In this document: positions 1-64,000 of the stretch, one piece after another
How the letters are laid out: every line of letters begins with the position of its first letter
How positions within the stretch are numbered: the first letter of the stretch is position 1
Source: Paenibacillus taiwanensis DSM 18679
Lineage (GTDB): Bacteria; Bacillota; Bacilli; Paenibacillales; Paenibacillaceae
Assembly: GCF_000425125.1 (NCBI RefSeq)
Contig: NZ_KE384306.1
Coordinates: forward strand, 769,705-833,704
Length of the DNA: 64,000 nucleotides
Direction of reading: 5' to 3'
The notes under the pieces: generated by a model
What the model was told of the DNA's origin: nothing
What the model saw: the letters and a program-made list of their open reading frames with translations, nothing else
The model's database searches: none
Position numbers and translations under genes: made by a program

Positions 1-511
1 AGAATCCCATCGCTAACCCGACGGACTGAAATGTTGGTCTGTATTGCTCCACCCATACCATGTAAAGTACAGCTAGCATAATGGCGAAGTGTGCAACAAA
101 AAATTCAAGAAAACGATAATGGGGAAAATCAAAGGTAAGAGCGGGTGTAAGGATCGCTTGAAGCGCCCCGCCAAGTCCTGTGAAATAAACGATCTGAAAA
201 AGCAGCCGCTGATTAAACAGCAGCATAATTACACATAAATACAATGAAATGCTGCATAACTCCAACGGAAGTGTGTCCTGAAGGCGGAATATGTCTTGTG
301 TGATGTACCATATATTAAGTGTCACTTCACATAGGACCAACACGGCGGCCAAAATAAACCGTCCGTATTGACGATAGCGACTATTTCGAAGACGAAGCCG
401 ATTCGCATATAACAATAGGAGGCATAACCCAAATACAGCCAACGCACTCAAATGTGCAGTGGAATAAAATGTGAATACTTGGGTTTGATGGACATCGAAA
501 TATTGATTCAT
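1..511 (-). CDS. YwaF/TMEM164-type integral membrane protein, C-terminus cut by window edge
   Basis: My own translation of the reverse strand from an ATG at 511 reads MNQYFDVHQTQVFTFYST and stays open to the window edge, about 170 codons. It contains several hydrophobic stretches and the segment LPLELCSISL, which resembles the LPLHLC signature of the TIGR02206/YwaF family of conserved membrane proteins of unknown function. An AAAGGGGAC stretch lies about 13 bases upstream of the start, a rather long spacing. The gene is divergent from the FrnE-like gene. The family has no settled biochemical role, so none is assigned. The family call rests on that motif and the membrane profile only. Confidence 0.7.
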   Translation of the reverse strand, partial: MNQYFDVHQTQVFTFYSTAHLSALAVFGLCLLLLYANRLRLRNSRYRQYGRFILAAVLVLCEVTLNIWYITQDIFRLQDTLPLELCSISLYLCVIMLLFNQRLLFQIVYFTGLGGALQAILTPALTFDFPHYRFLEFFVAHFAIMLAVLYMVWVEQYRPTFQSVGLAMGF

Positions 512-634
512 AGTGGAAGTTTCGTCCCCTTTTCCTAACGATGTTCTTTGTTGTTTATTTTACAATAAAAGGAACCTTTTGCATATATAATTTAAGTTAG
601 GGAATCTTTATTTCAACAAAATAAAAGTAAGCTA

Positions 635-666
635 CTTGATTATTGTAACCACAACGGTTACAATAA
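635..666 (+). promoter_or_regulatory. Promoter with 11-bp operator palindrome ahead of the FrnE-like gene
   Basis: TTGATT (635-640) and TACAAT (659-664) are 18 bases apart and could be -35 and -10 boxes. A perfect inverted repeat TTATTGTAACC (640-650) / GGTTACAATAA (656-666), with a 5-base centre, fills the spacer and covers the -10. This is a typical place for a repressor site. The repressor is not identifiable from this window. Confidence 0.55.
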
Positions 667-711
667 AAATAATTAATCAAATCTTATGATAATTAAATGT
701 GGAGGTCTATG

Positions 712-1413
712 ATGAAAGTTGAAATTTGGTCTGACTATATGTGTCCATTTTGTTATATTGGTAAACGCCGTTTTGAGGAGGCATTGGATCAATTCCCACA
801 TAAGGATAAAGTAGAAGTGATTTATCGGAGCTTTGAGCTTGATCCTGAAGCTGCTCGTGATGTTGATTATGATGTTCATACGATGCTGTCCAAAAAGTAC
901 AATATGAGTGTGCAGGAAGCAAAAGCTATGAATGATAACATTACGGAGCAAGCAAAAAGTGTTGGGCTGACTTACCATTTTGATACGATGGTGTTGAGCA
1001 ACTCCTTTGATGCTCATCGATTGACTCACTTTGCTGCTCAGCATGGCAAAATGCGTGAGATGAACGAAGCTTTGTTCCGTGCAGTATTTACGGACTCCAA
1101 GCACATCGGTAATCATGATGTACTGTCTGATTTAGCTGTCAGTGTTGGCCTTGAACGAGCGGCAGTTGCAGAGGTGCTGGGAGGCGATCAATTTGCTCAG
1201 GCTGCGCGCTTTGATGAGCAATTGGCAGGTCGTCTTGGCATTCGTGCCGTCCCGTTTTTTGTCTTAAATGAGAAGTATGGTATTTCTGGTGCTCAACCTA
1301 CGGAAGCATTTGCAGAGCAATTGCTTAAAGCATGGAACGAATCCGCAGCGCAAGAGGGGCTTGCTGGATCTAATGCTGGGGATTCGTGCGCAGATGGCGC
1401 ATGCTCGATTTAA
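712..1413 (+). CDS. DsbA-family FrnE-like dithiol oxidoreductase
   Basis: The 233-residue protein has an N-terminal thioredoxin-fold strand ending in a CPFC active site (MCPFCYIGKRRFEEAL), the hallmark of the FrnE/2-hydroxychromene-carboxylate-isomerase-like branch of the DsbA family. The cis-proline loop is visible as GIRAVPFFVLNEKYGISGAQ. There is no signal peptide, so it is probably cytoplasmic. The cysteine-rich tail (CADGACSI) is a common ending in Firmicute FrnE proteins. GGAGG at 701-705 favours ATG 712 over ATG 697, which lies before the RBS. FrnE homologues act in thiol redox and oxidative-stress defence; the substrate here is unknown. It is monocistronic behind a palindromic operator. 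Confidence 0.88.
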   Translation: MKVEIWSDYMCPFCYIGKRRFEEALDQFPHKDKVEVIYRSFELDPEAARDVDYDVHTMLSKKYNMSVQEAKAMNDNITEQAKSVGLTYHFDTMVLSNSFDAHRLTHFAAQHGKMREMNEALFRAVFTDSKHIGNHDVLSDLAVSVGLERAAVAEVLGGDQFAQAARFDEQLAGRLGIRAVPFFVLNEKYGISGAQPTEAFAEQLLKAWNESAAQEGLAGSNAGDSCADGACSI

Positions 1414-1542
1414 GGCTTAGAACTTGATTAACGTCTTTGTTCACAAAATGAAATGAACCTGACATGTAACCTTTTTGGGCAAGCCTACGTCTATTTTACA
1501 GAAGTTTGTATGAGATGAAGGCTGCGCTGTCGAGGAGGAGTT

Positions 1543-2157
1543 ATGTGTCTATTTCGAAACAGAATTTTGTGGACTCGTGTCATAGGATTAGTTTTGTTGT
1601 TCCATGTTTCTTTTCAAGCTCAGGTGGACGCTACGAGCTGGATTCGGATGGAGCCAGAAATGGTCGTTCAACGGGCTCAGCTTGTCGTTACAGGCGTTTA
1701 TGCGTTTAGCGACTCTGCATCGGATCCATCCTCGATGTGGGAAGGTTATAATTTTACGGTTTCTCACGTTATAAAGGGGCATAGCCCCCAAATGATAACG
1801 GCAGGAATTGACCGGTATGACCAACAGGGTGCTGTTGAACATCAAAATGCGGGCGGGGAGTATTTACTGTTTCTGGAGCGTGACTTGGAGACGAATCTCA
1901 TGACACCAGTAGGTGGACCAAATGGGATGGTGCGCTTGAAAGACACAAAAGTACAACAGCCAGAAGACCCCTATGCACAATTGTATTTTACACAATATTT
2001 GGCCACACATGGGATAGAGGCTAAGCAGCCTAAGCCTAATCGACAGTTTGATTCTATTTGTAGTCCGTTGTTATTGTTTGGGCTCGTTACTGTTGTTTTG
2101 GCAACGTTAGGCTGGATTATTAGGCAGAGTCGCTTAACGGGCAGCAAGAAGCTGTAG
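1543..2157 (+). CDS. Hypothetical secreted/membrane-anchored protein
   Basis: The 204-residue protein has an N-terminal hydrophobic segment (about residues 8-26, signal peptide or anchor), an extracytoplasmic beta-rich middle (VVTGVYAF, YNFTVSHVIKG, GEYLLFLER) and a C-terminal transmembrane helix (about 173-192) followed by basic residues. This is a type-I-like membrane topology. AGGAGGAG just upstream fixes ATG 1543. The middle loosely recalls small beta-barrel domains of the NTR/OB kind, but I do not recognise the family and assign no function. It stands alone between FrnE and an esterase. Confidence 0.7.
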   Translation: MCLFRNRILWTRVIGLVLLFHVSFQAQVDATSWIRMEPEMVVQRAQLVVTGVYAFSDSASDPSSMWEGYNFTVSHVIKGHSPQMITAGIDRYDQQGAVEHQNAGGEYLLFLERDLETNLMTPVGGPNGMVRLKDTKVQQPEDPYAQLYFTQYLATHGIEAKQPKPNRQFDSICSPLLLFGLVTVVLATLGWIIRQSRLTGSKKL

Positions 2158-2444
2158 CATGGATGAAGGGCTATAAGCGTCGTAAGTGCGCTATTATGAT
2201 GAAGGCGTGGGAAGTCCACTTTAACTAATAATTTGTAAGTCATGGAATGCTGTGGAATATGTACATAGTAGGGTGAGTGGTATAGCGGGATATTTCCGGC
2301 TGTGCTGCTCATCCTCTTTATGTTGTTGGCAGACGGTGAAATTCATGAAACATCACTACCTTTTTTTGCGTATATCCCATTAGTCTCATATTCTAACAAG
2401 GAAAACGATAGAGAAGTTTATAGACTATCGCAGAGGTCACGTGT
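2158..2444. other. Intergenic region without recognisable genes
   Basis: The 287 bases separate two plus-strand genes. Open frames on the reverse strand here are shadows with no ribosome site. I see no strong terminator or operator. Confidence 0.5.
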
Positions 2445-3350
2445 ATGTCCTTTTTGAAAAAACGAAAGTGGATATTGTGGGTGCTAGCTTTATTTTTTAT
2501 CCTTGCAGTACCGCTAACTATTTTCATGCAAATGATGACTCATTCTAATGTGCCAGAACTTGCAGTGAGAAGCATTGAGCAGCGATTTGCACAGCGAGGA
2601 AGTAATGAGGTCAATATACAAGAAGTGAAAGGGATGGGCGGGGAGGCTGTTTATCGAATATATTATCCAGCATTTCAGGGCAACGAAGCTTATCCTATTA
2701 TTTCTTGGGGAAATGGAACGGGTGCCACGCCAAATAATTATGATGAACTTTTGACTCACCTTGCCAGCTGGGGATTTATTGTCATTGATTCCTACAGCAA
2801 GACGACAGGAACAGGCAAAGAAATTGTGGCTGCAATTGATTATTTGAGAAATGAAAACCAATTAGCAAGCAGCTTATTTTATCAAAAAATAAAAACGGAT
2901 CATGTTGGCGTAGCGGGGCATTCTCAAGGGTCTACAGGTGTCATTAATGCGCACACCAATTATCCTAATGGAGCGTTAATTAAAACGGTTGTATCTATTG
3001 CACTCCCGGATTTGAAGTATTGTGATCCAGAAGATAAGTACGATACAGCACAAATTTCGGTTCCTTTCCTTATTATGGGCGGTACACGAGATTTTTTAAT
3101 CTCACCGCGATCCACGAATCAGTTAGCCGTGCAGCATACGAAAGCAAACACGCCTGTAATGATGGGGATGGCAAAAGGTGCCGCGCATACAGCAATTGAA
3201 GGTAATGGCAGCTATCATAGGGGCTATTTAACGGCTTGGATGCGATATTGGCTGCTTGATGACCAGCAAGCCATGAAAGCATTTCGTGGCAATTCTGCCG
3301 AGATGATGCACAATCCAAATTGGGTTGGCGTGATCCAAGCAGCACTTTAA
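2445..3350 (+). CDS. Membrane-anchored or secreted alpha/beta hydrolase (esterase-like)
   Basis: The 301-residue protein begins with a basic then hydrophobic N-terminus (about residues 8-28), either a signal peptide or an anchor. The alpha/beta-hydrolase core follows: oxyanion-region GNGTGATPNNYDELL, nucleophile elbow GHSQGS, a likely acid in GGTRDFL and a likely catalytic His in GAAHTAIEG. This order and the local motifs resemble the dienelactone-hydrolase, chlorophyllase and polyester-hydrolase-like esterases. ATG 2445 is preceded by GAGGT. Substrate specificity cannot be read from the sequence. Confidence 0.82.
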   Translation: MSFLKKRKWILWVLALFFILAVPLTIFMQMMTHSNVPELAVRSIEQRFAQRGSNEVNIQEVKGMGGEAVYRIYYPAFQGNEAYPIISWGNGTGATPNNYDELLTHLASWGFIVIDSYSKTTGTGKEIVAAIDYLRNENQLASSLFYQKIKTDHVGVAGHSQGSTGVINAHTNYPNGALIKTVVSIALPDLKYCDPEDKYDTAQISVPFLIMGGTRDFLISPRSTNQLAVQHTKANTPVMMGMAKGAAHTAIEGNGSYHRGYLTAWMRYWLLDDQQAMKAFRGNSAEMMHNPNWVGVIQAAL

Positions 3351-3500
3351 TTCGTATAAACTACCTCTCCACTATCATTTCTAAAATCACGGAGATTTCT
3401 GGTTAATCTACAGCTACGAAAGTTAAGTATATTATAATAGACTAGGACAGCTATCTATTAACGAAGTCGATGAACTTAGCTTGATATTGGAGGTATTCGC

Positions 3501-4733
3501 ATGTGCATGTCCTATTGGATCAAAAACGTCAGATTGGATACAGGCTATTTATATGAAGATGAGCAAGTAGTGGAAACTTGTACAGCATTGTTTCACATAC
3601 GGATAGAGGATGGACTTATTCAGGAAATCGTACCTGTATCCAGTATAATCGTTGACGAGCATTTGACCACATATGATGCAAATGGTTTGCTTCTGCTGCC
3701 CTCCTTCCATGATGCGCACATTCACTTAGACAAGACGTTTTATGGTGGGAATTGGCGCGCTGTTCGCCCAGCAGGTAGCCTATTTGAGCGTATCGAGCAG
3801 GAACGTAAACTGCTCCCAGAACTAATACCTGTAGCTCGGCAGCGTACAGGACATTTACTTGATCTTTTATTATCACATGGGTCGACTCATGTACGAGGGC
3901 ATGTAAATATCGATCCAGTGAGCGGCTTGCGGATGCTGGAATCGACACTTGCGGCACTTGAGGATTACAAAGGACGAGTAACTACGCGTCTGGTCGCTTT
4001 TCCACAGCATGGATTGCTCCACTCGGACTCTGTCACACTTGTCAGAGCAGCCATGCAAAATGGTGCGCAATATGTAGGAGCTGTTGACCCGGCGACTGTA
4101 GATCGTGACATGGAGCGTTCCTTACAAACTATTATGGAAATTGCTGTTGAGACGGGGGCAGGCATTGATGTGCATATTCATGATCAGGGAACTGCGGGAT
4201 TAGAAACACTTGTCCGCTTGGCCGACTTGACGGAGGAGGCCGGATGGCAGGGGAAAGTTACCGTTAGCCATGCGTTTGCATTTGCGACTAACGCTTTAGA
4301 GGAGGTTACAACGCTTGCCAAGCGATTCGCAGCGCTTGATATAGCTGTAACTTCAACGGTGCCAATAGGCAGGATGAATATGCCGATTCCGCTAATGACC
4401 AGCCTTGGCGTAAACGTTATGCTCGGGACCGACAGTGTTACAGATCATTGGTCACCCTTTGGCAATGGGGACAACTTGGAGAAGGTAGGACGCTTGGCCG
4501 AATTGTATGGCCATAGTTCTGAGTTCGCCTTATCCCAGTCCATCAAGTATATTACTAATGGAATAACCCCATTAGATGAACATGGAAACCGCGTGTGGCC
4601 ATCTGTTGGTGATGAAGCCAGCCTTGTACTAGTAGAAGCGAGCTGCACAGCTGAAGCTGTAGCCAGAAGAGCGGTGAGAAAAGCGGTTATTCACAAGGGG
4701 GCAATGGTGTTTGGCACCATAGGTGAGAAGTAA
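3501..4733 (+). CDS. Amidohydrolase, cytosine-deaminase-like
   Basis: The 410-residue protein has the metal-binding features of the CodA-like branch of the amidohydrolase superfamily. These are HDAHIHLDKTF (HxH), a HVRGHVNID strand, DVHIHDQG with the next metal/catalytic His, VSHAFAFA, and MLGTDSVTDHWSPFGNGD carrying the catalytic Asp. N- and C-terminal beta segments form the composite beta-sandwich usual in the family. The likely reaction is hydrolytic deamination or ring opening of a nucleobase-like compound in the cytoplasm. GGAGG at 3489-3493 supports ATG 3501. No cytosine permease is adjacent, so the substrate is uncertain. Confidence 0.85.
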   Translation: MCMSYWIKNVRLDTGYLYEDEQVVETCTALFHIRIEDGLIQEIVPVSSIIVDEHLTTYDANGLLLLPSFHDAHIHLDKTFYGGNWRAVRPAGSLFERIEQERKLLPELIPVARQRTGHLLDLLLSHGSTHVRGHVNIDPVSGLRMLESTLAALEDYKGRVTTRLVAFPQHGLLHSDSVTLVRAAMQNGAQYVGAVDPATVDRDMERSLQTIMEIAVETGAGIDVHIHDQGTAGLETLVRLADLTEEAGWQGKVTVSHAFAFATNALEEVTTLAKRFAALDIAVTSTVPIGRMNMPIPLMTSLGVNVMLGTDSVTDHWSPFGNGDNLEKVGRLAELYGHSSEFALSQSIKYITNGITPLDEHGNRVWPSVGDEASLVLVEASCTAEAVARRAVRKAVIHKGAMVFGTIGEK

Positions 4734-4832
4734 TGCGGGGCCCTTGAAACCCTTGATTGTTTAATCGCTTGTTTGCTTGTTGCTCTGTATGATAAGATTA
4801 TGCTTTAAATTACGGTAGGGAGGTGCAGCAAG

Positions 4833-5192
4833 TTGACAAAGCAGACTCACAGACGAAATCATTTGTTCACACTTATACTAATGGTGCTTGTGCTGGTAGG
4901 TTCATTATGCTTACCGTTGCTTGCTGCACATAATGAACCTACTATTCACCAAACTATAGAATTTGGCAGCAGCTTGGAATCGGCCGATATATTACTTGTA
5001 CGCAAATCGACGCAATCTGTTAAATATACATTGCTGCATTTGATTCTGATTGTAGTGATGTATCGTTTGTTTATTAGCTCCATTAGACGAATAAGCTTCC
5101 CTCATCATTCCACGTATATTGCTACCGCTATAAGACGTTTATTTCTAATGCCCATCAAACGGACTACGACAGCTATCATTAGCTCTCTTTAA
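4833..5192 (+). CDS. Hypothetical small membrane protein
   Basis: The 119-residue protein starts at TTG 4833 behind GGGAGGTG. It has two predicted membrane segments (about residues 10-30 and 67-83) separated by a short polar stretch, and a basic, His-rich C-terminal part. Sequence and length do not match a family I know. A hairpin with a U-rich tail directly after the stop separates it from secDF, so it is probably its own unit. No function is proposed. Confidence 0.55.
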   Translation: MTKQTHRRNHLFTLILMVLVLVGSLCLPLLAAHNEPTIHQTIEFGSSLESADILLVRKSTQSVKYTLLHLILIVVMYRLFISSIRRISFPHHSTYIATAIRRLFLMPIKRTTTAIISSL

Positions 5193-5193
5193 C

Positions 5194-5232
5194 AGCAGCA
5201 GGGCGGCCTGTTTATTTTGTGCTGCTCTTTTT
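5194..5232 (+). terminator. Rho-independent terminator after the small membrane protein
   Basis: AGCAGCA (5194-5200) pairs with TGCTGCT (5220-5226), followed by CTTTTTC. Confidence 0.55.
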
Positions 5233-5264
5233 CAGCTTACATTGCCGATTAAAGGGAGCGTTAC

Positions 5265-7427
5265 ATGATGAAAATGAAAAGACTTGGCGCATTTATATTA
5301 ACGGTTGTGGTGACATTTACCATTATTGCAGTAACTTCACCACAGCTTATTCAGAACACCAAACTAGGACTTGATCTCAAAGGTGGCTTTGAGATTCTAT
5401 ATGAAGCACAGCCAGTAGAAGAAGGCGGAACGATTACGAAGGAAGCACTGCGTCAGACGGCACGGAGCTTAGAAAAACGCGCCGATGCTTACGGCGTGGC
5501 TGAACCGGAAGTGACACCAGAAGGTACGAACCGTATTCGTGCGCGAATTGCTGGCGTGGCCGACGAGACAACGGTTCGAGAAATGATGAAGAAGCCAGCT
5601 AACTTGACGTTTAGAGGTCCTGACGGCAAGGTCGAGCTGCACGGCAGTGATTTTGTGGAAGGTGCTGCCCAAGTTGGCTTTGATGATCTTCATCAGCCGC
5701 TAATTCAGATCAAAGTACGTGACAAAGAGAAGCTAAAGCAAGTTACAGAGAAACTGCTTCACCAGCCGCTTTCTATTTATTTGGATGAGGAAGAGCTGTC
5801 CGCACCTGTTGTCAGAACGGTGTTAAAAGATGGCAACGCATCGATCACAGGCAGCTACACACAAGCTGAGGCACGCGAATTGGCTGAGGTCATTAATATG
5901 GGGGCGCTGCCACTTAAGCTGACCGAAAAATATACACAATCTGTAGGCGCAACATTAGGGCAGCAATCATTGGATCAGACGGTTAAGGCGGGCACGCTGG
6001 CTTCGATATTTATTTTATTGTTTATGATTATTTTGTATCGTGTTCCTGGACTTGTGGCCAGCATCTCCTTAATTACGTATGCATGGGCGCTTCTGCTTGT
6101 GATGAATGCGATCCAGTCAACACTTACTTTGCCTGGGATTGCTGCATTTGTACTCGGCATTGGTATGGCAGTGGACGCCAACATTATTACGTATGAGCGG
6201 ATCAAGGAGGAGATTCGCAGCGGAAAAAGTATGGTCTCCGCATTAAAGGAGGGATCAAAGCATTCCTTCCGGACGATTATGGACGCGAACATTACTACTA
6301 TTTTAGCAGGGGCTGTACTTTATTATTTGGGAACAGGTGCGATCCAAGGTTTTGCGTTAACCCTTATTTTAAGCATAATTCTAAGTATTGTGACAAATGT
6401 TATTTTTGCTCGTTTTCTGCTGCAATTACTGCTCAAAAGTCAATTGATCACGAAGCCTGAATATCTGGGTGTGAAGCCATCCCAGATCATTCCTATTACT
6501 GAGCAAGCAAACACACGTCACCATAACAAAACAAAATGGACATTTGACTTTTTAAAATATCGCAAAGTAGCATTCAGCCTGTCCCTAGCAATGACAGTGG
6601 CAGGCATTATCTCGCTTATGACGTTAGGTTTTAATTTTGGAGTGGACTTTAAAGCAGGCACATCCATTGACATTTCAATTGGAAAATCAATAACAAAGAC
6701 GGAAGCGGAGCAGATTGTTGAAGCAACCGGGCTGGTCCCGGGCACTATGACGATCGGAGGAACAGAACAGGATCGAATTACGATCCGTTTTGACAAGGTG
6801 CTGAACAATGACACGGGTGAGGCGGAATCCATTATACAAGCTTTCCGTATGATTTATGGGGATCAAGTATCTGGCGAAGAACATACAGTTGACCCGGGAA
6901 TTGCGCAAGAGCTTGGTTTAAAAGCCATTTATGCAGTCTTAATTGCCAGCATCGGTATTATTATTTACGTCGCGGCGAGATTTGAATGGCGTTTTGCGCT
7001 TGCGTCGGTACTTGCATTGTTATTTAGCGCTTTTATGGTCATCAGTCTATTTTCTTTGTTACAGTTGGAAGTGAATCTGCCGTTTATTGCTGCAATTCTT
7101 ACCATTATCGGATACTCGATTAATGATACGATCGTTATTTTTGATCGCATCCGTGAAAATTTAAGATTTGCTACCTTAAAAAACGTTCATGATTTGTCAG
7201 CGCTTGTTAACAACAGCATTAATCAGACATTAGTACGGTCACTCAATACGGGACTTACAGTCATGGTAGCCTCGTTAATTTTATATGTATTCGGAAGTGA
7301 ATCAATTCAGTTATTTTCCCTTGCGATGACACTTGGACTTGTATTTGGTGTATGCTCTTCCTTATTTATCGCGGGGCAAGTATGGCTTGTATTAAAAAAA
7401 TCAGCTCTTTCTGGCAAAGCTTCATGA
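5265..7427 (+). CDS. secDF: Protein translocase subunit SecDF (fused)
   Basis: The 720-residue protein fuses SecD and SecF, as in Bacillus. The SecD half has TM1, the LGLDLKGGFEILYE motif, the P1 ectodomain, then GIGMAVDANIITYERIKEE within its TM bundle. The SecF half starts near residue 430 and has FNFGVDFKAGTSIDI and GYSINDTIVIFDRIRENLR. Twelve membrane segments are expected. It uses the proton motive force to help pull preproteins through SecYEG. AAGGGAG precedes the ATG pair at 5265/5268. It is followed 8 bases later by a dedA gene. In many Firmicutes secDF lies near yajC-tgt or spoV genes; that context is absent here. Confidence 0.97.
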   Translation: MMKMKRLGAFILTVVVTFTIIAVTSPQLIQNTKLGLDLKGGFEILYEAQPVEEGGTITKEALRQTARSLEKRADAYGVAEPEVTPEGTNRIRARIAGVADETTVREMMKKPANLTFRGPDGKVELHGSDFVEGAAQVGFDDLHQPLIQIKVRDKEKLKQVTEKLLHQPLSIYLDEEELSAPVVRTVLKDGNASITGSYTQAEARELAEVINMGALPLKLTEKYTQSVGATLGQQSLDQTVKAGTLASIFILLFMIILYRVPGLVASISLITYAWALLLVMNAIQSTLTLPGIAAFVLGIGMAVDANIITYERIKEEIRSGKSMVSALKEGSKHSFRTIMDANITTILAGAVLYYLGTGAIQGFALTLILSIILSIVTNVIFARFLLQLLLKSQLITKPEYLGVKPSQIIPITEQANTRHHNKTKWTFDFLKYRKVAFSLSLAMTVAGIISLMTLGFNFGVDFKAGTSIDISIGKSITKTEAEQIVEATGLVPGTMTIGGTEQDRITIRFDKVLNNDTGEAESIIQAFRMIYGDQVSGEEHTVDPGIAQELGLKAIYAVLIASIGIIIYVAARFEWRFALASVLALLFSAFMVISLFSLLQLEVNLPFIAAILTIIGYSINDTIVIFDRIRENLRFATLKNVHDLSALVNNSINQTLVRSLNTGLTVMVASLILYVFGSESIQLFSLAMTLGLVFGVCSSLFIAGQVWLVLKKSALSGKAS

Positions 7428-7435
7428 GGTGAGGA

Positions 7436-8035
7436 ATGGAATCGTTTATTATTGATATTTTACAGCATTTCAAGCAATTATCTTATGCGGGTATTATTAT
7501 TGCACTCACATTTGAATTTATTCCTGCGGAGATCGTGCTGCCTTTAGTGGGGTACTGGGTGTTTCAAGGTGATATGAATTTGTGGCTAGCCATACTAGCT
7601 GGCTCCATAGGAGGCGTCACAGGACCGCTTACTTTATATGCGCTTGGCAAATATGGGGGAAGACCTATTATTTTGAAATATGGAAAGTATTTCTTGATTC
7701 GCGAGCGGGAAATAGTAGCCTCGGAACGGTTCTTTGCTAAGTATGGCGCGGGAGTTGCCTTTTTTGGGAGATTTATTCCAGGCGTACGGACGGCTATATC
7801 ATTGCCATGCGGAATGGCAAATATGAGTCTTACTAAATTTGTGGCTTACACGTATGCTGCCATGCTGCCGATTACTAGTTTGTATGTGTATTTGGGGTAC
7901 CGGCTCGGGCCGAGATGGAAAGACGTTGCGCCAATAGCCAAGGCCTATTTAATGCCTGTAGCAATTGTCATCGCTATCGTTCTAGGTGGTTACGTGATTT
8001 ATCACGTTGTAAGACAAAAAGGAAAGCTCGTCTGA
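7436..8035 (+). CDS. DedA-family membrane protein
   Basis: The 199-residue polytopic protein has the SNARE-associated/DedA signature: EFIPAEIVLPLVG near the N-terminus, the glycine-rich GSIGGVTGPLTLYALGKYGG and the family motif FFGRFIPGVRTAISLPCG. DedA proteins are flippase-like membrane proteins implicated in undecaprenyl-phosphate or phospholipid recycling and envelope homeostasis; UptA in Bacillus belongs here. GAGGTGAGG overlaps the end of secDF and leads into ATG 7436, so the two are probably co-transcribed. A perfect 15-bp hairpin follows the stop. Confidence 0.92.
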   Translation: MESFIIDILQHFKQLSYAGIIIALTFEFIPAEIVLPLVGYWVFQGDMNLWLAILAGSIGGVTGPLTLYALGKYGGRPIILKYGKYFLIREREIVASERFFAKYGAGVAFFGRFIPGVRTAISLPCGMANMSLTKFVAYTYAAMLPITSLYVYLGYRLGPRWKDVAPIAKAYLMPVAIVIAIVLGGYVIYHVVRQKGKLV

Positions 8036-8040
8036 ATAAA

Positions 8041-8090
8041 TACAACCGACTGCCCTTAAATCGGGCAGTCGGTTGTATTTTGTTCCTCTT
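8041..8090 (+). terminator. Strong rho-independent terminator after secDF-dedA
   Basis: A perfect 15-bp stem (8041-8055 with 8063-8077, 7-base loop) is followed by TTTTGTT. It lies between convergent genes and may serve both. Confidence 0.88.
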
Positions 8091-8397
8091 ATTTTTTCGC
8101 AGGAGGTCGCTTTTGAATTTCTTCAGTAACGACGTAAGCCAAGTCTTCGTTCCCAAATAAGGAAAGTACACCAAGCAGCGTGTCATCCGGTATTTCACCA
8201 GCTTCATCAGCTGGAACGGTTAACTCCACAGCTTGCTGCAAGGCGTGATTAGCAGTTTGCTGCGGATATGCACGCTGGTACAGCTGTTCCGGGTCGAGCT
8301 TATGGTTGACGCACCATTGCGCAAATACAAGAATCATCATATTTTCATCCTGCTGATAGCTTTGAATCATTTGTTGTTCCATTTCTTTAGCGTTCAT
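8089..8397 (-). CDS. Hypothetical acidic cytoplasmic protein
   Basis: The 102-residue soluble protein is mostly helical and Gln/Glu rich (MNAKEMEQQMIQSYQQDEN at the start). The C-terminus ends in a short basic, proline-rich tail. On the reverse strand AAGGAGAT precedes ATG 8397 at good spacing, which supports a real gene. It is divergent from the IF-3 paralogue across 63 bases. I do not recognise a domain and give no function. Confidence 0.7.
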   Translation of the reverse strand: MNAKEMEQQMIQSYQQDENMMILVFAQWCVNHKLDPEQLYQRAYPQQTANHALQQAVELTVPADEAGEIPDDTLLGVLSLFGNEDLAYVVTEEIQKRPPAKK

Positions 8398-8460
8398 TGC
8401 TTAATCTCCTTAATCACGTTAATATGGGTTCATTATAGCGAAGCTAAAGGGGTTATCACA

Positions 8461-8934
8461 ATGATAAAGAATGAAAAAATAAAAGCGGCAGAGGTCCATG
8501 TGACAGGGATCGAAGGGGAAGACTTAGGTATTATGTCCACAAAAGCGGCGCTAGTGTTGGCAAAGCAGTATAAAGTTGATTTAGTATGCACCTCATTAAT
8601 GAGCAGTCCGCCTCCTTGCAGGTTAGTTCGATCAGGCAAAGTAAAAGAAGAAGCGCAGCAGTCCCGCAAACGAGAACAAAATGCTAAGGTGAAAGAAATT
8701 AGACTTACGGCCAAAATAGAAGATCACGATTTTGAAACGAAGCTTCATCAAGCGGAGAGATTGTTAAAATCAGGAGATTCGGTCTTGCTGGTCGTCAAAA
8801 TAACAGGTAAAGAAGGCGAACAAGCCAAATCGCTGCTGCAACGTATGCTCGCGGACTTGACACATGCCGGCAGCAAGCAATCGGGTATTCAATTAAGCGG
8901 CAAGCAGGCATGTATCCAACTCAATCCGCTTTAA
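8461..8934 (+). CDS. Translation initiation factor IF-3 paralogue (divergent, stand-alone)
   Basis: The 157-residue protein covers both IF-3 domains. The N-domain reads IKAAEVHVTG...GEDLGIMSTKAALVLAKQ, then PPPCRLVRSGKVKEEAQQ where IF-3 has PPVCRIMDYGK. The linker and C-domain read VKEIRLTAKIEDHDFETKL, very close to IF-3. The rest has drifted. The usual arginine-rich RFRGRE segment is KITGKEGE here, and the usual EGRxM near the C-terminus is LSGKQA. The gene is not followed by rpmI-rplT, so it is unlikely to be the essential infC. A conserved 30S-binding core with changed contact residues suggests an accessory ribosome-binding role. AAAGGGG lies 9 bases before ATG 8461. Confidence 0.8.
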   Translation: MIKNEKIKAAEVHVTGIEGEDLGIMSTKAALVLAKQYKVDLVCTSLMSSPPPCRLVRSGKVKEEAQQSRKREQNAKVKEIRLTAKIEDHDFETKLHQAERLLKSGDSVLLVVKITGKEGEQAKSLLQRMLADLTHAGSKQSGIQLSGKQACIQLNPL

Positions 8935-9050
8935 AGAAACCGTGCTCTTCTTAACTGGGCAAGCATAATTCATGGCATTGAAGTGCAGATTATCATTTTA
9001 GGAAGCTGTTTAAGGTCCGTAAATGGGTTAAATGTGCGGAGGTGCCGATA

Positions 9051-10253
9051 TTGCAAGCGGACAAGCGATCTGATTTACTAGCGCTTTCATCTATCCCCCT
9101 AATTATGACGTTAGGCAACTCCATGTTAATTCCTGTATTGCCTGAAATCAGGAGGCAGCTTAAAGTCAGTTCTTTCCAAACAAGTCTGCTCATTACAGCT
9201 TATTCCGTAATGGCCATTATTTTAATACCGATTGCAGGCTATTTATCTGACCGCATTGGGCGTAAAGCGGTTATTATTCCAAGTCTGGCGATTGCCGGTA
9301 TTGGTGGTGGTGTATGCGGCGCTGCGGCCGTCTGGATGGACAAATCGTATACTATTATTTTGATCGGCAGGGTGCTGCAAGGAATTGGAGCAGCGGGGGC
9401 GATGCCGATTGTGCTTCCGTTAGTCGGGGACATGTTTAAAAATGAGAAGGATGTAAGCAGTGGTCTTGGCCTGATTGAAACGTCCAACACATGCGGGAAA
9501 GTGTTAAGCCCTATTATAGGCTCGGCGTTAGTGGCCATTGTATGGTACTTGCCCTTTTGGGCTGTGCCCGTCTTATGCTTAATTTCCATCGTGCTGGTGT
9601 TGTTTCTAGTCAAGAAACCGGCTGTCTCAACCGAGCATAAAGCTGTCCCTGTGCGCGACTTTTTGCATACTACATGCCAGTTAATTAAAAGCAATTTCCG
9701 ATGGTTAATAGCTCTGTTTATTATCGGCGGTATAGGTATGTTTATGTTGTTCGGCTCGCTATTTTATTTGTCAGAAACATTAGAAGAAGCTCATGGCTAC
9801 AAAGGAATAGTAAAGGGCTGTATTATCGCGATCCCATTAGCTGTCCTTAGTGTAGCTTCATACGTGGCAGGCAAGCTGATCGGTGAGAATAAATATGCGA
9901 TGAAATGGATCGTGTGTATTGGATTTACAGTATCAACCGTTGCAGTTAGCCTTTGTCTGTTGTTTCAGTCTGTTGTGGGCCTCATGACATGCCTCAGTGT
10001 GGCAGGATTGGGGTTGGGTGCGTCATTGCCATGTCTCGACTCCTTTATTACAGAAGGGATTGAGAAAGAACAGCGTGGTACGATTAGCTCCTTGTACAGC
10101 AGCATGCGCTTTGTAGGGGTGGCAGCAGGGCCTATGGTGGCATCACTGCTTATGAGTAGTTCGGATAATAGCTTGTTTGTGACACTTGCGATTACAGGGG
10201 CCGTAGCGGCTGTGTTAGCATTAACGGCAGTCAAGGTTAGAAAAAGCACCTAA
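9051..10253 (+). CDS. MFS drug/siderophore-type exporter
   Basis: The roughly 400-residue, 12-TM major facilitator has the DHA1 signatures: GNSMLIPVLPEIRRQL in TM1, the motif-A loop GYLSDRIGRKAV between TM2 and TM3, and the motif-C-like GLIETSNTCGKVLSPIIGSAL in TM5. The proton-driven exporter family includes Bacillus YmfD and Bmr-type pumps; the substrate is unknown. GGAGG at 9038-9042 overlaps a possible GTG at 9042, so TTG 9051 (spacing 8) is the better start. No regulator is adjacent. Confidence 0.87.
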   Translation: MQADKRSDLLALSSIPLIMTLGNSMLIPVLPEIRRQLKVSSFQTSLLITAYSVMAIILIPIAGYLSDRIGRKAVIIPSLAIAGIGGGVCGAAAVWMDKSYTIILIGRVLQGIGAAGAMPIVLPLVGDMFKNEKDVSSGLGLIETSNTCGKVLSPIIGSALVAIVWYLPFWAVPVLCLISIVLVLFLVKKPAVSTEHKAVPVRDFLHTTCQLIKSNFRWLIALFIIGGIGMFMLFGSLFYLSETLEEAHGYKGIVKGCIIAIPLAVLSVASYVAGKLIGENKYAMKWIVCIGFTVSTVAVSLCLLFQSVVGLMTCLSVAGLGLGASLPCLDSFITEGIEKEQRGTISSLYSSMRFVGVAAGPMVASLLMSSSDNSLFVTLAITGAVAAVLALTAVKVRKST

Positions 10254-10290
10254 AAGCACTTGCTAAAATGTAGCGGTGCTTTTTGGCTTA
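10252..10290 (+). terminator. Terminator after the MFS exporter
   Basis: AAAAGCACTTGCTA (10252-10265) pairs with TAGCGGTGCTTTT with one bulge, ending in TTTTT. An alternative pairing starts inside the last codons of the gene. Confidence 0.7.
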
Positions 10291-10432
10291 GCAGCGGCTA
10301 ATGCGAAAGACGTTTCTAAAAAGCGGGAAGCTAACCCACAGTAGAAGACGTGCTCACAGGCATGATAAACAGCGTAGTCGAATACACTCCATATAAAGTG
10401 CTTTCTCAACGAAAAAAGAGGTGAGCCATTTG

Positions 10433-11398
10433 ATGTTATCCTCACGTTGGTTACACGATTTATCCTTGCCAGTCATCGTGGCCCCGATGTTTCTTGTCTC
10501 CACTCCCCGTATGGTCATGGAAAGCTGCCGTGCAGGACTCGTTGGAACCTTTCCCCTCTTGAATGCCCGTAGTTCCGTGCAACTTGATCAATGGATGACA
10601 TCCATTAAACAGGATTTAACAGCGTTCCGTGACTCACATCCTGAACAGAACGTAGGCCCGTGGGGAGTTAACTTGATTGTTCATCGCAGCAATAAACGTT
10701 GGCTGGAGGATACCACGCTAATTCGTAAGCATGAGCCTCCAATCGTCATAACCTCACTCGGCAATCCGGCATCAGTGGTACAATTTGTACATGACTATGG
10801 CGGAATCGTGTTATCTGATGTGAGTACGATTGCACATGCGAGAAAAGCAGCCGATTGTGGTGTTGATGGGCTTATTTTGGTATGTAATGGAGCTGGCGGT
10901 CATGGGGGCACGATCCACCCATATGCGTTTGTTGCAGAAGTAAAACGCTGGTGGAAGGGGATAACTATTTTAGCAGGCTGCATCTCTAATGGTCAGCATA
11001 TTCATGCTTCCATCGTGGCTGGAGCGGACGCAGTCTATATGGGGACGCGCTTTATTGCAACGGTTGAAAGCGGTGCGAATGAGGCTTATCAGCAAATGCT
11101 GATTGAATCCTCCTTGGATGACATTATGTATACAGATGCGGTGAGCGGAGTAAAGGCAAATTATTTAAAGCGCAGTTTAGAAACCGCAGGGATAAACGTA
11201 AATTTAACAGAGTCAGCGCATCAAGCGAAAGTTGTGAACTTGGAAATGAAGGCGAAGGCTTGGAAAGATATATGGTCTGCGGGGCAAGGCGTAGGCGAAG
11301 TAGATCGTGTGCTGCCGCTAGGTGAGCTTGTCCATCAGCTCAAGCAAGAGTTCAAACTTTCGACTTCATTTACGGGGCAAATAAATCCCCTTGGCTAA
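10433..11398 (+). CDS. Nitronate monooxygenase (2-nitropropane-dioxygenase family)
   Basis: The 321-residue TIM-barrel flavoprotein has the NMO pattern: LPVIVAPMFLVSTPRMV at the N-terminus, the GLVGTFPLLNARSS loop, DGLILVCNGAGGHGG (FMN phosphate region, with the conserved His-Gly-Gly) and GADAVYMGTRFIAT near the C-terminus. It would oxidise alkyl nitronates with FMN and oxygen. Some family members are instead trans-2-enoyl-ACP reductases, which cannot be excluded. AAAGAGGTGAG at 10414-10424 makes ATG 10433 the likely start rather than the GTG inside it. The stop codon sits in the loop of a strong terminator. Confidence 0.85.
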   Translation: MLSSRWLHDLSLPVIVAPMFLVSTPRMVMESCRAGLVGTFPLLNARSSVQLDQWMTSIKQDLTAFRDSHPEQNVGPWGVNLIVHRSNKRWLEDTTLIRKHEPPIVITSLGNPASVVQFVHDYGGIVLSDVSTIAHARKAADCGVDGLILVCNGAGGHGGTIHPYAFVAEVKRWWKGITILAGCISNGQHIHASIVAGADAVYMGTRFIATVESGANEAYQQMLIESSLDDIMYTDAVSGVKANYLKRSLETAGINVNLTESAHQAKVVNLEMKAKAWKDIWSAGQGVGEVDRVLPLGELVHQLKQEFKLSTSFTGQINPLG

Positions 11399-11422
11399 GG
11401 GCCAAGGGGATTTATTTTGCTC
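11380..11422. terminator. Bidirectional terminator
   Basis: A perfect 15-bp stem (11381-11395 with 11401-11415) has a 5-base loop and is flanked by A and T residues. It contains the stop codon of the nitronate monooxygenase gene. It faces the convergent deacetylase gene. Confidence 0.82.
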
Positions 11423-11468
11423 AAACTAGTCAAACGAGCCAAAAGATATGAATTGAAACGGCCAAAGC

Positions 11469-12260
11469 TCAGCGCTTGCCAGCAGTCAGCTCATCCAAGC
11501 TAACAAATTGATAGCCTTGTCTATTCGCCTCGTCTATAATACGGCCGAGGGCGCCATCATTGTCTTTTGAGATGGCATGCAAAAGAATGACAGCCCCAGG
11601 ATGTAATTGCTTAATAACATTTTCATAGGCGTATTGCGACCCTCTTTGCTGATTAACATCCCAGTCTTTGTAGGCGATGGACCAAAATACGTTCACATAT
11701 CCTAATTGTTGGCTTGCATATAAGGTTTGATCGTTAAAAATACCACGAGGCGGACGAAGATAGCGCATCTCCTTTTGACCTGTAACTTGGGACACAGCTG
11801 TCTGTACTTTGTCCAATTCCTCCCGCAAACGTGAGGACGTCACTTGCGTCATATCCGGGTGACTCCAAGAATGATTACCGATAATGTGTCCTTCAGCATA
11901 CATTCGTTTTAGAAGCTCGGGCTGTGTTTTTACATAGTGGCCGGTTACAAAAAAGGCAGCAGGCACTTTTTTTGCCTTTAATGTGTCCAAAATATTACCT
12001 GTAAATCCATTCTCATAGCCGTTGTCAAAAGTTAAATATAATACTTTGCGACTTGTATCTCCCAGAAATACGGCTCCGTATTTGTCAACAATAGGTTTAA
12101 AGCCTTCCTCATTAATGGAGGGCATACTTCCATTTTGGCTTTTTTTGAAGCCAAAGTGATAAGCTGGGCCTTGATGTGCATAAACGTCAGTGCACCATGC
12201 TGCCGTTGAGACTAGCATAAGTCCGACGATTACGATCGAAGCTACATATGGTTTTAACAT
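11469..12260 (-). CDS. pdaA: PdaA-type polysaccharide deacetylase (muramic-lactam synthesis)
   Basis: The 263-residue protein has an N-terminal signal segment (about residues 5-28) and a NodB domain with the PdaA-specific motif TFDNGYENG, where most deacetylases have TFDDG. It also has GHIIGNHSWSHPDM, YLRPPRGIFND, a DWDVNQ segment and VILLHAISKDN. PdaA removes acetyl groups from N-acetylmuramic acid in spore peptidoglycan, allowing the delta-lactam that cortex lytic enzymes recognise during germination. This fits a spore former with a Ger receptor in the same window. It follows another NodB gene on the same strand with a 23-base gap. Confidence 0.9.
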   Translation of the reverse strand: MLKPYVASIVIVGLMLVSTAAWCTDVYAHQGPAYHFGFKKSQNGSMPSINEEGFKPIVDKYGAVFLGDTSRKVLYLTFDNGYENGFTGNILDTLKAKKVPAAFFVTGHYVKTQPELLKRMYAEGHIIGNHSWSHPDMTQVTSSRLREELDKVQTAVSQVTGQKEMRYLRPPRGIFNDQTLYASQQLGYVNVFWSIAYKDWDVNQQRGSQYAYENVIKQLHPGAVILLHAISKDNDGALGRIIDEANRQGYQFVSLDELTAGKR

Positions 12261-12283
12261 GTAATGTAATGCCTCCCTTTTTG

Positions 12284-13069
12284 TTATTTCACAACATGCT
12301 TTGCTTTGGCACGGTGATTATCAGGTTGATTAACTTTTTGTTGGTTGCCGCTTTGCCGTATCAAATCAGAAACCGTAACAAGACGAAACCCTTTTTTTTG
12401 TAATTCGGGTAAAATGGTTTCAAGCGCCTGCACGGTCTGTGTTTTTCCTGGCACGTAGTCATGGAATAACACGATATCTCCGTTGTGTGCGTTTTTTAGC
12501 ACCTTGTCACATATTTTGTGGACACCTGGATGCGTCCAGTCTTTTGTGTCTTGATGCCATGACCACATCACCGATTTCAACCCAAGCAGGTGAGCTGTGT
12601 TAATGATACGATCATTGTAATTACCACCAGGTGGCCGAAACAAAGTTGGCTTTACGCCTGTTACTTCATATACAGCAAGCTGGGTCCGTTCTATCTCCTG
12701 GCGAATAAAGGAAGAAGTTGATCCAGCGTTGAAATAGGCATGAGAGAACGTATGATTAGCAATCTCATGCCCGTCGGCCATCACTTTTTTAACAATTTCA
12801 GGATGTTGTTTCACTCTGCGTCCGAGAACAAAGAAGGTGCTTTTTACACCATACTTTTTTAAAACATTTAATATAGCGATCGTTTGCGTTGGATCAGGTC
12901 CATCATCAAAAGTTAAAGCCATTATGGGTTGATCGGTTTTTGCCTCCCATATAATGTGGCCCTGCTTCTCATACTCTTCTCTGCTTTTTTGGGAAGGCCA
13001 GGCATGAACTTCTAGGGTTGAAAAAGATAAGCAGGAGCAGAGCAGGACAACGACAACTTTTCGTAACAT
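12284..13069 (-). CDS. Polysaccharide deacetylase (NodB domain), exported
   Basis: The 261-residue protein has a signal peptide (MLRKVVVVLLCSCLSFST) and a complete NodB domain. It contains ALTFDDGPDPTQT (catalytic Asp pair), GHEIANHTFSHAYF (metal His pair), LFRPPGGNYNDRI and NGDIVLFHDY. It should deacetylate cell-wall or chitin-type N-acetylglucosamine outside the membrane. AAAGGGGAT sits 5 bases before ATG 13069 on the reverse strand, so the longer frame upstream is not used. The C-terminal tail is basic and Asn/Gln rich. It is probably co-transcribed with the PdaA-like gene. Confidence 0.87.
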   Translation of the reverse strand: MLRKVVVVLLCSCLSFSTLEVHAWPSQKSREEYEKQGHIIWEAKTDQPIMALTFDDGPDPTQTIAILNVLKKYGVKSTFFVLGRRVKQHPEIVKKVMADGHEIANHTFSHAYFNAGSTSSFIRQEIERTQLAVYEVTGVKPTLFRPPGGNYNDRIINTAHLLGLKSVMWSWHQDTKDWTHPGVHKICDKVLKNAHNGDIVLFHDYVPGKTQTVQALETILPELQKKGFRLVTVSDLIRQSGNQQKVNQPDNHRAKAKHVVK

Positions 13070-13195
13070 ATGTATCCCCTTTGCAGGAAACTGTAGTCTT
13101 ACCAAGTATGCTTTACTTTATTGTGCGAATATAGGCAGTGAAATAAACTGAATGTTTTTGGAAATAAAGCACGATAATCACATCAAGAAGTGGAT

Positions 13196-13223
13196 TTGAT
13201 TTGCGTAACAGGTAGAGTATAGT
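13196..13223 (+). promoter_or_regulatory. Putative promoter of the VOC gene
   Basis: TTGATT (13196-13201) and TATAGT (13218-13223) are separated by 16 bases. Confidence 0.5.
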
Positions 13224-13260
13224 AGGAGTAGTTTGAAATATATTGTAGGAGGCTACAGCC

Positions 13261-13662
13261 ATGTCACAGGAGATTTGGATTAACTTGCCGGTCAAAGATG
13301 TTGAAAGGTCAACTGCCTTTTTTAATGACATCGGATTCCAAGCGGATAGCGTTGGGACGGAGAGGGCCAAGCTTGTCATTGGCCAAACCACCATTTTGCT
13401 GTTTCCAAATGCGGTGTTTGAGCAGTTTACAGGCACAAAAGCTACAGATACTTCCCAAAGCGCAGAAGTTATATTTTCTATTGGTGCTAAAAGCAGAGAA
13501 GACGTAGATGCCTGTATTCAACAAGTAGAGGCTGCGGGAGGAACCATTTTTGGCAAGCCGAGTGACACGGACGGTTGGATGTACGGCGCAGCATTTGCCG
13601 ACCTGGACGGGCATCGCTGGAACCTGCTATATATGGATGAGAGCAAAATGCCGAAACGCTAA
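13261..13662 (+). CDS. VOC-superfamily (glyoxalase/bleomycin-resistance-like) protein
   Basis: The 133-residue protein has the two beta-alpha-beta-beta-beta repeats of the vicinal-oxygen-chelate fold: WINLPVKDVERSTAFFNDIGF, then VIFSIGAKSREDVDACIQQVEAAGG and FADLDGHRWNLLYMD. The VGTERAKLVIG strand lacks an obvious metal His in the first half, as in many YaeR/YkcA-like members of unknown activity. AGGAGG precedes ATG 13261. No substrate is assigned. Confidence 0.85.
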   Translation: MSQEIWINLPVKDVERSTAFFNDIGFQADSVGTERAKLVIGQTTILLFPNAVFEQFTGTKATDTSQSAEVIFSIGAKSREDVDACIQQVEAAGGTIFGKPSDTDGWMYGAAFADLDGHRWNLLYMDESKMPKR

Positions 13663-13810
13663 TTGTGCTTGAACTACTTGATAGGCATGTAAGTTCAATT
13701 TGTCAATTACAAAAATCATCATTGCTCTATAGTGAAATGGCGGTATAATAAAAAGCGGGACAAGTCAATCTGTACTTAGGCTGACTTGTTACTACATACT
13801 TTTGAAGTAG

Positions 13811-13954
13811 GATCTTCAGGGCAGGGTGAAATTCCTGACCGGCGGTGAGGCGGTAGTTGACGCTAAGCCCGCGACTCGCAGTACAGCAAGTGTGTACAGC
13901 GACTGACTTGGTGAGAATCCAAGGCCGACGGTATAGTCCGGATGGAAGAAGATC
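13811..13954 (+). promoter_or_regulatory. FMN riboswitch (RFN element)
   Basis: The sequence carries the RFN landmarks in order: P1 5' strand GATCTTCAGGGCAGGGTGAA, ATTCCTGACCGGCGGT, a variable P-stem with GCCCGCGAC, GACTTGGTGAGAATCC, GCCGACGGTATAGTCCGGAT, and P1 3' strand GAAGAAGATC. This FMN aptamer normally controls riboflavin biosynthesis or uptake. Downstream, CAACCAGCTATAG and CTATAGTTGGGT (about 14025-14048) form a second hairpin. TCTTCTTC (14057-14064) can pair with the 3' P1 strand GAAGAAGA (13945-13952), a possible ligand-free alternative pairing. The controlled gene is the EamA transporter. Confidence 0.96.
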
Positions 13955-14111
13955 GCATGTTGGCAAGCATTTCCACAGGATGACTGTAATTACAGATCGA
14001 AAGTGAAATTCGCTGATACCACAACCAGCTATAGTTCTATAGTTGGGTGGGGTATGTCTTCTTCAAGCACGTAAAGATCCTATATTCGACGACCTTGGGA
14101 GGTTATTGAAT

Positions 14112-15035
14112 ATGGAGAACCGATTAAACGTGGATCAAGGCAAAATGGGGAGCTCACGGACTGGCGTATGGCTGGTTGCAATGGGAGCTGCTTTATGGGG
14201 CATCGGACCTTTGTTCCGTGTGTTGTTGTTAGAGTTATTAACATCATCACAAATTGTACTGATTGAACATTTGATTTTGTTTGTATTTGCGGCACCTGTC
14301 TTATGGCTGCATCGCCATGAGTTAAAGGGGTGTTCATGGCGTCACTTGTTTGCGCTCCTGTTTATTTCTTGGGGCGGCTCCGTGTTTGCAACGATTATGT
14401 TTACAGATGCTTTCGCACAAGGGAATCCAAATGGGGTTCTGCTGCTACAGAAGCTGCAACCCATATTCGCCGTATTGCTGGCGAGAATTCTACTTAAAGA
14501 GTCATTGCCAAAAGGTTTCTCATCGTTGCTCCTGCTAGCTGTAATAGGCACCTATTTGTTAACGTTTGGCTGGTCATCACCAGTTGGCCACATGAATGAT
14601 GTGGTTGGAACAGGCAGTTTACTGGCATTAGGGGCAGCGTTTCTATGGGGCGGCTCGACAGTGATGGGCAGATATATGCTTGGAAAGATGAAGTACGAAA
14701 CAGTAACTTCATTACGCTTCTTGCTAGCGCTCCCGTTGTTGTTTGTTATTACGTGGTCGGAAGCACCAAGTTGGAACGTGTCTAGTACCGAATGGGGCAC
14801 GGTGACGTTTTATATTTTGCTGCAAGCATTGCTTCCAGGACTTGTAAGTCTGCTGCTGTACTATCGAGGTTTGTCAACAACAAAGGCTTCTTATGCAACA
14901 CTGGCTGAACTTTCGTTTCCGTTAGTAGGTATGTTGATGAACTGGATTGTGTTTCAACAAATGGTGACAACAGCACAAGTTACCGGATTTGCACTAATAT
15001 GGATCGCTTTATATCTTGTATCGAGACAGCAATAA
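14112..15035 (+). CDS. EamA/DMT-family transporter under FMN riboswitch (candidate flavin transporter)
   Basis: The 307-residue protein has ten predicted TM segments in two EamA halves: GAALWGIGPLFRVLLLELL opens the first, and GSLLALGAAFLWGGSTVMGRYML the second. Each half ends in the usual TTKASYATLAELSFP / NGVLLLQKLQPIFAVLLA type region. GGGAGG (14097-14102) selects ATG 14112. The EamA fold alone does not give a substrate. However, the RFN element 158 bases upstream implies control by FMN, and DMT-family riboflavin importers (RibN type) are known. A flavin or precursor transporter is therefore the leading inference. Confidence 0.85.
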   Translation: MENRLNVDQGKMGSSRTGVWLVAMGAALWGIGPLFRVLLLELLTSSQIVLIEHLILFVFAAPVLWLHRHELKGCSWRHLFALLFISWGGSVFATIMFTDAFAQGNPNGVLLLQKLQPIFAVLLARILLKESLPKGFSSLLLLAVIGTYLLTFGWSSPVGHMNDVVGTGSLLALGAAFLWGGSTVMGRYMLGKMKYETVTSLRFLLALPLLFVITWSEAPSWNVSSTEWGTVTFYILLQALLPGLVSLLLYYRGLSTTKASYATLAELSFPLVGMLMNWIVFQQMVTTAQVTGFALIWIALYLVSRQQ

Positions 15036-15373
15036 TTTCGGTTACAATGGGGAGATCAACCTCATTTAAATAGAGTTGACGCATCTGGATCACCGGATTA
15101 AAAGTTAAATACTGTGAATAACCAGGCATTGCCGCGCGGCTTGTCTGGTTATTTTTATGATAGGAGGAAAAATTGGAAGAAACCTTAACAATCGTGAATA
15201 AGTATGTATAAAGGGGCTTTACAAGGTACGCTTGATTATATACCTTGCTAGATGAAGCTCAATATTTGTAAAATAATTGGGTAGACGTTATGATAATGAA
15301 GTATTTGTTTCTTTTTATGATGTCATACGTATAATCAATTGTTCAGTCTACTTAAATAGAATTGAGGAATCTT
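15036..15373. other. Intergenic region with terminator; otherwise nothing clear
   Basis: After the EamA terminator there is a GATAGGAGGAAAA site followed by a 12-codon frame from TTG 15174, too short to judge. A small inverted repeat CAAGGTA / TACCTTG lies near 15219-15246. No regulatory class is recognised. Confidence 0.4.
15117..15157 (+). terminator. Terminator after EamA transporter
   Basis: AATAACCAG (15117-15125) pairs with CTGGTTATT (15145-15153), followed by TTTA. GC pairs extend the top of the stem. Confidence 0.72.
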
Positions 15374-16375
15374 ATGGATTGGAAGAGGATTGTTGAGAGT
15401 AAAAGCGTTAGACGATTTGCCATACTGGCTCTTTTCTGTTTGGTGTTGTACAGCGTTAGAAGTATGATGAACGTTATATTGCTGACGTTTATTTTTACTT
15501 TTCTAATGGGCAGGCTGCATGAGATGGTGACCAAACCGCTTGACAGGGTTATGCGCATTCACCCCAAGATCGTTCTGCCGGTACTGTACGTCCTGCTTGT
15601 AGCTATTATTGTACTCGGTTCGTATAAGCTGTTCCCGATGATATGGGAGCAGGTACTACAGTTGTACCATTATATTGTGGCCATTTACACACATCCAAGG
15701 GCTAACGGGCTCCCTGATTACGTTGTGTCATTCTTGCATTCGTTTGACATTAAAGGCTATATCAAGCCAGGTATGGATTTTGTGTTTAAAATAAGCCATT
15801 TTGGTTTGCAATTGTTTATTTCTTTAATTTTGAGTTTATTTTTCCTGCTAGAGAAAACCAAGGTGACTCAATTTACAGCACAATTTAAGTCCAGCAAACT
15901 ATCTTGGTTCTTTGACGAAGTGGCTTACTTTGGTGTCAAATTTGTTCAGACATTCGGAAAAGTTCTCGAAACGCAGTTGCTGATCGCGCTGATTAACTGT
16001 ATTCTGACTACGCTCGCCTTGTGGATGCTTGGCTTCCCGCAACTTATCGGATTAGCGCTTATAATATTTGTATTGGGTCTTATTCCAGTAGCGGGTGTGT
16101 TTATATCATTAGTTCCGCTATGTACGATTGCGTTCAGCATTGGCGGACTGAAGTATATCATTTATGTGATCGTCTTAATTACGGTTATTCACGCTATAGA
16201 GGCTTACATGCTGAATCCGAAGCTGATGTCTTCCAAGACACATCTGCCTGTGTTCTATACGTTCTTGGTTCTCTTGTTCTCCGAGCATTTTATGGGGGTA
16301 TGGGGGTTAATTATCGGTATTCCGATCTTTGTCTTCCTGCTGGATATACTAGATGTGAAGAAGCAGGTCGATTAA
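15374..16375 (+). CDS. AI-2E-family transporter (PerM/YueF-like permease)
   Basis: The 333-residue protein has an N-terminal hydrophobic pair, a periplasmic-type helical segment around residues 95-140 (LYHYIVAIYTHPRANG), and a C-terminal TM bundle with LLIALINCILTTLALWMLGFPQ and GLIPVAGVFISLVPLCTIAF. This is the arrangement of the AI-2E/UPF0118 family. Members are membrane exporters of varied substrates; AI-2 export is shown only for TqsA. GAGGA 5 bases upstream favours ATG 15374. A second family member lies at 54332. Confidence 0.85.
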   Translation: MDWKRIVESKSVRRFAILALFCLVLYSVRSMMNVILLTFIFTFLMGRLHEMVTKPLDRVMRIHPKIVLPVLYVLLVAIIVLGSYKLFPMIWEQVLQLYHYIVAIYTHPRANGLPDYVVSFLHSFDIKGYIKPGMDFVFKISHFGLQLFISLILSLFFLLEKTKVTQFTAQFKSSKLSWFFDEVAYFGVKFVQTFGKVLETQLLIALINCILTTLALWMLGFPQLIGLALIIFVLGLIPVAGVFISLVPLCTIAFSIGGLKYIIYVIVLITVIHAIEAYMLNPKLMSSKTHLPVFYTFLVLLFSEHFMGVWGLIIGIPIFVFLLDILDVKKQVD

Positions 16376-16412
16376 CAATCTATAATAAGTATGTACAGAT
16401 AACTTGTCGAAC

Positions 16413-16458
16413 TAAGGGCAGTCTTACCGCATCATAGCGGAGGACTGCCCTTATTGTA
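16413..16458 (+). terminator. Terminator after the AI-2E-family gene
   Basis: TAAGGGCAGTC (16413-16423) pairs with GACTGCCCTTA (16443-16453), with an inner CCGC/GCGG stem. It lies between convergent genes. Confidence 0.72.
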
Positions 16459-16513
16459 TTCCATATCTATTATCGCAGTTAGACTTAAAAGCGAACTTGG
16501 TGTGGGACGTCAA

Positions 16514-17158
16514 CTAGAAGGGAAGACGGATCGACCTCTTATAAAGAGGGAATAGCCACTTTACACCTCTTGGTGTGAGTGTGTCTGCTGCCAAATGAGA
16601 GACATATCCTAAAATTGCAGCCCACATAATACCTTCAAGCTGCAAATAGTGTTCCAGACCAGAGCCGATATATCCCCAGAGGAGGACGGCCCAGATCGTA
16701 TGTGTCATGCCTCGATGCTTGAGCCATGGCGCAATAGCGACAAACAAGCCGAGCAGCAGCAGCCAATCCATCTGTTCTCGAAATCCGAAGTAGACTACTA
16801 CGCAGCCAGCTAAACAGGCGAGTACGTTCCGAATAAATCCATCTCGTGCTACAATACCAAGCAGCATAACTGCGATGGCGCATAACGAGAGAGCTGGGGC
16901 TACCTCATAATTGTTGGCGTATAAATAGATGATACCTGTTACCATCAGCGCCCCCAACCACAGTCCTAGTTCACGCAGCAGCTTGGATACCTTCCCAAGC
17001 TTGCTTGTTAATAAACTTGGCCCATCCAGATCAGCACTGAGCGCTGAAAAGGCTGACACTGCAATGTAGAGTGTGGCATTGTGCCAAGTAAAGGGATAAT
17101 AGGCTGCAACTGCCACGCCGATTGCGCAGCCTATCCCAAGATGGGTCCTTCCTTTCAT
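16514..17158 (-). CDS. DUF457/YdjM-family membrane-bound metal-dependent hydrolase
   Basis: The 214-residue polytopic protein has the YdjM/YfhO-like N-terminal signature MKGRTHLGIGCAIG and SALSADLDGPSLLTSK. A second His-rich region reads HRGMTHTIWAVLLWG and GYVSHLAADTLTPRGV. These His and Asp residues are the presumed metal ligands of this family, and the enzymatic activity is uncharacterised. AAGGAGG fixes ATG 17158. E. coli YdjM is known to be under LexA control, and a LexA-box-like palindrome overlaps the start point of the promoter here. A divergent operon with a DUF4184 membrane protein lies next to it. Confidence 0.85.
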   Translation of the reverse strand: MKGRTHLGIGCAIGVAVAAYYPFTWHNATLYIAVSAFSALSADLDGPSLLTSKLGKVSKLLRELGLWLGALMVTGIIYLYANNYEVAPALSLCAIAVMLLGIVARDGFIRNVLACLAGCVVVYFGFREQMDWLLLLGLFVAIAPWLKHRGMTHTIWAVLLWGYIGSGLEHYLQLEGIMWAAILGYVSHLAADTLTPRGVKWLFPLYKRSIRLPF

Positions 17159-17194
17159 ATTGTCCTCCTTCATTATGTATATCTTGTTGTCGAT

Positions 17195-17245
17195 GCAAAC
17201 ATATGTTTGCTAATTCATTATACAGCAATGAGCCGAAGGAGACAA
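17195..17245 (-). promoter_or_regulatory. Promoter plus LexA/DinR-box-like palindrome
   Basis: On the minus strand TTGTCT (17240-17245) and TATAAT (17217-17222) are spaced by 17 bases. Immediately downstream, GCAAACATATGTTTGC (17195-17210) is a perfect 16-bp palindrome covering the expected start point. Its core CAAACATATGTTTG fits the Firmicute SOS box CGAACnnnnGTTYG except for one base in the left half. The right half GTTTG is an accepted variant. Confidence 0.6.
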
Positions 17246-17356
17246 CAGACGAAAGCTATATGTTATAGTTTTGTGTACTAATTTGCTAATTATGGTGTGT
17301 TTTTCTCAACCTGTTGCTGTATCTAAGGCTGAGCTGTCGGAAAGTAGTTCTAGTCA

Positions 17357-17560
17357 ATGAGCAGTGCATGGGGAGAGAGATTGAATCGGATGAGCCATTC
17401 GTATAAGCTGATAAAAAGGACTTTGGCAGCAGTGCTATATAATCAGTACGGTGATGAGGCAACAGATCGGTTTGCAAACTCTCGATACCGAGTGTATTTG
17501 CTGTTGGACGAAGATGCAGTATTACAATCGATAAGGATATATGTAAATAAAGGAGGTTAG
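17357..17560 (+). CDS. Small hypothetical protein translationally coupled to DUF4184 gene
   Basis: The up-to-67-residue frame reads like protein in its second half (YGDEATDRFANSRYRVYLLLDEDAVLQSI has been split here only by reading). Its final codons contain the AAAGGAGG that serves the next gene, whose start is 3 bases past the stop. That arrangement suggests coupling. The start is uncertain: ATG 17357 has a poor ribosome site, whereas GGGGAGAG at 17370 would serve TTG 17381 or ATG 17390. I do not recognise the family. Confidence 0.5.
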   Translation: MSSAWGERLNRMSHSYKLIKRTLAAVLYNQYGDEATDRFANSRYRVYLLLDEDAVLQSIRIYVNKGG

Positions 17561-17563
17561 TAT

Positions 17564-18322
17564 ATGCCATTTACGTTGGCGCATCCAGCTGCTGTAGTTC
17601 CTTTGTATAAGCGAAAACATATGTTTTGCTTCACAGCGCTTGTGCTAGGAAGTATGGCACCTGATTTTGAATATTTTATATATTTCGAACCACACGGACT
17701 TATCGGACATTCATGGTTAGGTTTTTTGTATTTTAATTTGCCGCTTGTGTTCATATGCAGTTATCTTTATCACCGTATCGTAAAACGAATACTTATTCCA
17801 CATTTACCGGAACCAATCCCAACCTGGTATCGAACTCATGCCGTTTTGTCGTGGGAGATCCACTCCCTTTATTCCGTTATTAGATTTGTTTATTCTGCGC
17901 TGCTAGGTATGACTACCCATGTGTTGTGGGATGCCTTTACGCATGTGCAAGGTTATGCGGTCACTCGAATCCCTCTATTGGCGGCTTCGTTAGAGATTGG
18001 TCCCTGGCACGTTCCATTGTATAAGCTGGCCCAGCATGGCAGCACGCTTATCGGCGGTATTTGTGTGATCGTGTGGGCCTATCAAATTAGAGATAAGGAG
18101 CATGAACCTGCTCATTACATAGCGGTATCGGTAAAATGGACCTATTGGCTGCTGATTGCGATGACTACGTTAGCCATTTTTGGATTAAGCAGTTATTTGC
18201 GAGGAGGCATCTCTATTTATGCATACGGTATATGGATTGTATCGATGATGAGCAGTGCAGCCGCCGCGATTTTAATCGTTTCTTGCGGGTATCGTTTTGC
18301 ACCGTTCAACACAAAGCCTTAA
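17564..18322 (+). CDS. DUF4184-family membrane protein
   Basis: The 252-residue protein starts with the family signature MPFTLAHPAAVVPLYKRK and then GSMAPDFEYFIYF. Conserved His/Asp groups include GHSWLGFLYF and THVLWDAFTHVQGYAV, with about six TM segments. It is uncharacterised, but the His/Asp pattern in membrane helices recalls the YdjM-type metal hydrolase on the other side of the divergent promoter. AGGAGG in the preceding ORF provides the ribosome site. Confidence 0.82.
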   Translation: MPFTLAHPAAVVPLYKRKHMFCFTALVLGSMAPDFEYFIYFEPHGLIGHSWLGFLYFNLPLVFICSYLYHRIVKRILIPHLPEPIPTWYRTHAVLSWEIHSLYSVIRFVYSALLGMTTHVLWDAFTHVQGYAVTRIPLLAASLEIGPWHVPLYKLAQHGSTLIGGICVIVWAYQIRDKEHEPAHYIAVSVKWTYWLLIAMTTLAIFGLSSYLRGGISIYAYGIWIVSMMSSAAAAILIVSCGYRFAPFNTKP

Positions 18323-18354
18323 GTCATTTCCTGAATGGAAGGCTGAAGGCTTTG
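18312..18354. terminator. Possible hairpin terminator between convergent genes
   Basis: CAAAGCCTT (18312-18320) pairs with AAGGCTTTG (18346-18354), with a nested TTCC/GGAA. A U-run is lacking, so it is uncertain. Confidence 0.4.
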
Positions 18355-18392
18355 CTTGATTAAGAGCTGAACAGGATGAGGATACAAGATGA

Positions 18393-19409
18393 TCAACTCA
18401 AGTGGAGTGGCGGTATGCTGGATGCTCGAGTAATAAGAGAACATGGCAGCACCAGCTTGCGTGCAGGTTGTTCATTGTTCTGGATACGCTCAATAAGCAT
18501 TTGCATACCGAGAACGCCAAATTGATAAGCAGGCTGTGAAGCGACGGTTAGAAACGGTGACACTTCATCAGCTTGTCCGAAGTCATCAAAGCTTACTAAT
18601 GAGATGTCGTCGGGTACACGGACGTCCATCGAACGAAGCAGCTTTAACGTCTCCAGCGCAAGTATATTATTAGCTGCGAAAATGGCAGTAGGCCGATCCT
18701 CACGGTCCATCCAGCTACGGATTACTTCGCGATCACCACCAGTCTGATTATATTTCCATTCAGTAACATAGCTTGGATCTACAGGTAAGTCGTTCAGCTT
18801 TAAAGCTTCCACGTATCCATTTAAACGCTCACGTGCCGTAGAAACATGACTGGAGCCATTTACGAGCGCAATTCGGGTATGCCCTTGCTGAATGAGCAGT
18901 TCAACCAGCTTGCGCGCGCCATCTTTACTGTCGCCGATGACAGCATCCGCTGTAACGCCAGGCACCTCTCTGTCGAGCAGCACGAGCGGCATATTATTTT
19001 GTTGCAGCCGTTCCAAATGCGGCTTGGAATCGTCGCCGACAGGCGCAAACAAAACCCCGTCAACTCGCATGGAGAGAAAAGTGTCAACATACTCCTGCTC
19101 TTTTAGCAGACTTTCATCTGTGTTGCCAAACATCAGCTTGTAGCCATTACGGTTCGCAGCATCCTCTGCACCGCGTGCCACTGTAGTATAAAACGGGTTC
19201 GTAATATCTGTAATTAGCAACGTAATAATGTGACTTTGTTGCAGGACAAGGCTGCGCGCCATAGAATTGGGCACATAGTGTAAGTCTTTCATAATTTTCT
19301 TTACTTTGGCACGAGTCTTATCACTTACTCTGCCGTTATTGTTAATCACTCTCGACACCGTCATCGGTGATACGTTGGCAAGTTTGGCAATATCATATAT
19401 CGTGGTCAT
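18393..19409 (-). CDS. LacI-family transcriptional regulator
   Basis: The 338-residue repressor has an N-terminal LacI helix-turn-helix (TIYDIAKLANVSPMTVSRVI) and hinge helix (YVPNSMARSLV). A periplasmic-binding-protein-like effector domain follows, with the usual VDGVLFAPVGDD, VLLDREVPGV and ISLVSFDDFGQAD segments. It is divergent from the sugar-type operon starting at 19555. A LacI-type operator palindrome lies next to that operon's promoter, so local control is likely. The ligand is presumably a sugar or sugar acid from the decaying pathway. Confidence 0.93.
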   Translation of the reverse strand: MTTIYDIAKLANVSPMTVSRVINNNGRVSDKTRAKVKKIMKDLHYVPNSMARSLVLQQSHIITLLITDITNPFYTTVARGAEDAANRNGYKLMFGNTDESLLKEQEYVDTFLSMRVDGVLFAPVGDDSKPHLERLQQNNMPLVLLDREVPGVTADAVIGDSKDGARKLVELLIQQGHTRIALVNGSSHVSTARERLNGYVEALKLNDLPVDPSYVTEWKYNQTGGDREVIRSWMDREDRPTAIFAANNILALETLKLLRSMDVRVPDDISLVSFDDFGQADEVSPFLTVASQPAYQFGVLGMQMLIERIQNNEQPARKLVLPCSLITRASSIPPLHLS

Positions 19410-19486
19410 TCGTTGTTATCACTCCGTGTGAAATGTGATCATCCTTGAAAAAAAAGCACTCTCTCTATTGTAGTCGAATATTTGAA

Positions 19487-19533
19487 TTGACAGCAAGGGG
19501 GTTAAGTGATAATTTTGAGATATCGGTATCACA
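19487..19533 (+). promoter_or_regulatory. Promoter and LacI operator of the decayed sugar-acid operon
   Basis: TTGACA (19487-19492) and TAATTT (19510-19515) are spaced by 17 bases. Directly downstream, TGAGATATCGGTATCACA (19516-19533) is a near-palindrome (7 of 9 pairs) with the central CG typical of LacI-family operators. Confidence 0.55.
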
Positions 19534-19554
19534 CCAATAAATGGAGGTGTTTTG

Positions 19555-19790
19555 ATGTCCGTTCCGATTCTGGCGGCTGCTCCAATGATTGTGATGGATG
19601 AATGTGATCATGTAGCGACCGTATTTCAATTTGTGAAGTCGGAGATGAGCTGTATGGTGTCATACGGGGGCAGCAGCGCAGCGTAAAGCTGAAGCAGGAC
19701 ATTATGTTTGGTTATGTGCATGTACACAATCTGAAAAGGCATTCCAAAACGGGGCCATCAAGCCTATCAGTAGGGGGACAACTGATATAA
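19555..19790 (+). pseudogene. Broken UxaA-family SAF-domain gene (altronate/hexuronate-hydrolase small subunit-like)
   Basis: ATG 19555 has a strong GGAGGTG site. The first frame gives IVMDECDHVATVFQFVK, the SAF-domain opening (compare IxxxDNVATALxxLK), then stops at 19685. Shifting one frame near 19636 continues as VGDELYGVIRGQQRSVKLKQD, then FGYVHVHNLKRHSKTG, ending at 19790. The normal segment between the FG and the YVHVHN motif, about 27 residues (HKFA...KYG...IG), is missing. So the gene has both a frameshift and an internal deletion. The large catalytic subunit domain is absent. Confidence 0.72.
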
Positions 19791-19945
19791 TTTCTAGGTG
19801 GCAAAGATATCGATGCGACAAAATGTTATCGGTACCACATATCGTTTGCTGCGTATCCAGAGTTCCATTTGTTTAATCAGGTTTGTAACCGTATTCAAAA
19901 GTTAGTACCCAAATTGCATTTATCCCGAAGGCAAATACTTAAATA
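19791..19945 (+). pseudogene. Unidentified degraded coding stretch
   Basis: A roughly 50-codon open frame with no start (DIDATKCYRYHISFAAYPEF, then NQVCNRIQKL) runs to a stop at about 19943, just before the RBS of the SDR gene. Composition looks protein-coding. It may be the tail of another gene of the operon that has been deleted. I cannot name the family. Confidence 0.35.
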
Positions 19946-19965
19946 ATGAAAGGTGGAGGTACAGT

Positions 19966-20760
19966 ATGATGCGTTTACTTCATAAAATTGCACTCGTAAC
20001 CGGCGGCAGTCGCGGCATCGGTAAAGCTATCGTTATTCGTTTAGCTGAGGAAGGGGCTGATGTCGCCATTAATTATTACACGGATGCGTCTAAATCCGAG
20101 GCTGAGGAAGTGAAGCGGAAGGTCGAGGAGATCGGACGCCGAGCTATTATCGTAAAAGCAGATATAGGTAAATATGATGATGTACAACATATGTTCCAAG
20201 AAATAGAAAACAAGTTAGGTCAAGTGGAAATTCTCGTGAACAATGCGGGCATAGCACCGTTTGAATCGTTTTTGAAGGTGACAGAAGAAACGTGGGATCG
20301 GACTTACCAAACAAACGTGAAATCGATCTTTTTATGTTCGCAGCGTGCAGCCGCTTCGATGATGGAACAGAGATACGGCAAAATTGTAAACGTATTGTCC
20401 ACGGCAAGCCTTGTTGTGACGAGTCCGGTTATTCCGCATTATCAGTCCTCTAAAGCAGCGGCACATATGCTGACCAAAGGAATGGCAATTGAGCTTGGGC
20501 CTTACAACATTAATGTAAACGCGGTCGGACCAAGCACGGTGGATACGGACATGTGCACGGAATATTTAGCGGCACCTGGTATGCGTGAAAAAGAAACACA
20601 AGCCAATCCGATGAAACGACTCGGAACCGCCCGGCAGATTGGTGATGCTGTTGTGTTCCTTGCTTCAGATGAGGCTATGCAGGTAAATGGACATCTACTG
20701 ATGGTGGATGGCGGATTGACGGTTAAGGCGGCGCAGCCCGATGACCATATGGAACGGTAG
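19966..20760 (+). CDS. SDR-family oxidoreductase (FabG/glucose-dehydrogenase-like)
   Basis: The 264-residue classical SDR has the cofactor loop TGGSRGIGKAI, VNNAGIAPF, catalytic Ser in NVLSTASLV, and the Tyr-Lys pair in HYQSSKAAAHML. An NAVGPSTVDTDM region and a VNGHLLMVDGGLT C-terminus complete the pattern. An acidic residue is not obvious after beta-2 (NYYTDASKSE), suggesting NADP. Given its operon of LacI, a UxaA remnant, RbsD and a second SDR remnant, a dehydrogenase for a sugar or sugar acid is likely. GGTGGAGG precedes ATG 19966; ATG 19969 is equally possible. Confidence 0.9.
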   Translation: MMRLLHKIALVTGGSRGIGKAIVIRLAEEGADVAINYYTDASKSEAEEVKRKVEEIGRRAIIVKADIGKYDDVQHMFQEIENKLGQVEILVNNAGIAPFESFLKVTEETWDRTYQTNVKSIFLCSQRAAASMMEQRYGKIVNVLSTASLVVTSPVIPHYQSSKAAAHMLTKGMAIELGPYNINVNAVGPSTVDTDMCTEYLAAPGMREKETQANPMKRLGTARQIGDAVVFLASDEAMQVNGHLLMVDGGLTVKAAQPDDHMER

Positions 20761-20770
20761 GTGGTAATGA

Positions 20771-21445
20771 GTGGATCGTATTCCAAGTATCAAAAAGATG
20801 GTGGACCTGTCGCAGGAATTGTATCATCTCTGTCCAGTGCTTCCCGCATTTGAGCCACCCAAGCTAGATTATATTTGTATTGGCCCACGTGATGGCTGGA
20901 AACTGGAACAGATCACGATGAATCTTCATACTGCCACACATATGGATGCGCCAGCTCATTTGGGTGAATTTGACAAGACGCTTGATCAATTCCCGCTTGA
21001 TCAGTTCCAAGGGAGACTGGTGCTAGTGAATGTATCTACCAAAAGTGCAGGTGAACCGATCGTAGTTTCGGATATTACTCCTTACTGTAACCAATTAGCA
21101 GCGGATGCGATCGTTTTATTTTATACCGGTTGGGGGGAGAAGCGGGCGTGGACTAAGGAGTGGATTTATGAATCCCCCTATTTGTCAAATGAGGCCGCGC
21201 AGTATTTGGTGAATCATCAGGTGAAAGCTGTTGGCATCGATCATTTCAGCATCGGGGGAACCGGACACGACAATGAAGAGACGCATCGTATTTTGTTAGG
21301 AGCAGGCATCTGGATTGCGGAAGGGTTACAGCTAAATGATACGGAACTGCTGCAAGGGGAGTGGCATGTGTTTGCGATGCCTGTAAAGATAAGGGATAGC
21401 AGTGGCGCTCCTGCCCGAATTGTGGCGTTACAATGGACGTGTTAG
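20771..21445 (+). CDS. Cyclase-family (kynurenine-formamidase-like) metal hydrolase
   Basis: The 224-residue protein has the cyclase-family metal motif HTATHMDAPAHLGE (HxTHxDxPxH type), an LFYTGWGEKRAW segment and GIDHFSIGGTGHDNEETH with a further His/Asp/Glu set. The family includes bacterial arylformamidases and other amide or lactone hydrolases. In a sugar-acid operon it might act as a lactonase, but that is inference. The GTG start at 20771 follows AGGTGGTAA, 10 bases after the SDR gene. Confidence 0.85.
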   Translation: MDRIPSIKKMVDLSQELYHLCPVLPAFEPPKLDYICIGPRDGWKLEQITMNLHTATHMDAPAHLGEFDKTLDQFPLDQFQGRLVLVNVSTKSAGEPIVVSDITPYCNQLAADAIVLFYTGWGEKRAWTKEWIYESPYLSNEAAQYLVNHQVKAVGIDHFSIGGTGHDNEETHRILLGAGIWIAEGLQLNDTELLQGEWHVFAMPVKIRDSSGAPARIVALQWTC

Positions 21446-21479
21446 ATAGAGAGCGGAGTCGCACAAAGGAGAGGACCAA

Positions 21480-21689
21480 ATGTACGTACAGTGGGAGTAT
21501 ATAAGCACAGAATCAACTATAGAGCTGCAACAATTAGGGATGTCAGGTTGGGAATTGGTTAGTGTTACCGTCTGGAATCAAGCTGAACGATACCATCTTA
21601 AACGATGTTTGCCTACATTGCGAGAACAGATTACGTTGGAGCAGCGTGCTGATTTAAGTTCACAAAGCAGGATGGAGGCAGCGCGATGA
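21480..21689 (+). CDS. Small DUF4177-like protein
   Basis: The 69-residue protein opens with YVQWEYISTESTIELQQLG and MSGWELVSVTVW, resembling the WEY...LNxLGxxGWELVSV pattern of DUF4177 proteins. The role is unknown. AAAGGAGAGGACCAA precedes the ATG. Its end overlaps the rbsD start by 4 bases, so it is part of the operon. Confidence 0.72.
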   Translation: MYVQWEYISTESTIELQQLGMSGWELVSVTVWNQAERYHLKRCLPTLREQITLEQRADLSSQSRMEAAR

Positions 21690-22072
21690 AAAAAGGCGGT
21701 ATTCTTCATCCTCAGCTTAACCGCGTGTTGGCAGAGGCAGGACATACAGATTATATTACAGTGTCAGACCGTGGCTTCCCGATCCCTGTTCACGTAGAAC
21801 GGATCGATCTGGCGCTGACAGATAACTTGCCAACAGTGTTGGATGTGGTGCGTTTAATTCACTCAGAGTTCAGCATCGATCGGATTATCATTACCGAGGA
21901 GATGTGGAACATTAGTCCCAAGCATGTTGAAGCCTTGGAGATGGATTTTCCGCATATTAAAATCGTGACTGTACCACACGTTCAATTGAAAGCGTTAAGT
22001 GAACAGTCGCGAGCAGTCGTTCGTACAGGAGATACGATTCCTTATGCAAACCTTATATTAGTATCTGGTTAA
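21686..22072 (+). CDS. rbsD: RbsD/FucU-family sugar mutarotase (D-ribose pyranase)
   Basis: The 128-residue protein aligns end to end with RbsD: MKKGGILHPQLNRVLAEAGHTD, SDRGFPIPVHVERIDLALT, and the C-terminal VVRTGDTIPYANLILVSG with the conserved YAN active-site region. RbsD interconverts pyranose and furanose forms of ribose. Here it sits in a LacI/SDR operon with no ribokinase or ribose ABC transporter nearby, so its sugar may differ. It is ATGA-type coupled to the preceding small gene. Confidence 0.88.
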   Translation: MKKGGILHPQLNRVLAEAGHTDYITVSDRGFPIPVHVERIDLALTDNLPTVLDVVRLIHSEFSIDRIIITEEMWNISPKHVEALEMDFPHIKIVTVPHVQLKALSEQSRAVVRTGDTIPYANLILVSG

Positions 22073-22084
22073 GAAGTTTGATAG

Positions 22085-22310
22085 ATGCGTCTTCAGCAAA
22101 AAGTGTGGCTTATAACCGGCTCAGGTGCTGGCATCGGACAAAGTCCTGCATTGGAACGTACCAACGCTGCCGGAGTACGGACGAGCGTGTGCTTAAAAGT
22201 ATAAAATTTAACGTAATCCTGTGCACGGGACTTGACAGAACGACATACACATGTAATAGTGGAGCAAATGGTTAAAAATACCTGAGAAAAGAGTGTGGCT
22301 CATGATTTTT
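22085..22310 (+). pseudogene. Remnant of a second SDR gene
   Basis: From ATG 22085 the frame reads MRLQQKVWLITGSGAGIGQ, a clear SDR cofactor-binding start (LQxKVALITGAGxGIG), then drifts and stops at 22204. Some 50 bases later VEQMVKNT, a stop, then EKS matches the SDR helix and linker that precede the NNAG motif. The rest of the gene is gone. It closes the LacI operon and supports large-scale decay of this pathway. Confidence 0.65.
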
Positions 22311-22358
22311 ATCGAACATCGAAGATGGGATAACAATTTCATAGTTCACTCTTTTACT

Positions 22359-22404
22359 AAGAGGCTGTGTGGAAGGTAGTACATTCCGCACAGCCTCTTT
22401 CTTT
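22359..22404 (+). terminator. Strong hairpin directly ahead of hutH: terminator or attenuator
   Basis: AAGAGGCTGTGTGGAA (22359-22374) pairs with TTCCGCACAGCCTCTT (22384-22399) with only a G-U exception, followed by TCTTTT. It ends about 30 bases before the hutH start. It may simply end the upstream operon, or act as an attenuator for hut, whose Bacillus counterpart is antiterminated by HutP. Confidence 0.75.
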
Positions 22405-22432
22405 TGCTAAAGCAAGAAAGGGGATGACAAAA

Positions 22433-23995
22433 TTGGCGGTACAATCAACATCTAATGACTTTGTTCCAGCAGCTGTTGTATTAAGTGGACAAGAATTAAC
22501 CTTACAGCAAGTACGTGCTATCGCTTATGACTTTACACCTGTAGTCCTTGCGGAAGAAGCGGCGCAACGTGTTGCGGATTGTAGAACGATGGTCGAAAAT
22601 TTAGTGGCGTCGAACAAGGTTGTATATGGGGTCACAACAGGGTTTGGCAAGTTCAGTGATGTGACTATCTCGCCTGAAGACAGCGCGCAGTTACAAGCGA
22701 ATTTGATTCGAAGCCATGCTTGTGCTGTTGGTCAACCCCTTCCTGAGGCAACCGTTAGAGCCTTAATGCTGCTTCGCGCCAATGCGCTTTCTAAAGGTTA
22801 TTCCGGCATTCGGCTGACGACACTGCAATTGCTGCTTGATTGTTTGAACAGACGTGTGCATCCTGTCGTACCTGAGCAGGGCTCACTAGGAGCAAGTGGT
22901 GACCTAGCACCTTTGTCACATCTGGCGCTTGTACTGATGGGAGAGGGAGAGGCACTCTATTTAGGTGAACGTATGTCAGGGAAAGAGGCGCTGGCGCGAG
23001 CAGGACTGAAGCCGATCCAGTTGCAGGCGAAAGAAGGACTGTCGCTTATTAACGGTACCCAGATTATGACGTCAATCGGTGCTTTGGCGTACATCCAATC
23101 GCAGCATCTGGCAAAAATGGCCGATGTAATTGCAGCGCTAACTACGGAATGTTTGCAAGGCATTACGGACGCGTTTGCAGAGGAGATTCAACAGGTTCGT
23201 CCTTATCCTGAGCAGATTGGAGTGGCGAAAAACCTGCGTGCTTTGTTGACGGGCAGCAAACTAACGACACGGCAAGGTGAATTACGTGTACAAGATGCTT
23301 ACTCCCTTCGTTGTTTGCCGCAAGTGCACGGTGCAACCCGACAAGTGTTAGCTTACGTTGAGGAGAAGCTCATGATCGAAATGAATGCAGCCACCGACAA
23401 TCCGTTATTGTTCATGGAGGAAGAGATCGTTATATCAGGTGGCAATTTTCACGGGCAGCCGATCGCTTTTGCAATGGATTTCCTCAAGATTGGCATGAGC
23501 GAACTTGCTAACATTTCAGAGCGCAGAACAGAACGGCTGGTGAATCCGGCACTGTCTGGTGGCTTGCCAGCTTTTTTGAGCCATCAACCTGGCATCGCGT
23601 CCGGCATGATGATTCCGCAATATGTAAGCGCATCCTTAGTGTCGGAAAATAAAGTGCTTGCGCATCCAGCAAGCGTTGATTCGATTCCATCTTCTGCGAA
23701 TCAGGAAGATCATGTCTCTATGGGGACAACCGCGGCACGGCATGCGGCACAAGTGATCTCGAATACAGCCAAGGTGCTTGCTATTGAGCTGATATGCGCA
23801 GCAGAAGCGATTCAGTTTCGCGGGGAAGAACTGCTTGCACCAGCAACACGTGTATTATTTGATAAGGTGCGAGCGTTGGTGCCGCCTGTATTAACGGATC
23901 GTTCCACCAGTGCTGATATTGAGCGGCTCGCCGAGGCATTGCTGCAAGGGGAATTTCTAACATACATTGAGGATGTAAGCGGACCACTTTATTAA
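22433..23995 (+). CDS. hutH: Histidine ammonia-lyase
   Basis: The roughly 520-residue protein has the MIO-forming ASG triad in [18 protein letters not shown], the [15 protein letters not shown]-terminal active-site loop, [21 protein letters not shown] and the [13 protein letters not shown]-terminal motif. It deaminates L-histidine to urocanate, the first step of the Hut pathway. AAAGGGG at about 22417-22423 fits TTG 22433; ATG 22424 is the alternative. It is the first of four hut genes. Confidence 0.97.
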
Positions 23996-24093
23996 TTTTA
24001 CTAGCTATCCCTCCAATCAGCCACAATCACTTGTTCGTAGAAAGGTTTGTTTTTCGATTCAACACTATTTTTCTCTTGAGGAGGAGTATGTCC

Positions 24094-25758
24094 ATGAATA
24101 CAAAAACAACAACGATTCGCGCACCAAGAGGAACGGAGCTATCCTGTAAAGGTTGGGTTCAAGAGGCGGCAATGCGTATGCTGATGAACAACTTAGACCC
24201 GGATGTGGCTGAGCGCCCAGAAGATTTGGTCGTATACGGTGGTATTGGCAAGGCTGCCCGCAACTGGCCATCCTACGAGGCTATCATACGTGAACTGCAA
24301 CGACTAGAAAGTGATGAAACGCTGCTTATTCAATCCGGCAAGCCTGTAGGTGTATTTCGTACACATGAGCGTGCACCACGTGTATTACTTTCCAATTCTG
24401 TGCTCGTACCTAACTGGGCCAATTGGGAGCATTTCCGCGAACTTGAGCAAAAAGGCTTAATGATGTATGGACAAATGACAGCAGGCAGCTGGATTTATAT
24501 TGGCACGCAAGGTATTTTACAAGGAACATATGAAACATTTGCTGAAGCGGCACGACAGCATGCAGGGGGTACTCTTGCAGGTACGTTAACACTGACAGCA
24601 GGATTAGGTGGTATGGGGGGAGCGCAGCCGTTAGCCGTAACGATGAACGGTGGGGTTGTCATTGCAGTTGAAGTGGACCGAACGCGGATTAAACGCCGGA
24701 TCGAAACACGTTATTGCGATGTACTCGCAGAGACGTTAGACGAGGCGCTCAAATTAGCTATGACCGCAATAACTGAAAAGAAATCTTTGTCAATCGGATT
24801 ACTTGGCAATGCGGCAGAAATATATCCAGAAATCGTTCGTCGCGGGATTAAACCGGATTTTGTTACGGACCAGACTTCTGCGCATGATCCGTTAATTGGC
24901 TATGTTCCTGCCGGCATAAGCTTGGCAGAAGCGGCGGAACTGCGTGCACAAGATCCAGATCGTTATATAGCATTGTCAAAAGCGAGTATGGCTTTGCATG
25001 TGCAGGCGATGCTGGATTTGCAACAGGCGGGGTCGATCGTATTTGATTATGGCAACAACATTCGCCAAGTTGCTTATGACGAAGGTGTAAAGGATGCGTT
25101 TCAATTTCCGGGCTTTGTACCGGCTTATATCCGGCCGCTGTTCTGCGAAGGGAAGGGGCCTTTCCGCTGGGCAGCCTTGTCAGGAGATCCAGAAGACATT
25201 CGTAAGACAGATGAGCTTGTGTTGAAGTTATTTCCAGACAATGCGCATTTGCATCGTTGGATTACGATGGCACGCGAGCGGGTGGCATTCCAAGGCCTTC
25301 CAGCCCGAATTTGCTGGCTTGGATACGGAGAGCGTGCCAAGTTTGGCCTTGCTATTAATGAGATGGTCAAGAACGGCGAGTTAAGCGCACCAATTGTTAT
25401 CGGCCGTGATCATCTGGATTGTGGATCCGTCGCATCTCCTAACCGTGAGACGGAAAGTATGAAGGACGGATCAGACGCAGTAGGCGACTGGGCGATATTA
25501 AATGCGCTCATTAATACGTCAGCAGGTGCATCATGGGTATCCGTGCATCACGGGGGAGGTGTGGGCATGGGGTATTCTTTACATGCAGGCATGGTAGTCG
25601 TTGCCGATGGTACAGATGAAGCTGCTGAGCGATTGCGCAGCGTGCTGACATCGGACCCTGGCATGGGTGTCATTCGCCATGTGGACGCAGGTTATGAGGA
25701 AGCTATTCAAACGGCTGAACAGCATCAGATTCGAATTCCAATGCGAATCCAGTCATAG
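24094..25758 (+). CDS. hutU: Urocanate hydratase
   Basis: The 554-residue protein has typical HutU landmarks: [48 protein letters not shown], the NAD-binding [14 protein letters not shown], and the active-site region [32 protein letters not shown] follows near the C-terminus. It converts urocanate to imidazolone propionate using a tightly bound NAD. AGGAGG at 24079-24084 gives better spacing to ATG 24094 than to ATG 24088. Confidence 0.97.
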
Positions 25759-25776
25759 GAACAGGAGGATCTTTAT

Positions 25777-27072
25777 ATGTCACAGCTTGATCTGTTCATA
25801 ACGGGAATTGGGAGGCTCGTCACCCCGATCGGCCAACAGGCACGCCGTGGTCGCGATATGGGCGATGTCTTTGAAATAACAGACGCGGCCATTGCCGTTC
25901 ATGAAGGCCGCATCGTTGCTATAGGCAAGGAAGTGGAGTTACAACAAAAGCTGGAGGGGCGTTCTATTAATAGAACGCTTGATGCAGCAGGCAAAATGGT
26001 GACACCAGGCTTAATTGATCCGCATACGCATCTCGTTCATGGAGGCTCGCGCGAGCATGAATTGGCATTAAAACGATCGGGTGTGCCGTATTTGGACATT
26101 TTGGCGCAAGGGGGAGGCATTTTAAGTACGGTCCGCAAGACCCGTGAAGCAAGTGAAGAGCAGTTATATAACCAAGCCAAGCAAAGCCTAGATGAGATGC
26201 TTTTGCAGGGCGTAACAACGATTGAGGCGAAAAGCGGTTATGGACTAGATCTCGAAACGGAGCTAAAACAGCTTCGTGTAGCGCAGCGCTTGCAGGCAGC
26301 CCACCCCATTGACTTAGTGTCGACCTTTATGGGTGCCCACGCTGTCCCAGTTGAATATGCGGGCAGAACAGATGAATTTGTTCAAGTTATTATTGAAAAT
26401 ATGCTGCCTGTAATTGCAGCGGAAAAATTAGCCGAATTTTGCGACGTGTTCTGTGAGCATGGCGTCTTTTCAGTGGAGCAGTCAAGACGTATTTTGGAGG
26501 CAGGCAAGCGTTATGGGCTTAAGTCCAAAATTCACGCTGATGAAATCGTTGCTCTAGGTGGAGCGGAGTTGGCGGGGGAGATTCAGGCCATATCGGCAGA
26601 GCATTTATTGGCGGCCACGGATCAAGGACTTGCCGCTATGTCGAAATCGGGTGTTATCCCTGTCGTGTTGCCTGGCACATCATTTAATTTGGGGCTGACA
26701 AAGCATGCACGCGCCCGCGATATGATCGATAATTTTGCACTGCCAGTTGCGTTGTCAACAGACTATAATCCTGGTTCATGCCCAACAGAGTCAATTCAAC
26801 TAATCATTATGTTAGCTTCCTTAAATCTCAACATGTCGCCAGAGGAAATATTAACGGCCTGCACACTAAATGCGGCTGCCGCCATTGGAAGGGAGTCCTC
26901 CATAGGCTCTATCGAAATAGGAAAACATGCAGATTTAACGGTGTGGAACGCGCCAAATTTGGCTTACTTGCCTTATCATTTTGGTATCAACCATACATTT
27001 GGCGTTATTAAACGCGGACGGACAGTCGTATGGGACCGTCAACTCGTCCATCGAGTGGAGGATGCTAAATGA
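25777..27072 (+). CDS. hutI: Imidazolonepropionase
   Basis: The 431-residue amidohydrolase has VTPGLIDPHTHLVHGGSRE (metal HxH), TIEAKSGYGLDLETELK, FMGAHAVPVEY, KIHADEI, SAEHLL and ALSTDYNPGSCPTESIQ with the catalytic Asp. All match HutI. It opens the imidazolone ring to give N-formimino-L-glutamate. AGGAGG precedes ATG 25777. It overlaps hutG by 4 bases. Confidence 0.97.
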   Translation: MSQLDLFITGIGRLVTPIGQQARRGRDMGDVFEITDAAIAVHEGRIVAIGKEVELQQKLEGRSINRTLDAAGKMVTPGLIDPHTHLVHGGSREHELALKRSGVPYLDILAQGGGILSTVRKTREASEEQLYNQAKQSLDEMLLQGVTTIEAKSGYGLDLETELKQLRVAQRLQAAHPIDLVSTFMGAHAVPVEYAGRTDEFVQVIIENMLPVIAAEKLAEFCDVFCEHGVFSVEQSRRILEAGKRYGLKSKIHADEIVALGGAELAGEIQAISAEHLLAATDQGLAAMSKSGVIPVVLPGTSFNLGLTKHARARDMIDNFALPVALSTDYNPGSCPTESIQLIIMLASLNLNMSPEEILTACTLNAAAAIGRESSIGSIEIGKHADLTVWNAPNLAYLPYHFGINHTFGVIKRGRTVVWDRQLVHRVEDAK

Positions 27073-28037
27073 GCAGCAGCCATGTTCCCTATTTGACGAC
27101 GCCAGAGGCGGCTGTATTTCGAGACCAGATGGAAACGAAAGTAGCGCATTGGCTAAGACAGTGGGACGGAGAAGAGCAACTGTTAGCAGGTATTGTTGGT
27201 GTTCCGCTCTCAAAGTCTTCTATCTCGCACTCCGGTGCATTTAGCACGCCTCAAGCAGTGCGCGCCGCGTTTAAATCGTTTACGACGTATAGCATGGAAT
27301 ATGACGTAGATTTGCAGCATCTTCCTGTGCGTGACCTCGGTGATATTCGAATGCACGCAACTGATATTGGCGAATGTCACCGGCGCATTGCAGAGAGCAT
27401 GCAACGTTTGTACGCTGTACAGCCTAATATTGTCCCCATTATTGTAGGTGGAGACCATTCGATTACGTGCCCTTCTGTCAAAGCCTTCGTCGAACGTTAC
27501 GACTCAAAAAAGGTGGGCATTATTCATTTTGATGCCCACCATGACGTACGTAACTTCGAAGATGGGGGTGTCACAAATGGAACCCCCTTTCGTGGAATAT
27601 TGGAGTCAGGCATCGTCGAAGGAAAACACATCGTCCAGATTGGCATACGTGGATTTATGAATTCTAAGCCTTATCATGATTATGTGAAGAGTCACGGCGT
27701 GCATGTTTATACGTCACGTGATGTACGGCGTCTCGGAATTGATGCTGTGTTGGATCAGGCAGTAGCGTTAGCTGGGCATGAAACAGAAGCAATCTACGTC
27801 AGCTTTGATGTCGATGTCATTGATCAGGCGTACGCCCCTGGCTGTCCTGCTGTAGGGACAGGAGGGATGAATCCCTGGGATGCACTGGATGCGCTTTATC
27901 GGTTGGGGGCAATGCCGCAGGTGCAAGGGCTTGACTTTGTATGTATTGATCCGACGGTTGATGTACGTAATGTAACTTCGCGCATGGCGGTCCAATTTAT
28001 GCTAAGTTTTGTTAGCGGCATGGCACGTCGTTGTTAA
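27069..28037 (+). CDS. hutG: Formimidoylglutamase
   Basis: The 322-residue ureohydrolase-fold protein has the binuclear Mn motifs PIIVGGDHSITCP, IHFDAHHDVRNFE and YVSFDVDVIDQAYAPGCP. It hydrolyses formiminoglutamate to glutamate and formamide, the last step of the pathway. The NGTPFRGILE loop and its hut context separate it from arginase and agmatinase. Its start overlaps the hutI stop (ATGA). Confidence 0.95.
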   Translation: MSSSHVPYLTTPEAAVFRDQMETKVAHWLRQWDGEEQLLAGIVGVPLSKSSISHSGAFSTPQAVRAAFKSFTTYSMEYDVDLQHLPVRDLGDIRMHATDIGECHRRIAESMQRLYAVQPNIVPIIVGGDHSITCPSVKAFVERYDSKKVGIIHFDAHHDVRNFEDGGVTNGTPFRGILESGIVEGKHIVQIGIRGFMNSKPYHDYVKSHGVHVYTSRDVRRLGIDAVLDQAVALAGHETEAIYVSFDVDVIDQAYAPGCPAVGTGGMNPWDALDALYRLGAMPQVQGLDFVCIDPTVDVRNVTSRMAVQFMLSFVSGMARRC

Positions 28038-28045
28038 TTGGAGCA

Positions 28046-28077
28046 GTCTATATGTCTATAAGTCTATATGTCTACAA
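28046..28077. repeat. Two tandem 16-bp repeats after hutG
   Basis: GTCTATATGTCTATAA (28046-28061) is followed by GTCTATATGTCTACAA (28062-28077), 15 of 16 identical. Confidence 0.75.
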
Positions 28078-28194
28078 AGGTTAGACGCTTACTTCTCATT
28101 TGGCAGCAAAAGCATTGTAAAGCATAAGGATTTACACACATATGGAACAAAACAAGCAAAAGTTCGTTAACAGGAGCTTCATTAGTACGGAAAT

Positions 28195-28306
28195 AAAGAG
28201 CTGTCGATTGCGATAGGGATGTGCCGATCATGGTAGCAGGAGAAGTTTGAGTTGTGTCTACTGTGTACGATGATGGGGGCCTGCTACCTGATGCTGACAG
28301 CTCTTT
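28195..28306. repeat. Long nested palindrome between hutG and the GntR gene
   Basis: AAAGAGCTGTC (28195-28205) is perfectly inverted at GACAGCTCTTT (28296-28306). Inside, GGTAGCAGG (28232-28240) is inverted at CCTGCTACC (28280-28288), extended by ATCA/TGAT. The 112-bp unit would form a long two-storey hairpin. A transcription terminator, a small RNA or a palindromic repeat element are all possible. It begins 10 bases before the GntR stop. Confidence 0.7.
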
Positions 28307-28314
28307 GTGTAGGT

Positions 28315-29028
28315 TCAAAAGGTTCTTTCAATTACATAATAGGATACATCCCCACGGAAAATACCATACGTATATTCAAGCGGTTTTTCATCGTCGAGAT
28401 ACGATAACGTAACAACTTGCAGGCATGGAGCACCCTCTTTAATGCCTAGCAGCCTGCTCGCTGTATGATCGGCGAGTACAGGCTTCAGCTTTTCAGTGGA
28501 CGTACGTACATGTAAATTGAATTTGTGCTGCAATAGTTCATAGAGTGAACCTTCCGTTAACTCACGGGCAAGTCCAGGTGCGTGATGCCACGGAATATGA
28601 CATTGTTCGTACAGGACAGGCTCATCATCGGCGTATCGGACACGCAGTATTTGGTGCACCGCTGAATTCAAGGGGATACCTAGCAGTTCGTCCAGTGGTG
28701 GGGCGGCAGGCACAACGGCTGTCTCCACCACTTTACTGCTGGGCCGTTTGCCATAGGCAAGCACGTCATCGGCAAAGCTGCGCGTCGGCTTCATTTGAAG
28801 CTCCTGTCGCTTCACAAACGTGCCACGACCTTGCGTTCGTTCTAGTAGACGGTCACGCTCCAAATCTTGCAGAGCTGTACGGATGGTCGTACGGCTTACG
28901 CTGTACATCCTGCACATTTCCGCCTCTGTTGGGATTTGGGAGCCGACGGGATAAACGCCAGAGTGAATATGCTTTAAAATTTGTTCTTTCACCTTTGTAT
29001 AAAGTGAATCCGTCTGCCTCTTTGTCAT
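28315..29028 (-). CDS. GntR-family (HutC/UTRA) regulator, possible hut repressor
   Basis: The 237-residue protein has an N-terminal GntR winged helix (YPVGSQIPTEAEMCRMYSVSR, then TTIRTALQDLERD and TQGRGTFV). The UTRA effector domain follows (RVRYADDEPVLYEQCHIPW, EYTYGIFRGDVSYYVI). The family includes HutC, the urocanate-responsive repressor of hut genes. Its position directly after hutG, in convergent orientation, makes that role plausible. GGGGGAAC upstream supports ATG 29028. I see no palindrome to prove self-control. Confidence 0.87.
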   Translation of the reverse strand: MTKRQTDSLYTKVKEQILKHIHSGVYPVGSQIPTEAEMCRMYSVSRTTIRTALQDLERDRLLERTQGRGTFVKRQELQMKPTRSFADDVLAYGKRPSSKVVETAVVPAAPPLDELLGIPLNSAVHQILRVRYADDEPVLYEQCHIPWHHAPGLARELTEGSLYELLQHKFNLHVRTSTEKLKPVLADHTASRLLGIKEGAPCLQVVTLSYLDDEKPLEYTYGIFRGDVSYYVIERTF

Positions 29029-29561
29029 AACCAATGTTCCCCCGATACGAAATATATAAAGTTATTATGAATTTATTATATAGAAGTGTGGCGTTTATTC
29101 CCAGTTATTTGCATGAGCTAAGGGGATAGCGTAATAAAGCTAGAAGAATGAAATTGACATATGTCATTACAAAAGATATGATTTAGAAAAGGTAATTACC
29201 AATTGTAGGATTTTATCCAGCATTCACTCCTCTTTTCTTCCACTCCACTAGGTACGTAACTGAAGCGAACGATGTTATCACTTAGCCAACCAACATCCAA
29301 CCATACTAAAAAGCTGCATGATGCTTTAATTGTTTACTTCAATTCTCATTCAAACAGTGCTGTTATGCTATGAAAATCGACCTTCTTTGAAGGGGTGGTG
29401 CAAGAAGTGCTTGAGAAGTTCTAAGTTAAACTATTAATGATACGCAAGCGAGCAAACCCGCATGGATACTCACACAAGTTAGGCTGCTGTTAATGAAGTA
29501 AATGTAACTTATCACATGGACTGAAGAAACCCAATTCATTGATGAAGGAGTGTTTAGCTTT
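29029..29561. other. Long intergenic/leader region ahead of the GH8 gene
   Basis: The region contains the promoter at 29154-29182 and then about 370 bases of untranslated leader. It has no credible ORF. The segment near 29443-29490 was checked against known riboswitch patterns without a match. Confidence 0.5.
29154..29182 (+). promoter_or_regulatory. Near-consensus sigma-A promoter of the GH8 gene
   Basis: TTGACA (29154-29159) and TATGAT (29177-29182) are separated by exactly 17 bases. A start point near 29190 leaves a leader of about 370 bases. Confidence 0.75.
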
Positions 29562-30788
29562 ATGTACAAGAGCTATAAGCTTAAGGGTACAGCCATCATT
29601 GCACTTCTAGTGGCAATGCTAGTTCCTGTGAGTGGAATCGTGTCTGCCGCGGGACCGAGCAAACCATTTCCGCAGCATACGAGTTACACCAGTGGGGCGA
29701 TAAAGCCTAATCATGTTACGCAAAGCGCGATGGATAATACAGTTAAAAGTAAATGGGATAATTGGAAGTCCAAATACTTAAAGCCGGCGGGTACAGGAAA
29801 GTACTATGTGAAATACAATTCAAAAGGAGAAACAGTGTCAGAAGCACACGGGTACGGGATGCTGCTCTCTGTCATTATGGCGGGGCATGAAGCTAACGCT
29901 CAGGGTTACTTCGATGGCTTGTATCAATATTACAAAGCACACCCAAGCAACAACAACCCGTATTTGATGGCTTGGAAACAGAACAGCAGCTTCCAAAATA
30001 TTGGAGGCGCTAATTCCGCTACAGATGGCGACATGGATATTGCCTATTCCTTGCTGCTCGCTGACAAACAGTGGGGGAGTAGTGGGGCTATAAATTATTC
30101 TCAGGCGGCAGTAAACATCATTAATGCGATTATGGCCAAAGATGTGAATCAATCTAAATGGACCACAAGGCTAGGGGACTGGGCTACAAGCGGAAGTGAG
30201 GATACGGCGACACGTCCTTCTGATTTTATGCTGAGTCATATGAAGGCGTTTGGAGCAGCGACAGGTGATGCCAAATGGACAAATGTCATTAACAAAACCT
30301 ACAGCATTATTAACACTCTTTATACGAACAATAGTCCGAATACCGGACTGCTGCCTGATTTTGTGATTTTGTCGGGTGGTGTTTACAAGCCAGTTTCAGG
30401 TGAGTTTCTTGAATCCGAACATGATGGTCATTATCATTACAATTCCTGTCGCATACCTTGGCGTATTACAACTGACTACTTAATTAGCGGGGATAACCGC
30501 GCATTAGCGCAGTTGAATCAATTAAACAGCTGGATAAAGGCGAAAGCAGGCAATTCACCTGCCAACATTGTCGATGGCTATAAGCTAAATGGCAGCAACT
30601 ATGGCTCTTACAACAGCGGTGCTTTCTACGCCCCATTCGGAGTAAGTGCAATGACGAGCAGCTCCAATCAAAGCTGGCTAAATTCGGTGTGGACACACGT
30701 CGCTAATAGCGCAGCTGAAGGATATTACGAGGACAGCATTAAGCTTTTTTCCGTAATTGTGATGTCTGGTAATTGGTGGACACCTTAA
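29562..30788 (+). CDS. Secreted glycoside hydrolase family 8 (endoglucanase/chitosanase)
   Basis: The 408-residue protein has a signal peptide (KGTAIIALLVAMLVPVSG, cleavage near VSAAGP). The GH8 domain follows, with SEAHGYGMLLSVIMAG containing the catalytic Glu and the family signature ATDGDMDIAYSLLLADKQWG. The inverting family cleaves beta-1,4-glucan, lichenan or chitosan. The closest recalled relatives are the secreted Bacillus/Paenibacillus chitosanase-glucanases, but the substrate cannot be fixed from sequence. GAAGGAG lies 11 bases before ATG 29562. There is no carbohydrate-binding module. Confidence 0.93.
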   Translation: MYKSYKLKGTAIIALLVAMLVPVSGIVSAAGPSKPFPQHTSYTSGAIKPNHVTQSAMDNTVKSKWDNWKSKYLKPAGTGKYYVKYNSKGETVSEAHGYGMLLSVIMAGHEANAQGYFDGLYQYYKAHPSNNNPYLMAWKQNSSFQNIGGANSATDGDMDIAYSLLLADKQWGSSGAINYSQAAVNIINAIMAKDVNQSKWTTRLGDWATSGSEDTATRPSDFMLSHMKAFGAATGDAKWTNVINKTYSIINTLYTNNSPNTGLLPDFVILSGGVYKPVSGEFLESEHDGHYHYNSCRIPWRITTDYLISGDNRALAQLNQLNSWIKAKAGNSPANIVDGYKLNGSNYGSYNSGAFYAPFGVSAMTSSSNQSWLNSVWTHVANSAAEGYYEDSIKLFSVIVMSGNWWTP

Positions 30789-30852
30789 AGTAACCTACAG
30801 CAGGGGATCACGCAAACGTGATGTATGACTTTCCTTATCCCCATGCCTATAC

Positions 30853-30974
30853 AAAAGGACCTCAAAATCCACGGTAAAGTGTGAAGTGCCCCTTATAATG
30901 AACATTGGAATAAACCCATGGTTTATCCGATGAAATACTAAGGGGGGCACTTCAGTGGGAAATGAGGTCCTTTT
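30853..30974. terminator. Terminator-like hairpin split by a miniature element
   Basis: AAAAGGACCTCA (30853-30864) is inverted at TGAGGTCCTTTT (30963-30974). With the 73-bp insert and one GTG copy removed, the arms continue as a further imperfect stem (ATCCAC / GTGGGA) around GGTAAA. That is an ordinary bidirectional terminator shape downstream of the GH8 gene. Confidence 0.68.
30882..30954. mobile_element. 73-bp IS-derived miniature element (MITE-like) with GTG target duplication
   Basis: The element begins TGAAGTGCCCCTTA and ends TAAGGGGGGCACTTCA, i.e. TG...CA ends with inverted termini of about 14 bases. ATAAACC / GGTTTAT (30910-30926) sits in its centre. It is flanked by GTG on both sides (30879-30881 and 30955-30957). 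TG...CA ends and a 3-bp target duplication are typical of IS3-family (IS150-like) elements. It encodes nothing. Confidence 0.7.
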
Positions 30975-31045
30975 ATGACATGGTTTTACTTGAAGCGAAA
31001 AAACGACAAGTCAAAATTGAGTGTTGAATGATTTCGTTCGAAATT

Positions 31046-31429
31046 TTAGAAATAATACAACTGCATACTTATAGATACCGTAACGATTCCTGTGCCTGCG
31101 CCGAGAAAGTAGGCACCAAGCTTTTGGAAAGTGACGTGCTTCCACACGACCGAAGCGGTGTGAGCGGCTCGTTTTTCTTCCTCCTGCAAAGCTCGCGACT
31201 TGGGCAGAAAAGCTGAGCTGATCGTCGCCAAGCCGCGATACAGCGGCGTGAGAAATCCGGTTCGAAGCACATACAGGATGGCTCCGATTATGGACGCGGA
31301 CAAGCCGTATAGAAATAGTGAATTGATCATTGTTATATCCACGTTGTTATAGCCAGACACGATTGGAATATATCCGCCGCATAGCATAACAGCAGTTATT
31401 ATAAAAGCAAGCACATAAGGCTTATACAT
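31046..31429 (-). CDS. DUF3899-like membrane protein at the end of the opp operon
   Basis: The 127-residue protein has two N-terminal TM segments (about residues 5-25 and 35-56), a basic cytoplasmic stretch (FLPKSRALQEEEKRAAH) and a C-terminal TM segment. The layout fits DUF3899 proteins, which have no known function. It starts 2 bases after the oppA stop and so is probably co-transcribed. The family assignment is tentative. Confidence 0.65.
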   Translation of the reverse strand: MYKPYVLAFIITAVMLCGGYIPIVSGYNNVDITMINSLFLYGLSASIIGAILYVLRTGFLTPLYRGLATISSAFLPKSRALQEEEKRAAHTASVVWKHVTFQKLGAYFLGAGTGIVTVSISMQLYYF

Positions 31430-31431
31430 CC

Positions 31432-33075
31432 TTATTTCTCAACTCTTGTAGCAAAGCGCAAATCTGGATTGGAGCGGGCATCAAACACGATACCCGTTAC
31501 TTTCGGGCTAACGAGTGCAGTATCCGCCGAGAACAGAATAGGTATAATCGGCAAGTCTTCCATAAGCACCTTCTCAGCTTGCTGGGTCAATGCTACCCGT
31601 TTGTTTGCATCTAGCTCATACGTTGCTTTTTCGATCAAATCATCATACGTTTTGTTGCTCCAATTCGTAAAGTTGTTGGAGTTGCTGGAAGTATAATGAC
31701 CAAGTACACCGAGTGGGTCTAAATAGTTGCCTTCCCATCCCATACGGGCGATTTGGAAGTTCTTTTGTTTAAAAGTATCGATGTACGTTTTCCATTCCTG
31801 ATTTTCAAGTTTCACTTCAACTCCCAGATTTTCAAGCAGCATCGCTTGCAGCGCCTCAGCAATTTTTTTGTGATTGTCAGCTGTATTGTATTTAAACGTC
31901 ACAGTTGGCAGTTGCGTCAAGCCCTCTTCTTTTAACCCCTCTGCAAGTAGTTGTTTAGCTTTCTCTGCATTAAACGCATAGTATTTTTCAGGCGCATCAT
32001 CGCGATAATCTTTGCCTGACGGATTGATAACACCATACGGTACATAACCAAAGGCTGCTTTTTCTCCACCCTTTGTTACGTTAGTAGTAAGTGTCTCACG
32101 GTCAATGGCATAAGAAAAGGCTTGTCTAATTTTACGGTTTGTAAATGGTTTCTCCTTCACATTAAACGAGTATGTATACACACTGAACGAAGGGTGGGAC
32201 AAGTATTCTTTGTTATTTTTCTCTTGATCAATCGTATCAAGCGGGAGTGCCAAAATCAGATCGAGATCTCCTGTTTTGTACATTTGATAGTAGGTAGTTG
32301 CATCTTGTACCATCTTGAAATGGATCGTCTCCATAGAGATTGCATCTTTATTCCAATAGTTTGCATTTTTAGTCAATGTGATTTGCTCATTATGTTTCCA
32401 CTCTTGCGGACTGTATGGTCCATTACCAACGATCGTATTCGCTTCAGCCGCCCATTTCTCATTTTGGTCTACAACGGTAGAGCGCACTGGAAGATAAGCA
32501 TGGCCTACAGCAATCGTAGGGAAAATACCGAGTGGAGCTTTAAGTTCAACTAGAAGTGTGCGGTCATCTTTAGCCGTAACCCCGACATTTTCAACTTTAC
32601 CTTTGCCCTTGTTATATTCTTCTGCTCCCTTGATGTAATACAAGGAAGAAGGATCATAGGCTGCCGTTTTCGGATTCAAAATACGTTTCCAAGAATATTC
32701 GAAATCGTGTGCGGTTACAGGGTCGCCATTGGACCATTTGGCCCCGTCCCGAATCGTAAACGTATAAGTTTTGGCATCAGGAGAAATATCAACTTTACTA
32801 GCTGCACCTTCCACAATTTTTCCAGACTTGTCATAGGTATATAAACCTTCGTACAGATTGTCGATAATAAAATAAGAAGTTGTATCTGATGCAAAGGCAG
32901 GATCTAACGTGTACGGCTCGCCGCCTGACAGATTTGCTGTCAGCACTTGCGGCACACTAGCAGCGTCCTTTGAAGCCTCGGTCGGTGTCGCACCGCTGTT
33001 ATCGCTGCCAGAGCAGCCAGTAAGCGCCGCCGCAGTAAGAATTATAATGGCAAGCATAAGATTCCATTTTTTCAT
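31432..33075 (-). CDS. oppA: Oligopeptide ABC transporter substrate-binding lipoprotein (OppA)
   Basis: The 547-residue SBP family 5 protein has a lipoprotein signal (AAALTGCSGSDNSG, lipobox Cys at about 21). The SBP_bac_5 signature region includes YTLDPAFASDTTSYFIIDNLYEGL and AKWSNGDPVTAHDFEYSWKRIL. The C-terminal lobe has MGWEGNYLDPLG and an NNFTNWSNKTYDDLI segment typical of OppA/DppE. It captures extracellular peptides. TGGAGGAATC precedes the ATG. It follows oppF with a 63-base gap; oppA last, after the permeases and ATPases, is a less common order. Confidence 0.94.
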   Translation of the reverse strand: MKKWNLMLAIIILTAAALTGCSGSDNSGATPTEASKDAASVPQVLTANLSGGEPYTLDPAFASDTTSYFIIDNLYEGLYTYDKSGKIVEGAASKVDISPDAKTYTFTIRDGAKWSNGDPVTAHDFEYSWKRILNPKTAAYDPSSLYYIKGAEEYNKGKGKVENVGVTAKDDRTLLVELKAPLGIFPTIAVGHAYLPVRSTVVDQNEKWAAEANTIVGNGPYSPQEWKHNEQITLTKNANYWNKDAISMETIHFKMVQDATTYYQMYKTGDLDLILALPLDTIDQEKNNKEYLSHPSFSVYTYSFNVKEKPFTNRKIRQAFSYAIDRETLTTNVTKGGEKAAFGYVPYGVINPSGKDYRDDAPEKYYAFNAEKAKQLLAEGLKEEGLTQLPTVTFKYNTADNHKKIAEALQAMLLENLGVEVKLENQEWKTYIDTFKQKNFQIARMGWEGNYLDPLGVLGHYTSSNSNNFTNWSNKTYDDLIEKATYELDANKRVALTQQAEKVLMEDLPIIPILFSADTALVSPKVTGIVFDARSNPDLRFATRVEK

Positions 33076-33138
33076 AATGATTCCTCCATTACATAAGATT
33101 AAAGGTTGATCTTCATAACAGGTTATACCTCAAAAAAG

Positions 33139-34092
33139 TTAAAACAGGTGGCATGCAACCCAATGATTAGGACGTACTTCTTTGCCTTCGGGTATGTAAC
33201 GAACACATATTTCAGTTGCTGCCGGGCATCTGGCATGAAATGGACATCCGACCGGCGGTGAAAGCGGACTTGGCGGGTCACCGTGTAACACGATACGTTC
33301 ACGCAATCGTTTGGCTGATGGATTAGAAGCGGGCACCGCTGACAACAATGCCTTTGTATAGGGATGCAATGGTTCCATGAACAAAGAATCGCGGTCTGCA
33401 AGCTCCATCATTTTGCCTAGATACATCACCCCGATGCGATCACTTATATGTTTGACCATAGCCAGGTCGTGTGCGATAAACAAATAGCTCAGACCCTCTT
33501 CTTGCTGCAAATCTTTAAGTAAATTAACGATTTGAGCTTGAATGGATACGTCGAGTGCGGAGATAGGCTCGTCTGCAACGATGAATTGCGGTTTTACCGC
33601 TAACGCTCGTGCGATCCCGATTCGTTGTCTTTGCCCACCACTAAATTCATGTGGATATCGTGCAGCGTGATCCGGGTGCAGACCTACTCGCTCTAACAGC
33701 TCGGCGACACGATCTCTTCGTGCTTGCCCCCGCGCTAAACGGTACGCATCAATTCCCTCTGCGATAATATCGCCAACCCGAAATCTTGGATTAAGGGAGG
33801 CATGGGGGTCTTGAAAAATCATTTGCATGTTACGATTCAGTTCTCGTTTTTGACTGCCGCGGGCAGTTGCAATGTTTTGTCCATGAAACACCACCTTTCC
33901 AGAAGTCGGCTCAAGCAGTCCAACGACTGTTTTGCCAAGGGTTGATTTTCCGCTTCCGCTTTCTCCGACGAGTCCCAACGTTTCACCAGGTTGTATCGTT
34001 AAGCTTATGCCGTCAACAGATTTGACGACTTGATCCGCTGCCGTATGAAAATGTTTGTGCAGCTCCTGAACTTCAAGAATAGGCTTCGGCAT
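33139..34092 (-). CDS. oppF: Oligopeptide ABC transporter ATP-binding protein OppF
   Basis: The 317-residue ATPase has Walker A GLVGESGSGKSTLGK, signature SGGQRQRIGIARAL, Walker B FIVADEPISALD and switch His in LFIAHDLAMVK. The OppF/DppF C-terminal extension carries CPFHARCPAATEIC with Fe-S-type cysteines. The start at ATG 34092 follows GGAGGG. This start region overlaps the 3' end of oppD by 20 bases and carries a 45-bp tandem duplication that copies the ribosome site. The second RBS copy lies in a possible in-frame extension that is not needed. Confidence 0.94.
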   Translation of the reverse strand: MPKPILEVQELHKHFHTAADQVVKSVDGISLTIQPGETLGLVGESGSGKSTLGKTVVGLLEPTSGKVVFHGQNIATARGSQKRELNRNMQMIFQDPHASLNPRFRVGDIIAEGIDAYRLARGQARRDRVAELLERVGLHPDHAARYPHEFSGGQRQRIGIARALAVKPQFIVADEPISALDVSIQAQIVNLLKDLQQEEGLSYLFIAHDLAMVKHISDRIGVMYLGKMMELADRDSLFMEPLHPYTKALLSAVPASNPSAKRLRERIVLHGDPPSPLSPPVGCPFHARCPAATEICVRYIPEGKEVRPNHWVACHLF

Positions 34093-35152
34093 CGTTATCC
34101 CTCCTAAATACAGCTGGCGTGTGCAGGGCAGGAGATCGCTTATCCCTCCTAAATACAGCTGGCGTGTGCAGGGCAGGAGATCGCGGATCATTCAGCCAGC
34201 AGCGCGCGCTATGTTGCTCTGTAAATGATATAGATGCTGGCAAATGCTCTACACAGACGTTCATGGCATAAGGACATCGCGCTGCGAACGGACATCCAGC
34301 AATGGACGCGTGCAGGGAAGGCGGTGTTCCTTCAATCGGTATAAGGCGCTCCTGACTGTTGGCATCCAGCTTCGGAGTGGATTGCAGCAATCCCCATGTA
34401 TACGGATGTTTAGGGCGGTCAAATATGTCCTCTACCGTTCCTGTCTCCACAATCATGCCGGCATACATAACCGCAACTCGCTGGGCAACCTCTGCTACTA
34501 CACCTAGATCATGGGTGATAAGTAAAATGGAGCTTCCCATTTGTTCCTGAAGCGCAGTTAGCATATCCAATATTTGCGCTTGAATCGTCACATCGAGAGC
34601 TGTCGTTGGCTCGTCCGCAATGAGCAGCTTAGGGTTGCAGGCAAGTGCTATCGCGATGGATACACGCTGCCGCATGCCTCCACTGAACTCATGCGGATAC
34701 TGCTTATACCGATTCGCCGCATCAGGTATGCCAACAAGCTTTAGTAATTCCACGGTTTTGTCACGGGCAGCGGATCTTGATAATTTTTGATGCTGGCGCA
34801 AACCTTCACTAATTTGTTCGCCGATGATCATCGTCGGGTTCAGGGATGACATCGGATCTTGGAACACCATACCGATCTCAGATCCTCTAATTTTTTGCAT
34901 ATCCTTCTTGGATAGCTGTGTAATATTCCGTTGCTGAAAGTGGATTTCGCCACCTTTAATTCGTCCATAAGGAGAGGGGAGCATCCCCATAATGGCACGA
35001 GCGGTCACACTCTTGCCGCTTCCGCTTTCACCTACAATGGCTAGCGTTTCTCGTTCGTTAACATGAAAGGACACGTCACGCACGGCTTGGAGTTCCTTTT
35101 CACGGGAGCGGAACACGACGTTTAGATGATGAACCTCCAGCAAATGCTTCAT
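34073..35152 (-). CDS. oppD: Oligopeptide ABC transporter ATP-binding protein OppD
   Basis: The 359-residue ATPase has Walker A AIVGESGSGKSVTAR, signature SGGMRQRVSIAIAL, Walker B LLIADEPTTALD and C-terminal CPFAARCPYAMNVC. Normal OppD ends shortly after this cysteine region. Here the tail carries two copies of RSPALHTPAVFRRD, produced by a 45-bp in-frame tandem duplication (34095-34184). AAAGGAGGTG gives ATG 35152. It is the third gene of the operon. Confidence 0.94.
   Translation of the reverse strand: MKHLLEVHHLNVVFRSREKELQAVRDVSFHVNERETLAIVGESGSGKSVTARAIMGMLPSPYGRIKGGEIHFQQRNITQLSKKDMQKIRGSEIGMVFQDPMSSLNPTMIIGEQISEGLRQHQKLSRSAARDKTVELLKLVGIPDAANRYKQYPHEFSGGMRQRVSIAIALACNPKLLIADEPTTALDVTIQAQILDMLTALQEQMGSSILLITHDLGVVAEVAQRVAVMYAGMIVETGTVEDIFDRPKHPYTWGLLQSTPKLDANSQERLIPIEGTPPSLHASIAGCPFAARCPYAMNVCVEHLPASISFTEQHSARCWLNDPRSPALHTPAVFRRDKRSPALHTPAVFRRDNDAEAYS
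34095..34184. repeat. Perfect 45-bp tandem duplication at the oppD/oppF junction
   Basis: Positions 34095-34139 and 34140-34184 are identical and directly adjacent. The unit is 15 codons long. It adds one repeat to the OppD tail without a frameshift and duplicates the GGAGGG ribosome site of oppF. Confidence 0.95.
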
Positions 35153-35165
35153 GTGAACACCTCCT

Positions 35166-36125
35166 TTATTGATGGGAGCGGGGATCCAGAACGTCCTGTA
35201 ACCCGTCACCAAATGCATTAAACGCAAACATCGTAAGGGATATCATAAATCCCGGGAAAAACAGCCGCCACCATTGTCCGCTTAAAATGACACCAAGGGA
35301 GTCATTAGCCATTGTGCCCCAACTGGCTATCGGGGCTTGAACACCTAAGCCGAGAAAGCTTAGAAATGACTCGGAAAATATGGCTGCTGGAATTGTAAAT
35401 GTCAAATTGACGATAATGATGCCTGCTGCATTTGGCAGCAGATGTTTAAAAATAATTTTGGCATGCGACGTACCTAACTTGGAAGCAGCCAGCACGTACT
35501 CCTGCTGCTTTAACAGCAGCATTTGTCCACGCACGACCCGGGCCATACCGACCCAGCCTGTGATGGATAGCGCTACGATCATTGTTAATATACCTGGCTT
35601 CATGACGACAAGGAGCAAGATGATTACTAGCAGGTACGGGATGCTGTACAAAATTTCCACGATACGCATCAATATGCTGTCGATTCGATCCCCAAAACGG
35701 CTTCTGCCAGCCATGTAGCCGGATATTCCGCCGACTATAATTCCGATGATTAAGTCAATGGCTGCTGCTGCAAATCCAATTAGGAGCGATATACGAGCTC
35801 CTGCCCACGTCCGTGCCCATACATCACGACCGAGATCATCCGTACCGAACCAATGCTCTGCGGACGGAGGCAGGTTCGTTTGTGTCAAGGACTGCGCACT
35901 TGGCGAATGGGGCAGCAATGAAGGGCCTATTGCTGCAAGCAGCATAATCAACAGCAGCAAGGCTAGCCCAATCACAGCTAGTTTGTTACGTACTAGCTTT
36001 CTTATTTTGTCTTTCCACATCGGGACGCTTGTATAGGCTAATGTCTGATCAGCTAATTGACTACGGTCTACCGGATGGAACAAATGATCCAAAGGCTGAT
36101 CCAACTTGGTTGAAGTAACGTTCAT
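35166..36125 (-). CDS. oppC: Oligopeptide ABC transporter permease OppC
   Basis: The 319-residue permease has the N-terminal OppC_N segment (KLVRNKLAVIGLALLLLIML) and HWFGTDDLGRDVWARTWAGAR. The BPD_transp_1 core has the EAA loop region YVLAASKLGTSHAKIIFKHLLPN, and a SFLGLGVQAPIASWG segment. The start at ATG 36125 follows AAAGGAG. It begins one base after the oppB stop, so the two are coupled. Confidence 0.94.
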   Translation of the reverse strand: MNVTSTKLDQPLDHLFHPVDRSQLADQTLAYTSVPMWKDKIRKLVRNKLAVIGLALLLLIMLLAAIGPSLLPHSPSAQSLTQTNLPPSAEHWFGTDDLGRDVWARTWAGARISLLIGFAAAAIDLIIGIIVGGISGYMAGRSRFGDRIDSILMRIVEILYSIPYLLVIILLLVVMKPGILTMIVALSITGWVGMARVVRGQMLLLKQQEYVLAASKLGTSHAKIIFKHLLPNAAGIIIVNLTFTIPAAIFSESFLSFLGLGVQAPIASWGTMANDSLGVILSGQWWRLFFPGFMISLTMFAFNAFGDGLQDVLDPRSHQ

Positions 36126-36126
36126 G

Positions 36127-37053
36127 CTAAGCTCCTTTGCTGGACAATTTGATTCTTGGATCGATAAACCGGTATGACAGATCAATCAAGAACAAGGTGA
36201 CAACAAGGACAACGCTATAAAAGATCGTCGTTCCCATAATGACGGGGTAATCTCGATTAAAAATACTGTCCACAAAATATTTACCGATTCCAGGTATGGC
36301 GAATATTTTTTCTACGACAAATGTACCAGTGACAACAGAGGCAAACAGCGGTCCGATAAAGGACAGCACCGGAATCAGCGAATTCCTTAAGCCATGTTTG
36401 AGCACAATTTTCCAAGTCGGCAATCCCTTGGCTTCTGCCGTATGAATGTATTCCTGATGAAGAACTTCGAGCATGCTTGTCCGCACAAATCTCGCAATGA
36501 TCGCAATAGGTGTGACGGCCAATGCGAATGTTGGCAGCAGCGTATGCTTCCATGTGCCCCATGCCGCGACGGGAAGCAGCCCCCACTGCACAGCCATGTA
36601 CTTGATAAGCAAGGGCGCCAAAATAAAGCTTGGAATGGAGATCCCTAACATAGCAATAAACATGGATATAAAGTCCAAGGCGCGATTATGGTGAAGCGCG
36701 GCTATCGTGCCCAGCATAATGCCTGCAAAAAGTGCCAACAGCATAGACTGAATGCCCAATAAGGCTGAGGGGACAAACCCTCTGGCAATAAGTGTGTTCA
36801 CATCCGTCGTTTTGGATTGGATGGAAGGCCCTAAATCAAACGTCAGCAAATTTTTTAAATACAATACGTACTGCGTAGACAAGGGCTTGTCCAAATTGTA
36901 TCTGGCTCGCATATTTTCCAGCACGGCTTCAGGAATAGCCTTGGAATCCGTAGCGAATGGATCCCCTGGTATAAGATGCATAATGAGAAAGGTTAAGGTG
37001 ACGATAACCCATAAAGTCACTAGCATCGTAAACAGCCGTTTTACAACATACAT
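36127..37053 (-). CDS. oppB: Oligopeptide ABC transporter permease OppB
   Basis: The 308-residue permease opens with YVVKRLFTMLVTLWVIVTLTF and LIMHLIPGDPF, the standard OppB/DppB start. The EAA loop reads YIHTAEAKGLPTWKIVLKHGLRN, and the C-terminus has FAIPGIGKYFVDSIFNRDYPVI. It is the promoter-proximal gene of the operon, with a leader of about 120 bases. Confidence 0.94.
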   Translation of the reverse strand: MYVVKRLFTMLVTLWVIVTLTFLIMHLIPGDPFATDSKAIPEAVLENMRARYNLDKPLSTQYVLYLKNLLTFDLGPSIQSKTTDVNTLIARGFVPSALLGIQSMLLALFAGIMLGTIAALHHNRALDFISMFIAMLGISIPSFILAPLLIKYMAVQWGLLPVAAWGTWKHTLLPTFALAVTPIAIIARFVRTSMLEVLHQEYIHTAEAKGLPTWKIVLKHGLRNSLIPVLSFIGPLFASVVTGTFVVEKIFAIPGIGKYFVDSIFNRDYPVIMGTTIFYSVVLVVTLFLIDLSYRFIDPRIKLSSKGA

Positions 37054-37183
37054 AACATCTTCTTCTCCTGTCTATTTAAATTGAGTATTACACTATGTAT
37101 AGTTGGGTAAATAGCTGCAAAAAGTGTAAACGCTGATCTTTTTAACCAGTTGTTAATTTTTAAATCTGATAGGATTAGTATGA

Positions 37184-37212
37184 ATAATAGGATAGTGGGA
37201 GGGGAATGTCAA
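37184..37212 (-). promoter_or_regulatory. Near-consensus promoter of the opp operon
   Basis: On the minus strand TTGACA (37207-37212) and TATTAT (37184-37189) are separated by exactly 17 bases. Confidence 0.72.
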
Positions 37213-37506
37213 CGTGTCAATATGTAAAACTTTCATTTTGTGAGGGTTATAAGGTCGTGTAAATAAGAGAAAAACGAGACGGGCTATGCTTGTTAGCGCA
37301 TTCAAAAAAAAGAATAAAAAAATTAATGAACATATGCAAAATTATATAAAATGAGTATTTTCTTGAGTTTACACAGCAAAATTTTAACTTTTAACATACC
37401 AGAATCCTATTAAGGAAACATACCGTGAGATGCGTTTTTATCACTTTCATTTTAATGTAGAAGAAAAAATTTGTTTTTACTCTATACAAATATCAAAGAA
37501 CGTTAC

Positions 37507-37550
37507 ACCATTTATATGACTATATAAACTATAATAGTCATATAAATGGT
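37507..37550 (+). promoter_or_regulatory. 17-bp perfect inverted repeat over a TATAAT box, likely TetR operator
   Basis: ACCATTTATATGACTAT (37507-37523) is perfectly inverted at ATAGTCATATAAATGGT (37534-37550), with a 10-base centre. The centre and right arm contain TATAAT (37530-37535). The right arm touches the GAGGTGG ribosome site of the serine hydrolase gene. The TetR gene at the end of the same operon is the obvious candidate ligand. Confidence 0.72.
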
Positions 37551-37565
37551 GAGGTGGATAATTAC

Positions 37566-38777
37566 ATGACAACATACTGCGTTCATGGTTGGGTTGCACC
37601 GGGATTCGAAGAAGTGAAGGAAGAATTCAAGCGAAATTTATTAGAACGGAGAGAGCGGGGAGCCGCATGTGCCGTTTATGTTCGAGGTGTTCAAGTTGTT
37701 GACCTGTGGGGAGGGCTAAGAGACTCAGATCGGGGAATGCCATGGGAGCAGCATACGATGGTTCCTGTATTTTCAAGCACTAAAGGGTTTGCTGCATTGG
37801 CAGCGGTACTTGCACATTCACGTGGGTTGTTGGATTTCGAACAATATGTAGGGACGTACTGGCCTGAATTCGCCCAGAATGGAAAAGATCAAATAACGGT
37901 CAGGCAGCTCTTGTCCCATCAGGCAGGACTGTGTACACTGGATACATTACGGTTGGAGAACATTTCTGATTTACATACGAGTGAAGTTATTCATAAACTG
38001 GCTGGTGTGAGAACCGAATGGTTGCCAGGTACCAAGCATGGCTATCATGCTTGGACAATTGGATGGTTTATTGGTGAACTTATACGACGTGTAGATCCTA
38101 AGGGGAGAAGCTTGGGACGATTTTTCCAAGAAGAAATAGCTGAGCCGCTGCAAGCAGAATTCTACATTGGGCTTCCTGATTCAGTGCCTGATACTCGTTT
38201 AGCTCGAATCAAGGGGATCGAAAGTCCCTTGCAGCTATTAAAGCACATTCACGAGATACCTATTCCCATGTTGTTTGGGTTTCTAAACCCACGCTCATTA
38301 ACTGCACGAAGCCTCGTAGATCCTAAACGATTAGTAGCTAACGGCAATTTCAATCTACGTGAAATGCTTGCGATTGAATTTCCATCTGGGAACGGTATTG
38401 GTGAAGTACGCGCAATGGCCAATATCTATGGAGAATTTGCAAGTGGAGGCCAACGTCTTGGAATTCATCCGAAGTCGCTGCAAGCCATTGAGGCATCAGC
38501 AACTCAACCTACATCAGGCTGGTATGATCATGTGAATCGTACGAATTTAGCATATTCGTTAGGTTTTTGGAAGCCGTTAGCAGGTCATGAGTTTGGTAGC
38601 AGTGAGCGAGCCTATGGTCACCCCGGAGCGGGCGGATCATTTTGTTTTGCAGACCCAGACTACAAGTTGGGCTATGCATATGGACTTAACCATGTGGGAG
38701 GTCATATGGACAACAATCCAAGAGAGAATGCGGTACGGCAAGCACTATACCGCTGTATGAAGCAAAGGGGAGTTTAA
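37566..38777 (+). CDS. Serine hydrolase, class C beta-lactamase-like (EstB type)
   Basis: The 403-residue soluble protein has the SxxK nucleophile motif in VPVFSSTKGFAALAAVL, VRQLLSHQAGL, a Tyr in HGYHAWTIGWF as the likely YxN equivalent, and a C-terminal GHPGAGGSFCFADPD. There is no signal peptide. Family members of the EstB kind hydrolyse esters rather than beta-lactams. GAGGTGG with 8-base spacing supports ATG 37566. It is co-directional with a TetR gene that starts 1 base after its stop. Confidence 0.87.
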   Translation: MTTYCVHGWVAPGFEEVKEEFKRNLLERRERGAACAVYVRGVQVVDLWGGLRDSDRGMPWEQHTMVPVFSSTKGFAALAAVLAHSRGLLDFEQYVGTYWPEFAQNGKDQITVRQLLSHQAGLCTLDTLRLENISDLHTSEVIHKLAGVRTEWLPGTKHGYHAWTIGWFIGELIRRVDPKGRSLGRFFQEEIAEPLQAEFYIGLPDSVPDTRLARIKGIESPLQLLKHIHEIPIPMLFGFLNPRSLTARSLVDPKRLVANGNFNLREMLAIEFPSGNGIGEVRAMANIYGEFASGGQRLGIHPKSLQAIEASATQPTSGWYDHVNRTNLAYSLGFWKPLAGHEFGSSERAYGHPGAGGSFCFADPDYKLGYAYGLNHVGGHMDNNPRENAVRQALYRCMKQRGV

Positions 38778-38778
38778 T

Positions 38779-39375
38779 ATACCTAAGTTCAGTGAAGATG
38801 AGAAGGAAACGGTTCGAAACTGCTTGATGATAAAAGGGAAGGAATTGTTTATCAAGTATGGATTAAAAAAGACGAGTATTGATGAGATTGTGAATGCTTG
38901 CGGTATTGCAAAAGGATCATTTTATACATTTTTTAATTCGAAGGAAGAGCTTTATTACGCGATTATGAAACAGGAGGAAGCATTCAAAGACGCAATGATT
39001 CAGGAAATGATAAATTCGGATCGGAATCCGCAAGAATTACTACACGATTTGTTTACTAAGTCGTTTGACATGCTCGAATCGAATCCATTTCTACAGCGAG
39101 TCATTCGCAAAGAAGAGTATGAGTTGCTGATCCGAAAAGTTCCAAAGGAGATGTTAGAGTCTCATTCAGAGTCCGATAATGAGTCAGGTGCTGAATTGAT
39201 TGCCAAATGGAAAAGCAATCGCCTGTTAGTTGATGAAGAACCTGATATTATCATCGGACTTTTACGTGCTGTTGTGTTGATATCGCTACATAGAGAAGAA
39301 ATCGGAACCGAGCGTTATGACAAGGTAAAAACATTGCTGATCAAGTGTGTAGCAGAAGGTCTTATCCAAAAGTAA
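38779..39375 (+). CDS. TetR/AcrR-family repressor, apparent AUA start
   Basis: The TetR HTH reads GLKKTSIDEIVNACGIAKGSFYTFFNSKEE when joined from consecutive motifs. From the first ATG (38824) the protein would lack half of helix 1 and has no good ribosome site. In frame upstream, ATA 38779 begins (M)PKFSEDEKETVRNCL, a normal TetR N-terminus, and AAAGGGGAG lies 6 bases before it. AUA is therefore the likely start, giving 198 residues. The ligand domain is ordinary and all-helical. It probably binds the palindrome ahead of the operon. Confidence 0.85.
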   Translation: MPKFSEDEKETVRNCLMIKGKELFIKYGLKKTSIDEIVNACGIAKGSFYTFFNSKEELYYAIMKQEEAFKDAMIQEMINSDRNPQELLHDLFTKSFDMLESNPFLQRVIRKEEYELLIRKVPKEMLESHSESDNESGAELIAKWKSNRLLVDEEPDIIIGLLRAVVLISLHREEIGTERYDKVKTLLIKCVAEGLIQK

Positions 39376-39544
39376 GTGGATGCATGCTCTAAAAAGCAAT
39401 TAGCCCTCAGCAGATGAATCGAACGATAGGAACGTTACAAAAATGCCAGTTTACTGAAAGGAAATTAAATAGGACATAAAGATAACTCGTGTGATAATGA
39501 GCCTATAAACAAAACACGAACAATAAACCACGAGGTGATTGCAT

Positions 39545-39859
39545 ATGAAAACGAACAACATATTATCTTCTTTATGCTATTTCAGTATTTTTTTTGCACC
39601 GTTTCTGTTTCCGATAATTGTGTGGTTTGTAGCTGAGGGTGACGTTAAAGCACACGCCAAAAAAGCACTGTGGACACACTTTGTACCTTACGCGTTATTG
39701 ATCACAGGATTAATTGTCTCGGCAGGCGTTGGCTTTGGCATTCAAAATGTGACATCGCTTGGAATAGGGTTATCCATAACTTATATCGTTTCTTTTTTAG
39801 TTGGAATTTATTATTTTGTATGGAATGTCGTTAAAGGTATTCGCTTATTAAATGCATAA
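39545..39859 (+). CDS. DUF4870-family membrane protein
   Basis: The 104-residue protein has three hydrophobic segments and the family pattern LSSLCYFSIFFAPFLFPIIVW, then GDVKAHAKKALWTHF and a C-terminal IYYFVWNVVKGIRLL. The function is unknown. GAGGTGATT lies 4 bases before ATG 39545. A 16-bp terminator follows. Confidence 0.82.
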   Translation: MKTNNILSSLCYFSIFFAPFLFPIIVWFVAEGDVKAHAKKALWTHFVPYALLITGLIVSAGVGFGIQNVTSLGIGLSITYIVSFLVGIYYFVWNVVKGIRLLNA

Positions 39860-39901
39860 AAGTAGAAATTGAGCTGCAAAATAGGTATATAAAGATATCA
39901 C

Positions 39902-39946
39902 TTAAAAAGACTGCTTCCTATTGGAGAAGCAGTCTTTTTAAGTTGT
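39902..39946 (+). terminator. Strong terminator after the DUF4870 gene
   Basis: A perfect 16-bp stem (39902-39917 with 39926-39941) has a short loop and includes a T-run in the 3' arm. Confidence 0.85.
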
Positions 39947-40035
39947 CGGGAAATTTTTTTGACTTGAATACGGTATCAGTGATATATTTTCTACTCAGTC
40001 TTGTGTTACTAGCAGAGAGAAAGGGATGTAATAAA

Positions 40036-40251
40036 GTGACAACTATGGAAGAAGAAAAGCCGCAATTAATGCCTACCAAAATCTTGAAGTGCAGAAATGC
40101 AGATTGTAAAGCATGGGTCAGAGAAGAATTTGCAGTTGCGGACCAAGTATGTCCGCTATGTAAAGGTCCTATGATTCGCAGTATTAAGCATCTAGCAAAG
40201 GTTCAGAATAAAGTGAAACCTAAGCCGCGCAAACCTAAATCCGAATTCTAA
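40036..40251 (+). CDS. YdjO-like small zinc-ribbon protein
   Basis: The 71-residue protein has a CxxxxC...CxxC zinc ribbon (KCRNADCKAWVREEF, then VCPLCKGPM) followed by a basic tail, as in the cold-inducible YdjO proteins of Bacilli. The exact role is unknown. GAGAAAGGGA sits 10 bases upstream of GTG 40036, which I prefer to the TTG inside the preceding terminator region. Confidence 0.75.
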   Translation: MTTMEEEKPQLMPTKILKCRNADCKAWVREEFAVADQVCPLCKGPMIRSIKHLAKVQNKVKPKPRKPKSEF

Positions 40252-40264
40252 ACGATTACACAGC

Positions 40265-40303
40265 AAAACGGCTGCGTGCGACAAGCCCGCGACCGTTTTT
40301 ATT
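40265..40303. terminator. Terminator between convergent genes
   Basis: AAAACGG (40265-40271) pairs with CCGTTTT (40293-40299), with GC-rich pairs above and a T-run. Confidence 0.6.
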
Positions 40304-41787
40304 TATGTATTCGATGTCTTCAGATTCACTTCATACGCCGCCCGAATTCCTGATTCAATGGCTCCCTGCACCCATCCGTGGGTAAACGTCGTGTGCTCAC
40401 CAGCAAAGAAAACGTTGCCTTCTTGTGTGCTCAGGTGCGGATACCATTTGCTGGCCTGGTTTGGAATGAAATATGAAAAGGCTCCGCATGAATAAGGGTT
40501 CTGATTCCAACTAAATGAGGTGCCTTTAACGAAGTGGGTATAGACTTGTTGACCGTGAAATACAGCGAGATGCTGGAGGGCAGAACGGACTCGCTCCTCA
40601 TTGTTTAACCCGTCCCAACTTGCTGTGTCGTTGCCTAATGTATAGCTGGCTAATACGATGCCAGGGCCATCAGGGTCAGGTACATGATTGGGGTAATACG
40701 TCATTCGCAGCGGTAGATCTGAGACAGTTCGGCGGTCATTTAAGTGTTGCTCTATCCAAAAGCGATGTTTAAATTCAATCGCTACTTTGGTACCTGACAT
40801 ATATCTCATTTCACGAATGGCTTGTCGTTTTGGCAGGGAGAAGCTAGCGAAAGGGAGCAGTTCTACTTGCTTGAGCACAGAAAAGGGCAGCGTAATGATG
40901 CAATAATCGGCTGAAAAGGTAGACACTTGATGCGAGCGTGTTTGCCTAGTTAATACGGTCACTTGGTCGGCCTGCTGTACTACTTTGGTTACTTTGTTAT
41001 TATAGTGAATGACGTCTGACAGCTGGGGGAGGAAGGCATCGGGAAGCTGATCCATTCCGCCTGCCAGCTCATAAAAAGTAACCCCTGTCTGGTTGTAGGT
41101 TAGTGCTGACATCAGGAACTCCAGCACGGAATATTCTTTCATGCCTTCATTTTCAAGCAAGACGTTAATCATCTCAATCGCGCCTACGGACAAAGGGACA
41201 CCGAAGGCGGACGGATATTGTCTCAAGTAGGTATCCAGAGACAATGAATCGTAGCTGCGTACGATGTGTGGCCAATGCAACGCGGGATTTTGAATAATGT
41301 AATCTAGTACGGGCTGAAGCGCGAGTTGATATAATGTGGAGGCGGTTAGCCCTTCTTCGTGAGGGGCTACTTGGTATCGAAGCAAAGCAGGATTTCGCTC
41401 ATACGCATTCCGGCGGATGTGTTGGCCGTTCGCAACTAGTAGATCCGATGGATCTGCTAGTCTCAGTTCATTGAGAGGTAAATGATACTTTTTTACGTAT
41501 GCCATCGTCAAATAATGCACATCTGGAATCCGATAGGCGCCTGCATTATAAAATAAACCGTGACTAAATGGGGCGCGGATCGTGAACACACGCCCGCCAG
41601 CTCGACTATTTGCTTCGATAATCTGAACTTCATGGCCGGCAGCTTGCAATAGCGAGGCGGCAACGAGTCCAGACATACCGGCCCCTACTATTAAAATGCG
41701 GTTCGGCTGTTTGGCAGCAGGAAGTCCATTATGAATAATCTCGATCATCTGTTGAGGTGCCAGTGAATGGGTAGCAGCAAGAGACAT
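40303..41787 (-). CDS. Flavin monoamine oxidase-family FAD-dependent oxidoreductase
   Basis: The 494-residue protein has the N-terminal dinucleotide-binding motif ILIVGAGMSGLVAASLLQ, ending in the acidic IIEANSRAGGRV. It also has LPFSVLKQVELLPFASF and the C-terminal FAD motif GNVFFAGEHTTFTHGWVQGAIESG. This is the amine oxidase/L-amino-acid oxidase family. It would oxidise a primary or secondary amine or an amino acid, giving hydrogen peroxide. No signal peptide is evident. GAGAGGAGC precedes the ATG. Substrate unknown. Confidence 0.9.
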   Translation of the reverse strand: MSLAATHSLAPQQMIEIIHNGLPAAKQPNRILIVGAGMSGLVAASLLQAAGHEVQIIEANSRAGGRVFTIRAPFSHGLFYNAGAYRIPDVHYLTMAYVKKYHLPLNELRLADPSDLLVANGQHIRRNAYERNPALLRYQVAPHEEGLTASTLYQLALQPVLDYIIQNPALHWPHIVRSYDSLSLDTYLRQYPSAFGVPLSVGAIEMINVLLENEGMKEYSVLEFLMSALTYNQTGVTFYELAGGMDQLPDAFLPQLSDVIHYNNKVTKVVQQADQVTVLTRQTRSHQVSTFSADYCIITLPFSVLKQVELLPFASFSLPKRQAIREMRYMSGTKVAIEFKHRFWIEQHLNDRRTVSDLPLRMTYYPNHVPDPDGPGIVLASYTLGNDTASWDGLNNEERVRSALQHLAVFHGQQVYTHFVKGTSFSWNQNPYSCGAFSYFIPNQASKWYPHLSTQEGNVFFAGEHTTFTHGWVQGAIESGIRAAYEVNLKTSNT

Positions 41788-41923
41788 TCGAATTGCTCCT
41801 CTCTCACGGTAGGCTTAGAGCCAGCTTCCCCATTCTATGCGCTGGCACGGGCTTATATGTGTCGTGTGCCTATCGATCGCCCAACGTATACCATTTGGGA
41901 GAGAAAGTGAAGCTTGCGAAGCA

Positions 41924-43042
41924 CTACTCTATGGCACCGACTCCAATTAATTTGAAATTAACGTTCACGTTAACGTCTGCCTCTTTAAATGCATCTGTCC
42001 AATTTTTTTCTGCTTTTTTCCATTCTGGATAAGCATACGCTCGTGCATACATGCCAAAGCCAGCAGGATCAATTGCCGCGCGCTGCAACTTTGTGACTAG
42101 TTTCGTAAAATCACGCTTCATCAGTTTGCTAATTTTTTGCTCCAGCTCATCAAAGCTGTCACGGATTCCTTTATTAAACAACTTTTCAGTCAGGTAAATT
42201 TGACCTTTTATATGTACATTAAATTTAAATTTCCCGTCACTGTAGGAGGCTTTAATTTTTGTTTTAATTTTTTGCATATTAAAACTAAGAATGTTCTTAT
42301 TAATAATACCTTCAGACTCATTCATAGGCATAATCAGTGTATAGGGAAACTCTCCTCGTGTTTTATTTTCTAAAATATAGAGCAGCTTTGTCTCACCAGG
42401 CGTAACGTTCATTACAAAGCCAGCTTGTTGATTAAGCAACGCCGTGCCCAGCAAAATAATGTCTTTTTCTTTGCGCATAGCGGTCAGGCTAGGGGTATTG
42501 CCTTTCTCGTGAAGCTGACGATGAAAGTCCTGAATCGTCGTCCTTGTCGTATCATTACGCTTCAGAGCTGTATCAATAAGCTTGGATAGATGAAATGGAA
42601 GTCGCGGCTTGTCCTTCGGCTTAAAGTTAATGATTTCACTTACAGGCCCGTCCACGTAGACCATGCGGGCACTTACCGTATTTCGAGAATCCCGAAAGAA
42701 GACGTCAATTAAGCTTTGCCAGCCATTTACCTTGGTCAGTTCCTTTCCAATTAATATGACCTGCGCTTTGTTTGATGAGGTGAGGCCTAGTGTTAATGTA
42801 TCAAAACGATCCCGTGCGCTGCGCATGGAATTGGAGATGACTTCATAGTCTTCCTCATTTTCTTTAGCTTCGGTACTGAAGACGGGACTTGACTGTGAAA
42901 TAATAAGCTGTCCATTTTCGTTTACATCTATTCCGACAAGCATTGAAATGGTAAGATTCTCGATACTGTGCTGCTCAAAGCAGCCTGAAACTGTCGAGAG
43001 GGTAAAGAGACAGACAAGGAGTAACAGCCAGCGATTTATCAT
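41924..43042 (-). CDS. Spore germination lipoprotein, Ger(x)C family (GerAC-like)
   Basis: The 372-residue lipoprotein has lipobox LSTVSGC (Cys about 21), then the Ger(x)C N-domain (IENLTISMLVGIDVNENGQL). The C-terminal domain ends KNWTDAFKEADVNVNVNFKL. It is the third subunit of a GerA-type nutrient germinant receptor in the spore inner membrane. ATG 43042 overlaps the stop of the B subunit; AGAGGT precedes it. Confidence 0.92.
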   Translation of the reverse strand: MINRWLLLLVCLFTLSTVSGCFEQHSIENLTISMLVGIDVNENGQLIISQSSPVFSTEAKENEEDYEVISNSMRSARDRFDTLTLGLTSSNKAQVILIGKELTKVNGWQSLIDVFFRDSRNTVSARMVYVDGPVSEIINFKPKDKPRLPFHLSKLIDTALKRNDTTRTTIQDFHRQLHEKGNTPSLTAMRKEKDIILLGTALLNQQAGFVMNVTPGETKLLYILENKTRGEFPYTLIMPMNESEGIINKNILSFNMQKIKTKIKASYSDGKFKFNVHIKGQIYLTEKLFNKGIRDSFDELEQKISKLMKRDFTKLVTKLQRAAIDPAGFGMYARAYAYPEWKKAEKNWTDAFKEADVNVNVNFKLIGVGAIE

Positions 43043-44136
43043 GGATGTACCTCTTTCCTCGGAACTAGCTTGATCAGTTTGACATAAAGTAACAGCAGTA
43101 CAGGGAGTGTGTAAGCCACCATCAGTCCAGAGTAGCCTGCCCATGTTTTCCATAGTTCGGATTGATTCCAAGACGGCTGTATAATAGTAACGATCACAAG
43201 CGATGCAACACTAAACAGAAGCACATGCATCGAATGGTTGGATGAACCGAGCAGATGGGAGCTACAGTAGGCGGCGCTATAAATATAAGGAACCCATGCA
43301 GTAGAGACAACGAATAAATACAATGCTAAAAAAATGATATCGAACCGTTCCAGAAAGCGGAATTCTACCACTTTAAGCAGCGATAAGAAGGGCTGATTGT
43401 ATTGCGTAATCTCATCTGGACTAAAATACACAAAACAAACAATTGTGCTGGCTAAGTAAAGCAGCAGCGTAAAGGTGTTTCCTAACAACACACCAGGGAT
43501 GGCTAGTTCCTTGCGATTTAAAAAAGGATAGACCAGAAAGATGATCTCAAATCCAATAAATGAAAATGTTGTTGAGTTCACAGCCTTAAAAATAGGTAGC
43601 CAGCCTTCCTTGATGAGGGGAAGCATGTGTACGAATTGCCCCTCGCGCAACGGAATAATAAAGACGAAGCCCATCCATAACGAGAGAAAGAAAACAAATT
43701 CGCAGTATCTGGCTATCGCTACAATATGATGACGTGCCATCATATAAGCGGGAACGACAAATAACATCATAATCATCGTCATAGGCATTAAAGGCAGGAA
43801 CCAAGCTTGAATATACAACATGGCATTGACTAGCACACTCCAGCTGAAAAATACAAAATGTACGACCAGCAGCAGCACGAATACTCTTCCGATCACTTTG
43901 CCAAACAGTCGCATAAACAAGTCGGGCAGTGTATCATTCGGGTATTGTTGCATGACGAGCACCATAATGATACCAAAGCAGACGTTTAACCCCCAGGCGA
44001 GCAAAATAGAGATCCAGCCGTCTGTTCCTGCAATTTCAGCCAACTGCCGTGGGAGTGACAAAATGCCCGTACCAACTTGCATACTATGGACCAGAAGCGA
44101 AAATTGCAGAAATGTAAAGACGGGTTTTTTTTTCAT
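43039..44136 (-). CDS. Spore germination permease, GerAB/ArcD family
   Basis: The 365-residue protein has about ten TM segments. It begins FTFLQFSLLVHSMQVGTGILS, the typical GerB start (endospore germination permease, APC superfamily). This subunit holds the germinant-binding pocket in GerA-type receptors. It overlaps both neighbours by 4 bases (ATGA), giving a tightly coupled A-B-C operon. Germinant specificity cannot be read here. Confidence 0.93.
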   Translation of the reverse strand: MKKKPVFTFLQFSLLVHSMQVGTGILSLPRQLAEIAGTDGWISILLAWGLNVCFGIIMVLVMQQYPNDTLPDLFMRLFGKVIGRVFVLLLVVHFVFFSWSVLVNAMLYIQAWFLPLMPMTMIMMLFVVPAYMMARHHIVAIARYCEFVFFLSLWMGFVFIIPLREGQFVHMLPLIKEGWLPIFKAVNSTTFSFIGFEIIFLVYPFLNRKELAIPGVLLGNTFTLLLYLASTIVCFVYFSPDEITQYNQPFLSLLKVVEFRFLERFDIIFLALYLFVVSTAWVPYIYSAAYCSSHLLGSSNHSMHVLLFSVASLVIVTIIQPSWNQSELWKTWAGYSGLMVAYTLPVLLLLYVKLIKLVPRKEVHP

Positions 44137-45605
44137 GACGCATCACCATCTGGTTTGTTGTTTCCTTGCCGTTTACTTTGCTTTGGCATGGCGTTGGTAG
44201 GACGAGAACTCATTTTCCAAAGCGGTAATCGAACAAATGCATCCTTCAAATCTGAAAATTTTAAGGGTGATAAGGGACTGCCATAGGGCGCTCCCAATGA
44301 GGTCAGTGCCGTTATATGTGAAACAAGCATCATTGCTCCAGAAACCAATCCTACAATGCCAAACATAAAAGCAAGTAGCATCATTGGAAATCGAAGGAAA
44401 CGAATGGCTGCGCCCATATCGTAGTTCGGGATAATAAACGAGGCAATTGCCGTGACAGATACGACGATAACCATAATGTTGCTGACGATTCCTGCCTGCA
44501 CTGCGGTTTGACCAATGATGATGCCTCCTACTAATCCAACAGTTTGCCCGATAGGCGCCGGTAGACGAATGCCTGCTTCACGCATCATTTCCAGTGTTAT
44601 TTCCATCATGACGGCTTCAAGAAACGGATGAAAGGGAACTTTTTCTCTGGACTCTGCGATCGATAGTACGAGTTGGATCGGGATGACTTCGAAATTAAAA
44701 GTTAAAAATGAAATATAAATAGAAGGTAAAAACAAGGCGATCATAAACGCAAACATTCGAAGTAGACGAATGAAAGTCGCTATCGACCATCTCATGCTGT
44801 AATCATCCACACTCTGAAAAAAGGCCACAAAGGTGACAGGAGCAATTAACACACTTGGTGAACGATCGACTACAATCACAAAGCGCCCCTGTAAGATGTG
44901 AGAAGCGGCAGAGTCAGGACGCTCGGTCATTAAAAGCTGCGGAAAAGGTGAAAAAGAGCGATCCTCCACAAATTCCGCTAATTCCCCCGTATTTATAATG
45001 GCATCAACATCTACTTTGCCAATACGTTCAACAAGCTCTGTCAATATTTCGGGATCGGCGACATCCTGAAGATACATGATAGAGATGCTTGTTTTGCCGC
45101 GTGCGCCAACTGTTAATTCCGTAATCTTTAGTTCACGATTGGGTATGTATCTGCGAATAAGCGCAATGTTCAGCTGCGCTGTCTCCACGAATCCTTGATG
45201 AGCACCTTTAATTGAAGCTTCTATTTGTGGATCTTCAATCGCTCGCTGCGGCCATCCACTCGTGTCTAACAGGAAAGCTTTGGCCTGTCCTTCCATAAAT
45301 ACGACAGATTTTCCGATTAATAAGCCATGTTCTATTTCACTCCACTTCGTTGTGTTTTTGATGTTGCCGACAGTAACAGGAACAACACCTTCTTGATTGT
45401 GGATGCTGTGGAAAAAGGGGCGCAGTACATCGTTATTAATAGAATTCATGTCGACAAGTCCTTCAAAGTAGGCTACGACTGCTGATGCACCTTGCTCTGT
45501 ATCCATGCTCCGGATGACAAGGTCTGGAGCCAGCGTAAAAATAGTTTGCAATTGTGAAATGTTGTGCTGCAATTGCTCGTGTACTGTTCCACCGGAACTT
45601 GCCAT
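44133..45605 (-). CDS. Spore germination protein, GerAA/GerKA family
   Basis: The 490-residue protein has the cytosolic N-terminal region and the conserved GERA signature: ALRPFFHSIHNQEGVVP-like segment, GRFVIVVDRSPSVLIAPVTF, VIPIQLVLSIAESREKVPFHP and GGIIIGQTAVQAG. A TM bundle follows and the C-terminus is polar (KRQGNNKPDGD). GGGG 8 bases upstream supports ATG 45605 rather than 45629. A TGAATA-like motif at 45681-45686 on the minus strand could be part of a forespore sigma-G promoter, but the -10 spacing is poor. Confidence 0.93.
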   Translation of the reverse strand: MASSGGTVHEQLQHNISQLQTIFTLAPDLVIRSMDTEQGASAVVAYFEGLVDMNSINNDVLRPFFHSIHNQEGVVPVTVGNIKNTTKWSEIEHGLLIGKSVVFMEGQAKAFLLDTSGWPQRAIEDPQIEASIKGAHQGFVETAQLNIALIRRYIPNRELKITELTVGARGKTSISIMYLQDVADPEILTELVERIGKVDVDAIINTGELAEFVEDRSFSPFPQLLMTERPDSAASHILQGRFVIVVDRSPSVLIAPVTFVAFFQSVDDYSMRWSIATFIRLLRMFAFMIALFLPSIYISFLTFNFEVIPIQLVLSIAESREKVPFHPFLEAVMMEITLEMMREAGIRLPAPIGQTVGLVGGIIIGQTAVQAGIVSNIMVIVVSVTAIASFIIPNYDMGAAIRFLRFPMMLLAFMFGIVGLVSGAMMLVSHITALTSLGAPYGSPLSPLKFSDLKDAFVRLPLWKMSSRPTNAMPKQSKRQGNNKPDGDAS

Positions 45606-45802
45606 TATCTCATCCCCAACATTGTTCATATTGTGGAAAGTTTGTGTAAATATCGCTTTTTTTATGCAGTAACAGCATCATATTCACCTATGTGATTTAG
45701 GGTTTCATGCTTAAATAAGGGGAGTTATAAAGAAGAGGAAGTTGGAACGAGCCTCAAGCAGTATTCCACTGATGAGGCCATTTCTGATACGTGATTGGAG
45801 CC

Positions 45803-46408
45803 TTATTGTTGATGACGTACAAATAAATGCAGCACATGCATCGCTGAATCTTGCTCGATAAAGGATAGGTCTTTTGCCTCCGCTAATAAAATGGACTGGA
45901 GACAAGATAAAAAGTAATAAGCGAGCACACTAGGTGATCCGTCAACGATATGTCCCGTAGCTTGGCCATCTGCCATAATGGAGGTCACCAGCTGTAAATT
46001 TTCCTTCATCTGCTGTTTGACAGCATCTTTTAATTCTGCACTAGTTGAGTCAGACGTCATAAATTGATCCACAAACGATTGATGAAATAAAACATCCTCC
46101 CACTTGCATACATACACTTGTTCTACCAGACACTGTAGTTTCACGTCTGCGGTTGCTTGCATTTGAGTTATACGTACTAGCTCATGCTTAAAGCTGTTTA
46201 TATTTTTATTTAAAAGAGATACATAGATTTCTTCTTTGGATTTGAAATAATTATAGACAAGTCCGTGACTCATGCCAGCTTGCTTGGCGATATCCGATAT
46301 TTTCGTAGAGTTTATTCCATTTTTAGCAAATAACTCAACCGCCGCAGACATGATCTGCTCGCAACGTTCCTTGCGAAGTTCTCGGTCCTTCTCTTCATTT
46401 CTGGCCAC
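45803..46408 (-). CDS. TetR/AcrR-family repressor, likely regulator of the divergent MFS exporter
   Basis: The 201-residue protein has a standard HTH: CEQIMSAAVELFAKNGINST, then KISDIAKQAGMSHGLVYNYF. The ligand domain is all-helical. GTG 46408 follows GGGGAGGAC. It is divergent from an MFS drug exporter, and a perfect 15-bp palindrome lies between them, the usual arrangement for a TetR-controlled pump. Confidence 0.9.
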   Translation of the reverse strand: MARNEEKDRELRKERCEQIMSAAVELFAKNGINSTKISDIAKQAGMSHGLVYNYFKSKEEIYVSLLNKNINSFKHELVRITQMQATADVKLQCLVEQVYVCKWEDVLFHQSFVDQFMTSDSTSAELKDAVKQQMKENLQLVTSIMADGQATGHIVDGSPSVLAYYFLSCLQSILLAEAKDLSFIEQDSAMHVLHLFVRHQQ

Positions 46409-46514
46409 TTTGCCGTCCTCCCCATACTGGTTTCCATATGTAAGACCTATTCATGATAGAGCGTTCCTGAAAGAACGTCAAGGTCAAGCAATTTCATGAC
46501 AGGAAAAATGAAAC

Positions 46515-46554
46515 ATCTCACAGATTGACTTTGGGTCAATCTGTGAGATATACT
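46515..46554 (+). promoter_or_regulatory. MFS promoter with 15-bp palindromic TetR operator
   Basis: ATCTCACAGATTGAC (46515-46529) is perfectly inverted at GTCAATCTGTGAGAT (46535-46549). It overlaps TTGACT (46525-46530) and TATACT (46549-46554), spaced 18 bases, i.e. the whole promoter of the exporter. Confidence 0.75.
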
Positions 46555-46636
46555 ACATCGTACAGAAAAAAAGATAGTAACATACCAATCATGCAGGATA
46601 GTATCCGCATACGGCGATGGAGGAGAGCATACGACT

Positions 46637-47854
46637 ATGTCTAGCAAGGAAATGAATAAAGGACCGCTTTTTATTTTAATGATCAACATGTTTATTGCCA
46701 TGTTGGGTATCGGTCTAATTATTCCCGTGCTGCCTGAGTTTCTGAAGGAATTTGGTGCAACGGGTAAGGCGGCGGGATATTTAGTGGCAGCAATGGGATT
46801 GACCCAGTTTATTTTTTCACCGATCGCAGGGGAATGGTCCGATCGATTCGGACGCAAAAAGTTAATTATTGCAGGTCTTCTTCTATTTAGTGGTTCCAAT
46901 TTAATTTTTGCAATAGCAGATCAAATATGGATGCTTTATGTGTCCCGGTTTATTGGAGGAATTGGCGCTGCGGCTATGATTCCTTCGATGATGGCCTATG
47001 TGGCCGATGTAACTAGTGTTGAAAGTCGAGGCAAAGGATTAGGAATGCTTGGCGCCTCGATGTCATTAGGCTTTGTTATTGGACCTGGTATTGGTGGATT
47101 TTTAGCTGAGTTGGGCATTCGGGCGCCATTTTATGTGTCAGCAGGTGTTGGAGCGATTGCTATGATTGTTTCGCTGCTTGTCCTACCCGAGACGTTGTCT
47201 GTGGAACAGCGCCAGCAGTTGATTAAGCATAAGCAGAAATCTGAGCATATTTTTAAACAGTTGGCACAGTCTATAAAAGCGCCTTATTGGATCTTCTTGT
47301 TCCTGATGTTTACTTTGACGTTTGGTTTGGCGAATTTTGAAGCTATTTTCCCGTTGTTTGTTGACCAAAAGTACGGTTATACCGCACGTGACATTTCAAT
47401 TTTAATTACGGTAGGAGCTTTGGTTGGTGTGTTCATCCAAGCGCTATTTATTGATAAATTGCTGAAGAAGTTTGGGGAGCGCAGGCTGATCAATGTGACC
47501 TTTTTGGCAGCAGCAGCAACACTGGTCTTGATGTTATTTTCAGGTAATATGCTGTACATGCTCGTGATGATTGTCCTTTTCTTTACGTTTACCTCGATAT
47601 TACGCCCTGCCATTAATACGTTATTATCTAAACTTGCAGGCGAAGAGCAAGGGTTCGTAGCTGGGATGAACAATGCGTACATGAGTTTGGGCAACATTTT
47701 TGGCCCTGCACTGGCAGGCATATTATTTGATATCCATTTGGATTTGCCTTATTCAGTTGGTGCCATCATTCTGGTTATAAGCTTCGGTTTGTCGGTTATT
47801 TGGGGAAGAAATTCTTCTAAGGTGGTAAACAAAGAAGTTATGTTAAATAGGTAA
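46637..47854 (+). CDS. MFS multidrug/tetracycline-type exporter (Bmr/NorA-like)
   Basis: The 405-residue, 12-TM protein has GIGLIIPVLPEFLKEFG in TM1, motif A in GEWSDRFGRKKLIIAG, motif B in RFIGGIGAAAMIPSMMAYV and antiporter motif C in LGASMSLGFVIGPGIGGFLA. This fits drug:proton antiporters of the Bmr/NorA group. GGAGGAG leads to ATG 46637. It is controlled, by inference, by the divergent TetR protein. Confidence 0.92.
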   Translation: MSSKEMNKGPLFILMINMFIAMLGIGLIIPVLPEFLKEFGATGKAAGYLVAAMGLTQFIFSPIAGEWSDRFGRKKLIIAGLLLFSGSNLIFAIADQIWMLYVSRFIGGIGAAAMIPSMMAYVADVTSVESRGKGLGMLGASMSLGFVIGPGIGGFLAELGIRAPFYVSAGVGAIAMIVSLLVLPETLSVEQRQQLIKHKQKSEHIFKQLAQSIKAPYWIFLFLMFTLTFGLANFEAIFPLFVDQKYGYTARDISILITVGALVGVFIQALFIDKLLKKFGERRLINVTFLAAAATLVLMLFSGNMLYMLVMIVLFFTFTSILRPAINTLLSKLAGEEQGFVAGMNNAYMSLGNIFGPALAGILFDIHLDLPYSVGAIILVISFGLSVIWGRNSSKVVNKEVMLNR

Positions 47855-47860
47855 GCGAAT

Positions 47861-47898
47861 GACCCGCATCCTTAATACAGCGATGCGGGTCGTTTTGT
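47861..47898 (+). terminator. Terminator after the MFS gene
   Basis: GACCCGCATC (47861-47870) pairs with GATGCGGGTC (47882-47891), followed by GTTTTGTTT. Confidence 0.85.
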
Positions 47899-47970
47899 TT
47901 GGATAAACCGTGACTTATTTGGTCGTGTAATCGTTTGCGCTTTTGTCCATGCGGCATAGAAGCTGCCTCA

Positions 47971-48894
47971 TTACTGTGAAGTAGAAGGAGCAGCTGTGGT
48001 TTTAGTTTCGGATATTTGATATGTTGGCCTATCATTTCGCAGAAAGATCCAGACGCCAACAATGAGCAGTACACAAGCAAACCATTGTAACGCACCGAGT
48101 GTCTCACCAAGTAATACCCACGCCAGCAAACTAGCCCCCACCGGTTCTCCAAGGATGCTCATTGAAATTGAAGTGGCGCTGACATACTTAAGCAGCCAGT
48201 TAAACAGCATATGGCCAAGCACCGTTGGAATGACAGCCATTAAAGCGAATAGGAGCCACTCATTGGCGGGGTACCCCACGAGAGGGAGACCTGCACATAA
48301 GTTGTATACGGCCAAGCTAAGTCCGGCAATTAGAAAAACATAAAAATTGTACACATAGGAGGTGACGCGGCTTCTTAAATCTTGACCTAGCAACATATGT
48401 ATGACAACTGCAATCGTGCCCAGAACGGACAAAAAGTCACCATATAAGGCTTGATCGGAAATTTGAAAATCTCCCCAACCGATCATTACCATGCCAATTA
48501 AGGCAAGACCAAGACCATAGATTGCGGAACGTTTAATGCGGTGCTGAAACAGCCAGTATGATGCAATTAGAATTAGGACAGGTTCTAAGGTCAAGATGAC
48601 CGTTGAACTGGATACAGATGTGTAACGCAGTGATTCCATCCAGAGCAGAAAATGAATGCCTAAAAATATTCCAGACATAGAAAGCCGTAACCAATCATTT
48701 TTCCGAACGGCTTTCCACTCCTCACGATACGACCACATCCAAGGGAGCAACAGCAAATTTGTAAGCAGCAATCGATACATGCCCAAAATTGAAGCTGGAG
48801 CTGCTGACCATTTAACGATAATAGCTGAAAATGAAATCGCAATGATACCGATAAACATGAAAACATACAAATGTAATGATTTCTGAGACGCCAT
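47971..48894 (-). CDS. EamA/DMT-family transporter
   Basis: The 307-residue protein has ten TM segments in two EamA halves: IAISFSAIIVKWSAAPAS opens the first, and SVLGTIAVVIHMLLGQDL the second. ILGEPVGASLLAWVLLGET follows, as in metabolite exporters of the drug/metabolite family. ATG 48894 follows GAGGTG at about 10 bases. The substrate is unknown and no riboswitch or adjacent regulator is visible, unlike the EamA gene at 14112. Confidence 0.88.
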   Translation of the reverse strand: MASQKSLHLYVFMFIGIIAISFSAIIVKWSAAPASILGMYRLLLTNLLLLPWMWSYREEWKAVRKNDWLRLSMSGIFLGIHFLLWMESLRYTSVSSSTVILTLEPVLILIASYWLFQHRIKRSAIYGLGLALIGMVMIGWGDFQISDQALYGDFLSVLGTIAVVIHMLLGQDLRSRVTSYVYNFYVFLIAGLSLAVYNLCAGLPLVGYPANEWLLFALMAVIPTVLGHMLFNWLLKYVSATSISMSILGEPVGASLLAWVLLGETLGALQWFACVLLIVGVWIFLRNDRPTYQISETKTTAAPSTSQ

Positions 48895-48974
48895 GCTGCT
48901 TAACACCTCGACACGATGGATTTAGATCCGTTCACCATCAGCTAGTATACAGTAAATGGTACGCGATGTGAATC

Positions 48975-49511
48975 TTAATTATGGTTATGTATTCGTTTAC
49001 GGAGCGCTCGCTCGATACGCGCCTGCTGCCGCAAGTGGTGCGCAACGTGCATCACAATATGCTCATACCACTCTTCAGCATTTAAGTAGCCTAGATAGGG
49101 CTGTTTCATTTTTTGATCGCGAGGAATGGTGGATACAAGCGTTTCCAGTTCTCGCATCGTATTCAAAAAAGAAACCCAGCGCTCTAATAGCTGTTCTTTG
49201 CTGCACGGTTGGAAAGGGGTATGTTCAATGGTCTCTGGCATTTTGACTCTAATTGGCGGCATGGAGCCCATCCAATACACAATCTTTCCCGACCACGATT
49301 TCTTCTTTGGCAGTGCCGCGGCTGTCCTGCAATTCATTAAAGTCTCCATCTGGATGAAACCGGTACCCACTACATGGTTATTCAACTCACCAAGCGACCA
49401 GGAAGTAGGCGAGGGTTTAAAGAGTAGTTCCTCGTAGCTATAACGTTCAATTGCTGTTATGTAGACTTGCGATAGTTCTTCAAACCTTGCAAAGGCTTGT
49501 TTGGAATCCAT
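48975..49511 (-). CDS. DinB/YfiT-family protein
   Basis: The 178-residue protein has the DinB four-helix pattern with metal-type histidines: TSWSLGELNNHVVGTGF, AEEWYEHIVMHVAHHLRQQ. The family has been linked to thiol or metal-dependent transferases, but most members are uncharacterised. GGAGGAG before ATG 49511 sets the start. Confidence 0.85.
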   Translation of the reverse strand: MDSKQAFARFEELSQVYITAIERYSYEELLFKPSPTSWSLGELNNHVVGTGFIQMETLMNCRTAAALPKKKSWSGKIVYWMGSMPPIRVKMPETIEHTPFQPCSKEQLLERWVSFLNTMRELETLVSTIPRDQKMKQPYLGYLNAEEWYEHIVMHVAHHLRQQARIERALRKRIHNHN

Positions 49512-49837
49512 GTCTGCTCCTCCAGTTTTTATATTTAATATTTCATCGAATCTCGTTTCAGTCAAATAAAATCAACATCAAATGATGGCTTTTTCCATTT
49601 GCGTTTAGATCATAATATTCAAATTTTTGAGTATCTAATGCAATGATTAAAATATGGTATTTTTTGAAGGAGGTGACCAAAATATCAATCATAATAATAC
49701 ACTGGTTAAAATTATGTGATGAAAATCATAAGATTATAATAGATAAGTATGGTAATCAATGGTATACTATCCCTGTAAACGCTTACTCGTGTTTTACTGA
49801 TTTGTTTTCTATTACCTACAGAAAGAAAGTGAATCCT
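49512..49837. other. aspA promoter/leader region
   Basis: The region contains the aspA promoter and cre site (49760-49787). An in-frame extension upstream of aspA is open but lacks any similarity to the enzyme and is judged noncoding. Confidence 0.55.
49760..49787 (+). promoter_or_regulatory. Extended -10 promoter and consensus cre site for aspA
   Basis: TGGTATACT (49760-49768) is an extended -10. TGTAAACGCTTACT (49774-49787) matches the CcpA operator consensus TGWAARCGYTWNCW at every position. A cre overlapping the start point normally means repression by CcpA in the presence of glucose. Confidence 0.72.
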
Positions 49838-51262
49838 ATGGCTACACTTTTAACAAGAACAGAGAAAGATTTCCTTGGAGAAAAAGACGTGCCTGTTGAG
49901 GCATACTATGGTATTCAGACGCTGCGGGCAGTAGAGAACTTCCCTATTACCGGTTATCGGATGAGTGAAGAATTGATCCGTGCGTTAGCGATTGTCAAGA
50001 AGTCAGCAGCGATTGCCAATATGGAAGTGAAGCAACTACAGCCCAACTTGTGCCAAGCGATTACACAAGCGGCCGATGAGATTATTCAAGGTCAGTTGCA
50101 TGATCAATTTATCGTTGACCCGATTCAAGGTGGAGCGGGTACTTCGATCAATATGAATGCCAACGAGGTCATTGCCAATCGCGCGTTGGAACTGCTTGGC
50201 AAGGCTAAAGGCGATTATGCGAGCTTGAGCCCTAACAACCATGTGAATCGCGCACAATCCACGAACGATGCCTTTCCGACTGCGATACACATCGCTGTCT
50301 TAACTCTTATAGATAAGCTGCTTATTACGATGCGAGAGCTGCACCAGACTTTTAGTGACAAAGCAGAGCAGTTTGACCACGTAATTAAGATGGGACGTAC
50401 TCATTTACAGGATGCCGTACCTATTCGTTTAGGTCAAGAGTTTGAAGCCTATAGCCGAATGCTTGCTCGAGACATTAAACGAATCGAGCATACAAAGGAA
50501 CATTTATATGAAGTTAATATGGGAGCTACTGCGGTTGGAACAGGCTTAAATGCTGACCCGCGTTATATACAGCGAGTGGTGGAATTGCTAGCGCAGTTAA
50601 GTGGCTTGCCGCTTAAACATGCAGAGCATCTTATCGATGCAACGCAAAATACGGATGCGTATACGGAAGTGTCTGCTTCATTAAAGGTTTGTATGATGAA
50701 TATGTCCAAGATTGCAAACGATTTGCGTCTGCTTGCATCTGGACCACGCACCGGATTTGGTGAGATTCGCTTGCCAGCACGTCAGCCAGGATCTTCGATA
50801 ATGCCAGGGAAAGTGAATCCGGTCATGTGTGAAGTGGTGAATCAGGTCGCTTTCCAGGTGATCGGAAATGATCATACGATCTGTCTCGCATCGGAGTCAG
50901 GGCAACTGGAGCTTAACGTGATGGAGCCGGTACTGGTGTTTAACTTACTACAGTCGCTCAGCATGATGAACAACGTCTTTAAAGTATTCCGCACACACTG
51001 CCTAGAAGGAATCGAGGCTAATGAAGAACGTTGCCGCTTGTACGTTGAAAATAGTGTAGGGATCATAACAGCGATAAGTCCGCACCTAGGTTACGAGGTC
51101 GCTGCACGAATTGCACGCGAAGCGACAGAAAGCGGGAAGTCCGTGCGTGAATTGTGCTTGATGTATCAAGTGTTAACCGAAGAGGAATTGGATATTATTT
51201 TGGACGCACATGAGATGACCAAGCCTGGCATTGCAGGCGCAGCTTTATTTGATAGAGAATAG
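49838..51262 (+). CDS. aspA: Aspartate ammonia-lyase
   Basis: The 474-residue fumarase/aspartase-superfamily protein has TRTEKDFLGEKDVPVEAYYG, GGAGTSINMNANEVIANRA, the TSTNDAFPTA-like QSTNDAFPTAIH and the family signature loop GSSIMPGKVNPVMCE. It reversibly deaminates L-aspartate to fumarate and ammonia. Aspartase is favoured over fumarase by the FLGEKDVPVEAYYGIQTLRA start and SINMNANEV. The ribosome site is weak (AAAGTGA). A cre site lies 51 bases upstream, and a terminator follows. Confidence 0.94.
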   Translation: MATLLTRTEKDFLGEKDVPVEAYYGIQTLRAVENFPITGYRMSEELIRALAIVKKSAAIANMEVKQLQPNLCQAITQAADEIIQGQLHDQFIVDPIQGGAGTSINMNANEVIANRALELLGKAKGDYASLSPNNHVNRAQSTNDAFPTAIHIAVLTLIDKLLITMRELHQTFSDKAEQFDHVIKMGRTHLQDAVPIRLGQEFEAYSRMLARDIKRIEHTKEHLYEVNMGATAVGTGLNADPRYIQRVVELLAQLSGLPLKHAEHLIDATQNTDAYTEVSASLKVCMMNMSKIANDLRLLASGPRTGFGEIRLPARQPGSSIMPGKVNPVMCEVVNQVAFQVIGNDHTICLASESGQLELNVMEPVLVFNLLQSLSMMNNVFKVFRTHCLEGIEANEERCRLYVENSVGIITAISPHLGYEVAARIAREATESGKSVRELCLMYQVLTEEELDIILDAHEMTKPGIAGAALFDRE

Positions 51263-51281
51263 ATCATACTTGATTCGACTG

Positions 51282-51312
51282 AAAAGGCAGCCCTCGGGGC
51301 TGCCTTTTGTGG
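51282..51312 (+). terminator. Terminator after aspA
   Basis: A perfect 12-bp stem (51282-51293 with 51297-51308) has a 3-base loop and ends in TTTTG. Confidence 0.9.
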
Positions 51313-51394
51313 TATAAGTATCCATCGTACGTCTGCTTTTTTTTGTAAGGGTAAAGAGAGAGCAAGTCATTTCAAGTGCAAATGGAACATCAGC

Positions 51395-51462
51395 TTGCAT
51401 CTGAAAACTATTTTTGTTACGATGAAAGAACTTATTGGTCAAATATAGAACTTATAAGTTCT
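51395..51462 (+). promoter_or_regulatory. Promoter and 16-bp palindrome ahead of the TetR/serine-hydrolase operon
   Basis: TTGCAT (51395-51400) and TACGAT (51418-51423) are spaced 17 bases. Downstream, AGAACTTATAAGTTCT (51447-51462) is a perfect palindrome, and a half-copy AGAACTTAT lies at 51427-51435. This is a likely autoregulatory TetR site. Confidence 0.68.
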
Positions 51463-51479
51463 TGAAAGGTGTGATCAAA

Positions 51480-52379
51480 ATGACCGATCCGTCTAATGGC
51501 TTATTGCCAGATAAAATGACGACAATTTTGTTGTCCGCAACCAAATTGTTTGCTTCCAAAGGATATGTGCAGACAACGATGCAGGAAGTCGCAAAGTATT
51601 GCAAAATATCTAAAGGAAGTATATACCAACATTATTCATCAAAGGACGAACTGCTGCTGCACATCTTCAAATATTATGACAACTTGTTTGTTGCGCAGTT
51701 GCAGGAAGCGGAGCAATCTTATAGCACGCAGAATCGACTGCTTGGGGTGATTGTAGCTCATCTATCCATGTGCAAGCACTATCCCGAATTTTTTACTATG
51801 CAAACAAGAGAGAATGTAAGTTATGCGAGTGAAGAGATGCAGCACTTTATCGCTCAAATAAATGATCGGAATCTTCAACTGCTATTAGACACTATAGTTG
51901 TGAACTATGGGCAAGCTGCGTTAATGTACCGATTTGAATTGGGCCTTATGTTAAGTGGCATGATCTCATCTTTTATGGGACTGTTTGTTCTTGAACACGC
52001 GAAACTCTCTGTGGAACAGTCGGCACAAGCGATTAGTCAGGCTATGGATCATGTCGTTGACGGAATGGTGACACAACGGGCAGTGCCTTTATTTACCGAA
52101 GGCACATTCCAACACTCCCATACTTCCCAACAGCATCATCCAGTTCATCCGTTAACACTTACTAGCCAATTGAGGGAATACGTCAAGCAGTCGACGTTAA
52201 ATGTTGAAGAGAAGGAAGTGGTAATGGAATCTATTCAAGTGCTTGAGTTTGAGTTGCTCGCGGTACAGCCCCGTAAAGTCATAATAACAGGGATGCTGCG
52301 CAATCTGGAGTCAGTAGCAGCTATTCAGTCTATTTATAAGCAGCTTGAAGCTGCTTTGCGTGACACGCTATTAATATAA
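51480..52379 (+). CDS. TetR/AcrR-family regulator with long C-terminal extension
   Basis: The 299-residue protein has a TetR HTH: MTTILLSATKLFASKGYVQ, then TTMQEVAKYCKISKGSIYQHY. The ligand domain ends near residue 195. An additional roughly 100 residues follow: a His-rich linker (HSHTSQQHHPVHP) and a helical block (LREYVKQSTLNVEEKEVV, VIITGMLRNLESVAAIQSIY) not found in ordinary 190-210-residue TetR proteins. AAAGGTGTGATC precedes ATG 51480. It is co-transcribed with a serine hydrolase, gap 17 bases. Confidence 0.87.
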   Translation: MTDPSNGLLPDKMTTILLSATKLFASKGYVQTTMQEVAKYCKISKGSIYQHYSSKDELLLHIFKYYDNLFVAQLQEAEQSYSTQNRLLGVIVAHLSMCKHYPEFFTMQTRENVSYASEEMQHFIAQINDRNLQLLLDTIVVNYGQAALMYRFELGLMLSGMISSFMGLFVLEHAKLSVEQSAQAISQAMDHVVDGMVTQRAVPLFTEGTFQHSHTSQQHHPVHPLTLTSQLREYVKQSTLNVEEKEVVMESIQVLEFELLAVQPRKVIITGMLRNLESVAAIQSIYKQLEAALRDTLLI

Positions 52380-52396
52380 TGGGGGAATGAACCGAG

Positions 52397-53374
52397 ATGA
52401 TAAAGACAAAGCTTGTGACTCATATTCAACATGCGGTATCGAAGCAAAAATTTAGCGGTTCCGTCTTGGTGGCACGAGAAGGAAACCTACTTGTGAGTCA
52501 AGGATTTGGCATGGCTAATTATGAGTGGGGAATACCAAATACAAGTGAGACGAAGTTTCGGATTGGCTCCGTGACCAAATCATTAACCGCTGCCGCAGTT
52601 CTTCAATGCTGTGAGATGAAGGGAGTATCCATAGATGATCCGATTGGTTGTTACCTGCCTCATTTCGTATCGGGCCATCGTATCACCATTAGACATTTGT
52701 TAACCAATACGTCTGGTATTCCGAACTTTACAGTGTCTGAAGATATTGCGGTCACCTTAATGCAGCCGGTTGGGGTGAATGACCTAATTGAACGTTTTAA
52801 CCAACAGACGTTAGAATTTAATCCAGGGGATCAATTTTCCTATTCCAATTCAGGCTATGTATTGTTAGGCAAGCTTATCGAGGTGATGAGCGGCCAAGCG
52901 TACGATCATTATATGCGTGAGCACGTATGTAAGCCGCTTTCCATGCGTCACACCGGACTTGATGTCAATGGGGAGGTGTTAGCAGGAAGAGCTTCAGGGT
53001 ATGAGTTTGACCAGTCGGGGATCCTAAGGAACGCATCTTATATTGATATGTCAAATGCATATTCAGCTGGAGGACTCTATTCGACTGTTGAGGATTTATA
53101 TCGTTGGGAACGTGCTTTAACGACTGGAGATCTGATGAGTCCTAAGTTAGTAACTGACATGTTCACTACCTATAAAGGGGGATATGGCATGGGTTGGTTC
53201 ATATCCGATTCAGATCCACGTATGATGTTCCATCATGGGGGAATTAACGGATTTACCTCTTCGTTGCTGCGATACCCTGATGAGCATCTTACAGTCGTAG
53301 TGCTCAGCAATTTTGTTACGATGACGACATCAGTTCTGGCGGGAGAATTAGCGCACCTTGTGTTAGGTGAATAA
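52397..53374 (+). CDS. Serine hydrolase, beta-lactamase/PBP-like family
   Basis: The 325-residue soluble protein has SxxK in IGSVTKSLTAAAVLQ, the RHLLTNTSGIPNF block, YSNSGYVLLGKLIEV (YxN) and the C-terminal FHHGGINGFTSSL (KTG-equivalent HGG). The family covers esterases, D-aminopeptidases and lactamase-like enzymes. There is no signal peptide. GGGGGAATG precedes ATG 52397. It is the second serine hydrolase paired with a TetR gene in this window. Confidence 0.87.
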   Translation: MIKTKLVTHIQHAVSKQKFSGSVLVAREGNLLVSQGFGMANYEWGIPNTSETKFRIGSVTKSLTAAAVLQCCEMKGVSIDDPIGCYLPHFVSGHRITIRHLLTNTSGIPNFTVSEDIAVTLMQPVGVNDLIERFNQQTLEFNPGDQFSYSNSGYVLLGKLIEVMSGQAYDHYMREHVCKPLSMRHTGLDVNGEVLAGRASGYEFDQSGILRNASYIDMSNAYSAGGLYSTVEDLYRWERALTTGDLMSPKLVTDMFTTYKGGYGMGWFISDSDPRMMFHHGGINGFTSSLLRYPDEHLTVVVLSNFVTMTTSVLAGELAHLVLGE

Positions 53375-53660
53375 GCTGCGTGTATGCGTATAGATGTTAA
53401 CGTTAAACGGGTATGATCCTCATGTCAGTGTGGTGTATTTCCTAATAATATAACATGAACTCGTTCCTACATTTGACCAGATACCCCCAACAACATAAGT
53501 TATGTAGTCACCTGAAAGGGATAACGTTTATAAATGATTCATTTGTATATCTGACTTCGGGGAGTAGACAAAGTAAGTTAATTGATAGGATTCGCCATAT
53601 ATGCATGCTTCATCTTTTGAACTAGAGCATCATAAAGTGTTATTCGAGGGGGAGTCGATG
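53375..53660. other. Intergenic region without clear features
   Basis: The 286 bases between the serine hydrolase and the GNAT gene contain no strong terminator, operator or credible ORF that I can identify. Confidence 0.45.
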
Positions 53661-54170
53661 ATGAATATCAAACTTCGTAAGTTTACGAAATTCGATGATT
53701 ATCGTTACTATGAGATGTCGCAAGAAATGGGGCCGGGGGAGAACGGGTTTCACAATAGTTTTTACGGATTAACACCCAAGCAGTTCAGACTTGCTTTGAG
53801 TCAGACTGAAAAGATGTCACGTGGAGTAGCCTTGGCTCCAAATTTCGTGCCGCAAACTTCCTACTGGCTCCTCGCGAATGATCAACCTGTTGGACTTGGG
53901 AAGCTGCGGCATTATCTAAATGAATCTTTAGCAGAGAGAGGCGGCCATATTGGCTATGCAATCAGACCAAGCGAACGGAATAAAGGATATGGGACGATTA
54001 TTTTAAAGTTATTACTAGAGGAAGCGTCTAACAGAGCGCTGCAGGAAGTACTGCTAACTGTAGATGAAACCAATATGGCGTCCAGAAGGGTGGTTGAAGC
54101 CAACCGTGGACGCCTTACTTCAATTCAGAACGGGATATGCAAGTATTGGATTACCATTGCTCCCTCTTAG
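53661..54170 (+). CDS. GNAT-family N-acetyltransferase
   Basis: The 169-residue protein has the GNAT acetyl-CoA-binding motif A in GGHIGYAIRPSERNKGYGTIIL (read as RxxGYG) and motif B in VLLTVDETNMASRRVVEANRG. It transfers an acetyl group to an unknown amine. GAGGGGGAG supports ATG 53661; ATG 53658 is also possible. Confidence 0.88.
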   Translation: MNIKLRKFTKFDDYRYYEMSQEMGPGENGFHNSFYGLTPKQFRLALSQTEKMSRGVALAPNFVPQTSYWLLANDQPVGLGKLRHYLNESLAERGGHIGYAIRPSERNKGYGTIILKLLLEEASNRALQEVLLTVDETNMASRRVVEANRGRLTSIQNGICKYWITIAPS

Positions 54171-54331
54171 ACGACTGGAGGAGGAGTAGAAGATAGGGAT
54201 GCGAATAACATTCACAAAAATGATGACATTTCTGACGCTTATGCGTAACTTTGTGCGTAGTACATTGGAAAGAGAGTAGAGGATAGAGATAAATCTCTCT
54301 TATATACAATTTAATAAGGAGTGAGTCGTAC

Positions 54332-55486
54332 TTGAATTCGGACGAAGCGCGTGTCAAGTCACCAACGAATTGGAGCGGTAGGCTGCTGCAATTTTTCCTG
54401 CACCAGAAGTTTGTTCTGTTTCTGCTTATTCTGCTGCTGGTTGGATTAAACGTATATGTATTTACTAAAATTTCTTACGTTTTCGAGCCCTTTAAAGTGC
54501 TGTTGACCACTGTCTCACTGCCTATTATTTTAGCAGGTGTGGCATATTATTTACTTAATCCGATCGTCGATTTGTTGGAGCGCTTTCGGATCAAACGTAT
54601 CTATTCTATACTGGTGCTCTATTTGCTTATTGCCGGATTGGTGACATTTTTAATTGTTGCCATCGTTCCATTTGTGCGTGATCAGATTATAAGTTTATCG
54701 GAGAACTTCCCTAAATATTATCATGAGGCACAGCTGTTATTCCAAAGTTGGATCGGCAGTGATGTGTTTAATGAGGTTCAACAAAGTCTAGGATTTAATG
54801 CCTCCGAACTTGTGCAGAATATTACCGCGAAAGCTTCCTCCTTCTTTAATGATACGTTTAAAGGATTAGGGGCATTTTTAGGGAAAATAACAGAGTTTGT
54901 GTTAGCTTTTGTCATCGTGCCGTTTATATTGTTTTATCTACTTAAAGATGGGAAAAAGCTTCCGAATTATATAACCAACTTTATTCCGACGGGCCTTCGC
55001 TCGCGGTCGTATAAAGTGATGGCAGATATTAACGGGCAAATCAGCTCTTATATCCGCGGACAAATTATTGTCAGCTTCTGTATTGGTATTTTATTGTACA
55101 TTGGTTATTTGATCATCGGGCTTGAGTATTCGCTTGTTCTGGCTGTTATCGCGGCATGTACGAGCATCGTTCCTTATTTGGGACCCGCAATTGCCATTAC
55201 GCCAGCTTTAATTATCGCGCTAGTTACCTCGCCAGTAATGCTGCTGAAGATGGTTGTAGTCTGGACAGTTGTCCAACTGGTTGAAGGTAAATTTATTTCT
55301 CCACAAATTATGGGAAAGTCGCTAAAAATTCATCCCATTACGATTATTTTTGTCATTTTAACAGCAGGAAACCTGTTTGGTATCGTAGGTATTATACTAG
55401 CGGTGCCCGGTTATGCAGTGCTAAAAGTCGTTGCTACACACTTTTTCCAATGGTTTAAGTCACGTTCTGGACTGTACGACACCTAG
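54332..55486 (+). CDS. AI-2E-family transporter (YtvI/PerM-like permease)
   Basis: The 384-residue protein has four TM segments in the N-terminal third, an amphipathic middle ([18 protein letters not shown]), and the family C-terminal core with [18 protein letters not shown] and [37 protein letters not shown] is the most conserved stretch of the AI-2E family. TTG 54332 follows AAGGAGTGAG. It belongs to the same family as the gene at 15374 but is longer and more typical. Confidence 0.9.
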
Positions 55487-55584
55487 CAGTGAGCAAATGT
55501 GGGGCGATAAGCGCACAGGTTATTGAAGTTATCCTACTCACTTAGATGGAACCCCTGTGGGTGCTGAGTCATCATGTAAGCAAC

Positions 55585-55622
55585 AGGACTGCACCGGTTT
55601 ACGCCGGATGTGGTCTTTTTGT
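55585..55622 (+). terminator. Imperfect terminator after the AI-2E-family gene
   Basis: GACTGCACCGG and CCGGATGTGGTC form an imperfect stem followed by TTTTTG. Confidence 0.5.
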
Positions 55623-55687
55623 TTGTGCGAACGACGACAACTATACACCCATCACAAATAGCACAACTAATCAAAAAGGAACTGCAA

Positions 55688-55717
55688 ACATCGTGTACAA
55701 TAACGATACAACGATGT
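55688..55717 (+). promoter_or_regulatory. Inverted repeat overlapping the AraC leader
   Basis: ACATCGT (55688-55694) is inverted at ACGATGT (55711-55717), just before the ribosome site GAGGGAGGG. It may be an operator or an RNA hairpin. Confidence 0.35.
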
Positions 55718-55735
55718 GAGGGAGGGCAGCGACAG

Positions 55736-56626
55736 ATGGATCATTATAATAGAATCCAAGCAGCTATCGACTTCATGGAACTGCACTTGCAGGAGGAACT
55801 CCAGATTGAGCAAATCGCAAAGGCTGCATGCTTTTCAGCTTTTCATTTTCAGAGATTGTTCCAGGCGATCTCGGGCTTTTCGGTTCAGACTTATATTCGC
55901 AGACGACGCTTATCGGAAGCGGCTATCGTCCTGAAGTCAACTGACCGCAACATATTAGATGTGGCTTTGGATTACCAGTATAACTCTCAAGAGGCGTTTA
56001 CCCGTGCTTTTGATAGCTGCTTTGGCATTACACCTGCTAAATATCGATCATCCACTCAGCAGCTTGTCTATCAGTCGAAAATGAACTTTGTAGATTATCG
56101 AAATCAAGCGAGAGGAAGTTTTACTATGAATAAACCGTTTATTACCAATTTGGCTGCGGTAGATATTGTTGGGTATGAGTATATGACCACGCTTCAACAT
56201 GAAGCTTATTATCAAGACATTCCAGGATTTTATCATCACTTTGGTGAACAGCAGTATTATTTGCACATTCCGAATCAAGCCGCCCCAGGGATGGCATACG
56301 GCATTTCGTGCCGGTTTCAGGACGATGGTCAATTTTCGTTTATCGTAGGCGAGGCCGTACACCCTTCAGATGTGAAGCTGACAAAAGGTCTTATTCGCTA
56401 TCGCCTTCCTGAAGGTCTCTACGCTGAATTTAAGGTACATGGGCATGCAGATGAGGTGCAGCATACACGACGTTATATTTACGGAACCTGGCTGCCAAAT
56501 TCCAATTATGAACGATTGGAAGGGCCTGACTTCGAAATAACAGATGTAGGGCAATCCCGTTATCCAGATCAGATGAAGATGTCTATTTATATTCCCATTC
56601 AGCAATCGGATATTAAATTCAAATAA
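55736..56626 (+). CDS. AraC-family regulator with GyrI-like effector domain
   Basis: The 296-residue protein has an N-terminal AraC double HTH: LQIEQIAKAACFSAFHFQRLF, then NILDVALDYQYNSQEAFTRAF and FGITPAKYR. The C-terminal GyrI-like/effector-binding domain (GLIRYRLPEGLYAEFKVHG, RRYIYGTWLP) matches Rob- and YtdP-like regulators that sense small hydrophobic molecules. GAGGGAGGG fixes ATG 55736. The target is unknown. Confidence 0.9.
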   Translation: MDHYNRIQAAIDFMELHLQEELQIEQIAKAACFSAFHFQRLFQAISGFSVQTYIRRRRLSEAAIVLKSTDRNILDVALDYQYNSQEAFTRAFDSCFGITPAKYRSSTQQLVYQSKMNFVDYRNQARGSFTMNKPFITNLAAVDIVGYEYMTTLQHEAYYQDIPGFYHHFGEQQYYLHIPNQAAPGMAYGISCRFQDDGQFSFIVGEAVHPSDVKLTKGLIRYRLPEGLYAEFKVHGHADEVQHTRRYIYGTWLPNSNYERLEGPDFEITDVGQSRYPDQMKMSIYIPIQQSDIKFK

Positions 56627-56654
56627 CACCTAACAGCAATCTGGAGGATATTAT

Positions 56655-57242
56655 ATGACAAAATTAGGCATTATACGACATGGCAGCACACCTTGGAATA
56701 AGGAAGGCAGGGCTCAGGGGAATTCCGATATTTCGCTTGATGAAGCAGGCAAACGTGACGCTATTCTGCTGGGAGAGCGACTTTGTTTAGAACAGTGGGA
56801 TTTAATCGTGTCGAGCTCCCTCCTGCGAGCCAAGCAAACGGCAGAAATTATTCAAGAAAAATTCGGCCACATCCCAATGCTGCTGGATGATCGATTAAGA
56901 GAAGCTGGCGGCGGACAGATAGAAGGAACGACAGAAGCAGAACGTGTCGCAAAATGGGGTTCAACATGGCGGGAAATCGATCTAGGAATTGAGCGTACAG
57001 AGCATGTAGTGGAACGGGGGCTGTCCGCGCTTGAAACGCTGCTTCGAGAACACGAAGGAAAGAACATACTCGTCGTAAGCCACGGCGCTATCATTAAATA
57101 TATGTTAGATGAAATTGTTCCTCATCCAGACCGTAACGTATGGCTGGACAATACTTCGCTCACTTGTCTGATCTATACCGAAAAGGGATGGTTTTGCGAG
57201 CTGTACAATTGTACACAGCATCTCTCATCAACAATTGTGTAA
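56655..57242 (+). CDS. Histidine phosphatase-family protein
   Basis: The 195-residue protein has the phosphohistidine motif LGIIRHGSTPWN (RHG), SSSLLRAKQTAEII, the acid in DDRLREAGGG and the second catalytic His in ILVVSHGAIIKYM. It is a cytoplasmic phosphoglycerate-mutase-like phosphatase of unknown substrate, similar in size to PhoE/CobC-type enzymes. CTGGAGGAT precedes ATG 56655. It follows the AraC gene by 28 bases. Confidence 0.9.
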   Translation: MTKLGIIRHGSTPWNKEGRAQGNSDISLDEAGKRDAILLGERLCLEQWDLIVSSSLLRAKQTAEIIQEKFGHIPMLLDDRLREAGGGQIEGTTEAERVAKWGSTWREIDLGIERTEHVVERGLSALETLLREHEGKNILVVSHGAIIKYMLDEIVPHPDRNVWLDNTSLTCLIYTEKGWFCELYNCTQHLSSTIV

Positions 57243-57355
57243 CGATCATGTGTTGGAAAAGTCGTTGTAAGTCTGTTCAAATGGTCAGGGAGGCATAACT
57301 TTGTGATGTATGGCAAATAGTAAACGCAAGCACGTTAAAGAACGGAGGAGCGTCT

Positions 57356-58219
57356 ATGTTGGAAGGATTTGAAATTGCCATACGAACATTGGTTTCCGTT
57401 GTGGTACTCTTTTTTTTAACCAAGTTGTTAGGAAAAAGGCAAGTATCTCAACTTTCACTATTTGAGTATATAACAGGTATAACGATTGGCAGCATTGCCG
57501 CCTACATCTCGTTGGATGCAGAAGCAAAATGGTATTTAGGTATTATTTCTTTAGTGGTGTGGGTTGCGTTCTCACTTGGTATCGAATATTTACAGATCAA
57601 AACCAAAAAATTGCGCGACTTTATTGACAGTAAATCAACCGTATTAATAAAGGGCGGCAGAATACTGGAGAAAAATTTACATAAAGAACGAATTACTTCA
57701 GACGAACTTATGCAGCAGCTTCGTAAAAATAATGCATTCCGCGTCGCAGACGTAGAATTTGCGGTGATGGAACCGAGTGGCGAAATTAATGTGTTATTAA
57801 AGAAAGAACTACAGCCGCTGACAGCTAAAGATTTAGGCATTGTATTGCCGAATGAGAAAGAACCCCAAATTGTCATTATGGACGGCAAGCTGCTGCCTGA
57901 ACCGTTGCGGGGATTGGGACTAGACCTTAATTGGCTTCATCATGAGCTGGAGAAGGTAGGTTACAAGATGGAAGAAGTGTTTCTTGGACAAGTGGATTCC
58001 AATAAGCAGTTGTATGTTGATCTGTACGATGATCAACGAAGTGTGGGGATGCAGCAGCAACCGAATGTGCAATTAACGATGCTGCTGAAGCAATGTGAGG
58101 CAGAGGTCAGAAAGCTAACAGGTAAAAATGAGGATGTCCAACTGCAACAGCTGTATGAACGATTTAGAGCGGATTTAGAACGAGTGGTGCCTGACATCAC
58201 CACACTTGCCAAGAAGTAA
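57356..58219 (+). CDS. DUF421 (YetF-like) membrane protein
   Basis: The 287-residue protein has three N-terminal TM segments (FEIAIRTLVSVVVLFFLTKL, GKRQVSQLSLFEYITGITIG). The cytoplasmic DUF421 domain contains LIKGGRILEKNLHKERIT, MQQLRKNNAFRVADVEFAVME and SGEINVLLKKE. Bacillus YetF-type proteins of this family are found in spore or vegetative membranes and their action is unknown. The C-terminal 70 residues are Gln/Glu rich and coiled. CGGAGG lies close before ATG 57356. Confidence 0.9.
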   Translation: MLEGFEIAIRTLVSVVVLFFLTKLLGKRQVSQLSLFEYITGITIGSIAAYISLDAEAKWYLGIISLVVWVAFSLGIEYLQIKTKKLRDFIDSKSTVLIKGGRILEKNLHKERITSDELMQQLRKNNAFRVADVEFAVMEPSGEINVLLKKELQPLTAKDLGIVLPNEKEPQIVIMDGKLLPEPLRGLGLDLNWLHHELEKVGYKMEEVFLGQVDSNKQLYVDLYDDQRSVGMQQQPNVQLTMLLKQCEAEVRKLTGKNEDVQLQQLYERFRADLERVVPDITTLAKK

Positions 58220-58260
58220 GCTAAGCTTCAGGGACAAGTGTCGTTTATTCTAGTACGTAT

Positions 58261-58306
58261 AAAAGAGCGCTAAAGGGCTTTGAGCTTTTTTAGCGCTCTT
58301 TTGGTG
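58261..58306 (+). terminator. Strong terminator after the DUF421 gene
   Basis: AAAAGAGCGCTAAA (58261-58274) pairs perfectly with TTTAGCGCTCTTTT (58289-58302). Confidence 0.9.
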
Positions 58307-58520
58307 TGCACAAAGTGACGTCGGACCTGACTTTGCGCTTGTTTTAAGGCTGTCAAGGTAAATTAAATGAGAATTTTATAATGGTCTTTTCATAGAAACG
58401 CCTAAAGCAGGAGCAGCAGTGGCTTCCATCATTCGGCGGTAAATTGTGGGGAAATTCCTTATGTTATCTTAGGAAAGGGTTAACCACCCCATAAAAAATA
58501 ACTGAAGGAGATGAGTTCGA

Positions 58521-58997
58521 TTGTTGAATAAAGTCAAATTCGGCAAATTGCTCGTAAGTGTAAGTTTAAGTGCATCATTTTTATTAGCAGGGAGTGTAGT
58601 GGCTCCATTACAAGCTGCGCAAGCGGCTACAGCTACAAGTACAAAGGCAGATAGCATTATTGCGACTGGGAAAAAATATATGGGAGTTCGATATAAGTTC
58701 GGGTCAGCAAGTGGACAAACGAAAACGTTCGATTGCTCATCCTTTACTCAATATATTTTTAAAAAACATGGAATTAAACTGCCAAGAGACTCCAGACAGC
58801 AATCCAAAGTCGGTTATGCGGTAAAGAAAAGTCAACTTAAAAAAGGAGATCTTATCTTCTTCTACTCACCGATTCATCATGTTGCTGTGTATATGGGTGG
58901 TGGTAAAATATTGCACACTTACGGCAAGCCTGGTGTGACAGTATCTAAACTGAGCACTTGGGATTCACGCATCAATAAGATTCGTCGTGTTCTGTAG
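58521..58997 (+). CDS. Secreted NlpC/P60 (C40) peptidase
   Basis: The 158-residue protein has a signal peptide (about residues 1-35, ending QAAQAAT) and a compact NlpC/P60 domain. The catalytic Cys is in KTFDCSSFTQYIF, the His in IHHVAVYMGGG and the third polar residue in LHTYGKPG. It should cleave gamma-D-Glu-(diamino acid) bonds in peptidoglycan stem peptides. No LysM or SH3 binding domain is present. TTG 58521 follows GAAGGAGATGAG. It is convergent with a two-component system. Confidence 0.92.
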   Translation: MLNKVKFGKLLVSVSLSASFLLAGSVVAPLQAAQAATATSTKADSIIATGKKYMGVRYKFGSASGQTKTFDCSSFTQYIFKKHGIKLPRDSRQQSKVGYAVKKSQLKKGDLIFFYSPIHHVAVYMGGGKILHTYGKPGVTVSKLSTWDSRINKIRRVL

Positions 58998-59075
58998 CGT
59001 AGCAGCGTATATGGATTCGAGTATGCGCACCTTGTAGTTCATACGTGCCATAGTATATAGAAAGACCGGACAAGC

Positions 59076-59111
59076 CTATAGAAGGGAGCGGTGTTCACTC
59101 CGTTTCTATAG
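59076..59111. terminator. Hairpin between convergent genes
   Basis: CTATAGAA (59076-59083) with GGAG pairs with CTCC and TTCTATAG (59104-59111). It is likely bidirectional, with no long T-run. Confidence 0.5.
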
Positions 59112-59126
59112 CTTTCCGTACATAGC

Positions 59127-60569
59127 TTAGACAGGTGAAGGAAAACAAACGGTAAATGTACTGCCTTGTCCCAACTCGCTTTTAACGGTTATCGTGCCAT
59201 GATGGTTGTTGACGAGTTGCCTGGCAATAGCCAGACCGAGGCCAGTGCCGCCAGTTACACGAGAGCGTGCTTTATCTACACGATAGAAACGATCAAATAT
59301 TTTGCTTTGTTCTGCTTGTGGAATACCGATTCCGGTATCAGCAACAGAGAAACATACGTGTTGTTTACTTTGCATAATACGTATATCAATTCGTCCATGT
59401 GGATTGGTGTAACGAATAGCATTTTCAATTAAAATGACAGCAACTTGCCTTAACTGCTCCCGGTCCCCTGTAACATAGGTAGGCTGCTCATCATGCAATT
59501 GGAACACGATTTCATATTCTTGTTTCCATAACTGTCGTAATACCTCTTCGAGCAGTATGTTCAAATTGACTTTATCCTGTTTAATGGATACTTTTCCGTG
59601 CCGTGCGACAGCCAGCAATTGAATGATGAGCCGCTGCATGCGTTGACTTTCTTGGTCAAGCGCCTGAATGGACTGATTCAGCACAACTGGATTTTGATTA
59701 CCCCAGCGTTTGATCAAGTTGACGTGCCCGCGAAATGCGGTAAGCGGCGTGCGCAACTCGTGCGAAGCATTCGTAATAAAGTGCATCTCGCGCTCTAGCA
59801 GTTCCTCATGCTCGTCCAATAATTGATTAATGGTCCGTGCCAAATTAGTAAGCTCAATGGGTGTCACAGGTATCGGAATACGCTGATTCAAATTCGGCAG
59901 GTTACGCATTTTACGAACGGCATTCGTAATGGAAAATAGGGGGGACAAGTTTCTCCTTGTAATATGGTAGATTAGAAACGTCCCAAGTGTACCACTAATG
60001 ATAGCTGTAAATAACAGCACTTTAACAATAATTTTTAGTAAACGTTCAATTGCATTAAGATGGACGTGAATATAAATGGTCCCTTTTTCACCATTAGGTT
60101 GATTCCATTTGACTTCATCCTGAAAGAACAAACCACCTTTCCAACTCCACCAGATCGTATCGGTCCATTTCAAGTCTACTTCGATTTCCTCATTACGAAT
60201 GTTGTCATCCCAGCCTCTTGATTGAGCGATTGTGTTGCCAGCCGCATCAGCAATTTTGACGTCATAGTTTACGTGTTCGGGATACAGCAGCTCATTTATG
60301 ATCAGATTCCAGTCTGCATGCATTTCATCTTGAAGTGTACTTTTTAGTTTTTGCTCTACGGCAAGCAGTTCCAGCTTTGTATCGGCAATAAAGTAATGAC
60401 TAACGTTGCCGATAATAAACAAGCCAATACATAAGATGACCGTTAGTAAACTGAGCACGTACCAAAATGTAAATCGAAACATGAGTGTATTCATTTTAAG
60501 CACAAGTCGTGCTCTTAGTGTCTGTCTCCCCTGTGAGGGTACCGCTTGTTCACTCTGATCGTATGACAT
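59127..60569 (-). CDS. HAMP sensor histidine kinase
   Basis: The 480-residue kinase has TM1 (about residues 33-55), an extracytoplasmic sensor of roughly 120 residues (SRGWDDNIRNEE, WWSWKGGLFFQDEVKW) and TM2 near 175-198. HAMP follows, then the H-box FITNASHELRTPLTAFRGH, N-box LIENAIRYTNPHG, and G boxes DTGIGIPQ and GGTGLGLAIA. It phosphorylates the adjacent response regulator. The layout resembles ArlS/YkoH-type kinases; the signal is unknown. It overlaps the regulator gene by 20 bases. Confidence 0.94.
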   Translation of the reverse strand: MSYDQSEQAVPSQGRQTLRARLVLKMNTLMFRFTFWYVLSLLTVILCIGLFIIGNVSHYFIADTKLELLAVEQKLKSTLQDEMHADWNLIINELLYPEHVNYDVKIADAAGNTIAQSRGWDDNIRNEEIEVDLKWTDTIWWSWKGGLFFQDEVKWNQPNGEKGTIYIHVHLNAIERLLKIIVKVLLFTAIISGTLGTFLIYHITRRNLSPLFSITNAVRKMRNLPNLNQRIPIPVTPIELTNLARTINQLLDEHEELLEREMHFITNASHELRTPLTAFRGHVNLIKRWGNQNPVVLNQSIQALDQESQRMQRLIIQLLAVARHGKVSIKQDKVNLNILLEEVLRQLWKQEYEIVFQLHDEQPTYVTGDREQLRQVAVILIENAIRYTNPHGRIDIRIMQSKQHVCFSVADTGIGIPQAEQSKIFDRFYRVDKARSRVTGGTGLGLAIARQLVNNHHGTITVKSELGQGSTFTVCFPSPV

Positions 60570-61233
60570 ATCCCACGCCTCTAACCGTATGGATGAGTTT
60601 CGTATTATATTGCCGATCCAATTTGTTGCGCAAATACCGAATGTATACGTCTACAACGTTGGTCTCCCCCACAAAATCAAACCCCCAAACAGCAGATAAC
60701 AGCCGCTCTCTTGAAATGACTTCACCTTGATGTTCTAACAGAAAAAGAAGGAGGTCAAATTCCCTTTGTGTCAGTTCAATGCGTGCATCGGCTCTATTCA
60801 CAAGCCGTTTTTTGACATCGACAACTAAGTCTTCAATTTGATGTACCGCCGCATTTGGTGTGCCAACAGCACAATGATATCTGCGGAGAACCGTTCGAAT
60901 ACGAGCCAGCATTTCTTCAATCTCAAATGGCTTAGTAATATAATCATCTGCTCCCGTATCCAGTCCCGCAATGAGGTCGCCAATGTCATCGCGTGCCGTT
61001 ACTAATATAATAGGCACATCACTCGTTTTGCGAATACGGCGGCATACTTCAAGTCCATTTAGCTTTGGGATCATCCAATCGAGTAAAATGAGGCTCCAGC
61101 TGTCCTGACTGACATATTCCAGCGCTTGCTCGCCATCTTGAGCGACAGTCACCTCATAACCCTCATGTTCAAGTTCTAATTGAATAAATTGGGAGACGTT
61201 ATGTTCGTCTTCTACCAGTAAAATTTTGTCCAT
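60550..61233 (-). CDS. OmpR/PhoB-family response regulator
   Basis: The 227-residue protein has a receiver domain with the acidic pair in LLVEDEHNV, phospho-Asp in LILLDWMIPKLNG and Lys in YITKPFEIEEML. A C-terminal winged helix follows (LTQREFDLLLFLLEHQGEV, VDVYIRYLRNKLD, TVRGVGYVIR). It pairs with the downstream kinase. ATG 61233 starts exactly at the receiver; ATG 61254 is possible, and neither has a strong ribosome site. Confidence 0.94.
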   Translation of the reverse strand: MDKILLVEDEHNVSQFIQLELEHEGYEVTVAQDGEQALEYVSQDSWSLILLDWMIPKLNGLEVCRRIRKTSDVPIILVTARDDIGDLIAGLDTGADDYITKPFEIEEMLARIRTVLRRYHCAVGTPNAAVHQIEDLVVDVKKRLVNRADARIELTQREFDLLLFLLEHQGEVISRERLLSAVWGFDFVGETNVVDVYIRYLRNKLDRQYNTKLIHTVRGVGYVIRSE

Positions 61234-61333
61234 ACTCTCATGCTCAGCTCGCATTATGATTAATTTGTATTTAGTATGTCCGCGGAGCAGAGGAACATGC
61301 TCATTTATACCTGTTAAGGTTCTTTAAGGCTTT

Positions 61334-62182
61334 TTACTCGAATAGATCCAATTGCCGCGGTCCAAGCCCCTTATAGGTGATTCCGAGCAGTTGGATGAGC
61401 TCCTTTGCGTTCTGAGCCGCATGGCCGCCTGAGTTATTATTAAAGATGACATAAATATGCTTGGATTGCTGTTGAAGAGAGAGTAGGTGATCTCTCCATT
61501 CCAATAATTGTTGCTTGTTGTATTGATACAAGTACCTGACATCACGCCAGTTCGCTTGACCTTGTGATATCCACCCACTTACGTTTCGTCCATGAAATCG
61601 TACCACGGTCATATCAGAGTCCGTCGGGTGTAGCACAATCGGGACAGAGCCTTGCCCTGCTTGAGGCTCGTCACATATGCTGTGCGCCCAATGCTGCTGT
61701 TTCATGAAGGTGAGTGTTCGTGTTCGCATATCAGGGGTAAACCAGCTTTGGTGGCGAAACTCAAGCGATACAGGCAGATCGCCTATAAGGTGTCGCGCTT
61801 TTTTTAGCGTATGTACATGTTCGCGTGTACAGTCAAACCACGGCGGGTACTGAAACAAGACCGACTTTAGTTTGCCTGACTGTCTTATGGGCTCAATAGA
61901 ATAGATAAACTTGCGGAACATGTCTTCTTCATCCTCATAAGGCATTCCTTTGCGGTCATGTCCGGTCATTCCTTGATAGGCTTTGACGATGAAGCCAAAT
62001 TGATCCGGTGTTTCTTTTGACCATTTCTCAAATGTGGATGCGGGCTGAATCGCATAAAAGGAGCTGTCAACCTCCACAATGGGAAAATGGGCGCTGTATG
62101 CTTTTAACTTGTTGCGGGCTGTAACTCCACTGCGGTACAGGTCGTCATGATCTCCCCAGCCCGCAAGTCCAATTTCAATCAT
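61334..62182 (-). CDS. DUF72-family TIM-barrel protein
   Basis: The 282-residue protein matches DUF72 (YecE/YunF-like) from its opening IEIGLAGWGDHDDLY. Further conserved parts are EVDSSFYAIQPASTFEKW, SVLFQYPPWFDCT, SLEFRHQSWF and the final NNNSGGHAAQNAKEL. The function is unknown; family members resemble phosphate-binding TIM-barrel or endonuclease-IV-like folds. AGGAGGGG before the ATG supports this start. Confidence 0.9.
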   Translation of the reverse strand: MIEIGLAGWGDHDDLYRSGVTARNKLKAYSAHFPIVEVDSSFYAIQPASTFEKWSKETPDQFGFIVKAYQGMTGHDRKGMPYEDEEDMFRKFIYSIEPIRQSGKLKSVLFQYPPWFDCTREHVHTLKKARHLIGDLPVSLEFRHQSWFTPDMRTRTLTFMKQQHWAHSICDEPQAGQGSVPIVLHPTDSDMTVVRFHGRNVSGWISQGQANWRDVRYLYQYNKQQLLEWRDHLLSLQQQSKHIYVIFNNNSGGHAAQNAKELIQLLGITYKGLGPRQLDLFE

Positions 62183-62256
62183 TGCTATTTCCCCTCCTAT
62201 GTATACAAAACATATAAGGTTCTAGGCTTAAAATCAAATAAAGGAAGCGGTCACGA

Positions 62257-62296
62257 TCAAATAGCCCCTTTCCGCTATGACGGAATGAGGCTATTG
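62257..62296. repeat. Imperfect hairpin between the SLH hydrolase and DUF72 genes
   Basis: AATAGCC...TTCCG and CGGAA...GGCTATT form a 15-bp stem with two mismatches. No T-run is seen on either strand. Confidence 0.4.
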
Positions 62297-62385
62297 CTTG
62301 GTTGCCTGAAGAGTAGGATGCATCTATGTGTTATTGCTGCTATGCGGTAGCGTCGTATGAGGAAGGGGGAAATAAATAGTGCCCG

Positions 62386-64000
62386 TTATGAAATCGGTCC
62401 GGACAGCATCATACTGATCATTGCTGCGGCTTCTTTACGTACTAGGCTCCGTTTTGAGCCGTAGTCTATAGTTCCGTCAGCCCGAGGCTTTACATCAGGG
62501 CCATACAATTGACTGGCGACAGCATACTTGACCGCAGTCTGTGCCCAATGATCCGTTGCGTCAGCCAGTAAGGCCTCTTGTGGATCAGCTCCCATAAGCT
62601 GCGCTAATCTCCATAAGACGACGGCTGCTTCTTGACGTGTAATGGGGGTGTCCGGGCTAAATTGATTAGTTTGTGTTCCTGTAACTAAACCAAACTCAGC
62701 AGCCGTTTGAATGTCTTTGGCATACGTATGTCCTTGCATGTCTGCAAAAGAGGACGTTTGGTCCGATTTTCGAATATGCATACTGGAAATGAGCAGTGAG
62801 ATGAATTCCCCACGTGTTATTTCTTCGTCTGGCAAAAAGGTATTCCCTGAACCTAGCTTAATACCACCACGCAGGAGCAGATCGTCAATATATTTATGGT
62901 AGGGATGCTTCTCGTTAATATCAGTGATGGTTACGGTTGGTGCAGTCAGTTTTTGCAGCCATGACACATTTCCCCAATCCATGTACATGATCTGTCCGGT
63001 CTCATCCCGTTTAAAGCCAATAAGTTTGTTCGATTTGGTCTTAAAGAGAAGTGGTGCAATTTGCTGCAATTGTTGTGTGCCTTTTGAGCTTGATAATTCC
63101 AACACACCTTCAGGTTGTACTTTTACGCGCAGCAGTTCAAAGCCTAAGCGCAGGTCACGATAAGTTCCTGCAAACGGCTGCAACTCTTGCTGAGTTGGCT
63201 TTAAGATGTGGGGATCGGGCTTGTTAACGGGATAATAATGGTTCATAAAAGAAGTGAACGCGTGCTCGCGGAAGTAGGCGTTAGTCGCGTCATTCCGGTT
63301 AAAGATAACAAAGGCACCAGTCTTTTGATCTGGCAGCAGCCACATCCAGGAACTGAATCCAGGAAGATCCCCACCTTTGCCGACCACGTTTTGACCATTG
63401 TAGCTTTCTCGGAAGAGGGATTCAAATCCATACGAAGTGTTAGGCAGCCCAGCAACTGAAGACACTTTAATCTCAAGCATGCTGCGAACGGACGCTGGTT
63501 TTAAAATTTGGTGCCCATTGTAGCTGCCATCATGAAGCAAAGCTAGCATAAACTTGGCCATGTCGCTGCCCGTAGATAATAAGCTGCCATCGGGGGAATC
63601 CGCCGGATTAATATCATATGGTGGCATGGGCTCGCCACTCGCATCATAAGACGTGGACAACGCCATTTTAGTGTCTGGAGTCATAATAAAGCTGCTTTGT
63701 TTCATCCCCAGCGGGTCAAGCAAGTTCCTTTTTGCATATTGGTGAAAAGGCTCTCCTGTAATTCTCTCCACAATGTATCCTTGAAGGTTAAAGGCCATAT
63801 TGTCATACATATAGGATTGTCCAGGTTTACGAACAACGGTAGGTGTGTAATGTCGTAAGTAGTCAGCGTTCGTTGCAAAATTGGCGTTTAAAGGCGGATC
63901 AGGGAAATCAAATCCGCTTGTGTACGTCATGAGGTGCTCTGCCGTTAGATCACCCTCGACTTGGCGAGGAATGTGAAGGTCTCCCAAGTAAGCGGAAATG
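62386..64000 (-). CDS. Surface serine hydrolase with three SLH domains, 5' end outside window
   Basis: The reading frame stays open to the window edge: before the TTG at 63987 it reads ISAY, continuing a normal beta-lactamase-family region (YLGDLHIPRQVEGDLT, HLMTYTSGFDF). The SxxK motif therefore lies outside. Visible parts are MYDNMAFNLQGYIVE (YxN equivalent), GKGGDLPGFSSWMWL, a beta-rich linker, and three C-terminal SLH repeats. The repeats begin near HKYIDDLLLRG, FADMQGHTYAKDIQ and DATDHWAQTAVKY. SLH domains bind pyruvylated secondary cell-wall polymer, placing the enzyme on the cell surface. Likely an esterase or peptidase. Confidence 0.9.
   Translation of the reverse strand, partial: ISAYLGDLHIPRQVEGDLTAEHLMTYTSGFDFPDPPLNANFATNADYLRHYTPTVVRKPGQSYMYDNMAFNLQGYIVERITGEPFHQYAKRNLLDPLGMKQSSFIMTPDTKMALSTSYDASGEPMPPYDINPADSPDGSLLSTGSDMAKFMLALLHDGSYNGHQILKPASVRSMLEIKVSSVAGLPNTSYGFESLFRESYNGQNVVGKGGDLPGFSSWMWLLPDQKTGAFVIFNRNDATNAYFREHAFTSFMNHYYPVNKPDPHILKPTQQELQPFAGTYRDLRLGFELLRVKVQPEGVLELSSSKGTQQLQQIAPLLFKTKSNKLIGFKRDETGQIMYMDWGNVSWLQKLTAPTVTITDINEKHPYHKYIDDLLLRGGIKLGSGNTFLPDEEITRGEFISLLISSMHIRKSDQTSSFADMQGHTYAKDIQTAAEFGLVTGTQTNQFSPDTPITRQEAAVVLWRLAQLMGADPQEALLADATDHWAQTAVKYAVASQLYGPDVKPRADGTIDYGSKRSLVRKEAAAMISMMLSGPIS

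Follow-up and report, generated by a model that had tools for sequence, protein, structure and literature searches.

LexA is a repressor that keeps genes off until DNA damage, and the job of YdjM in Escherichia coli is, to our knowledge, not established. The E. coli gene (ydjM, b1728) belongs to the LexA regulon according to PMC4576408, and a perfect CTGT-N8-ACAG lies 16 nt upstream of its start codon. In Gram-positive bacteria the LexA consensus is GAAC-N4-GTTC, and the YdjM-UDPGP-HlyIII operon of Staphylococcus aureus (SAOUHSC_02424-02422), with the SOS box CGAAAATATGTTCG, is listed as LexA-regulated by way of reference 22 of the review (both from PMC11442139). The suggestion in the preliminary description of this DNA that SOS control of YdjM spans distant phyla is not new, because it already follows from these publications on E. 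coli (PMC4576408) and S. aureus (PMC11442139). What is added here is the breadth of conservation and an odd, symmetric form of the box; we found no report of such a breadth of LexA-type boxes at ydjM in open-licence papers.

The locus lies in a stretch of 64,000 nucleotides from Paenibacillus taiwanensis DSM 18679, which is called the window below. It contains the following features:

17240-17245, minus strand: -35-like hexamer TTGTCT (sequence and promoter scan)
17217-17222, minus strand: -10 hexamer TATAAT, after a 17-nt spacer (sequence and promoter scan)
17195-17210, no strand: perfect 16-bp palindrome GCAAACATATGTTTGC, with the core CAAACATATGTTTG at 17196-17209; putative LexA operator, placed on top of the presumed transcription start
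17164-17170, minus strand: AAGGAGG, likely ribosome-binding site for the ATG at 17158 (sequence)
16514-17158, minus strand: gene of the ydjM family (PF04307) with a product of 214 aa if the likely start is used (profile match, alignment and model)

The promoter is of the sigma-A type and has 10 of the 12 consensus letters in a promoter scan, which returned 6 promoter-like sites in the scanned stretch against 2.4 expected. The arrangement given in the preliminary description, TTGTCT-17-TATAAT followed by a perfect 16-bp palindrome on the minus strand, was confirmed: 7 nt separate TATAAT from GCAAACATATGTTTGC, the palindrome abuts the promoter, and the presumed transcription start falls within it. 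The core had also been described as one base away from the Firmicute SOS box, which is wrong, as CAAACATATGTTTG departs from CGAACATATGTTCG at two positions, one in each half. The site reads AAAC/GTTT, with 6 of the 8 core letters of GAAC-N4-GTTC, and orthologues in other genera carry the full GAAC/GTTC at the same promoter. The gene behind the palindrome is indeed of the YdjM family, the open reading frame at 16514-17173 (minus strand) matching PF04307 with 75.1 bits against a cut-off of 29. Its start codon is likely the ATG at 17158 instead of 17173, because AAGGAGG stands in front of it and alignments with relatives begin at the same MKG/MRG. Next downstream, in the opposite orientation, comes a transporter gene of the AI-2E type, so that no further large gene follows on the ydjM strand, and ydjM looks like a single-gene unit. 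The DUF4184 membrane protein that had been noted as sharing the region is probably outside the system, because its gene was found beside ydjM only in the closest relative. A second palindrome, AAAACATATGTTTT, lies inside the DUF4184 gene (17614-17627) and has 16.1 bits on the LexA matrix introduced below; it is probably due to chance.

In an alignment of 38 YdjM sequences, H6, D43, D45, H148, H153, H188 and D192 (numbered from the likely start) are invariant, and a structure model of the protein has eight predicted helices. Nothing matched at E 0.001 in fold searches, which showed only partial helical look-alikes and no informative relative. YdjM is a polytopic membrane protein, and its conserved set of His and Asp residues suggests a metal-dependent hydrolase at the membrane, a membrane-embedded reading that the conserved residues and the eight helices fit. 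Like the window gene, E. coli ydjM encodes a membrane protein with HRGxTH and GYxSHxxAD motifs, and a perfect LexA box stands just ahead of it; its Gram-negative CTGT-N8-ACAG is, in contrast, unrelated in sequence, and the two proteins are 41% identical over only 68 residues. The S. aureus operon shares with the window a PF04307-type gene, LexA-regulated according to the review (PMC11442139). It differs in being a three-gene operon whose box has one GAAA half, whereas the window has a lone gene and a symmetric CAAAC/GTTTG palindrome.

In the genome of the window there is one LexA match, which exceeds the family cut-off and carries LexA_DNA_bind and S24 domains; RecA likewise has one match. As in the Gram-positive LexA regulon, its lexA, with a divergent LysM yneA-like neighbour, and recA stand behind boxes of the GAAC-N4-GTTC type, and the same holds across the genus (e.g. 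CGAACACACGTTTG, AGAACTTATGTTTG, CGAATGTATGTTCG). In the regulon of Bacillus subtilis we know of no ydjM member. Whereas uvrB stands behind a LexA box in B. subtilis, the 350 nt upstream of uvrB contain no full match to a relaxed box in any of the 19 genomes of the source genus, the best site having 13 of 14 letters. A LexA matrix was built from 30 distinct sites in the lexA and recA regions of the source genus, each with at least 7 of the 8 GAAC/GTTC letters, a rule that excluded A/A sites from the matrix by construction. Scoring the palindrome with a LexA matrix had been proposed as a check, and the outcome was favourable: the window core has 15.98 bits, within the training range of 13.6-18.0 and above the 14.4 of the recA site. 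The symmetric CAAAC/GTTTG form lies about 4 bits below CGAACATATGTTCG on this matrix.

Taken from the window alone, the site has no significance. One match to CGAACATATGTTCG with at most two mismatches was found against a mean of 0.23 expected, at least one such match arose in 20 of 100 shuffles of the window, a site scoring as well as the palindrome is expected 0.24 times per 64 kb, and some 19 random sites scoring as high are expected per genome. Neither CRAACRNRYGTTYG (8 and 4, against 10 and 7 in the control) nor GAAC-N4-GTTC (70 against 143) is enriched in the genome of the window. Such figures would suit a chance palindrome without function, inherited by common descent, and it is conservation ahead of orthologues, not the score in a single genome, that marks the palindrome as more than chance. 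A ydjM orthologue is present in 18 of the 19 genomes of the source genus, and in 16 of these 18 a -10 is followed by CAAACATAYGTTTG, that is, CAAACATA[T/C]GTTTG, in the form CAAACATATGTTTG or CAAACATACGTTTG; the copy at ydjM is the sole one in each of those 16 genomes. The remaining two (G004 and G012) have only GGAACATATGCTTG, with 8.8 bits, which overlaps a -35 (TTGCAT-17-TAGAAT) as read by eye. Among 295 Paenibacillaceae genomes the 14-mer was found in 66; outside the genus it occurs in 53 places, and a YdjM homologue adjoins it in 35 of the 50 examined. Against such an origin, orthologues about 50-60% identical in protein differ in the promoter DNA on either side but retain the 14 bp, and boxes recur in 14 genera, including one (g4) that carries a box although its YdjM is only 25-28% identical. 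We consider a functionless chance palindrome very unlikely; on this comparative evidence, the palindrome is real and functional.

The family-wide count rests on 138 Paenibacillaceae genomes with 109 YdjM homologues in 14 genera, for which about 250-270 nt upstream were scored at a threshold of 11 bits. A LexA-type box reaching it stands ahead of 77 of the 109, with at least one in each of the 14 genera that have a homologue, and the proposed check for conservation ahead of orthologues was thus positive in both genus and family. None of 109 in-gene control stretches (170 nt) reached 11 bits, 50 mononucleotide shuffles gave a mean of 1.06 boxes, and 300 palindrome-preserving permutations of the matrix gave a mean of 2.8 regions and at most 46, against the 77 observed. 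A TATAAT-like hexamer lies 2-14 nt ahead of 55 of the 77 boxes, against 6 of 77 at a control position.

The other 32 regions have no box at 11 bits, and the counts vary by genus: 11/13 in g1, 7/15 in g2, 4/12 in g7 and 3/5 in g9, with 7/13 in g13, 6/11 in g17 and 10/11 in g12. The boxes of g7 lie 148-218 nt upstream with no -10 beside them. A tree was made of 81 proteins, 63 of them with a box: the window's own and those of 80 named records, which come mostly from Paenibacillus and Cohnella. At least four changes separate box from no box on it, and the main boxless group contains P. harenae and its kin. At five loci of this group (L174, L176, L183, L185, L198) ydjM lies behind a gene of the same strand that was labelled AraC-like by eye.

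The palindrome might instead be the operator of another regulator, of the ArsR, TetR or MarR type or a LexA-like S24 paralogue, with a fortuitous resemblance to an SOS box. Such a regulator would fit the near fixation of CAAACATAYGTTTG in the source genus, once per genome, and at lexA and recA a relaxed scan of the 320 nt upstream found no A/A box (0 of 38 loci). In one family genome (L114) the same 14-mer, as CAAACATATGTTTG, stands ahead of a gene of the ArsR family, behind which comes a cation ATPase-like gene (by eye), and there it may be an ArsR site. Against this, ordinary GAAC-N4-GTTC boxes with different centres occupy the place in other genera. The plain GAAC box CGAACTATTGTTCT is present in 13 of 13 cases in g6, CGAACATATGTTTG or CGAACATACGTTTG in 5 of 11 in g17, CGAACATATGTTTG and CGAACGTATGTTTG in the two members of g3, and CAAACATATGTTCT or CAAACATACGTTCT in 4 of 5 in g18; GGAACAAACGTTCC occurs in one g9 and CGAACTGACGTTCG in one g2. 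The forms also switch within genera at the ydjM promoter (A/A 5 and A/G 5 in g12; A/A 1 and A/G 4 in g18; A/A 2, G/A 1 and G/G 4 in g2), and the tree requires at least five changes in which A/A gives way to a form containing a G half or the reverse. This switching between CAAAC/GTTTG and classical GAAC-N4-GTTC favours LexA, since passage through GAAC-N4-GTTC boxes with different centres is not expected of an unrelated dedicated regulator. The window's sole nearby regulator gene (LacI type, 18393-19409) was found beside ydjM only in the nearest relative, the other matches of that search being about 25% identical, and a LexA paralogue is not needed, as at E 0.001 only one LexA match exists in the genome. 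An operator of another regulator is, on balance, improbable.

The position of the palindrome over the presumed start point would also suit a function in RNA: a 5' hairpin would stabilise the ydjM transcript, with no DNA operator involved. The boxes of g4 and g6 lie, by eye, at the -35 region and hence outside the transcript, and an RNA that starts inside the palindrome would miss part of the hairpin, which leaves this explanation scarcely credible. We prefer to read the palindrome as a LexA operator (SOS box) that covers the start point of ydjM, and the comparative sequence evidence makes this reading very probable.

Beyond the family, we compared short and long PF04307 genes from a sample of 131 genomes of the class Bacilli, using 30 of the 31 short genes listed (<260 aa) and the best-scoring 30 long ones, all of them outside Paenibacillaceae. 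Among the matches listed, 12 of the 30 short genes reach 11 bits. Two of these sites were rejected as boxes because they look like terminators, leaving 10 of 30 plausible, in four families; none of the best 30 long genes listed exceeds 6.9 bits. Of the 30 in-gene stretches that served as control for this sample, 3 reached 15 bits. In one family (f80), probably the staphylococci, the short PF04307 genes have the S. aureus box CGAAAATATGTTCG in front of them at 4 of 9 loci and one-letter variants at 3 more. At three loci of this family (L458, L459, L460) the short YdjM gene has, besides the box in front of it, a 15-bit LexA-like site within its own sequence. The two other PF04307 genes of the window's own genome have 7.6 and 2.0 bits, and in a phylum sample only 1 of 70 PF04307 upstream regions reached 13 bits, itself from Paenibacillaceae; PF04307 genes in general are therefore not SOS-controlled.

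LexA-type sites were also met at other genes. Boxes of the form CGAACATATGTTTG and near forms stand ahead of phage-tail-like operons in the window's own genome (L007, G000:C2:159996) and at L031, L034, L041, L044 and L048, the label resting on a Pfam match to DUF3383 in L007 and L031 and on inspection by eye elsewhere; such loci are probably SOS-controlled prophages or tailocins. In the same genome (L008, G000:C2:280811), CAAACAAATGTTCG lies shortly behind a TATAAT and ahead of a gene with an HSDR_N domain and a sub-cut-off Eco57I match, possibly an SOS-linked restriction-modification enzyme. In three g18 genomes (L115, L116, L117), CAAACATAYGTTTG precedes a membrane-protein gene, which is DUF1361 in L116, the one tested. 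At L118 and L144, CAAACGTATGTTTG stands just ahead of a -10-like TATAAT or TATTAT, followed in L118 by a transposase-like gene (by eye).

If the palindrome is a LexA operator, a LexA dimer would cover the +1 region just behind the -10 when there is no DNA damage, and RNA polymerase would be blocked. On damage, RecA filaments on DNA would trigger the self-cleavage of LexA, the operator would be emptied, and YdjM would be made and then act at the membrane. The symmetric CAAAC/GTTTG form may be bound more weakly by LexA, given its score about 4 bits under that of CGAACATATGTTCG, and may permit early or leaky induction.

On the wider picture we are evenly divided: short YdjM would be a widely kept membrane effector of the SOS response, whose LexA control was held or regained across Bacilli and Proteobacteria while the sequence recognised by LexA changed completely (CTGT-N8-ACAG versus GAAC-N4-GTTC), part of the Paenibacillaceae having settled on a symmetric, weaker CAAAC-N4-GTTTG used almost for ydjM alone, perhaps with early or leaky induction. 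The ydjM promoters also offer a set of probable LexA operators, made by nature, in which the half-sites have changed between stronger and weaker letters at one promoter. That this wiring recurs in 14 genera of Paenibacillaceae, in four further families of Bacilli and in E. coli suggests that YdjM matters in DNA damage generally, and makes this neglected membrane protein a good target for studies of the membrane side of the SOS response.
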